Shown: positions 1 to 32,888 of the stretch, one piece after another
Numbering within the stretch: position 1 is the stretch's first letter
Layout of the letters: each line of letters starts with the position of its first letter
Assembly: GCA_937888365.1 (NCBI GenBank)
Contig: CALBFA010000098.1
Location: forward strand, 1 to 32,888
Reading direction: 5' to 3'
Length of the DNA: 32,888 bases
From: an uncultured Fidelibacterota bacterium
Lineage (GTDB): Bacteria > Fidelibacterota > UBA8477 > JABMPR01
The notes under the pieces: model-generated
Told to the model about the DNA's origin: nothing
The model's database searches: none
What the model saw: the letters and a program-made list of their open reading frames with translations, nothing else
Made by a program: the position numbers and the translations under genes

Positions 1-332
<332 letters not shown>

Positions 333-343
<11 letters not shown>

Positions 344-380
344 TTATTATTAAATTATTAGATCAGGTTTTTCTTTTAAA
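333..380 (+). promoter_or_regulatory. Stem plus T-rich run in the 23S-5S spacer
   Basis: The last bases of 23S (333-342, core ACTTGATC) can pair with 361-370 (core GATCAGGT) over 8 to 10 base pairs with one or two G-U pairs, enclosing an 18-nt AT-only loop. A run of mostly T (366-377) follows. In the mature rRNA the same 3' strand should pair with the 5' end of 23S, so this hairpin would compete with that helix. It could be a processing structure or a weak terminator between 23S and 5S. Only the base pairing is seen; the role is inferred. Confidence 0.35.
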
Positions 381-420
381 AACTTTTCCCCTTATTTGTC
401 AATTAAAAAGATTTTTTGAT

Positions 421-538
421 TTTTCGGTGACTATTGCGTAAAGGTAACACCCGATCCCATTCCGACCTCGGAAGTTAAGATTTACAGCGCTGATGATACT
501 GCCTCGTAGGAGGTGGAAAAGTAAGACGTCGCCGAGAA
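421..538 (+). rRNA. rrf: 5S ribosomal RNA
   Basis: The terminal helix is visible: TCGGTGAC at the 5' side (424-431) pairs with GTCGCCGA at 528-535. The conserved loop with CCGATCCCATTCCGACCTCG and GAAGTTAAG lies at 451-479, and GATGATACTGC near 492-502 fits the loop E and helix IV region. The length of about 118 nt is normal. The exact ends are uncertain by 2-3 bases. It lies in the usual place after 23S and is followed at once by a terminator. Confidence 0.95.
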
Positions 539-543
539 ACTAT

Positions 544-573
544 AAAGGCTCCTTTAACGGAGCCTTTTTTATT
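544..573 (+). terminator. Rho-independent terminator of the rRNA operon
   Basis: A perfect 9-bp stem, AAAGGCTCC (544-552) with GGAGCCTTT (559-567), has a six-base loop, TTTAAC, and runs into a T tract at 565-570 with further T-rich sequence. It starts only a few bases after 5S, as expected for the end of an rrn operon, and separates it from the protein genes downstream. Confidence 0.93.
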
Positions 574-618
574 TCTAGCTTGGAAACTATATAAAATTAG
601 GTAAATTTTACTCACAAT

Positions 619-646
619 TTGACCTATAACACGACTTCTATAGAAT
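619..646 (+). promoter_or_regulatory. Sigma-70-type promoter for the envelope gene block
   Basis: TTGACC (619-624, five of six matches to TTGACA) and TAGAAT (641-646, five of six matches to TATAAT) are separated by 16 bases. Transcription would begin near 653, giving a leader of about 30 nt before the ATG at 682, which has its own GAGGAG. It lies directly downstream of the rrn terminator, a natural place for a new promoter. The -35 box covers a TTG that could be misread as a start codon of the first gene. Confidence 0.6.
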
Positions 647-681
647 TAGTGTTTAACGTCAATGGAAACGAGGAGAATGAG

Positions 682-1809
682 ATGAGACGTATAAAAATAG
701 TTCTGATGATTTTATTAATGGCCATTGCATTGCAGGGCCAAACTATTGTAGTAAACGCTGAAGTTGATCTTGATGAGTGGGATATTATTAATTTAACAGA
801 TTTTGACTTTAATGATGGAAGAAATAACCCTTTAATATTTTCCTATCGTATGTCAGCCCCAATTGGTACTGTAATAACTTTTCATTTATCACTTGATGCA
901 AATGTGCCTTCTCTCAGTATCAACAATGAAATATTGCTTGATGCTTCAATGACTTTTACGATGCAAAGCGATATTGTTATATCAAGTCGAGATTTGGATT
1001 ATGGATTAGCGGGTAGAGGATTTAACGACGAAATGGGCAACCCAGTTGATATCGTTGACTTTAATTTAACAAGTATGTTTACTGAGAATCCTGACCGTGC
1101 TCAAGAATTACAGGGTGTTGTCCTTTCTTCTGGCAGCTTACCCGCTGGCGAATATCATTACCATGTTGATGTTATCGGTGGTGATGTTCAGTACCTAAAT
1201 TTTTCCAACGACAGATTATTCCACATCGTGAGCCCATCATCCATCGATTTACAATTTCCTATTGATAATTATCAATTTATCGGAGTTTCTTATCCCGTTT
1301 TTGAATGGACGTCTCAAGGTTGTGACAATTATGCAATTCGTGTGTGTGAATTTGATCCAAGTATTCATAGTTCCTATGATGATGCCATGCAATCCCAGTC
1401 CATGTTACCCTATCCAGATAATGGTGGATTTAGTCCAATTTCTACAAATTCACGATTTGACTATAGTGATGGATATGGTCGTACTTTAGAAATTGGAAAA
1501 ACTTATGTGTGGCAAGTTCAGAAAAATTGCAATACAACGGGTGCTGATCTAGAAATATTTAGCCCTATTTACTCTTTTAGTATTGGACAAAATGACGATA
1601 CAGTATCAGAATGTATTCAACAGATTCGTGATGCAATTGGCAATAATCAATATAATGCTCTGTTTGGACCGAATGGCCCTCTCTCCGGTTTTAATGAGTG
1701 CCCTGAGTTCTCAATCGATGGCGAACCTGTTTCAGCAAATGAATTTGCAGCTATTATTATGCAAATCGTCACAGGTGGCTATAACCTAGAAAGCATTACA
1801 ACACAGTAA
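682..1809 (+). CDS. Secreted protein with an Ig/FnIII-like domain, function unknown
   Basis: This is a 375-residue exported protein of unknown function. The start at ATG 682 is chosen because GAGGAG at 670-675 is correctly spaced. A longer frame would begin at TTG 619, which is the -35 box of the likely promoter. The N terminus MRRIKIVLMILLMAIALQGQ is a signal peptide. Residues of about 185-305 resemble an Ig/FnIII-type fold: the PVFEWTSQGC and TYVWQV segments match the pattern often seen in FCB surface proteins. Four or five cysteines in the second half could form disulfides. I see no type IX secretion C-terminal signal and no lipobox. It is the first gene of a run with a FecR protein and a beta-barrel protein, which suggests a periplasmic or surface partner of these. 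Confidence 0.8.
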   Translation: MRRIKIVLMILLMAIALQGQTIVVNAEVDLDEWDIINLTDFDFNDGRNNPLIFSYRMSAPIGTVITFHLSLDANVPSLSINNEILLDASMTFTMQSDIVISSRDLDYGLAGRGFNDEMGNPVDIVDFNLTSMFTENPDRAQELQGVVLSSGSLPAGEYHYHVDVIGGDVQYLNFSNDRLFHIVSPSSIDLQFPIDNYQFIGVSYPVFEWTSQGCDNYAIRVCEFDPSIHSSYDDAMQSQSMLPYPDNGGFSPISTNSRFDYSDGYGRTLEIGKTYVWQVQKNCNTTGADLEIFSPIYSFSIGQNDDTVSECIQQIRDAIGNNQYNALFGPNGPLSGFNECPEFSIDGEPVSANEFAAIIMQIVTGGYNLESITTQ

Positions 1810-1819
1810 GGATTATATT

Positions 1820-2512
1820 ATGCATCTATTTATTAAAAAATTAGTATTATTATCTCTTGTAGCTTTTGTATTTGGACAAAATAATGTGGCTCTTATCACA
1901 AAAGTTAGAGGTGAAATATTTCATAAGGCTCACGATTCGGATGAATATGCAAGCGCTGTTAAATCTGGAACTCAATTAAAGAATAAAGATTGGATTAAAA
2001 CAGGGGCGGATGGATATATTGCTATTTTTTTCTTGGACGATAAAAGTCAACTAAAAATTAAACAAGATACTGAAATACAAATACTTGGTTCTGAGGAACG
2101 TGGTAAAATTAATAAAACCATTTCTTTAGATTATGGACAAGTAAAAGCAAAAGTTGAAAAGCAAAAAGGTGAATTTAAAATCGTGACGCCTACTTCTGTG
2201 GCTTCTGTCAAAGGTACTGAGTTTTGGATGATTTCCGAGGACGGTGTCGATCAAATCATCGGAATACAAGGTGTCGTTGAGGTTGAGAATAGATTTAGTG
2301 GTGGTGTTGTGCAGGTGACTACAAATCAAACAGCCAATTCAACTCCTGATGGAGGTCTTGATACCGAAGAGACTGAAGGAGCTGATATACCAGATGACCC
2401 CGATGACGATACGGATGATGATGCAGGGAATACCAATTTACATCAATTAAGAATTAAATTACAAAATAGCTCAAATGAAGAACGCTTTATCATAATAGAG
2501 TACTCAGAATAG
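1820..2512 (+). CDS. Secreted FecR-domain protein
   Basis: This 230-residue protein has a signal peptide ending in FGQ, then a FecR domain over about residues 20-150. The family hallmark VASVKGTEFW is at about 127-136 and the LKNKDWIKTGADG segment sits earlier. The start ATG 1820 follows AAGGA overlapping the previous stop. Unlike classical FecR sigma regulators it has no N-terminal cytoplasmic part and no membrane helix, so it should act in the periplasm or be exported. After the FecR domain comes a very acidic, low-complexity stretch (about 175-202, mostly D and E), then a short C-terminal segment rich in beta-strand residues. FecR proteins of this secreted kind often neighbour CHASE2 cyclases, and one lies two genes downstream. 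The ligand is unknown. Confidence 0.88.
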   Translation: MHLFIKKLVLLSLVAFVFGQNNVALITKVRGEIFHKAHDSDEYASAVKSGTQLKNKDWIKTGADGYIAIFFLDDKSQLKIKQDTEIQILGSEERGKINKTISLDYGQVKAKVEKQKGEFKIVTPTSVASVKGTEFWMISEDGVDQIIGIQGVVEVENRFSGGVVQVTTNQTANSTPDGGLDTEETEGADIPDDPDDDTDDDAGNTNLHQLRIKLQNSSNEERFIIIEYSE

Positions 2513-2523
2513 GACATAATATC

Positions 2524-5319
2524 GTGCTGAAATTCAAACACCGCATGAATCTAGTCGTGGGCATTTTGCTAATTGCTTTGACGACTGGTTTTGGACAAAC
2601 AATGTCAGGTGAACTGATTCACTTACCACCGAAATCTGCTGTTGAAGGATCAAGTATCGAAATATCAGCTATTTATACTGGAAATTTAAATGAAGTGACA
2701 GAAGCTAAGCTCATGTATCGTTTAGCTGGACAAATGGGTTACCTTGAGATCCCTATGAATATAGGTGACTTAAAAATCGTTGGATCAATACCAAGCGAAA
2801 TAGTCGGTTCACCAGGCGTTGAATATCTTATGATTTTACTGTTGAGTGATGGTGGGATGGTAGCATATCCAAATAACGAAGATCCACTTAACAATCCTGT
2901 ATTTTTACCCGTGGCAAAACCAACGGGTGAAAAAAGCGAAATGATTTCGGAAACAGAAAGAGAATACAGCCAAAATATCATAATTTTAACGCCAGAAGGT
3001 GGAGCGGTCATCCCTTTTGGAGAAGAAATATTAATAGCAGTATCTCTCTTTAATTTAGATAATGTTGATCCAAACCTTGTAAATGTATTTTTTGATAACA
3101 GAGATGTGAGTGCTTATGCCACAATTGGAAAAGATGTCGTTACCTACACGCCAACACAACTAAATGTGGGTGAACATACTGTATTTATTGAAGCATCAAA
3201 TATTTACGGCGTAAAACTATCTACTATCTCTTGGAAATTTCGCATTCAAAGTGCAGCTCAAAAAATGTTTGATATGAAATTAATCGGTTATTTAAATACC
3301 GCTTATCGACTTGATCAAATTCACATACTCAACACCGATACAACTCAGAATCAGAAGTATACTATAAATACTAACCAATTGAGAAGAATGGATGGAAGCA
3401 CTGAAGCCGATTTTAAATGGGCAAAAGTTAAAGGTGTTATTAATATTTCAAATCTTGAAAGAGATGATAACCAACCCCAAAATAGATATTCTCTGAAAAT
3501 TAGGAATAATTACCTGCGATATACGTGGGGTGACGAAACGCCGATGCTAAATCGTCTCGGTCTATGGGGAAAACGTGTCCGAGGTCATTCAGTTGATCTA
3601 AGATTTAAATGGGTTAATCTAGAATATGTAACTGGTGAATTAACACGCCCCCTTACGGGATTGGCAAGTTTTGATACGACACAATTTGAATGGTCCCGAA
3701 CAGGTTATACATATTCAAGAAAATTAACAGGCGTTCGTCCAAGTTTCGGAAGTGGAAGAACATTCCAATTTGGCACTTTTTATGTACACAGTAGAGACGA
3801 TGTAGAAAGTGTTAAATTACATCCACAATGGTTGAAGGATGGTTACCTAAATCGACTCGGTGAATATGGATTACCAATCAACGATCCTGCAACCTCATAC
3901 TCACTTGAACAAATTGTCTTATATGGTGATACAACAGATGTGTTTTCACGATTTAGTGGCGCTAATCCCCAGGATAACCTTGTACTTGGCACTGATATGA
4001 AGCTGGCTCTTGATAATCATCGTCTCTCTATTACGATGAGTGGTGCTGTATCATTGTTTAATTCAAATATAAGATCAGGTCCATATTCAAGAGCTGAGCT
4101 TGATACATTTAGCCTATTCGGTGATACCCTCTTAAATGACACTATTTCAATTGGCGATATTGATTTCGCATTTAGTCAACTTGATGATATGCTTGACAAA
4201 CCTGGACTCCGATTCTTACTCTCTAGCGATAATCAATTTGATCCCTCTGGCCCTATGGCTGATTACTTTATCCTCAATCAATCCATACGCATGCCATATG
4301 ATTACGTTAAATTTGGTAATGGATTCATAATGCAATCATTTCCAAGTCTCGGTCTTCAATTTAATGCCAAATTAAACTACTTTAGGAATTTTATTGACAT
4401 CGACTGGAAACATATTGGTCGAGAATATACTGCGTTTGGTAGCCCGCTTATCGGTTTCGATTATGCTGGCTGGACCATTAGCGATAAAGTTCGACTGCTA
4501 AGGAATATGTTATTTTTAAATCTAGGCTACGAAAATATCACTAAAAACGTCGGAAGTATCAACACCTTCGCCGATCCACAAACACTCGTTAATAGTTATT
4601 CTTTAGGCTTTACATTTAATCCCGGCACAGGATTACCAACACTTTCCACAAGTATAAAAAGCTACAAACGTGACAATAATATTGACACACTTAATATTGA
4701 CACTACAATAGTCGACGGTGTTGTAAATTTGATGATTACCGATCCTCGAGAGCTGAATCAGACACTTACCAGCACTTTAAGCTTAAGCTATGAGTTTGCA
4801 CTTGCTTCTGTTAAAAACATGATTTCAGCTAATATTATGAGCAGCTCTAGAAATGATTTACGGCTCGGCAGAGAGGGTGAATTGCAAAGCGCTAAACTAA
4901 CTGGATTGAATCTCAGAACTGAATGGAAGATCCCGCTTATTACAAATGTCGCTTTAAGGTTAAATAATTCGCAACTCTTAAATGAATCAAGTCTGGACTA
5001 TCAAAAAACAAGTTATACGACTTTTGATGTCTGGGCTGGTTACAAAATGTATAAAAATAAACTTCAATTGAGATCTGGATATCGTCAGTTACAACTGAAT
5101 AAAATTAAATATGTCGATGCTATTCTTGTTGATTATGATCAATCCCAAAACAATATTGATTTTAGAGTCCAATATAATTTCCCCAATGTTACCAAAGGAG
5201 CAACAGTCCTAAAAAATAAACTAGTTGCGCAATTTGAAGCCCGAAATTATAAGAGCAAAATAGAGAACTATAATTACAATGACCGTATGGTACATGTTCG
5301 ATATGAGCTATCATTTTAA
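2524..5319 (+). CDS. Outer-membrane beta-barrel protein with N-terminal Ig-like domains
   Basis: This is a 931-residue exported protein. GTG 2524 is taken as the start because AGGA at 2511-2514 is well placed; ATG 2545 in the same frame has no Shine-Dalgarno sequence. A signal peptide ends near TTGFGQ. Two Ig-like regions seem to follow, one at about 30-110 and a second at about 150-240, where the VTYTPTQLNVGEHTVFIEA segment is typical. The remaining roughly 650 residues show alternating hydrophobic and polar residues, many aromatic residues at strand ends, and a final strand ending in phenylalanine (HVRYELSF), the usual mark of an outer-membrane barrel. No TonB box or plug is recognised. The family is not recognised; a surface sensor or porin working with the FecR protein is an inference. 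Confidence 0.75.
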   Translation: MLKFKHRMNLVVGILLIALTTGFGQTMSGELIHLPPKSAVEGSSIEISAIYTGNLNEVTEAKLMYRLAGQMGYLEIPMNIGDLKIVGSIPSEIVGSPGVEYLMILLLSDGGMVAYPNNEDPLNNPVFLPVAKPTGEKSEMISETEREYSQNIIILTPEGGAVIPFGEEILIAVSLFNLDNVDPNLVNVFFDNRDVSAYATIGKDVVTYTPTQLNVGEHTVFIEASNIYGVKLSTISWKFRIQSAAQKMFDMKLIGYLNTAYRLDQIHILNTDTTQNQKYTINTNQLRRMDGSTEADFKWAKVKGVINISNLERDDNQPQNRYSLKIRNNYLRYTWGDETPMLNRLGLWGKRVRGHSVDLRFKWVNLEYVTGELTRPLTGLASFDTTQFEWSRTGYTYSRKLTGVRPSFGSGRTFQFGTFYVHSRDDVESVKLHPQWLKDGYLNRLGEYGLPINDPATSYSLEQIVLYGDTTDVFSRFSGANPQDNLVLGTDMKLALDNHRLSITMSGAVSLFNSNIRSGPYSRAELDTFSLFGDTLLNDTISIGDIDFAFSQLDDMLDKPGLRFLLSSDNQFDPSGPMADYFILNQSIRMPYDYVKFGNGFIMQSFPSLGLQFNAKLNYFRNFIDIDWKHIGREYTAFGSPLIGFDYAGWTISDKVRLLRNMLFLNLGYENITKNVGSINTFADPQTLVNSYSLGFTFNPGTGLPTLSTSIKSYKRDNNIDTLNIDTTIVDGVVNLMITDPRELNQTLTSTLSLSYEFALASVKNMISANIMSSSRNDLRLGREGELQSAKLTGLNLRTEWKIPLITNVALRLNNSQLLNESSLDYQKTSYTTFDVWAGYKMYKNKLQLRSGYRQLQLNKIKYVDAILVDYDQSQNNIDFRVQYNFPNVTKGATVLKNKLVAQFEARNYKSKIENYNYNDRMVHVRYELSF

Positions 5320-5393
5320 AACCAATAGGTAAAAATCTTCTGGATTATATAAAAAAACATTACATAAGTTTCGTTTTATCAGTTATTTCTGTA

Positions 5394-7763
5394 ATGATAG
5401 TTCTTGTACTTCAAGGACTTGGCGTTTTTAATTCCCTCAATTATATGGTCTTAGATTACTCCTATCGATTGAGAGGATCCATGAGTAGCTGGTCAGCCCG
5501 CGATGGCGTACCATCCGACTCAATGAATGTAGTATTAATAGATGTCGACAATGAAACGTACCGATTGTTGGGCTCTGAAGGATGGCCTTATCCAAGAGGT
5601 AAAGTTTGGTCGAATATTATTCGGAATCTAACGGATGCTGAAGCAAAAGTAATTGTATTCGATATTGAGTTTGACTCTCGTGATGCCTATACAGCAAAAA
5701 TTTTGAGTGTTTTTAATAATACTTTACCTGATGGCTTTCTCGACGGTGATTCAATGTTGGCCGAGTCTATCCTCTATGCAAAAGAAAATGGTACCGCCGT
5801 TGTTATGCCGTCTACTATTAAAGTGGAACCCAGCAGCCAACCCCCTCAACATTTGGTTGTATCAAACTCCCATATTCGTCGTGCTGATCCCGATCATGGC
5901 CTTGTAGATGTTTTTGATGACGGTGATGGCTTCACTCGACGCTATTCTATATTCAATGCAATGGTTCATGAGGCTGATATTTGGCACTTGTCTTTAGGCA
6001 TGAAGGCCGTTAAACACTATTTAGAAATACCCGATTCTGTGAATTTGCGATATGATGAAGAAACAAGTTCTTTTTCGTACGGCCCCTTAACGATTCCATC
6101 TTACGGATATTATAATCAATTTATTTTGAACAATATTTATGGACCACCTTCTCACGCTAAAATTGGCACATCAGATGCCTGGAAAACGTTCCCTCGTTAT
6201 CCACTTTCCAGCGTTATTGACACAGAAGAATTTGACCTTGACGAGTTCGAAGAAGACACAGATTGGATGTCAAAATTCAATCCCTTTAGCTCATTCAATT
6301 TGATGATGCAAACTATTGATCCTGATTATGAGATTCCTGAAAGTCCCTTTAAAGATAAAATATGTATGATTGGTGTATCCGTAGAAGTATTTCATGATTA
6401 TAAAAAAACAGCTTTTTTTAATTATCTAGGAGTTCCAACTTTGATGCCTGGATTTGAATTCCATGCTAATGCAGTGCAAACTTTACTCGATCAAAATTTT
6501 ATTAAAGTTTATGGTGGTACCTTAGAAACGACAAGGCAGTCTTTTTTACCAATGGCCCTACTCATTTTAGGGCTGTGTCTTATAGCTTTTCTTTTCCTAA
6601 GTATTTTTGATCCTCTTATGGGAGGTATCGGTGTAATTATCGAAATCTTTATTTTCGTGAGTATGGCAATCGGTGCATTTACACAAGACTATCTCTGGTT
6701 AATTAAATTAATATCTGGGAATTCGAATAAAATTAATGTCCCGGGATTTGGTGAATCGTTAGTGATACCCGTTATTGCTCCAATCGCCGGGATATTAGGC
6801 ACTTACGGTATAAATATGTTGTATAAATTTATCCTTGAGCAAAAGGATAAACGCTTTCTAAAAAATACTTTTGGAAACTATATATCTCCCGAGCTCATTG
6901 ACCAAATGTACGAATCAAAACAAGCTCCTGAATTGGGTGGAGAAGAGGGTTTTAGGACGGCATATTTTACAGATATTCAAGGATTTTCGACCTTCTCTGA
7001 GAAACTTACACCGACTCGTCTCGTAGATTTATTGAATGAATATTTGTCTGCCATGACCGATATTTTAATCGATAATAACGGTACACTCGATAAATACGAA
7101 GGGGATGCTATAATTGCGTTTTTCGGTGCTCCAATACACATGGAGGATCACGCATACAAGGCCTGCCTGACTGCTATGCAAATGCAAAACAAACTGATAG
7201 AACTACGGGAAAAATGGACTAGCGAAAATGAGAAATGGCCAGATATCGTTCATGACATGCGAATGCGAATTGGTGTGGCATCAGGTCGAATGGTTACAGG
7301 GAACATGGGTTCAAAAATGAGAATGAATTACACGATGATGGGTGATTCAGTCAACACAGCTGCAAGGCTAGAATCTTCGGCTAAACAATATGGTGTTTAT
7401 ACTCAAACGATAAGTCAAACGCATGATGAAACACCTGATGCTTTCCTATGGCGACGATTGGATAAAGTTATAGTGATGGGGAAAAAAGAACCAATTGAAA
7501 CGTATGAACTTCTAAATTTTATTGAAGATGCCACGGATCAAGAGAAACAACTGGTTCAAAAATTTCACGAAGCATTAGAAATATATAATTCCCAAGATTG
7601 GGATCGCGCAATTCAAGCATTTGGGAAGGCTAACAAGCTAGAAGATCATTTCGTAGGTCGAAAAACGACACCTTGTTTAGTCTATATTGAGCGCTGCGAA
7701 ATTTTCAAAGAAAATCCTCCTGGCAATGATTGGGACGGATCATGGACCCTCACCTCTAAATAA
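5394..7763 (+). CDS. CHASE2-domain class III adenylate/guanylate cyclase
   Basis: The protein is a membrane cyclase making a cyclic nucleotide, probably cAMP. It has an N-terminal membrane helix, an extracytoplasmic CHASE2 sensor domain to about residue 370, two or three helices (about 383-480), and a cytosolic class III cyclase domain. Catalytic features are present: metal-binding Asp in FTDIQGFS (about 527), K567 and D571 in KYEGDAIIAFFGAP, and YTMMGDSVNTAAR at 646-658 with N654 and R658. The coordinates use the first ATG, but the frame is open back to 5307. That extension encodes a basic stretch followed by the missing half of the first membrane helix, so the true start is probably ATT 5313, ATA 5325 or CTG 5340. 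A C-terminal part of about 90 residues follows the cyclase domain. Confidence 0.93.
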   Translation: MIVLVLQGLGVFNSLNYMVLDYSYRLRGSMSSWSARDGVPSDSMNVVLIDVDNETYRLLGSEGWPYPRGKVWSNIIRNLTDAEAKVIVFDIEFDSRDAYTAKILSVFNNTLPDGFLDGDSMLAESILYAKENGTAVVMPSTIKVEPSSQPPQHLVVSNSHIRRADPDHGLVDVFDDGDGFTRRYSIFNAMVHEADIWHLSLGMKAVKHYLEIPDSVNLRYDEETSSFSYGPLTIPSYGYYNQFILNNIYGPPSHAKIGTSDAWKTFPRYPLSSVIDTEEFDLDEFEEDTDWMSKFNPFSSFNLMMQTIDPDYEIPESPFKDKICMIGVSVEVFHDYKKTAFFNYLGVPTLMPGFEFHANAVQTLLDQNFIKVYGGTLETTRQSFLPMALLILGLCLIAFLFLSIFDPLMGGIGVIIEIFIFVSMAIGAFTQDYLWLIKLISGNSNKINVPGFGESLVIPVIAPIAGILGTYGINMLYKFILEQKDKRFLKNTFGNYISPELIDQMYESKQAPELGGEEGFRTAYFTDIQGFSTFSEKLTPTRLVDLLNEYLSAMTDILIDNNGTLDKYEGDAIIAFFGAPIHMEDHAYKACLTAMQMQNKLIELREKWTSENEKWPDIVHDMRMRIGVASGRMVTGNMGSKMRMNYTMMGDSVNTAARLESSAKQYGVYTQTISQTHDETPDAFLWRRLDKVIVMGKKEPIETYELLNFIEDATDQEKQLVQKFHEALEIYNSQDWDRAIQAFGKANKLEDHFVGRKTTPCLVYIERCEIFKENPPGNDWDGSWTLTSK

Positions 7764-7796
7764 TAATCTTCTGAATGGAACATTAAGCTGTTTATC

Positions 7797-7816
7797 TCAT
7801 TGCTAAATAGCAATGA
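7797..7816 (+). repeat. Small perfect hairpin upstream of the PorX-like gene
   Basis: TCATTGCT at 7797-7804 and AGCAATGA at 7809-7816 form an 8-bp stem with the four-base loop AAAT, 18 bases before the ATG at 7834. It has no immediate T run, so it is a poor terminator. It could be a leader structure or a binding site. The likely Shine-Dalgarno sequence AAAAGG overlaps its 3' edge. Confidence 0.4.
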
Positions 7817-7833
7817 AAAGGTATCTTTTTTAA

Positions 7834-9399
7834 ATGGAAAAAAACAGTAACAAAGGTAGAATATTGTGGGCAGATGATGAGATCGAATTATTACGTCCAC
7901 ATAAAATATTTTTAGAGCAAAGAGGCTATGAAGTTTTCACTGTAACAAACGGTGCTGATGCAGTTGAAATTGTAAAATCAAAAGATTTCGATATCGTATT
8001 ATTAGATGAGATGATGCCGGGATTGGATGGTCTTCAAACCCTTGCACAGCTCAAAAGCATCAGACCTTCGCTTCCAGCAATAATGATTACGAAAAACGAA
8101 GAAGAATCATTAATGGAAGAAGCAATTGGGGAACAAATATCCGATTATTTGACAAAACCTGTGAATCCTTCACAAATTATTTCCGCTATAAAACGTATTT
8201 TAGACAAAACAAGAATTCGACAAAATGCTGTATCTGAAAAATATATAAATGCATTTAATGAATTAAATTTACAAATCGGCAATGATGTGTCAGCTAAAGA
8301 TTGGATAAAAATTCATCATCAACTCTCTAATTGGGAGCTTGATATTGAGGATTTCCCCGAATTGGGTTTCCAAGACATGCTGCAGCAACAGAAGAAAGAT
8401 GCGGATCTTGAATTTTCACGATTCATTCGGTCGAAATATGAAAAATGGGTAAATGGACCCTATGACCAAAGACCCATCATGGCTCCGGATGTGATCCGGA
8501 AATTTGTGAAGCCATTGCTTGAGAATGATAAAAAAGTGCTCTTTATCGTTATGGATTGCATGCGTTGGGATCAGTGGCTTACAATTGAAAAACTTCTTTT
8601 TCCAGAATTTCAAATCCGTCGAGATGGACAATATACCATATTGCCCACAACTACCGAATACAGCAGAAATGCTATGTTTAGTGGCTTATTCCCAGACGAT
8701 ATTGCGTCCCAACATCCAGATTGGTGGCATAATATTGACGAAAATAGTCTTAATGCCCATGAAGGTGATCTGTTAAAAGAGCAAATGAAGCGCCTTGGAC
8801 TTCATCAAAAACCAGGTCCAAAATATAAAAAAATCTATAATAATTCAGAAGGCGACCATTTTACAAAGAATTTTAAATCAATAGCTAATCATGATTTAAT
8901 AGCCCTCGTCGTGAATCAAATTGATTTATTAACGCATCATCGCACCGATTCATCAATACTGCAAGATCTTATCCCAAATGAAACAAGCTATCGTGAAATG
9001 GTGAGGACGTGGTTTAAAAATAGCTGGATATTTAATCTACTCCTCGAGGCAAAAAAATATAATTATACTATTGTAGTAACTTCTGATCATGGAAGTATTA
9101 AAGTTGAACATTCATCTGTTATCAAGGCTGATAGAGATGCTTCTGTAAATCTCCGTTTTAAACTCGGTCGTAATTTGCAGCCAAATCCAAAAGATGCTTG
9201 GTTATTTTCTGACCCCTCAAGAATCCGAATCCCCGTGAATAATAATAATGAAACAATTGCCATTGCGCTAAAGGACTATTACTTCCTTTATCCAAATAAT
9301 TTTCGAAAATACCAAACAAAATACGAAGATACCTATCAACATGGTGGTTTGAGCCTTTGGGAGATGATTACGCCGGTTGCGACTTTGACTTCTAAATAG
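7834..9399 (+). CDS. porX: PorX-like response regulator with PglZ phosphatase-like domain
   Basis: This 521-residue protein has a receiver domain at residues 9-125 with acidic D14-D15, phospho-acceptor D58 in LLDEMMPG and the conserved lysine in YLTKP. A helical linker follows, then a PglZ/alkaline-phosphatase-superfamily domain. Metal and catalytic positions are visible: D241 and D246 in VMDCMRWDQW, T272 in PTTTEYSRN, D418-H419 in SDHGS, and H503 in QHGGLSLWEM. The length and architecture match PorX of Bacteroidota, which regulates type IX secretion together with PorY and has reported phosphodiesterase activity on oligonucleotides. No PorY or other secretion gene lies in this window. It is immediately followed by tsaE, an arrangement I recall from Bacteroidota. 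The symbol is by family; its role here may differ. Confidence 0.92.
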   Translation: MEKNSNKGRILWADDEIELLRPHKIFLEQRGYEVFTVTNGADAVEIVKSKDFDIVLLDEMMPGLDGLQTLAQLKSIRPSLPAIMITKNEEESLMEEAIGEQISDYLTKPVNPSQIISAIKRILDKTRIRQNAVSEKYINAFNELNLQIGNDVSAKDWIKIHHQLSNWELDIEDFPELGFQDMLQQQKKDADLEFSRFIRSKYEKWVNGPYDQRPIMAPDVIRKFVKPLLENDKKVLFIVMDCMRWDQWLTIEKLLFPEFQIRRDGQYTILPTTTEYSRNAMFSGLFPDDIASQHPDWWHNIDENSLNAHEGDLLKEQMKRLGLHQKPGPKYKKIYNNSEGDHFTKNFKSIANHDLIALVVNQIDLLTHHRTDSSILQDLIPNETSYREMVRTWFKNSWIFNLLLEAKKYNYTIVVTSDHGSIKVEHSSVIKADRDASVNLRFKLGRNLQPNPKDAWLFSDPSRIRIPVNNNNETIAIALKDYYFLYPNNFRKYQTKYEDTYQHGGLSLWEMITPVATLTSK

Positions 9400-9413
9400 A
9401 GACTCTATTATAA

Positions 9414-9854
9414 ATGTTTGAATACGAATTTAAAACAATCTCAATGCACGAAACGCAAAAAATAGCTCAGAAGTTGGGGAAACAACTTTTTGCTGGCGAC
9501 GTCGTCGCTCTCGTTGGAGATTTAGGGACAGGAAAAACAACCTTTTCACAAGGCGTAGCCAAAATAATGGGTATTCATGAACCAATTTCAAGTCCGACGT
9601 TCACGTATATTAATGAATATTTAGGTGAAAACTTTCGACTCATTCATATCGATGCCTATAGGATTGAAAAAAGTGAAGTCCTCATTAAAATGGGTCTATC
9701 AGATTACTATGAAGATTCCATCATTCTTATCGAATGGGCAAATCTTGTCCCAGATGCAATACCTGAAGAGGCTATTAGTATATTATTTACAGCAGGAGAT
9801 TCTTCGTCTTCTCGAACCCTTAAAATATTCTCATATCGAAAACTAAAACTATGA
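9414..9854 (+). CDS. tsaE: tRNA t6A synthesis ATPase TsaE
   Basis: This 146-residue P-loop ATPase acts with TsaB and TsaD in making N6-threonylcarbamoyladenosine at position 37 of ANN-decoding tRNAs. The Walker A motif GDLGTGKTTF is present, followed by SSPTFTYINEY and the HIDAYRI and IEWA segments typical of the family. The length is normal. The stop overlaps the start of tsaB by four bases (ATGA), so the two are probably translationally coupled. It starts 14 bases after the PorX-like gene and could be cotranscribed with it. Confidence 0.96.
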   Translation: MFEYEFKTISMHETQKIAQKLGKQLFAGDVVALVGDLGTGKTTFSQGVAKIMGIHEPISSPTFTYINEYLGENFRLIHIDAYRIEKSEVLIKMGLSDYYEDSIILIEWANLVPDAIPEEAISILFTAGDSSSSRTLKIFSYRKLKL

Positions 9855-10519
9855 AATTATTGATATTAGACACTTCCACTTCTTTGTGTGGAATTGCAAT
9901 TACAGACAATAATACGTTAATATTTGAAGAAGAATTTATAGGCCGGCAGATTCATATTGAAGTTCTTGCACCCACCATAAAAAAAGCAATTCAAGCGCAT
10001 GGCAACGTTGATGCGATAGCTCTTACCATCGGGCCTGGTAGCTTTAACGGACTGCGGATAGGTTTGACAACGGCAAAAGCCCTCGCGTTTGTCTATAGGA
10101 TTCCTATTATTCCAGTACCTACCTTAGATGCATTGGCATGGCAACTAGACATCTCTAATTTTCCATGCAAAATATTACTTTATTCACATCGCGATTATTT
10201 TCATTATGCAGAATATTTTTTAGAAGAAGGTTCGCCAAAATCACTTAAAACTCAATTTAAATCCGCAAGTGAAATAATAGAAGAGGATGACCTTCCTATT
10301 TTCACAAATGAAGTGGAAAAACTCACATTGCTTGTTGATAATCCCGTACGTATGATTGAGAATGTTCAACCTCGAATTTCCTCCATTGCATTTTGGGCAT
10401 ACAAAAATAAAGCACACGCTTCTACGGATTATTATACATTAGAGCCCGTATATAATGCAGTATATGTAGCAAAAAAATGGACTCCACCTGCCTATATTCA
10501 AACAGAATTATCTAAATAA
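9851..10519 (+). CDS. tsaB: tRNA t6A synthesis protein TsaB
   Basis: This protein of 222 residues is the TsaB scaffold/dimerisation partner of TsaD. The N terminus MKLLILDTSTSLCGIAI is the ASKHA-type phosphate 1 region, and the segment IGPGSFNGLRIGLTTAKALA is the family signature. As in other TsaB proteins, the C-terminal half is shorter and more divergent than in TsaD. It overlaps tsaE by four bases. TsaD is not in the window and must be encoded elsewhere. Confidence 0.96.
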   Translation: MKLLILDTSTSLCGIAITDNNTLIFEEEFIGRQIHIEVLAPTIKKAIQAHGNVDAIALTIGPGSFNGLRIGLTTAKALAFVYRIPIIPVPTLDALAWQLDISNFPCKILLYSHRDYFHYAEYFLEEGSPKSLKTQFKSASEIIEEDDLPIFTNEVEKLTLLVDNPVRMIENVQPRISSIAFWAYKNKAHASTDYYTLEPVYNAVYVAKKWTPPAYIQTELSK

Positions 10520-10537
10520 TTCTTAATAGCTAAAACT

Positions 10538-11011
10538 TTGTATACGCAATCCGAATACCAAATCATCAAAGCAACTTTGAAAAATATTCCCGATATTTGT
10601 GTGTTAGAAAGAACGATTTTTACGAAGGAGTTGCAAAAATCAGAACTCGAATCGCAATTAAATAATCCACTCTTTTACTTTGGTCTATTAAAACTTCGTG
10701 AAAGTTTTATTGGGTATTATCAAATGGTTATAATTGAGGGTGAGGCTGAATTATATCAAATCGGGGTTGAAGAAAAATTTAGAGGTCAAGGTTTAGGTGA
10801 TTTACTAATCAAGCACCTGTTGAACGAATTAGAAAAACTTCACATAAGAAAAGTATTTTTAGATGTAAAAAGTACAAACGTAATAGCAATCAAATTCTAC
10901 GAAAAATATGGATTCAAAAGGCTTGGAATCCGTTCATCATATTATAATATGGGCGAAGATGCATTAATATTGGAGAGAGATTTTAATGGCGTGGTTTACA
11001 AGAAAAAGTAA
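10538..11011 (+). CDS. rimI: GNAT N-acetyltransferase, RimI-like
   Basis: This 157-residue GNAT acetyltransferase probably acetylates the N terminus of ribosomal protein S18 or of other proteins. The acetyl-CoA binding loop RGQGLG follows the strand ELYQIGVEEKF, and the LDVKSTNVIAIKFYEKYGFKRLGIR segment is characteristic of RimI. The start is TTG 10538: no ATG or GTG lies early in the frame, and the N-terminal residues up to IPDICVLE are needed for the fold. The Shine-Dalgarno sequence is weak, so coupling to tsaB is likely. Its 3' end overlaps accD by 26 bases. The substrate is inferred from the family and from the common tsaB-rimI neighbourhood. Confidence 0.88.
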   Translation: MYTQSEYQIIKATLKNIPDICVLERTIFTKELQKSELESQLNNPLFYFGLLKLRESFIGYYQMVIIEGEAELYQIGVEEKFRGQGLGDLLIKHLLNELEKLHIRKVFLDVKSTNVIAIKFYEKYGFKRLGIRSSYYNMGEDALILERDFNGVVYKKK

Positions 11012-11846
11012 AAATATCAAAACCTCAAATGAGGATAAAAAAGAGTATCGTGACGGTCTTTGGATTAAGTGCAATAATTGTCGCCAAATACTTTATCAAG
11101 CTGAGTTGACGCGGAACAATCATGTTTGTTATAAATGTAATTATCATTTTCGAATCCCTGCAAATAAGTATATCGAATTGCTGTTGGATAAGGGATTTAA
11201 AACGCAGTTTGAAGATATCACTCCCCGTGACCCCCTAAAGTTTAAAGCACAAAAAAAATACAAAGATCAGCTGGAAGCAGCTCAAAAGAAGACAGGGATT
11301 AAAGATGCCATCCGTGTTGCGACGGGTTCGATAAATTCGATTCCTGCAATTGTAGCCGTGATGGATTTTTCATTTATCGGTGGTAGTATGGGATCCGTTG
11401 TTGGAGAAGTGATTTCTCGAAGCGCTGAACAGGCTAGGCAAGAACATCGAGCTTTGATTATCGTTTCGGCGTCTGGTGGCGCACGAATGATGGAAGGTGC
11501 CTACTCATTAATGCAGATGGCTAAAATCTCAGCGAAGCTGGGACAACTTAGTGATGCAAAGATACCCTTTATCTCCGTTATGACAGACCCCACTACGGGC
11601 GGTGTAACCGCTAGTTTTGCAATGCTCGGAGACATCAATATAGCCGAACCTGGCGCTTTAATTGGTTTCGCTGGACCAAGAGTTATCAAGCAAACAATTG
11701 GTGCTGATTTACCAGAAGGCTTTCAGAGAGCAGAGTTTTTATTGGAAAAAGGATTCCTCGATTTAATTGTTCCAAGAGAACAAATGAAAATAAAACTGAC
11801 TGAATTATTAGGTGTACTACATGGCCAAACCACATATTCTGCTTAG
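10986..11846 (+). CDS. accD: Acetyl-CoA carboxylase carboxyltransferase subunit beta
   Basis: This 286-residue beta subunit of the carboxyltransferase transfers CO2 from carboxybiotin to acetyl-CoA, making malonyl-CoA for fatty acid synthesis. The N-terminal zinc ribbon is complete (C29, C32, C48, C51), and the crotonase-fold core includes VSASGGARMMEGAYSLMQMA and GGVTASFAMLGD. The length is normal. The ATG at 10986 follows GAGAGA. It overlaps both neighbours by 26 bases, so translation is probably coupled through rimI-accD-surE. The alpha subunit gene is not in the window. Confidence 0.97.
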   Translation: MAWFTRKSKNIKTSNEDKKEYRDGLWIKCNNCRQILYQAELTRNNHVCYKCNYHFRIPANKYIELLLDKGFKTQFEDITPRDPLKFKAQKKYKDQLEAAQKKTGIKDAIRVATGSINSIPAIVAVMDFSFIGGSMGSVVGEVISRSAEQARQEHRALIIVSASGGARMMEGAYSLMQMAKISAKLGQLSDAKIPFISVMTDPTTGGVTASFAMLGDINIAEPGALIGFAGPRVIKQTIGADLPEGFQRAEFLLEKGFLDLIVPREQMKIKLTELLGVLHGQTTYSA

Positions 11847-12606
11847 TAATGATGATGGTATTAATGCGCCTGGTTTAGCCGCTTTAGAAAAAGAAATCTC
11901 TAAATTTGCCACTGTTTCAATCGTAGCACCTATTACGGAGATGTCTGCAATGGGGCATGCCATTACTATTTCGAATCCTATTAAGCTCGTAAATATTTAT
12001 CGTGACGAAGAATTTTATGGCTACGGCATCGAGGGTACTCCTTCGGATTGCGTAAAATTGGCAATACAGGGAGACTTAATTTCGAAACCCGATATGGTGA
12101 TTTCTGGTATTAATCAAGGCGCAAATCTTGGGATCGATATTATTTACTCAGGCACGGTCTCCGCCGCCTATGAGGGGACATTATTAGGCGTCCCATCGAT
12201 AGCCGTTTCCCTTGATTCTTTTAAGTCAAAAGATTTTAGTATAGCGGCAAAAATTGTTAGTCATCTAGCCAAAAAAGTACTAGCGCAAGGTTTGCCTCTC
12301 GGAACATTATTAAACCTGAATATTCCCGCTGTTAAATCCATCGATCAAATAAAAGGCATTAAAATTGTGAAACAAGGGAATGCCTTGTATCGTGAAAATT
12401 TTGAAAAACGAATGGATCCACGAAATCGCGTCTATTATTGGATGTCTGGGGAGCGTGATGTGAAAGACCTAAACCCAGAGTTGGATGAGATAGCCATCAA
12501 GGATAATTGGGTCACCTTGACACCGATTCAGTACAATTTGACACACTTTGACTTTATGAAAAATCTCTCATCTTGGGGATTAGATATGGAATCACTTGAT
12601 GCATGA
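11821..12606 (+). CDS. surE: 5'/3'-nucleotidase SurE
   Basis: This 261-residue metal-dependent nucleoside monophosphate phosphatase has the family signature HILLSNDDGINAPG at its N terminus (metal ligands D11 and D12). The conserved serine loop MSAMGHAIT and the SGINQGANLG segment with its asparagine are also present. ATG 11821 is chosen over GTG 11812 because AGGTG at 11810-11814 is correctly spaced for the ATG and would overlap the GTG. It overlaps accD by 26 bases, and its stop overlaps the guaA start. Confidence 0.96.
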   Translation: MAKPHILLSNDDGINAPGLAALEKEISKFATVSIVAPITEMSAMGHAITISNPIKLVNIYRDEEFYGYGIEGTPSDCVKLAIQGDLISKPDMVISGINQGANLGIDIIYSGTVSAAYEGTLLGVPSIAVSLDSFKSKDFSIAAKIVSHLAKKVLAQGLPLGTLLNLNIPAVKSIDQIKGIKIVKQGNALYRENFEKRMDPRNRVYYWMSGERDVKDLNPELDEIAIKDNWVTLTPIQYNLTHFDFMKNLSSWGLDMESLDA

Positions 12607-14131
12607 ACTTGTACTCATTGTTGATTTTGGTTCGCAATATACTCAATTAATCGCGCGTCGAATTAGAGAGGAAAATGTTTATTGCGAAATAATTTCACCT
12701 GAATTATCGATTGAAGAAATCAAAGCGAAAAAGCCTCGCGCCATTATTTTAAGTGGCGGACCCAACAGTATATTCGAAAAAGATGCACCTCAAATTTCAT
12801 CTCAGCTATTCGATTTGGCAATCCCAATTTTAGGCATATGTTACGGTTTACAGCTTATCGCTCGCCATTTCGGAGGCGAAGTAGAGGCGGATCAATCCAA
12901 AGAATACGGCCGACAATCCATTCAATTTAAAAATAAATCACAGATATTTTCAAATGTAAATTCAGGCTCTCTGGTTTGGATGAGCCACGGCGACCATGTT
13001 TCGAAAGTGCCTAAAACGTTCTTAAAACTCGCTGTTTCGAATGATGGCTTAATCGCCGGAATTGCACATCAGGCCAAACCTATCTTTGGTGTACAGTTTC
13101 ATCCTGAGGTTAATCACACTGAAGACGGTCAAATAATTATTTCTAACTTTCTTTTTAAAATCGCTTCATTTTCGCGCGATTGGACGCCTGCAAGTTTTGT
13201 TGATGAGGAAATTATTTCGATTCGAAATAAGGTTGGGAAAGAGAATGTCATTCTTGGATTAAGCGGAGGGGTTGACTCATCTGTTTTAGCATTTTTATTG
13301 CATCGCGCCATTGGGGAACAATTGTTCCCAATATTTATTAATAATGGACTTCTAAGGAAAAATGAAGTCGATGAAGTACTCAAGTTTTTTGAAAAATCCC
13401 ACATTAATGTCATCCAACGAGATTATTCTAAGGAATTTCTAACTGCATTAGCAGGTGTATCGGAACCCGAGCAAAAGCGAAAAATCATTGGCCGCATATT
13501 TATTGAAGCCTTTGAAACAGAAGCAAAGAAAATAAAGAATCCCGGATTTTTAGCTCAAGGCACATTATACCCCGATGTCATTGAAAGTGGTGCAATAGGT
13601 AAATATTCAGTCACCATAAAATCGCATCATAATGTGGGTGGTTTACCAGAAAAAATGTCACTTAAAATATTGGAACCATTTCGAGGTTTATTCAAAGACG
13701 AAGTTAGAAAAGTAGGAAAGATCCTGAATGTTCCTGACATAATGATTAAGAGACATCCTTTCCCAGGTCCAGGTTTAGCCGTACGTTGCCTTGGAGAGAT
13801 TTTACCAGAACGCCTCGATATTCTGAGAAATGTAGATCAAGTCTTTATTGCATACCTAAAAAAAACGGGTTGGTACGACAAAATATGGCAAGCTTTTGCT
13901 ATCATTTTACCGTTGCAAACTGTTGGGGTTAAAGGCGATCAACGAAGCTACGAAAATGTTATAGCACTAAGAGCGGTTCATTCAAGTGATGGAATGACAG
14001 CGGATTGGGTGAGAATTCCACCCGAAATGCTAGCAGAAATATCAACACAAATTATTAATAAAGTTCCAGGCGTAAATCGCGTTGTTTATGATATTACTTC
14101 AAAACCACCTGGAACAATCGAATGGGAATAA
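12599..14131 (+). CDS. guaA: GMP synthase (glutamine-hydrolysing)
   Basis: This protein of 510 residues converts XMP to GMP using glutamine and ATP. The class I glutamine amidotransferase domain carries the catalytic C81 in GICYGLQ, with FHPEV supplying the histidine and glutamate. The ATP pyrophosphatase loop LSGGVDSS starts near residue 221. The C terminus SKPPGTIEWE is canonical. ATG 12599 is preferred over the in-frame TTG 12596 one codon before it, because GGA at 12588-12590 fits the ATG. It overlaps the surE stop by eight bases and is the last gene of the packed housekeeping run. Confidence 0.98.
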   Translation: MHELVLIVDFGSQYTQLIARRIREENVYCEIISPELSIEEIKAKKPRAIILSGGPNSIFEKDAPQISSQLFDLAIPILGICYGLQLIARHFGGEVEADQSKEYGRQSIQFKNKSQIFSNVNSGSLVWMSHGDHVSKVPKTFLKLAVSNDGLIAGIAHQAKPIFGVQFHPEVNHTEDGQIIISNFLFKIASFSRDWTPASFVDEEIISIRNKVGKENVILGLSGGVDSSVLAFLLHRAIGEQLFPIFINNGLLRKNEVDEVLKFFEKSHINVIQRDYSKEFLTALAGVSEPEQKRKIIGRIFIEAFETEAKKIKNPGFLAQGTLYPDVIESGAIGKYSVTIKSHHNVGGLPEKMSLKILEPFRGLFKDEVRKVGKILNVPDIMIKRHPFPGPGLAVRCLGEILPERLDILRNVDQVFIAYLKKTGWYDKIWQAFAIILPLQTVGVKGDQRSYENVIALRAVHSSDGMTADWVRIPPEMLAEISTQIINKVPGVNRVVYDITSKPPGTIEWE

Positions 14132-14300
14132 AAAACTCAAGAAAAAGAATTGAGATAATTATTTTAAAAGCAGCACGGTTTAATTTTAATAAATATTAAA
14201 ATACCAATTTATTCTTGGTTAAAAGGGTGTTAAATTCACATAGTGCTTAATCAATATTCAGAAATAACGAAAATACAATAGATTTTAGGAGAAATAATTT
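14132..14300 (+). promoter_or_regulatory. Intergenic leader upstream of glmS
   Basis: This 169-base gene-free stretch separates two operons. It contains a perfect AT-only inverted repeat, ATTTTAATA (14183-14191) and TATTAAAAT (14194-14202), with two bases between. A short ACCAA/TTGGT hairpin follows at 14203-14219. A possible promoter is TTGGTT (14215-14220) with CATAGT (14239-14244), but the matches are weak. AGGAG at 14287-14291 is the Shine-Dalgarno sequence for glmS. A small CTCAA/TTGAG stem just after guaA could help end that transcript. I see no glmS ribozyme. Confidence 0.4.
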
Positions 14301-16127
14301 ATGTGTGGAATAGTCGGATATATCGGAAAGAGAAACGCACTGCCCATCGTTGTCGAGGGACTAAAAAGATTAGAATACCGTGGTTATGATTCTTGCGGCG
14401 TTGCATCCTTATTTCACGGTGAATTGTCAGTGGAGAAAATGGCCGGTAAAGTGGTAGGTCTTCAGTCTCTGCTAGCTAAAAAAAGAGACAATCCCATTAT
14501 AGCAATAGGACACACGCGCTGGGCAACTCATGGTATTCCTGATAAAACCAATGCTCATCCTCATTTAAGTCAATCGGGTGAATTTGCCATCGTTCATAAT
14601 GGAATCATAGAAAATTATAGAGTATTAAAAAAGGGACTTGAAGATAATGGATATGTTTTTTCAAGCCAAACGGACACGGAGGTTATCGTTGCTCTGATTC
14701 AAACACTGTATAAAGGCAATCTAGAAGATGCCGTGGGTAATGCTTTAAAGCACGTTACAGGTGCTTATGGGATTGCGGTGATGACAAAACATGAGCCCCA
14801 TAAAATTGTTTGTGCTCGTAGAGGCGCACCTCTTGTAATGGGTATTGGAACAGACGAATATTTTGTCGCCAGTGATGTTGCAGCCATCATTCAGCATACA
14901 AAACAAGTTATTTATTTGGATGATGGAGAACTCGGTATTTTGACCTCCGATGGTGTTGAAACATTAGCCTGTGATCGAGAAAGTATTTCAAAAGATATTC
15001 AACACCTCACTTTCGATGTTGAGGCGATAGAAAAAAGTGGTTATGAGCATTTTATGCTCAAGGAAATATTTCAACAGCCTCAAACCGCATTTGATTCGAT
15101 GCGTGGCCGCTTAAATGTGAAAGACGGCTCCGCTCATCTCGGTGGAATCAACGATCATATCGGAAGTATACTGCATGCAGACCAACGCTATATCACGGCA
15201 TGTGGAACGAGTTGGCACTCAGCTTTAATAGGCGAGATGATGATTGAGCAATTTGCCCGATTACCAGCCGAGGTTGAATATGCTTCAGAGTTTCGATATC
15301 GTGAGCCCTTAGTGGATAATCGTTCCGTTATTTTTGCAATTAGCCAATCGGGAGAAACGGCCGATACTCTATCCGCTATTGAAGAAGGGAAATCAAGAGG
15401 TGCAACGACTTTAGGAATTGTGAATGTCGTTGGATCAAGCATCGCAAGAGCGACTGATGCAGGTGTTTATATCCATGCTGGACCTGAAATTGGTGTAGCA
15501 TCCACAAAGGCATTTACATCTCAAGTTGCCGTGATGTCTTTACTGACCCTTAAACTGGCTCGATTGATGGGGATGTCAAAGAAAGACGGGATTGAAATTG
15601 TAGAAGCGATGCAGCGTGTCCCTGAACAAATTGAATCCGTGCTGAATCAATCGGATGTTATAGCAGAAATTGCACGCACATATTCAAAGGCCAGTAATTT
15701 TCTCTATCTCGGTCGTGGTGTTAATTTTCCCGTCGCTTTAGAGGGTGCTCTAAAGATGAAAGAAATTTCCTACATTCATGCAGAAGGCTATCCCGCTGCC
15801 GAAATGAAACACGGTCCCATTGCACTTATTGATGAGAAAATGCCGATTATTATGATTGCGCCAAAAGATAAGACTTATGCGAAAGTCATGGGAAATATCG
15901 AAGAGCTTAAAGCACGGAAAGGGCGCGTAATAGCCATTGCCACTGAAGGTGATAAGGAAATCGCAAAAATCGCAGACCATACAATTTATGTTCCTGCGAC
16001 TTTGGCTTTTACTGCACCGATGGTGAATGTCATTCCATTACAATTATTAGCTTATTATATCGCTGTGGAAAAAGGATGCAATGTTGATCAACCACGAAAT
16101 TTAGCGAAAAGTGTCACGGTTGAATGA
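14301..16127 (+). CDS. glmS: Glutamine--fructose-6-phosphate aminotransferase
   Basis: This 608-residue enzyme makes glucosamine-6-phosphate, the first committed step to UDP-GlcNAc for peptidoglycan and lipid A. The N terminus MCGIVGYIG leaves Cys at position 2, which becomes the nucleophile after methionine removal. HTRWATHG and the NGIIENY segment complete the glutaminase domain. Two SIS domains follow, the first with CGTSWHSA and SQSGETADTL. The C-terminal end PRNLAKSVTVE is canonical. A good Shine-Dalgarno sequence (AGGAG) precedes the ATG. Its stop overlaps the next start by four bases. Confidence 0.98.
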   Translation: MCGIVGYIGKRNALPIVVEGLKRLEYRGYDSCGVASLFHGELSVEKMAGKVVGLQSLLAKKRDNPIIAIGHTRWATHGIPDKTNAHPHLSQSGEFAIVHNGIIENYRVLKKGLEDNGYVFSSQTDTEVIVALIQTLYKGNLEDAVGNALKHVTGAYGIAVMTKHEPHKIVCARRGAPLVMGIGTDEYFVASDVAAIIQHTKQVIYLDDGELGILTSDGVETLACDRESISKDIQHLTFDVEAIEKSGYEHFMLKEIFQQPQTAFDSMRGRLNVKDGSAHLGGINDHIGSILHADQRYITACGTSWHSALIGEMMIEQFARLPAEVEYASEFRYREPLVDNRSVIFAISQSGETADTLSAIEEGKSRGATTLGIVNVVGSSIARATDAGVYIHAGPEIGVASTKAFTSQVAVMSLLTLKLARLMGMSKKDGIEIVEAMQRVPEQIESVLNQSDVIAEIARTYSKASNFLYLGRGVNFPVALEGALKMKEISYIHAEGYPAAEMKHGPIALIDEKMPIIMIAPKDKTYAKVMGNIEELKARKGRVIAIATEGDKEIAKIADHTIYVPATLAFTAPMVNVIPLQLLAYYIAVEKGCNVDQPRNLAKSVTVE

Positions 16128-18109
16128 TTAAAAAACTTGGTTTAATATTATTATTTTGTTTAGGATTGTTTGGGCAAAGTTCAAATAATCTCTTTAGAAA
16201 AGGCGAAAATTTTTACAATGATGGTCAATATTGGCAGGCACTAAAAATATTTAATGAACTTTCATTACAAGACACGTCCTTAAATCATCAAATTTCTGCC
16301 AGTGAATATATGGTCGCAAAATGTCATTTTAATTTAGGCAATAAAAAGAGAGCGATTCAAAAATCAAGACAATTTGAATATAGACATAAAAATGATTCTT
16401 ATTTGGACGATATCCACCTCCTTTTAGGCGATATTTATTTTGCACTAAAGGATTATAACGAATCCGCTTGGAATTATGCTTTAGCGTCATCAGAAAGTGA
16501 TGATGTTTTAGTGCAAAAGAACGCTAGAGACTTAGCTATTAATGTCGTTTCAAATTATGCTAACGAAACGGAATTACGCCAAATTGGAAACAGAAGTGCC
16601 TCACCAGCTGGTCAATTATTAACATTGCTTGTCGCTGAGCGATGTTACGCCGATGGAAATTTCAATGACGCTTTTAATTATTTATACGATTTGCGTCCAC
16701 TTCTAGAAAACCCATATCTCATTCAACGGACCAAGCATTTGGATGGTAATTTTAGATTTAATCGCCCAGACACATTACATTTTGGTGTTATTTTGCCACT
16801 AACGGGAAGTATGGGAAGAATCGGAAACGATATTTTAAATGGAATAAAATATTCATCCATGTTATTCGTTGATTCGACTCAAATTCAAATAAAACTTTAC
16901 ATCAGAGATAATGAGCTGGATTTAGCAAAAACGATTCGCATATCGAGAGAATTTGCACATAATCAAAAGATAAATGCTATTATTGGTCCTCTTGCGAACG
17001 AAAATGTAAAGGGAGCCGCTGCAGTTCTTGATGGCACGAACAAACTATTTATTTCACCAACAGCCACCGAAGAAGATTTAACAACGTTAACAGATGGATT
17101 CTATCAATTTCAATCCAACAGAAAAGTACGAGCCTATGCATTGGCCGAGTATGCCGTCAATGTTATGAATAAAAAACGGTTTGTCATCATTGCGCCATCG
17201 GATGAATATGGCCGACAATATGCAAATAACTTCGTTGACCGCCTTCATGAATTAGGCGCTGAAATTACATATCAAGGCTGGTATTCTGGAGAACCGACAG
17301 ATTTGAGCAAAAATTTTCGACGCATTCGCCAATTGGCCTTTAATCTTTTAGACGAAAAAATTCGTGTAGATTCACTCCAACATTTTATGGATATTGACAG
17401 TCTCTTAGAGTTGCAAAACTTGGGTTATGACGTTGATACACTCATAACACAACTCGCTGAAGTTGATTATTATGAGCCCTATAAAGATCAGCTTAATCCC
17501 ATCACAAAAAAAGTGAGTCCGCGCTATACAGACAGTCTCAAAGTTTCTTTAGATAATATTGATGCATTTTTCTTCCCCATTCACAAAGGTGATATTCGTT
17601 ACCTCGCTTCACAATTAGCTCATTTTAATTTAACGGGGCTTGTTTTAGGCGATGAAAATTGGAAGGATGAGCCTCTTCTGCGGAAATATTATACTTATTT
17701 ACCTGAACTCGCAATCGTTTCGGGTGAATCAGATTATTTAAGAGATGATTCTGAAAAAGTCTTTAGCTACTTTAAACAACTTTACGATTCTGAGCCTGAA
17801 ACATATTCGTTTCTAGGTTTTGATGTGATGTCAACGCTCCTTAATAATATTCAATATTTAGGCTCAAAATCGAATGGTTGGAAAGAAATATTTAGTGTAT
17901 TGCCAGAATTTAAAGGTCAAAAATACAGAGTTTATTGGGGTGGCGTAACGCAAAGAGAGAACCAATCAGCATTTATGTTTGAACTAAGAAATCAAAAATT
18001 GATCCCCGCTGGTTTTCGTGATCCTGATGGTTTTCAAGGTCTAATACATGAAAAGGCTGAAGTAGATTCTATTCTCCTAGATGGTTACTTGCCTGAGAAT
18101 GAAGAATAG
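16124..18109 (+). CDS. TPR plus periplasmic-binding-fold protein, LpoA-like
   Basis: This 661-residue exported protein has a signal peptide ending LFGQS, a helical TPR-type region to about residue 210, then a type I periplasmic-binding fold (Peripla_BP_6-like) starting at LHFGVILPLTGSMGRIG. Segments such as AIIGPLANENV and FVIIAPSDEYGRQYANNF are typical of that fold. The same order, TPR then binding fold, is found in LpoA/YraM, the outer-membrane activator of penicillin-binding protein 1A. Here there is no lipobox cysteine, so it would be soluble in the periplasm unless anchored otherwise. An insertion of about 60 residues lies inside the binding fold. Position after glmS and before pgeF and uppP supports a peptidoglycan role; an amino-acid-binding protein is the alternative. 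Confidence 0.8.
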   Translation: MIKKLGLILLFCLGLFGQSSNNLFRKGENFYNDGQYWQALKIFNELSLQDTSLNHQISASEYMVAKCHFNLGNKKRAIQKSRQFEYRHKNDSYLDDIHLLLGDIYFALKDYNESAWNYALASSESDDVLVQKNARDLAINVVSNYANETELRQIGNRSASPAGQLLTLLVAERCYADGNFNDAFNYLYDLRPLLENPYLIQRTKHLDGNFRFNRPDTLHFGVILPLTGSMGRIGNDILNGIKYSSMLFVDSTQIQIKLYIRDNELDLAKTIRISREFAHNQKINAIIGPLANENVKGAAAVLDGTNKLFISPTATEEDLTTLTDGFYQFQSNRKVRAYALAEYAVNVMNKKRFVIIAPSDEYGRQYANNFVDRLHELGAEITYQGWYSGEPTDLSKNFRRIRQLAFNLLDEKIRVDSLQHFMDIDSLLELQNLGYDVDTLITQLAEVDYYEPYKDQLNPITKKVSPRYTDSLKVSLDNIDAFFFPIHKGDIRYLASQLAHFNLTGLVLGDENWKDEPLLRKYYTYLPELAIVSGESDYLRDDSEKVFSYFKQLYDSEPETYSFLGFDVMSTLLNNIQYLGSKSNGWKEIFSVLPEFKGQKYRVYWGGVTQRENQSAFMFELRNQKLIPAGFRDPDGFQGLIHEKAEVDSILLDGYLPENEE

Positions 18110-18843
18110 TGATTATTATACCCTCAAAACTTACATATGATAAGCACTTGGTCCTTTTCCAAAGTACGCGAAAGGGTGGATTAAGTAAGGGTGCGTATGC
18201 ATCATGCAATATGAGTATTTCAACTGATGATAATCAAATTAGCGTAGAAAAAAATCGTGAAATATTATTTGCATCCTTGGATATTTCTCAGAACAATTTG
18301 GCGGAAGCCGTCCAAACACATTCGGCGAATATTGAAAAAATCGATAAACCGGGTATTTATAATAATTGTGATGCCTTAATTACCGATGAAAAAGGACTTT
18401 ACCTGAGCATCCAAACGGCGGATTGTTTGCCAATTCTGATTTGGGATAATTCAAATAGAGCCATTGGCGCAATTCATTCTGGATGGTGGGGAACGGAAAA
18501 ATTCATTTTAAAGAAAACAATTGATGGTTTAGTTGCGAATTATAATTCCGATGTAAGCAACTTAAATCTATATATTGGCACAGGAATGACACAGAAATAT
18601 TTCGAGGTCGGTCAGGAATTTCAGTCGATTTTCGATTCGAAATATGTGTGTATGCACGATAGTAAACTCTTTATGGATAATGTAATGGCAAATTATGATC
18701 AAGCGATAGCTTCGGGAATTTTAAAATCGAATATTGAAGTGAGTCCGTATTGTTCATTTGGTGATGAAGATTTATTTTATAGTTATCGGAGAGATAAGGG
18801 TGTTACAGGGCGAAATATAGCGGTCATCGGGTGGTGGCAATGA
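18109..18843 (+). CDS. pgeF: PgeF/YfiH-type polyphenol oxidase family protein
   Basis: This 244-residue protein is of the laccase-domain (YfiH, DUF152) family. Members are purine nucleoside phosphorylase or deaminase-like enzymes in some species, and E. coli PgeF removes faulty UDP-MurNAc precursors. The three metal ligands are in place: H71 in QTHSAN, C106 in TADC, and H123 in AIHSGWWG. The C-terminal GRNIAVIGW also fits. The usual arginine in the HxGWRG motif is replaced by tryptophan. GTG 18109 is the start; it overlaps the previous stop by one base (TAGTG). Its end overlaps the next gene by four bases. Confidence 0.9.
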   Translation: MIIIPSKLTYDKHLVLFQSTRKGGLSKGAYASCNMSISTDDNQISVEKNREILFASLDISQNNLAEAVQTHSANIEKIDKPGIYNNCDALITDEKGLYLSIQTADCLPILIWDNSNRAIGAIHSGWWGTEKFILKKTIDGLVANYNSDVSNLNLYIGTGMTQKYFEVGQEFQSIFDSKYVCMHDSKLFMDNVMANYDQAIASGILKSNIEVSPYCSFGDEDLFYSYRRDKGVTGRNIAVIGWWQ

Positions 18844-19670
18844 CAATTCTCGAAGCAATATTCTTGGCAATAATACAAGGATTGACAGAATTTTTGCCTG
18901 TCTCTAGTTCAGGGCACTTAGTCCTTGCGAAAGCATATATGACTTTATTTGGAGGGACAGAATTATCAGGTCTCAATGATTTAGCTTTCGATGTTATTGT
19001 TCATTTCGGGACATTTCTAGCCGTCTTTGCCATGTTTTGGAAAGATATAAAAGAAATATTAACAGCCTTTTTTTTAGGATTTACGCATCTCAAAGATTTA
19101 AAATCCTATTCTGACGAGGAACCTCTATTTCAATATGCATTATTACTGATTATTGGAATGATTCCAGCTGGAATTGTAGGCATTTTGTATAAAGATGACT
19201 TAGAACATTTATTTTCGCAACCCAAAATAGTAGCGGGAATACTCATTCTTACAGGAATCATTTTAATCTCAACGCGCTTTGCACCTAAAATAAAAATGCA
19301 ACTAACATGGCAAAAAGCTATTGTGATTGGCTTGGCTCAAGCGTTTGCATTAATCCCTGGAATTTCACGGAGCGGGTCAACGATTTCTGCAGCATTGCTT
19401 TTGGGCGTTCCTCAAAAAGATGCTGCGAGATATTCATTTATAATGGTATTGCCTCTTATTTTAGGCGCTACTCTATTAACATTATTTGATGCGCTTGAAC
19501 AAGGTATCTCAATAGACCAAACATATGTTTTAGTTACTGGACTCATCGTCTCATTCTTTATAGGTTATGTCTCATTGAAATGGTTAATATCATTATTGAA
19601 TAACGGAAAATTCTATCTTTTTTCCTTTTACACTATTTTTGTGGGTGTCGTGAGTTTGTTTATTTTATAA
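18840..19670 (+). CDS. uppP: Undecaprenyl-diphosphatase UppP (BacA)
   Basis: This 276-residue polytopic membrane protein dephosphorylates undecaprenyl pyrophosphate to recycle the lipid carrier for cell-wall and glycan synthesis. Both family motifs are present: QGLTEFLPVSSSGHLVL near the N terminus and PGISRSGSTISAALLLG in the middle, with about seven or eight hydrophobic segments. ATG 18840, in an ATGA overlap with the pgeF stop, is preferred over GTG 18831 or 18834. Normal length. Confidence 0.97.
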   Translation: MTILEAIFLAIIQGLTEFLPVSSSGHLVLAKAYMTLFGGTELSGLNDLAFDVIVHFGTFLAVFAMFWKDIKEILTAFFLGFTHLKDLKSYSDEEPLFQYALLLIIGMIPAGIVGILYKDDLEHLFSQPKIVAGILILTGIILISTRFAPKIKMQLTWQKAIVIGLAQAFALIPGISRSGSTISAALLLGVPQKDAARYSFIMVLPLILGATLLTLFDALEQGISIDQTYVLVTGLIVSFFIGYVSLKWLISLLNNGKFYLFSFYTIFVGVVSLFIL

Positions 19671-20680
19671 TGGCGTATCAAAAGACATCAGAATTCACGG
19701 TTTATTCAAACCATATGGATCGCTTAAAAAACGGCCGTTTTGAGCCCATAATGGTTTTATTGGGTGGACAAGATTATTTAAAATTTAAATATATAGAACT
19801 CTATAAAAAACAATTCCATAGTATTTATCCTCAAGGGGAGATATTGAATAAATGGAGCGATCAATTAAAAGACGCGTCATCAATATATGAATTGTTTTCT
19901 GGAGGTGGATTATTTTCACAGCAAAAACTAATAATCCTCAAGAATCTGGAGAATATAAAGGTCAAAGAAGGCCAACTTTTAGCAGAAATATTGATGAAAG
20001 GCGTTACAGATCATTTTGTCGTTTTGATGCATGAAGAGACCTGGAAAATACCTGGATGGCTAAAGGAGCTTCGAAATGCAGGTAGTTCGTTTGTTGTAGA
20101 TCGAATCGAAAGTGCCGAATTGATTCGAATTATCCATCGTTTTGCTGAAATGAGATCCTTAACAATTACAGAAGAAGCAATTGAATACTTATTGGACGTC
20201 AATGAAGAGAATTTGGAACTCATTGATCAGCAAATTGAAAAAATCGATTTATTAAAAGGTGAAAAAGATCGCAGTGAAATTGATTTTACGAGCGTTCAAC
20301 GAACATTTAACTCGAATCAAGAAAATGATATTTATGCATTGAGTAATGCTATAATTCAACGCGATAGAAAACGCACGATACAAATACTTATGGAACTTGA
20401 AGCCGTTGGGCAAGTCAGTATCCCTTGGCTTGTTTCTGTTGTATATGGTAAATTAGCGAAGGTATTAATCATCAAAACAGGTGAAGAGCAGGCATCACGA
20501 TTGTCACTTCCTAAAAGTTTTTCGGATGACTATAAATTGTTATCAAAAGCATCCCAAAACTTTACGACTGAAGAATTAAGGAAATCCCTTAAAATATTAT
20601 CAATTATTGATTACGAATCACGATTGGGAAACAACGCGCTATCTCGCCATTTTTCCACATGGATTTCAGAATGTATATAG
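19670..20680 (+). CDS. holA: DNA polymerase III subunit delta
   Basis: This 336-residue protein is a clamp-loader delta subunit. It starts with the AAA+-like core segment IMVLLGGQDYLKFKYIELYKKQF. The ELFSGGGLFSQQKLIILKNLENIK region and the C-terminal collar helices with ENDIYALSNAIIQRD follow, all matching HolA. No functional Walker A is present, as expected for delta. The length is normal. It starts one base into the uppP stop (TAATG). Confidence 0.93.
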   Translation: MAYQKTSEFTVYSNHMDRLKNGRFEPIMVLLGGQDYLKFKYIELYKKQFHSIYPQGEILNKWSDQLKDASSIYELFSGGGLFSQQKLIILKNLENIKVKEGQLLAEILMKGVTDHFVVLMHEETWKIPGWLKELRNAGSSFVVDRIESAELIRIIHRFAEMRSLTITEEAIEYLLDVNEENLELIDQQIEKIDLLKGEKDRSEIDFTSVQRTFNSNQENDIYALSNAIIQRDRKRTIQILMELEAVGQVSIPWLVSVVYGKLAKVLIIKTGEEQASRLSLPKSFSDDYKLLSKASQNFTTEELRKSLKILSIIDYESRLGNNALSRHFSTWISECI

Positions 20681-20688
20681 AGAATTGA

Positions 20689-21255
20689 ATGCGCGAATTT
20701 ACGGATGAACAATTAATAGCTAAATTTCAATCAGGCGATGAATTAGCCTTTATTGAATTAGTTAATCGTTATAAAGACCGACTTATCAATTTTGTATATG
20801 GCTTTGTTAAAAATTACAGTGACGCAGAGGATATAGTCCAAGACACTTTTTTAAAAGTTTATAAGAACAAACATGCCTATCGTGAGATTGCAAAATTCTC
20901 AACATGGCTTTACACGATTGCAGGCAATTTAGCTCGATCCCAACTGCGGAAAATAAAGCGTCGGAAAACATTTACAATGAGCCAACTATCCTATGATGAC
21001 AATGAATTTGATCCAAAGGATATGAGTCGAAGCCATACAGAAGTTTTGGATGATTCTTATGTTGCGCAGGAAATCAGGAAAGCTATTCAAGAACTTTCAG
21101 AACCTTTTAAGACAATTGTAATTTTACGAGATATTCAGGAACTTTCTTATGAAGATATGAGTAAAATTCTCGAGATTCCAATTGGAACTGTGAAATCCAG
21201 GGTGAATCGAGCAAGATTAAAATTGCAGAGCTTATTAAAACATCTAAAGGAGTAA
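20689..21255 (+). CDS. ECF-family RNA polymerase sigma factor (RpoE-like)
   Basis: This protein of 188 residues has sigma region 2 at about 25-95 (NFVYGFVKNYSDAEDIVQDT and FSTWLYTIAGNLARSQLR) and region 4 at about 130-188 (PFKTIVILRDIQELSYEDMS, IPIGTVKSRVNRAR). There is no region 3, as in ECF factors. It is followed by a membrane protein with a zinc-binding anti-sigma domain, so its activity is probably controlled by an envelope signal. Its targets cannot be read from the window. Confidence 0.95.
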   Translation: MREFTDEQLIAKFQSGDELAFIELVNRYKDRLINFVYGFVKNYSDAEDIVQDTFLKVYKNKHAYREIAKFSTWLYTIAGNLARSQLRKIKRRKTFTMSQLSYDDNEFDPKDMSRSHTEVLDDSYVAQEIRKAIQELSEPFKTIVILRDIQELSYEDMSKILEIPIGTVKSRVNRARLKLQSLLKHLKE

Positions 21256-21304
21256 CAGCTCATAATAATTGTTAGGTAAACGAATTAAAAATAGGTAGAT
21301 GAAG

Positions 21305-21802
21305 ATGAATTGTGAAATAGTACAAGAAGAATTTAGCAGTTTTATTGACAACGAATTAAGCGTTGAGGGAAAGAACAAGATGAGTGCTCATTTAGAGACT
21401 TGTTCACAATGCGAAACACTATTTAAAAATTTAAAAGAAACGCTGCACGTAATGCATTCGTTGCCTAGCTTAAAAACCAGTGATGATTTTGTGGCAAAAC
21501 TCCTCACTACGGCTCACTCAAATCAAAATAAACGCTCCTCATTTTCATTCCTTAACAATGACATATTCAAGTATTCAGGATACGGTATTGCAGCGGGATT
21601 GGTACTAGCACTCGGCTTTACGCAATTAATGGTGCCTAAAATAGAGCGACCTAATATTACGGCGCATAATAAAATCCATAGTGAAGTTCCGCTAGTAGCA
21701 GAAATGTCAGACAGTTTAGAAAACACATTAAACGATACAGCTCTTAACAATCAATTAAGTACTCAATCGTCTCAAGAATTACTCCTCGTTAACCAAAAAT
21801 AA
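21305..21802 (+). CDS. Membrane anti-sigma factor with zf-HC2 domain
   Basis: This protein of 165 residues probably holds the sigma factor encoded just upstream. The N-terminal zinc-binding anti-sigma motif is complete: an early Cys (NCEIVQEEFSSFIDNEL), then HLETCSQC. One membrane helix lies in the middle (GIAAGLVLALGFTQLMV), with about 60 polar residues outside the cytoplasm. ATG 21305 is preferred over ATG 21299 because AGGT at 21293-21296 is too close to the first. The periplasmic part contains no domain I recognise. Confidence 0.88.
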   Translation: MNCEIVQEEFSSFIDNELSVEGKNKMSAHLETCSQCETLFKNLKETLHVMHSLPSLKTSDDFVAKLLTTAHSNQNKRSSFSFLNNDIFKYSGYGIAAGLVLALGFTQLMVPKIERPNITAHNKIHSEVPLVAEMSDSLENTLNDTALNNQLSTQSSQELLLVNQK

Positions 21803-21974
21803 ATAGACGCTTAATCGTCAGTAAAAAAGCAGCTTATAGCCTTGTTTTACTATTGGCTATTGAGTAATTTTAGCCAAATGAGAAATAGAGCAATTTCTTA
21901 TAATCGCTTTTCAACTCAACAATATGTTGAGTCATTAATCGGTACTGATATCTAGAATTTTAAAGGATTACATT
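21803..21974 (+). promoter_or_regulatory. Hairpin-rich intergenic region upstream of the GGDEF gene
   Basis: This 172-base stretch holds three inverted repeats. ATAGCC (21836-21841) pairs with GGCTAT (21855-21860), but GGCTA at 21855-21859 can instead pair with TAGCC at 21871-21875, so the two stems exclude each other. AGAAAT (21881-21886) pairs with ATTTCT (21893-21898). A perfect 8-bp repeat, ACTCAACA (21914-21921) and TGTTGAGT (21925-21932), has the loop ATA. A Shine-Dalgarno sequence AAGGA lies at about 21963-21967. It could hold the end of the sigma operon and a control site for the next one. Confidence 0.45.
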
Positions 21975-23468
21975 ATGAATTTTTTAGACATTCATTTTTT
22001 AAATATTGACGTGAACGAAGTATTTCAAGATCACTTAAAGGAATTGCTTAAACTCGCAATGACCTCGAATGGAAGTCAGGGTGTTTATTTCTTTTTTTAT
22101 TCAAGTCAACAAGATGGATTTATTCTGAAAGATTCATTCACAACAAATAAATCACCCATTAAACCGGTTATTGTCCATCATAATGAAATCTTTTCACGAA
22201 TGTACGACCCGGAATTTGATGGACGTATCTATAAATATGACCAACATATCAAGAAATTTTACACTGAAGAACAAGAAATCCCTAAGTCATTAATACTCAG
22301 CCCCATTCGACTTAATCATGCCGTAATTGGATTTCTTTTACAAGAGCATAAAGAAGAAGGATTCTTTTCAGATCATGAATTACGAGTAAGTGGTCATATA
22401 GGGAAACTCGTTAACATGCTCCTTAGTAATTCAAACACTCTAGATAGGCTTCAAAAAAGAGGCGATCGCCTTTCTGTCCTTTTAGATGTCGCATCAATAC
22501 TTAGTATGGTCACATCGAGAGAAGAATTTCTTAAAGAAATTTCAGCGCATCGGAAAGATTTTTTGCACTTCGATAGAGCCGTTCTGACCATGCGAGAAGA
22601 ATTTGAGAGCTATTTTAAAATCGATGCAGTATCAGGGAAAAGTGATTGGTTGAAGCAAGGCATGATGTTTCACCTCAGCGAGACACTTGTAGCAAAGGCT
22701 ATTATATCAGGAACACCACAGTATTTCGAAGATGTTCAAAAAACTAAATGGTCAGGTGTTTATAAACCTGGAGACCTAAATTTATATCAATTTCAAGCAG
22801 TTGTTGCCTTGCCTTTAGGGTCAGACGAAAATTCTGGTGGAGCGCTTGTATTAGAATTTTCGGAGAAACAAGATTTTTTTGTTGATGACATTAACGTTCT
22901 AAGCATGATTGCGATGAATCTTGGTGCCTCTATAAGGCGTCTATTTTTATTTGAGAAACTTTCTGAAATTGCAACCATTGACCCCCTCACAGACATCCTA
23001 AACTTAAGAGCTTTAAACGAAAGACTTACGAATGAGCTGTCGCGTTCAAATCGTTATGAAACACCTATTACTATTATGTTTTTAGATTTAGATAAGTTTA
23101 AGTCCATCAATGATACATTTGGGCATCTTATGGGTGACGAGGTCATTCGTGAAACAGCTAAAATCATCAAGGAAAATTTAAGAGACGCGGATATTCTCGG
23201 TCGATATGGTGGAGAAGAATTTGTAGCCGTATTAACAAATACACCCATTCTATCAGGTAAAATTGTTGCTGATCGTATTGTTAAAGCTCTCGAAAATAAA
23301 ACATTTAAACTTGGCACCCAAACGGCTAAATGCAAAATTTCAATAGGAGCGTCTCAATTTCCAATTCACGGCAAAACAATCAATGATCTCATTGAAACAG
23401 CGGACTCTGCCATGTATGAAGCCAAAGCCCATGGGGGAAATCAAGTTGTTCTTTATAAAGAAATATAG
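21975..23468 (+). CDS. GAF-GGDEF diguanylate cyclase
   Basis: This 497-residue soluble protein probably makes c-di-GMP. About 320 residues of sensor region come first, with a GAF-type domain at about 165-320 and a possible second, weaker one before it. The GGDEF domain (about 335-497) has FLDLDKFKSINDTFGH, the active site GGEEF at 412-416, and an intact inhibitory RxxD site, RDAD at 403-406, five residues before it. Both catalysis and product inhibition should therefore work. No membrane helix is seen, so it senses a cytosolic cue. The next gene starts three bases after its stop. Confidence 0.93.
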   Translation: MNFLDIHFLNIDVNEVFQDHLKELLKLAMTSNGSQGVYFFFYSSQQDGFILKDSFTTNKSPIKPVIVHHNEIFSRMYDPEFDGRIYKYDQHIKKFYTEEQEIPKSLILSPIRLNHAVIGFLLQEHKEEGFFSDHELRVSGHIGKLVNMLLSNSNTLDRLQKRGDRLSVLLDVASILSMVTSREEFLKEISAHRKDFLHFDRAVLTMREEFESYFKIDAVSGKSDWLKQGMMFHLSETLVAKAIISGTPQYFEDVQKTKWSGVYKPGDLNLYQFQAVVALPLGSDENSGGALVLEFSEKQDFFVDDINVLSMIAMNLGASIRRLFLFEKLSEIATIDPLTDILNLRALNERLTNELSRSNRYETPITIMFLDLDKFKSINDTFGHLMGDEVIRETAKIIKENLRDADILGRYGGEEFVAVLTNTPILSGKIVADRIVKALENKTFKLGTQTAKCKISIGASQFPIHGKTINDLIETADSAMYEAKAHGGNQVVLYKEI

Positions 23469-23471
23469 CCT

Positions 23472-25325
23472 ATGAAAATACGTTTCTATGTATTACTTCT
23501 ATCGTTCATTTCCATCACCAATGCTTACGAAATAGAAATACCAAATGTTGTTTTACAGAGTATTCCATTTGAAATAAATCTTGCTGATACGACCAGTTTA
23601 GGGCATTCAATTGTTTCTATTTTTGCTGATGACTTAAAAATTGCCGAATTATCTTCACAAAAATTATCAAGTAAAATTGTACTAAAAAATCAAAAAAAAA
23701 TATATTCAATCTCCAATGAAGAAAAGATAAGCCTTGAAATCCCACGATTAATCCCCGGTTGGCTGAGTTTGGTGCCTCCCATTGTAGCAATCGCCTTGGC
23801 ACTGCTAACACACGAAATGTTACTTTCACTTTTCGCTGGTGTGTGGGCTGGTGTAACCATTTTACTCAATTACAATCCCTGGGATGGCATGCTCAGCGCT
23901 CTTGACACCTACATTGTCTCGAGTATCGCCAACGACGGTCATGCGATAATCCTTTTGTTTACCTTCGGTTTTGGCGGTCTTATTGGTCTTATTCAGAATA
24001 ATGGCGGAATTGGCGGAATAGTTGAAAAAGCCTCCGCTTTTGCCGTCAATCGTAATAAAGGACAATATGCGACAGCTTTTATGGGCCTCGTTATATTCTT
24101 TGATGACTACGCAAATTCGTTGCTCGTTGGCAATACCATGCGTCCTATCACAGATAAGTTGAAGATATCACGCGAAAAATTATCCTATATCGTTGATTCA
24201 ACCGCAGCGCCTGTTGCAAGTATTGGCATTATAAGTACATGGATCGTTTTTGCGGTGTCATTACTAGAGGGTCAACTCAACTCTTTAAATATTTCAGGCA
24301 ATGCCTATTTTATATTCCTTGGGTCCATCCCTTTTAGTTTTTATGCAATTTTTGCCATTGTTTTTGTATTTCTGACAATTTATCTCGGTAAAGAATATGG
24401 CCCAATGTGGACTGCCGAAGTAAGAGCTACAAAGACGGGTAAAGTATTTCGAGATGGCGCACAATTGTTATCCGACAACTCAGTTGAGATGGCTGTTTTA
24501 AATAATAATGTACCCAAAAAATCCATTAATGCATTGATTCCCATTTTAGTCGTTATCAGCTTCACTATGATTGGGATGCTTGTGACAGGATCATCCGAAA
24601 CAAGTTTCCCTGAATTATCAGGAATTGACCGTTTGCTTGCTATTATGAACGGTGCTGATTCTGCAAAGGCACTGCTTTGGGCTAGTTTTTCAGCAACCTT
24701 AGTTGCCATCATTATGACAATATCTCAACGTTTACTGAGTTTAAGAGAAAGTCTAGAATCATGGTTCCAAGGTGCTCGAACCATGTTCCTTGCTTCGATG
24801 ATTCTCGTACTTGCTTGGGCCTTAGGCAGTGTTTGTATCGAAATGAATACCGCTAGCTACATCGTTCATAATATCGGCGATGTGGTATCAGGAGGATGGT
24901 TGCCACTCCTGACGTTTATTATGGCTTCATTGATGAGCTTTGCCACGGGAACGAGCTATGGAACCATGTCAATTTTAATTCCCTTAGTCGTTCCTCTAAG
25001 TATTCAATTATACGGAGGAATTGATGGTGTCGCATTTTCAGCCACATTCGCCGCTATAATTTCCGGTGCAACATTCGGCGACCATTGTTCACCCATTTCT
25101 GATACAACAATATTGTCGAGTTTAGCCTCTGGTGCCGACAATGTTGATCATGTAAATTCACAACTCCCATATGCTTTGACGGTTTCTTTAGTAATAATGA
25201 TTTTAGCGTATTTCCCCATGGGCTTTTCAGGCTCAGCAAGTTGGGGTCTTTTAGCTTTTTCGTATGTTGCATGTCTGACGGCATTGTGGGCAATTATTAA
25301 TTATTATGGGAAAAAAGTAGTTTAA
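23472..25325 (+). CDS. NhaC-family Na+/H+ antiporter with exported N-terminal domain
   Basis: This 617-residue protein belongs to the NhaC (ion transporter) family. The core from about residue 97 has ten or more membrane segments and the family motifs FFDDYANSLLVGNTMRPITD (about 208), FATGTSYGTMS and GATFGDHCSPISDTT (about 532). It probably exchanges Na+ for protons, although some members carry malate, lactate or other anions. Before this core is an extra part of about 95 residues. It begins with a signal-peptide-like segment (MKIRFYVLLLSFISITNAYE) and continues with a polar, beta-strand-like region that should face the periplasm. Typical NhaC proteins lack it. Confidence 0.9.
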   Translation: MKIRFYVLLLSFISITNAYEIEIPNVVLQSIPFEINLADTTSLGHSIVSIFADDLKIAELSSQKLSSKIVLKNQKKIYSISNEEKISLEIPRLIPGWLSLVPPIVAIALALLTHEMLLSLFAGVWAGVTILLNYNPWDGMLSALDTYIVSSIANDGHAIILLFTFGFGGLIGLIQNNGGIGGIVEKASAFAVNRNKGQYATAFMGLVIFFDDYANSLLVGNTMRPITDKLKISREKLSYIVDSTAAPVASIGIISTWIVFAVSLLEGQLNSLNISGNAYFIFLGSIPFSFYAIFAIVFVFLTIYLGKEYGPMWTAEVRATKTGKVFRDGAQLLSDNSVEMAVLNNNVPKKSINALIPILVVISFTMIGMLVTGSSETSFPELSGIDRLLAIMNGADSAKALLWASFSATLVAIIMTISQRLLSLRESLESWFQGARTMFLASMILVLAWALGSVCIEMNTASYIVHNIGDVVSGGWLPLLTFIMASLMSFATGTSYGTMSILIPLVVPLSIQLYGGIDGVAFSATFAAIISGATFGDHCSPISDTTILSSLASGADNVDHVNSQLPYALTVSLVIMILAYFPMGFSGSASWGLLAFSYVACLTALWAIINYYGKKVV

Positions 25326-25338
25326 AACTTAATTCTAA

Positions 25339-26868
25339 ATGTATATACGAGTTCTAGCTGTATTATTATCCCTTTTTGCTTCTCAAGGATTTGGGGAACC
25401 AAACGACGATCATGTGGCTTTAAAATATTATTTAGATGGCTTGATGCATGAGCAAATGGGGGATTTTAAAAGTGCTGGCGATGCATATTTAATAGCAAGC
25501 GAACATGATTCAAGCTCAATCGAAATATTTCTAAGTCTAGGATCCATGTATCAAAAAATAAACAATTTTTCTGATGCAGAACTAACGTTCGAATACATTT
25601 TACAACTAGAGCCAGAAAACACCGATGCCTTAGAGGCCTTGATTGATATAAAAATAATGATCCAAGATTGGGATTTATCCATTATATATATCAATCGATT
25701 AGCGAACCTAAAAGGAGATTCAGAATTATTAATACTCAAGCGAGCCAATGTTTATGGCGAAAAAGGTGATAGGCTTTTAGAAGCTGAATCCCTAATAAAA
25801 CTTTGGCAATTGAACCATGATTATATCCAGGCTTTGCAACGAGCTGAATTAATCTATATGGAATTGCATGAATATGCAAAAATTGTCAGGTTATATGATT
25901 TTTTGCTTGAACTCATGCCAGAAAATAAAGAATTAGTATCGCGACAGATACATCTTCTCATTGGGATGCATCAATTCGAAAAGGCTGATAGTCTCATTAA
26001 CAAAGAATTGAAAATTAATCCTATATCCGATCAATTTTTAGATTTAAAAATCCAGATACTGCAAATTACATACGGCGAATACGCTGCAATAAAATATCTA
26101 GAGCCCATCATGCGAGGAGGTGGACTTGGAGAGGAATTATTGCTAAAATTAGGTAATCTCTATATGCAATCCGGTGATTACCGAAAAGCAGTCATCAGTT
26201 TTAATGCTATTATCGAGGAATATCCTTTAAACGTTGAAGCGTTGTCATTTTTGGCTATTAGTTATGCATCTCAAGAAAAATATGATTTAGCTGCAGAGAC
26301 AATTCTTAGTCGTCTTGAAGATTTTCAGGATGATGTTGAATTACGCTTATTGTTAACATCTTTACTTGTCGAGCGTTTTAATGTCGAAAAAGACAATAAC
26401 CTTTTGCACGAAGCCATCGATATACTAGATGAATTAGTCGCTTTAAATCCCAACAACCTTCGTATTTTACAAAATTATGTGCGAGTTGCACAACTCCTGG
26501 ATAACAAAGAAAAAGTATTTCAAATTTATGAAAAAATAATCGGTACCTTCCCAGAGGATCATCTTTCCAAAAATAATTATGCTTATATTATGGCAACGGC
26601 GCCTGGAATAGAACATGAAGAATTAATGTATGCCGCTGATTTAGTAAAAGAAGCTCTGGAATTAAGCCCCAATAATCCTGCCTACCTTGATACAGGTGGA
26701 TGGATATTTCATTTGCTGGGTCACCATCAAATCGCACTTAAATACATTGAACAAGCGTATTTACAAACGCCTGATGATGAGGATGTTAGAATTCATTTAA
26801 AAATATTGTTAAAGTATTTGCAACTAAACGATAAATATGACCATTATTTTGGGGCACCCAATCCATAA
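25339..26868 (+). CDS. Secreted tetratricopeptide repeat protein
   Basis: This 509-residue protein has a short signal peptide (MYIRVLAVLLSLFASQGFG) followed by tandem TPR-type helical pairs over almost the whole length. Clear ones include GDFKSAGDAYLIASEHDSSS, FSDAELTFEYILQLEPENTD, GDYRKAVISFNAIIEEYPLN and LVKEALELSPNNPAYLDTGG. No catalytic domain is seen, so it is probably a scaffold in the periplasm. It precedes a lipoprotein gene, a pairing I recall from Bacteroidota next to DUF4292 genes, which suggests an outer-membrane biogenesis role. Confidence 0.85.
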   Translation: MYIRVLAVLLSLFASQGFGEPNDDHVALKYYLDGLMHEQMGDFKSAGDAYLIASEHDSSSIEIFLSLGSMYQKINNFSDAELTFEYILQLEPENTDALEALIDIKIMIQDWDLSIIYINRLANLKGDSELLILKRANVYGEKGDRLLEAESLIKLWQLNHDYIQALQRAELIYMELHEYAKIVRLYDFLLELMPENKELVSRQIHLLIGMHQFEKADSLINKELKINPISDQFLDLKIQILQITYGEYAAIKYLEPIMRGGGLGEELLLKLGNLYMQSGDYRKAVISFNAIIEEYPLNVEALSFLAISYASQEKYDLAAETILSRLEDFQDDVELRLLLTSLLVERFNVEKDNNLLHEAIDILDELVALNPNNLRILQNYVRVAQLLDNKEKVFQIYEKIIGTFPEDHLSKNNYAYIMATAPGIEHEELMYAADLVKEALELSPNNPAYLDTGGWIFHLLGHHQIALKYIEQAYLQTPDDEDVRIHLKILLKYLQLNDKYDHYFGAPNP

Positions 26869-26913
26869 CAAAAATTCATTGTAATTCCCAATTTAAAAAT
26901 AAAAGGCGACGAA

Positions 26914-27639
26914 TTGATCCTTTATAATAAACAAGTAGCGGGGAACAAATCTCTATCATTGAAAATGATATCCATTTTCACATTTGTACTAATGGTCGCC
27001 TGTTCAACAACGGTTCCTTCGGTTGAAAGTGACCAAAACGCTTCGAAACTCTTTCTTGATAGCTATAATGCGTTGTACTCGAAAACGAACGTCGGATTTT
27101 CAAAACTTTCTTTCTCATATTCAAATAAAAACAAACGGTTAAGCGGGACATTAAAAATAAAGTTTGACTCTATCAAAAACCAACATCGCATCGACATCTT
27201 TTCAAATATTGGAAATCAGCTAGGAACAATCGTTTTGCAGGGGGACTCAGTATTTGTGAACAATCGCATCAAAAATGTTTCAGAAAATATGCAGATTGAT
27301 AATTTTCTGGAAACCTATAATGTAGAATTAATGAGACCTCAAAAATACATTTCGACCTTAACGACGGGTCTGCTACCCATCGAAAATGAGATTTGGTCGA
27401 TTTATAATCACTCAATGCTTATCAATGACGTGGGGGACACCATCAGTGTTGATGGAATGGGACGTCCAATTGAGTTAAACCGTTTAAAAAATACCGAGAC
27501 TTGGAAATTAAGGTATAAAATGAGTGCTTTCCCTACGGATTTGATTTATTTACAGGGTGAGGAAAGAATCCGTATAAAAATAACATATGAAGAATTAAAA
27601 TTGAATACATCGAATAATCGAGATAATATTGGAGCATAA
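26914..27639 (+). CDS. Lipoprotein with LolB/DUF4292-like fold
   Basis: This 241-residue lipoprotein has a signal with lipobox LMVAC, giving Cys30 as the lipidated residue. The start TTG 26914 is supported by AAAGG just upstream; the only other choice, ATG 26965, would leave no positive charge before the hydrophobic stretch. The mature part (FSKLSFSYSNKNKRLSGTLK, HRIDIFSNIGNQLGTIVLQG, GDSVFVNN, then a beta-rich C-terminal half) resembles the half-barrel of LolA/LolB and DUF4292 proteins. A role in carrying lipoproteins or lipids to the outer membrane is possible but not shown. It ends one base before the start of the next gene. Confidence 0.72.
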   Translation: MILYNKQVAGNKSLSLKMISIFTFVLMVACSTTVPSVESDQNASKLFLDSYNALYSKTNVGFSKLSFSYSNKNKRLSGTLKIKFDSIKNQHRIDIFSNIGNQLGTIVLQGDSVFVNNRIKNVSENMQIDNFLETYNVELMRPQKYISTLTTGLLPIENEIWSIYNHSMLINDVGDTISVDGMGRPIELNRLKNTETWKLRYKMSAFPTDLIYLQGEERIRIKITYEELKLNTSNNRDNIGA

Positions 27640-27640
27640 A

Positions 27641-28588
27641 GTGAGTTTAATCAGCATTGTTATACCCGTATTGAACGAGGAAGAATCTCTTGTCGAACTA
27701 CATACACAGATAACAGAGGCTCTTGAACCGACAGCTTACGATCATGAAATCCTCTTTATTGATGACGGAAGCACCGATCGTTCAAGTGAAATAATTTTAG
27801 AATTGAATCAAAAAGATCGTCGTGTTAAGCTTTTAAAATTCCAAAGAAATTATGGCAAAGCCGCTGCTCTGAATATTGGGTTTGAACGAGCGAGAGGTGA
27901 TTATATCATCACAATGGATGGCGACTTACAAGATGACCCTGCTGAAATAGTCCCACTCATTGAGGCCATATATGCTCAAGGCAAGGATATGATTTCGGGA
28001 TGGAAAAAAGAGCGTCACGATCCATTTTCTAAGACAATTCCATCAAAATTTTATAATTATGTAACATCTAAGATGTCTGGCATTCCCTTACATGATTTCA
28101 ATTGCGGATTGAAAGCCTATAAGGCAAGTGTTATAAAAAATGTTGATGTCTATGGCGAGATGCATCGATACATACCCGTACTCGCGAAACAGCAAGGTTT
28201 TACGTGCGGAGAGAAAGTCGTCCAACATCGCGCACGAAAATATGGCACGACGAAGTACGGATTATGGCGGTTTATTTCGGGTCCCTTTGATTTAATGACC
28301 GTCTTATTTTTAGGCAAGTATCTCAAACGTCCCCTTCATTTTTTCGGAATACTGGGCCTCATTGTGGGGTTGGCAGGTTTTGGAATATTATCCTACATAA
28401 GTTATCTCTGGTTCATGCAATACATTTTTGGCTCGGGTCAATGGATTGGAAACCGTCCCATATTTTTCGTCGGTATATTACTTGCAATAATTGGCGTTCA
28501 GTTCGTTTCGATGGGACTACTTGGTGAAATTATGGCGAACTCGGCCGTTAAAGAAAAACCAAAGTTTACAGCCTTTGGACAAGAATAG
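27641..28588 (+). CDS. DPM1/GtrB-type polyprenyl-phosphate glycosyltransferase (GT2)
   Basis: This protein of 315 residues transfers a sugar from a nucleotide donor, probably to undecaprenyl phosphate on the inner face of the membrane. The GT-A fold has SIVIPVLNEEESL, FIDDGSTDRS and the metal-binding TMDGDLQDDP, then two C-terminal membrane helices (FFGILGLIVGLAGFGILSY and FFVGILLAIIGVQFVSMGLL). GTG 27641 is chosen because GGAG at 27631-27634 sits six bases before it; a longer frame would start at TTG 27629, overlapping that sequence. The sugar is not determined. UppP encoded upstream would recycle the same lipid. Confidence 0.9.
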   Translation: MSLISIVIPVLNEEESLVELHTQITEALEPTAYDHEILFIDDGSTDRSSEIILELNQKDRRVKLLKFQRNYGKAAALNIGFERARGDYIITMDGDLQDDPAEIVPLIEAIYAQGKDMISGWKKERHDPFSKTIPSKFYNYVTSKMSGIPLHDFNCGLKAYKASVIKNVDVYGEMHRYIPVLAKQQGFTCGEKVVQHRARKYGTTKYGLWRFISGPFDLMTVLFLGKYLKRPLHFFGILGLIVGLAGFGILSYISYLWFMQYIFGSGQWIGNRPIFFVGILLAIIGVQFVSMGLLGEIMANSAVKEKPKFTAFGQE

Positions 28589-28618
28589 TATTCATCCATA
28601 CTTAAAACAAATTCTCAC

Positions 28619-29746
28619 ATGAATATTACCATCATAAGTGTCGGGCCTCCATATCGAGGCGGTATTTCGGATTTAAGTAGTGAGTTGTATCAGTCATTAT
28701 CTTTAGAGCATCATGTCGAGTTTATTAATTTTAGCCGTCAATATCCAAAAATATTATTCCCAGGTAAAACCGAGTTTAAAGATGGGATATCGTCCTTTAA
28801 GCCACCATACGACCATAAATTAATTGATAGTATCAATCCTTTAACATGGATAAAAACTGCCTTCGCTGTTAAAAAGTATAAATCTGATTGGCTCATATTT
28901 AGATATTGGAATCCTTTTTTTGCGCCAATGATTTATACGGTTTCTTTCTTTGTAAATCTTATTTCTCACACAAAAATTGGCCTCATTGCTGACAATCTTA
29001 TCCCACACGAACATTCCATTCTTGACCGAGTGATGGCGAAATTGGCCATGAAAAAAGCCCATATTATTTTCACATTATCCAAAGCAGTTCAGGATGATGC
29101 AAAAATGCTTTGTCCCAGGAAAAAAAGCTATCGACTATTCCATCCGCTCTACGAATCTTTTATAAATCAACAAAGCAAAGAAGAGGCGCGGAAAATGCTC
29201 GGCGTTACAAAGCCGATGGTGCTATTTTTTGGACTTATTCGTCCTTACAAAGGTGTCGATACTTTACTGCAAGCGATTCCTTTATTAAATCAAAACGGAA
29301 TCGCAGCAGAGTATTGGATTGTGGGTGAATCCTATGAAGATGAAAAACCCTACTTCGATATGATACAAAATCTCAATATTCAAAACGATGTGAGATGGAA
29401 AAATACATTCGTCCCAGACGATGCCGTTCAAACTTATTTTAATGCCGCTGATATTGTCGTATTGCCTTATAAGACAGCGACACAAAGTGGTATAATTGGC
29501 ATTGCTTATCACATGAATCGACCTGTAATCGTGACGGATGTTGGTGGATTATCCGAATATATCATTGAAGGTGAAACTGGTTATGTCGTGCCGCCGAATA
29601 ATCCGGAATTAATCGCATTGAGCATTGAAAATGCTTTAAACAAAGAACAAATTAATGCACTAATTGAAGGTGTTGAACATCATAAGTCTAAATGGTCAAT
29701 GGCTTCGTTTACAAAATTGCTGGTTGAGGCATTACATGACAACTAA
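28619..29746 (+). CDS. Glycosyltransferase family 4 (GT-B)
   Basis: This 375-residue glycosyltransferase has two Rossmann domains. The N terminus ISVGPPYRGGISDLS is the acceptor-side loop. The second domain has FFGLIRPYKGVDTLLQA, and the donor site is at VVLPYKTATQSGIIGIAYHM followed by PVIVTDVGGLSEYI. The E-x7-E motif appears changed: the first glutamate position holds Q or S in TQSG, as in several GT4 members. No membrane helix is evident, so it should act at the inner face of the membrane. Its end overlaps the next gene by 11 bases. Confidence 0.9.
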   Translation: MNITIISVGPPYRGGISDLSSELYQSLSLEHHVEFINFSRQYPKILFPGKTEFKDGISSFKPPYDHKLIDSINPLTWIKTAFAVKKYKSDWLIFRYWNPFFAPMIYTVSFFVNLISHTKIGLIADNLIPHEHSILDRVMAKLAMKKAHIIFTLSKAVQDDAKMLCPRKKSYRLFHPLYESFINQQSKEEARKMLGVTKPMVLFFGLIRPYKGVDTLLQAIPLLNQNGIAAEYWIVGESYEDEKPYFDMIQNLNIQNDVRWKNTFVPDDAVQTYFNAADIVVLPYKTATQSGIIGIAYHMNRPVIVTDVGGLSEYIIEGETGYVVPPNNPELIALSIENALNKEQINALIEGVEHHKSKWSMASFTKLLVEALHDN

Positions 29747-30569
29747 TATGCCCCCCGTCGCTATATTAATCTTGAACTGGAATGGCGCTGATGATACAAT
29801 TGCCTGCCTTCGTTCTCTCGAAAAAATAACCTATCCGAATGCTCAAACTTTCCTCATTGATAATGCATCGCAAGAAGGACGATTGGATGAAATAAGCTCT
29901 CTATTTCCAGATATTTCACTGATTCAAAACGATAGCAATCTCTTCTATGGCGGTGGAAATAACGCTGGATTCAATGCCATCGAACCAGGCAAATTCAAAT
30001 ATTCAGTATTTTTAAATAATGATGTTGAAGTTGAGAGTCGCTTCCTTGAACCACTCATCAGCGAGTTGGAGATGAATCAAAATACAGGAGCCGTTGCCCC
30101 CGTTATTTTATATCACGGCTCGAATACAATTTGGTATAAGGGGGGAGACGTCAATTTTTGGACCGGACATATTAGCCATCCACATATTCGCAAACCTTTT
30201 TTAGGGACGACCCCTCAAATAAGTCAAACGGATTACATAACGGGTTGCTGTCTGGTAATTCGAGAACCTCTTTTTAGAGCACTAAATGGTTTTGATGAAC
30301 ATTTTCAAATGTATGGTGAAGATGTCGATTTATCCTTGCGGATTCGTGAGAAGAATTTTGATCTGAAAGTGGTTCAGAATAGCATTATTTATCATAAAGT
30401 GTCTGCCTCCATCGGTGGCGCTTTCGCATGGAAAAAGCTCAAAAAGAAATTTTCAGGCATGATGATTTTATTTCGTCATCGTCTTAAATGGTATCAATGG
30501 ATCACCCTATTTTTGAGCCAAATTTTCCGCATCCCATTCTATATTTTTACATATTTAAAAGAAAAATAA
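29736..30569 (+). CDS. GT2 glycosyltransferase, rhamnosyltransferase-like
   Basis: This protein of 277 residues has a GT-A fold of the WcaE/rhamnosyltransferase type: ILILNWNGADDTIACLRSL at the start, FLIDNASQEG, the donor/metal segment VFLNNDVEVES, and GFDEHFQMYGEDVDLSLRIR, where the ED pair is the likely catalytic base region. ATG 29736 is preferred because GAGG at 29726-29729 fits it. The frame is open further upstream inside the preceding gene, but that part is not conserved in the family. The C-terminal hydrophobic segment may sit on the membrane. Probably works with the two transferases before it on one glycan. Confidence 0.88.
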   Translation: MTTNMPPVAILILNWNGADDTIACLRSLEKITYPNAQTFLIDNASQEGRLDEISSLFPDISLIQNDSNLFYGGGNNAGFNAIEPGKFKYSVFLNNDVEVESRFLEPLISELEMNQNTGAVAPVILYHGSNTIWYKGGDVNFWTGHISHPHIRKPFLGTTPQISQTDYITGCCLVIREPLFRALNGFDEHFQMYGEDVDLSLRIREKNFDLKVVQNSIIYHKVSASIGGAFAWKKLKKKFSGMMILFRHRLKWYQWITLFLSQIFRIPFYIFTYLKEK

Positions 30570-30738
30570 CATATTAGAGGTGTGATTGCCAAAACGATTA
30601 GCATTTCAAATCGCCGAATATTCGTTCTCTTTTGACTCTTTGATTGAAATTGTGATGGTAAAATCACTAGCGACCAATCGAAATAAAAGTTGCGCTAGTT
30701 CAGAATTGCTTTAGTATCATTAAAAATGGAAAAGGTTT
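30570..30738 (+). promoter_or_regulatory. Intergenic leader upstream of the aminotransferase gene
   Basis: This 169-base gap breaks the run of transferase genes. A stem ACTAGCG (30666-30672) with CGCTAGT (30693-30699) is extended, after a two-base bulge, by CAA (30675-30677) with TTG (30690-30692). No T run follows, so it is not a plain terminator. A possible -35 box TTGACT at 30632-30637 has only a poor -10 partner (ATGGTA at 30655-30660). A promoter for the last two genes is plausible but weakly supported. Confidence 0.35.
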
Positions 30739-32031
30739 ATGCAAACATACGATAAGAATGAAAAATCGCATATCATCAGTGATTTTCGACATCATGTTTC
30801 GACGGCGAAAGCGGATGTATTTGAAGAATACGGAATGGAATTTATCATGGGGCGTCGTGAGGGATGCTATATTTGGGACATCGATGGGAAAAAGAAATTG
30901 TTTAATTGCCATTCCAATGGCGGTGTTTTTAATCTCGGCCATCGTCATCCTGAAATTATAAAGACACTCTTAAAAGCCACCGAATCCCTCGATATTGGCA
31001 ATCATCATTTTATCTCGGTTCAACGTGCAAAACTTGCTAAAAAATTAGCGTCTATGATGCCTGGAGACTTGAATTATACGGTCTTTGGCGTGAGTGGTGG
31101 TGAAGCGATTGATTTAGCGTTAAAAGTGGCGCAAGGGCACACAAAACGAAACGAAGTTATTAGCACAATTGGTGGATACCACGGACATACAGGACTCGCC
31201 CTAGCAACAGGTGACGCGCAATATCGGGAACCTTTTGGCTTAGATACATCTCATGTTAAACGTGTTCAATTCAACGAAATCCAAGCATTTAAAGACGCAC
31301 TTTCGCCCCATACGGCGGCTGTTATTATGGAGACCGTTCAATCCACTGCGGGCATAATTATTCCTGAGAAAACATATATGCAAGAAGTACGGAATCTTTG
31401 TACCGAAAATAGAACCTTGCTTATCATTGATGAGGTTCAGGCAGGTCTCGGTCGAACGGGAAAAAATTGGGCTTTTGAGCATTTCGACATAATTCCTGAT
31501 ATGGTGGTTTTAGGCAAGGGTTTGTCGGGAGGTTTATATCCCATGAGTGCAACCGTCATCCGTGAACCATTTATGAAAATATTTAATGAAAATCCATTTA
31601 TACATATTAGCACCTTCGGCGGTTCTGAAATTGGGTCTGAAGTCACCTTAAATGTGCTTGATATTTCGTCAGATCCTAATTTTTTGAACCATGTTAATGA
31701 AATGGCCGCCTTGTTTAGCCATGGTTTTGAGACCTTACAAAAAAAGCATCCTGACCTCATTCATTCTTTCAATCAATTAGGACTCATGATGGGAATTAAA
31801 TTCACCCATAATGATCTGGGGCCCCTTTTTACCAAAGCAGCGTATGAGAGTGGGATTTGGAGTATTTACGCCAATAATGACAAATCGATTTGTCAACTGA
31901 TGCCGCCATTAATTATTACAAAATTGCAAGTCGAAGAAGTTTTAGAAACAATGGATAAAGCCATAGGGAAGTTGAAGTATTATCAAGTCGCACTGAAAGC
32001 TAAAAAGGCATTTAAATCTATTTTTTCATAA
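30739..32031 (+). CDS. Class III pyridoxal-phosphate aminotransferase
   Basis: This 430-residue enzyme is of the class III (acetylornithine/ornithine/GABA type) aminotransferases. Segments seen are CYIWDIDGKKKLFNCHSNGG near the N terminus, FGVSGGEAIDLALKVAQ for cofactor phosphate binding, D231 in IIDEVQAGLGRTG contacting the pyridine nitrogen, and the Schiff-base lysine K260 in VVLGKGLSGGLYP. All catalytic parts are intact. The substrate cannot be assigned from sequence. The neighbours are glycosyltransferases and a kinase-like protein rather than arginine or heme genes, so an amino-sugar, amino-lipid or polyamine substrate is possible. Confidence 0.9.
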   Translation: MQTYDKNEKSHIISDFRHHVSTAKADVFEEYGMEFIMGRREGCYIWDIDGKKKLFNCHSNGGVFNLGHRHPEIIKTLLKATESLDIGNHHFISVQRAKLAKKLASMMPGDLNYTVFGVSGGEAIDLALKVAQGHTKRNEVISTIGGYHGHTGLALATGDAQYREPFGLDTSHVKRVQFNEIQAFKDALSPHTAAVIMETVQSTAGIIIPEKTYMQEVRNLCTENRTLLIIDEVQAGLGRTGKNWAFEHFDIIPDMVVLGKGLSGGLYPMSATVIREPFMKIFNENPFIHISTFGGSEIGSEVTLNVLDISSDPNFLNHVNEMAALFSHGFETLQKKHPDLIHSFNQLGLMMGIKFTHNDLGPLFTKAAYESGIWSIYANNDKSICQLMPPLIITKLQVEEVLETMDKAIGKLKYYQVALKAKKAFKSIFS

Positions 32032-32093
32032 ATATAGAAAAGTGAAACACGCTCGTTAATTAGAGCTATCATGATAGGAAGAAAGGTTGAATT

Positions 32094-32885
32094 GTGAGTT
32101 TTAATGAGGAAAATTATAAGGCATTTATTCAGAATATTGAACAACTATTAGACCCTGTTCGACCGACTCAAAGCGTTGAAAATATTGAAATAATAGGCTA
32201 TGGCGAAATATCTACTGTATTCGGTGTTTCATTTGATGACGGCAGTTCTTGGGCATGCAAACGATTGCCTATATTCAGTAGTGCTGAAGAGTCGCGAAAC
32301 TATATTCAACTTTATAAAAAATATAATCAACTACTGCAAAGCATCGATTTGTCCCTCCCATTATTTGAGGGTATCGATGTCGTTGGGCATGATGGCCATT
32401 TCGTGAATTATCTCTTTCAGCAACGACTTGATGCATCATCGATATGCAACAAGGTGCTTTTTAAAATTCCGCAACAAACACAAATATTGTTGATGGAATT
32501 AGTCGTTAAAGAAATGGCGAAAGTTTGGTTCTTTAATCAAAGTGATTCTGGAATTGAAATAGGATTAGATGCTCAGCTTTCGAATTGGGCCATCAAGAAT
32601 TATGATGCGGCCAATCCAAAAATAACACCAGATACTGAACTATTATTTATTGATACATCAACACCATTTATCCGCGAAAATGGGGAGGAGCAAATAAACG
32701 GTCGTCTTTTATTAAAATCAGCTCCGGGTATTCTGCAACCCTTATTGGCGAAGCTTTTCTTAGGCGATGTAATAGGGCGATACTACAGTTTCAGAGACGT
32801 TATAATTGACCTTTTAGCCAACCTCTATAAAGAGGGGAGTGTCAAAATAACTGGGTCTCTGTTTAAGACTTCCAAAGGTATTTAG
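32094..32885 (+). CDS. Protein-kinase-like fold protein, possibly DUF6206-like
   Basis: This 263-residue protein of unknown function has traits of the protein-kinase-like fold. A glycine loop IIGYGEISTVFG (34-44) is followed by WACKR with K56 in the ATP-lysine position. D159 and N164 in DAQLSNW are spaced as the catalytic Asp and metal Asn of kinases, and D187 in LLFIDTSTP fits the DFG aspartate. It may belong to the family I recall as DUF6206. GTG 32094 is the start, preceded by a purine-rich GAAAGG. It follows the aminotransferase by 62 bases. It might phosphorylate a small molecule such as an aminated sugar or lipid, but that is inference. The frame ends three bases before the window edge, so downstream context is missing. 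Confidence 0.7.
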   Translation: MSFNEENYKAFIQNIEQLLDPVRPTQSVENIEIIGYGEISTVFGVSFDDGSSWACKRLPIFSSAEESRNYIQLYKKYNQLLQSIDLSLPLFEGIDVVGHDGHFVNYLFQQRLDASSICNKVLFKIPQQTQILLMELVVKEMAKVWFFNQSDSGIEIGLDAQLSNWAIKNYDAANPKITPDTELLFIDTSTPFIRENGEEQINGRLLLKSAPGILQPLLAKLFLGDVIGRYYSFRDVIIDLLANLYKEGSVKITGSLFKTSKGI

Positions 32886-32888
32886 CCC

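Follow-up and report, generated by a model that had tools for sequence, protein, structure and literature searches.

Four consecutive genes, termed A, F, B, and C, at positions 682-7763 of the window (the whole 32,888-nucleotide contig analyzed here, from a genome of Candidatus Neomarinimicrobiota) probably form a dedicated signaling cassette that couples the outer membrane to cAMP in the cytoplasm, one that resembles the NsrA-CyaK system of the root-nodule bacterium Sinorhizobium meliloti but with split chains and an unrelated barrel. All four genes lie on the forward strand, and each product is exported or membrane-bound. The A-F-B-C neighborhood is kept in at least five bacterial phyla, and the conservation of its order is far above chance.

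Features of the A-F-B-C cassette and its surroundings (positions in the window)
Feature	Position	Strand	Evidence and remarks
23S rRNA 3′ end	1-344	+	Rfam LSU_rRNA_bacteria, 335.8 bits; same position in relatives
5S rRNA	423-537	+	Rfam RF00001, 81.3 bits
Intrinsic terminator-like hairpin	544-575	+	9-pair stem and T run; hairpin at 544-567
Promoter-like TTGACC-16-TAGAAT	619-646	+	sigma-70-type scan; score alone not above chance
Gene A, exported protein, 375 aa	682-1809	+	Ig-like domains (two); small conserved helical domain at the C-terminus
Gene F, secreted FecR-domain protein, 230 aa	1820-2512	+	PF04773; alignment
Gene B, outer-membrane protein, 931 aa	2524-5319	+	barrel of about 26 strands, with a pair of Ig-like domains at the N-terminus
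Gene C, CHASE2 class III cyclase	5340-7763	+	PF05226 and PF00211; start uncertain
porX, type IX secretion response regulator (receiver-PglZ)	7834-9399	+	NF052313, 640 bits (cut-off 300)
tsaE	9414-9854	+	PF02367; opens a conserved housekeeping run

The first-pass annotation had described the products as an exported Ig-like protein, an exported FecR-domain protein with no sigma-factor partner, an Ig-barrel protein, and a CHASE2 cyclase, and all of these descriptions were confirmed with Pfam and AlphaFold2. Two Ig-like domains were present in the AlphaFold2 model of A (pLDDT 86.0); the protein matched no Pfam or NCBIfam family, and a fold search with it returned generic Ig/FN3 matches only. F consists of a signal peptide, a FecR domain (47 bits; cut-off, 24), an acidic linker, and a conserved two-strand C-terminal tail, with no cytoplasmic anti-sigma part, further transmembrane helix, or sigma partner found in the alignment and the window. 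The model of B (pLDDT 81.5) contains two Ig-like domains and a large barrel. Here, too, no Pfam or NCBIfam family matched, and searches for TonB, plug, or STN domains were negative both for the B protein of the window and for a set of 27 B proteins. A structure search with B returned porins, TonB receptors, ushers, and MtrB, all of them generic barrels with low TM scores, and kinship of B with TonB receptors, ushers, or MtrB was rejected because such fold matches reflect a generic barrel. Homologues of B were found with a profile made from a closer alignment (A2); searches of genome contigs with a profile from a broad B alignment (A1) and with a single B protein gave no matches.

C comprises one transmembrane helix, a CHASE2 domain, three helices, a cyclase domain, and a C-terminal tail, with scores of 112.9 bits for CHASE2 and 80.9 bits for Guanylate_cyc, both exceeding the curated cut-offs. 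The listed start, ATG 5394, lies inside helix 1, and thus truncates the first transmembrane helix. Since the frame contains no other ATG, GTG, or TTG between the stop at 5304-5306 and this codon, translation probably begins at a non-canonical codon such as CTG 5340, and relatives start at the matching place. The catalytic set is complete and of the adenylate-cyclase type—that is, two metal Asp residues, a Lys/Thr substrate pair, and the transition-state Asn and Arg—and these residues are kept in every aligned cyclase copy spanning those positions. The Lys/Thr pair predicts ATP as the substrate, and the product would thus be cAMP, not cGMP. Three cNMP-binding proteins are encoded in the same genome. 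In the cyclase tree, the B-linked cyclases form a single clade (38/38) with moderate support (0.744).

The genes of the cassette are separated by gaps of 10 nt (A-F), 11 nt (F-B), and about 20-30 nt (B-C). In most genomes of Neomarinimicrobiota the cassette adjoins the rRNA operon, and the terminator-like hairpin after the 5S rRNA gene sets the A-F-B-C unit apart from the rRNA. The claim of one good promoter did not hold, the TTGACC-16-TAGAAT element being one of 32 sites in a scan that gave 34.8 sites in shuffles, and hence no better than chance. In a sister genus, a conserved leader showing weak covariation and no Rfam match was observed upstream of A. The four genes do form a close same-strand run, but this run continues into porX, as is usual in Neomarinimicrobiota; only 70 nt and no terminator-like site separate C from porX, and the run thus does not obviously stop at 7763. 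porX is the usual, not invariable, neighbor of the cassette, and the conserved housekeeping run of tsaE, tsaB, rimI, accD, surE, guaA, and glmS lies outside it. No ECF sigma gene adjoins the cassette, the nearest within the window being located at about 20689-21255.

The prediction that the four-gene order would be kept in relatives was borne out throughout Neomarinimicrobiota, and the same order recurs in genomes of KSB1, Ignavibacteria, Cloacimonadota, and Latescibacterota. Culturable carriers of the cassette exist among the Ignavibacteria, Melioribacter roseus being one example. Among testable loci, F adjoins B in 63 of 65 in Neomarinimicrobiota and in all 35 in other phyla (98/100 in total), and C adjoins B in 52/60 and 31/33, respectively (83/93 in total), with A and F adjoining in 55/56 and 12/13. 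The flanks of the cassette are wholly different outside Neomarinimicrobiota, and also in some families inside it (L049, L069, and L070); given the unrelated surroundings outside the phylum, the conserved unit is therefore the cassette, not inherited synteny. CHASE2 is carried by 112 of the 115 genomes with a strong B match, and the small-genome family f7 is without both B and CHASE2. Partial arrangements were also observed. Copies of A-F-B lacking an adjoining C occur at some loci (L093, L100, L107, L109, L115, and L128), and most genomes having B without C also carry a complete A-F-B-C elsewhere. Separate partners of the barrel, which the first-pass annotation had considered to count against a relay, were found in one lineage: at L234, L235, L236, and L240, the genes beside B are TPR and HIT genes, and A, F, and C are missing. 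FecR-CHASE2 pairs without B are present in Neomarinimicrobiota (L210, L211, L212, and L220), and at L210 and L212 a gene for a surface protein with type-IX-tail-like matches lies directly upstream of the pair.

In partial Mantel tests on distances, with the species signal removed, excess co-divergence was detected for A-F (0.32, p 0.011), F-B (0.37, p 0.0005), and B-C (0.44, p 0.0005). Thus, the expected co-occurrence of the FecR protein, the barrel, and CHASE2 was observed, and their expected co-evolution was observed for F-B and B-C, but not for F-C (−0.05). The correlation of F with PorX (0.41) was as strong as those inside the cassette. When tsaE or tsaB was the partner, A, B, and C gave no significant result, and F-tsaE gave p 0.06. 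Shared recombination or transfer of adjacent genes could be partly behind the excess co-divergence.

On the S. meliloti plasmid pSymB, at a locus located via its cyclase domain, the gene immediately preceding a CHASE2 cyclase gene encodes a single chain with a FecR domain (57 bits), TPRs, and a C-terminal barrel. From its position, length, and domains, we take this protein to be NsrA, the gene of which lies next to cyaK; a search of the plasmids with CHASE2 only did not locate CyaK. Its FecR domain aligns with F with 97% probability. The FecR-barrel fusion upstream of a CHASE2 cyclase provides an independent Rosetta-stone case. NsrA-CyaK (and CyaD1/CyaD2) is like A-F-B-C in that a single unit encodes a FecR domain, an outer-membrane barrel, and a CHASE2 class III cyclase. 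However, FecR, TPRs, and barrel form one chain of about 1,200 aa in NsrA, whereas the cassette has separate genes for the FecR domain (F) and the barrel (B), Ig-like domains in place of TPRs, and an extra Ig-like protein, A. The two barrels are not detectably related (hhalign probability 0.2%), and B was accordingly rejected as a relative of NsrA. NsrA is needed for cAMP synthesis by the CHASE2 cyclase on an outside signal, and the relay is experimentally established in that system (PMC7529298, PMC13001267), whereas we infer that of the cassette from its genes. The outer-membrane-to-cyclic-nucleotide relay put forward earlier is therefore supported, but it is less new than had been thought.

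Other systems share parts of this arrangement. In Campylobacterota, a CHASE2 adenylate cyclase clusters with a FecR-domain outer-membrane protein; this cluster adds a cAMP phosphodiesterase and a TPR protein, and neither an Ig-like protein nor a separate Ig-barrel is reported (PMC9239204). The Burkholderia BiofilmReg operon likewise has a gene for a secreted FecR-domain protein beside a CHASE2 sensor, but differs in its histidine kinase and response regulator output, a LysM on the FecR protein, and the lack of a barrel (PMC5192318). In the mtxA gene cluster of magnetotactic bacteria, mtxA is followed by a conserved gene for a CHASE2 adenylate cyclase; MtxA is discussed there among TPR proteins, and the passage on it reports no FecR domain or barrel (PMC4439547).

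In the proposed relay, B would serve as the outer-membrane receptor, with its barrel facing outside and its two Ig-like domains hanging in the periplasm. F, as a soluble periplasmic FecR-domain protein, and A, as a soluble Ig-like protein, would connect B with C through the CHASE2 domain in the periplasm, and this link would alter the activity of the cytoplasmic adenylate cyclase of C. The physical contacts, the direction of signal flow, and a ligand are all putative elements of this model. Overall, the FCB cassette has the appearance of an outer-membrane-to-cAMP relay that is split over several chains and was assembled independently.

Alternatively, what the cassette monitors may be the status of the outer membrane or of type IX secretion, not an external ligand, with B and A sensing envelope or secretion load, F and C signaling it as cAMP, and PorX acting in the same circuit. 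We consider this unlikely. At 43 of 53 testable loci in Neomarinimicrobiota, the gene after C is porX, F and PorX co-diverge (0.41, p 0.0005), the window's genome contains 66 type IX sorting-tail matches, and the surface proteins at L210 and L212 point the same way. Outside the phylum, however, porX adjoins the cassette in one of nine testable loci, that one being from a Neomarinimicrobiota MAG that is probably misnamed; genomes with neither cassette nor CHASE2 still carry PorX (genus g17 of family f6); C and PorX show no excess co-divergence (−0.10); and the position of porX could be old synteny with rRNA and tsaE. There is a small chance that the cassette is a system widespread in the FCB superphylum that uses cAMP to report the status of the outer membrane or of type IX secretion, and that PorX is its linked effector in Neomarinimicrobiota; if true, secretion control would be joined to cyclic-nucleotide signaling. 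It would likewise be surprising if B were a transport or secretion channel having A as its partner or substrate, and F-C a separate FecR-CHASE2 pair regulating it or sharing its operon. The lineage having B but not A, F, or C, the FecR-CHASE2 pairs without B, and the structural matches of B to transporters are consistent with such a channel, but the adjacency of B to F and C at most testable loci, the B-C co-divergence (the strongest among all pairs tested), the generic nature of those matches, and the presence of FecR and barrel on one chain in NsrA all argue against it.

Very improbable is an association of the four genes merely through vertical inheritance of the rRNA-to-glmS block. Within Neomarinimicrobiota, the block of rRNA, A, F, B, C, porX, tsaE, tsaB, accD, surE, and guaA is often intact, and raw tree distances of all its genes correlate highly; nevertheless, the same order is found in unrelated surroundings in other phyla and in family f6, and A-F-B-C is apart from porX in G036 and G360. 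The cassettes of other phyla, being non-syntenic, thus contradict passive synteny. Classical FecI-FecR-FecA surface signaling, with the sigma factor lost or distant, can be given almost no credence. That system shares a periplasmic FecR domain and an outer-membrane barrel with the cassette, which places both in one unit, but the cassette has no sigma factor, anti-sigma part, or TonB receptor, and its output is a cyclase. F carries a signal peptide but neither an anti-sigma part nor another transmembrane helix, B lacks any plug, STN, or TonB-receptor match, no ECF gene lies in the unit, and the constant partner is C; the domain layout thus contradicts this explanation.

Within the literature searched, transmission of a surface signal across two membranes to a CHASE2 cyclase has been experimentally established only in S. 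meliloti. The A-F-B-C relay, with its separate FecR, barrel, and linker proteins in mostly uncultured phyla, would make each step separable and testable, and it provides a candidate function for two families lacking Pfam entries, A and B. The comparison also points to the FecR domain, when coupled to CHASE2, as a periplasmic connector that can be reused, the outer-membrane input of which has been replaced repeatedly. For bacteria of the SAR406 clade, the cassette would offer a candidate path linking the cell surface with cAMP.

The cassette formed by genes A, F, B, and C, encoding an Ig-like protein, a FecR protein, an Ig-barrel protein, and a CHASE2 cyclase, respectively, is closely packed in a genome of 2.53 Mb whose named relatives belong to Candidatus Neomarinimicrobiota (SAR406 clade). 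Both the domains and the gene order that the first-pass annotation had given for 682-7763 are correct, as judged from profile matches and AlphaFold2 models. In most Neomarinimicrobiota genomes, as in 1-9399 of the window, the cassette lies directly 3′ of the 23S-5S rRNA genes and 5′ of porX-tsaE.

Features of the cassette region in the window
Feature	Position	Strand	Remark
23S rRNA, 3′ end	1-344		window opens here
5S rRNA	423-537
Terminator-like hairpin	544-567		after 5S rRNA
Gene A	682-1809	+
Gene F	1820-2512	+	FecR domain
Gene B	2524-5319	+
Gene C	ends 7763	+	CHASE2 + class III cyclase
porX	7834-9399		3′ of gene C
tsaE, tsaB, rimI, accD, surE, guaA, glmS			3′ of porX, in that order

The FecR domain of F scores 47 bits (cut-off, 24), and C contains CHASE2 (112.9 bits) and class III cyclase (80.9 bits) domains; no family-level match was found for A or B in Pfam and NCBIfam. 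AlphaFold2 models show two Ig-like domains in both A (pLDDT 86.0) and B (pLDDT 81.5); A also has a small helical domain at its C-terminus, whereas in B the Ig-like pair precedes a barrel of about 26 strands, as counted from the secondary structure. Structure searches returned only generic Ig folds for A and only generic barrels (MtrB, ushers, TonB receptors, and porins) for B. The catalytic set of C—two metal-binding Asp residues, a Lys/Thr pair, and transition-state Asn and Arg residues—is found in the window and in all aligned copies that cover it. Because this set is complete and includes the Lys/Thr pair typical of ATP-using class III cyclases, the product of C is likely cAMP. Three cNMP-binding proteins are encoded in the window's genome.

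ATG 5394, given as the start of C, falls inside the first transmembrane helix. Since no in-frame ATG, GTG, or TTG occurs between the stop at 5304-5306 and this codon, and relatives start about 15 codons before its equivalent, either a non-canonical start (e.g., CTG 5340) or an error in the sequence is likely. The “good promoter” earlier placed before the four genes (TTGACC-16-TAGAAT, 619-646) did not hold up, scoring no better than chance, with 32 promoter-like sites found versus 34.8 expected. In the sister genus, the region 5′ of gene A is highly conserved, with 86% identity across about 120 nt. This leader (L034:580-700 and 11 related loci, aligned as A5) has no match in Rfam and contains a promoter-like TTGTTT-N17-TAAATT, arranged unlike that of the window, and a hairpin around CGCACGCAGA...TCTGCGTG, with both-sided changes in 5 of 26 predicted pairs; the window's own leader is unlike it.

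B was found in 45 of the 60 relatives searched and in 124 of 150 genomes of the phylum, representing 64 of 70 genera. Non-redundant B loci (104) were annotated with profiles built from the window's relatives, and neighbors were counted among loci extending far enough. F adjoins B in 63/65 Neomarinimicrobiota-like loci, A and F do so in 55/56, and C in 52/60; the corresponding counts for KSB1, Ignavibacteriales/Melioribacter, Bacteroidetes MAGs, Cloacimonadota, and Latescibacterota are 35/35, 12/13, and 31/33. The four-gene order, when searched for in relatives, proved to be kept within the phylum and to recur in other groups. The flanking genes differ outside the phylum, and in family f6 within it the cassette is apart from rRNA and porX; therefore, the conserved unit is A-F-B-C.

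B occurs without C at L093, L100, L107, L109, L115, and L128, and most of these genomes carry a second, complete A-F-B-C. The copies at L100:3330-9627 and L107:9842-16541 are A-F-B, with B lacking the first Ig domain; a stand-alone receiver domain comes next and, farther downstream, a GAF and HD-GYP-like protein (named by eye). In Ignavibacteria (L223, L226, and L227), a small DUF3467-like gene precedes the cassette and convergent lptF/lptG-like genes follow it (by eye only). A MAG named Flammeovirgaceae (L133) shows the Neomarinimicrobiota cassette and porX-tsaE synteny, and is probably misnamed, since its cyclase falls inside the Neomarinimicrobiota clade.

The expectation that F, the barrel, and CHASE2 co-occur and co-evolve was borne out. 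At a B threshold of E below 1e-40, 115 of 150 genomes contain the gene, and CHASE2 is found in 112 of those and in 12 of the 35 others; family f7 (0.8-1.0 Mb) has neither. Co-divergence, assessed in 30 genomes with all ten genes after removal of the species signal via accD, guaA, and surE, gave significant partial correlations for A-F (0.32, p 0.011), F-B (0.37, p 0.0005), and B-C (0.44, p 0.0005); that for F-C was -0.05. No significant partial correlation was detected in these genomes for A, B, or C with tsaE or tsaB (F-tsaE, p 0.06). Co-divergence of the cassette neighbors supports interaction, short of proof because adjacent genes can share transfer events. The 38 B-linked cyclases group as one clade in the CHASE2 tree (support 0.744). 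Outside this clade fall those with an SH3-M48 peptidase as neighbor and a second type found next to FecR where B is absent. The former, the other CHASE2 cyclase of these genomes, the window's included, is paired with an SH3-domain M48 metallopeptidase (L033:289-3723 and L214-L219).

FecR is also found repeatedly beside CHASE2 in this phylum where B is absent (L210, L211, L212, and L220). These cases include a second, barrel-less module (L210:3064-6249, L211:3333-6547, and L212:1-6484), which in L210 and L212 comes after a large surface protein with C-terminal matches to FlgD_ig, CHU_C, or Por_Secre_tail. Elsewhere, CHASE2 occurs with a FecR-domain outer-membrane protein in Campylobacterota (PMC9239204), and in Burkholderia FecR is next to CHASE2, the output there being a histidine kinase (PMC5192318). 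Such recurrent pairs fit FecR-CHASE2 as a reusable core with exchangeable outer-membrane input. On plasmids of Sphingobium (L243:4807-9458) and Azospirillum (L244:4759-8636), a CHASE2 cyclase has a ShlB/FhaC two-partner-secretion outer-membrane transporter as a direct or close neighbor, which may be another such input.

A precedent is NsrA of Sinorhizobium meliloti, an outer-membrane protein that passes an outside signal to cAMP via the CHASE2 cyclases CyaK and CyaD1/D2 (PMC7529298, PMC13001267). On pSymB, locus L242 has a 1,228-codon open frame (about 1,200 aa when counted from Met) immediately 5′ of a CHASE2 cyclase. Its product combines a FecR domain scoring 57.4 bits with TPRs and, at the C-terminus, a barrel region, and agrees with NsrA in length and barrel position (600-1200; PMC7529298). 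When aligned against the cassette proteins, the FecR part of this product matches F at 97% probability, but the barrel gives no alignment with B (0.2% probability). Thus, NsrA, whose function has been shown, combines FecR and an outer-membrane barrel in one chain, whereas the cassette has two chains and an unrelated barrel.

That the cassette instead senses the state of the envelope or of type IX secretion, with a link to PorX, appears unlikely. porX follows it in 43/53 Neomarinimicrobiota loci, F and PorX co-diverge (0.41, p 0.0005; 30 genomes), the surface protein upstream of the second FecR-CHASE2 pair has type-IX-tail-like matches, and the window's genome has 66 type IX sorting-tail matches; however, cassettes without porX occur outside the phylum, and some genomes have PorX without the cassette. 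Those sorting-tail matches and a PorX equivalog in a Neomarinimicrobiota genome contrast with the 2024 statement that type IX secretion is exclusive to Bacteroidetes (PMC10951265). Equally improbable is B being a transporter unrelated to F-C: separate conserved partners of the barrel were seen in one lineage (L234, L235, L236, and L240), where the neighbors of B relatives lacking A, F, and C are a small TPR gene and, in most cases, a gene of the HIT family, but linkage with F and C is near-universal elsewhere. Passive synteny was rejected given the different flanks outside the phylum, and classical FecI-FecR-FecA signaling was rejected on domain layout.

By analogy with NsrA, we consider it fairly probable that the cassette is a relay from the outer membrane to cytoplasmic cAMP, whose contacts, ligand, and direction we infer: B would be the outer-membrane sensor, F (and probably A) would couple B to the CHASE2 domain of C, and C would make cAMP. 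The principle of an outer-membrane FecR/barrel that feeds a CHASE2 adenylate cyclase is already known; what is new, within the literature searched, is the form split over four genes, the pair of unnamed families (A and B), and the spread across the FCB superphylum.
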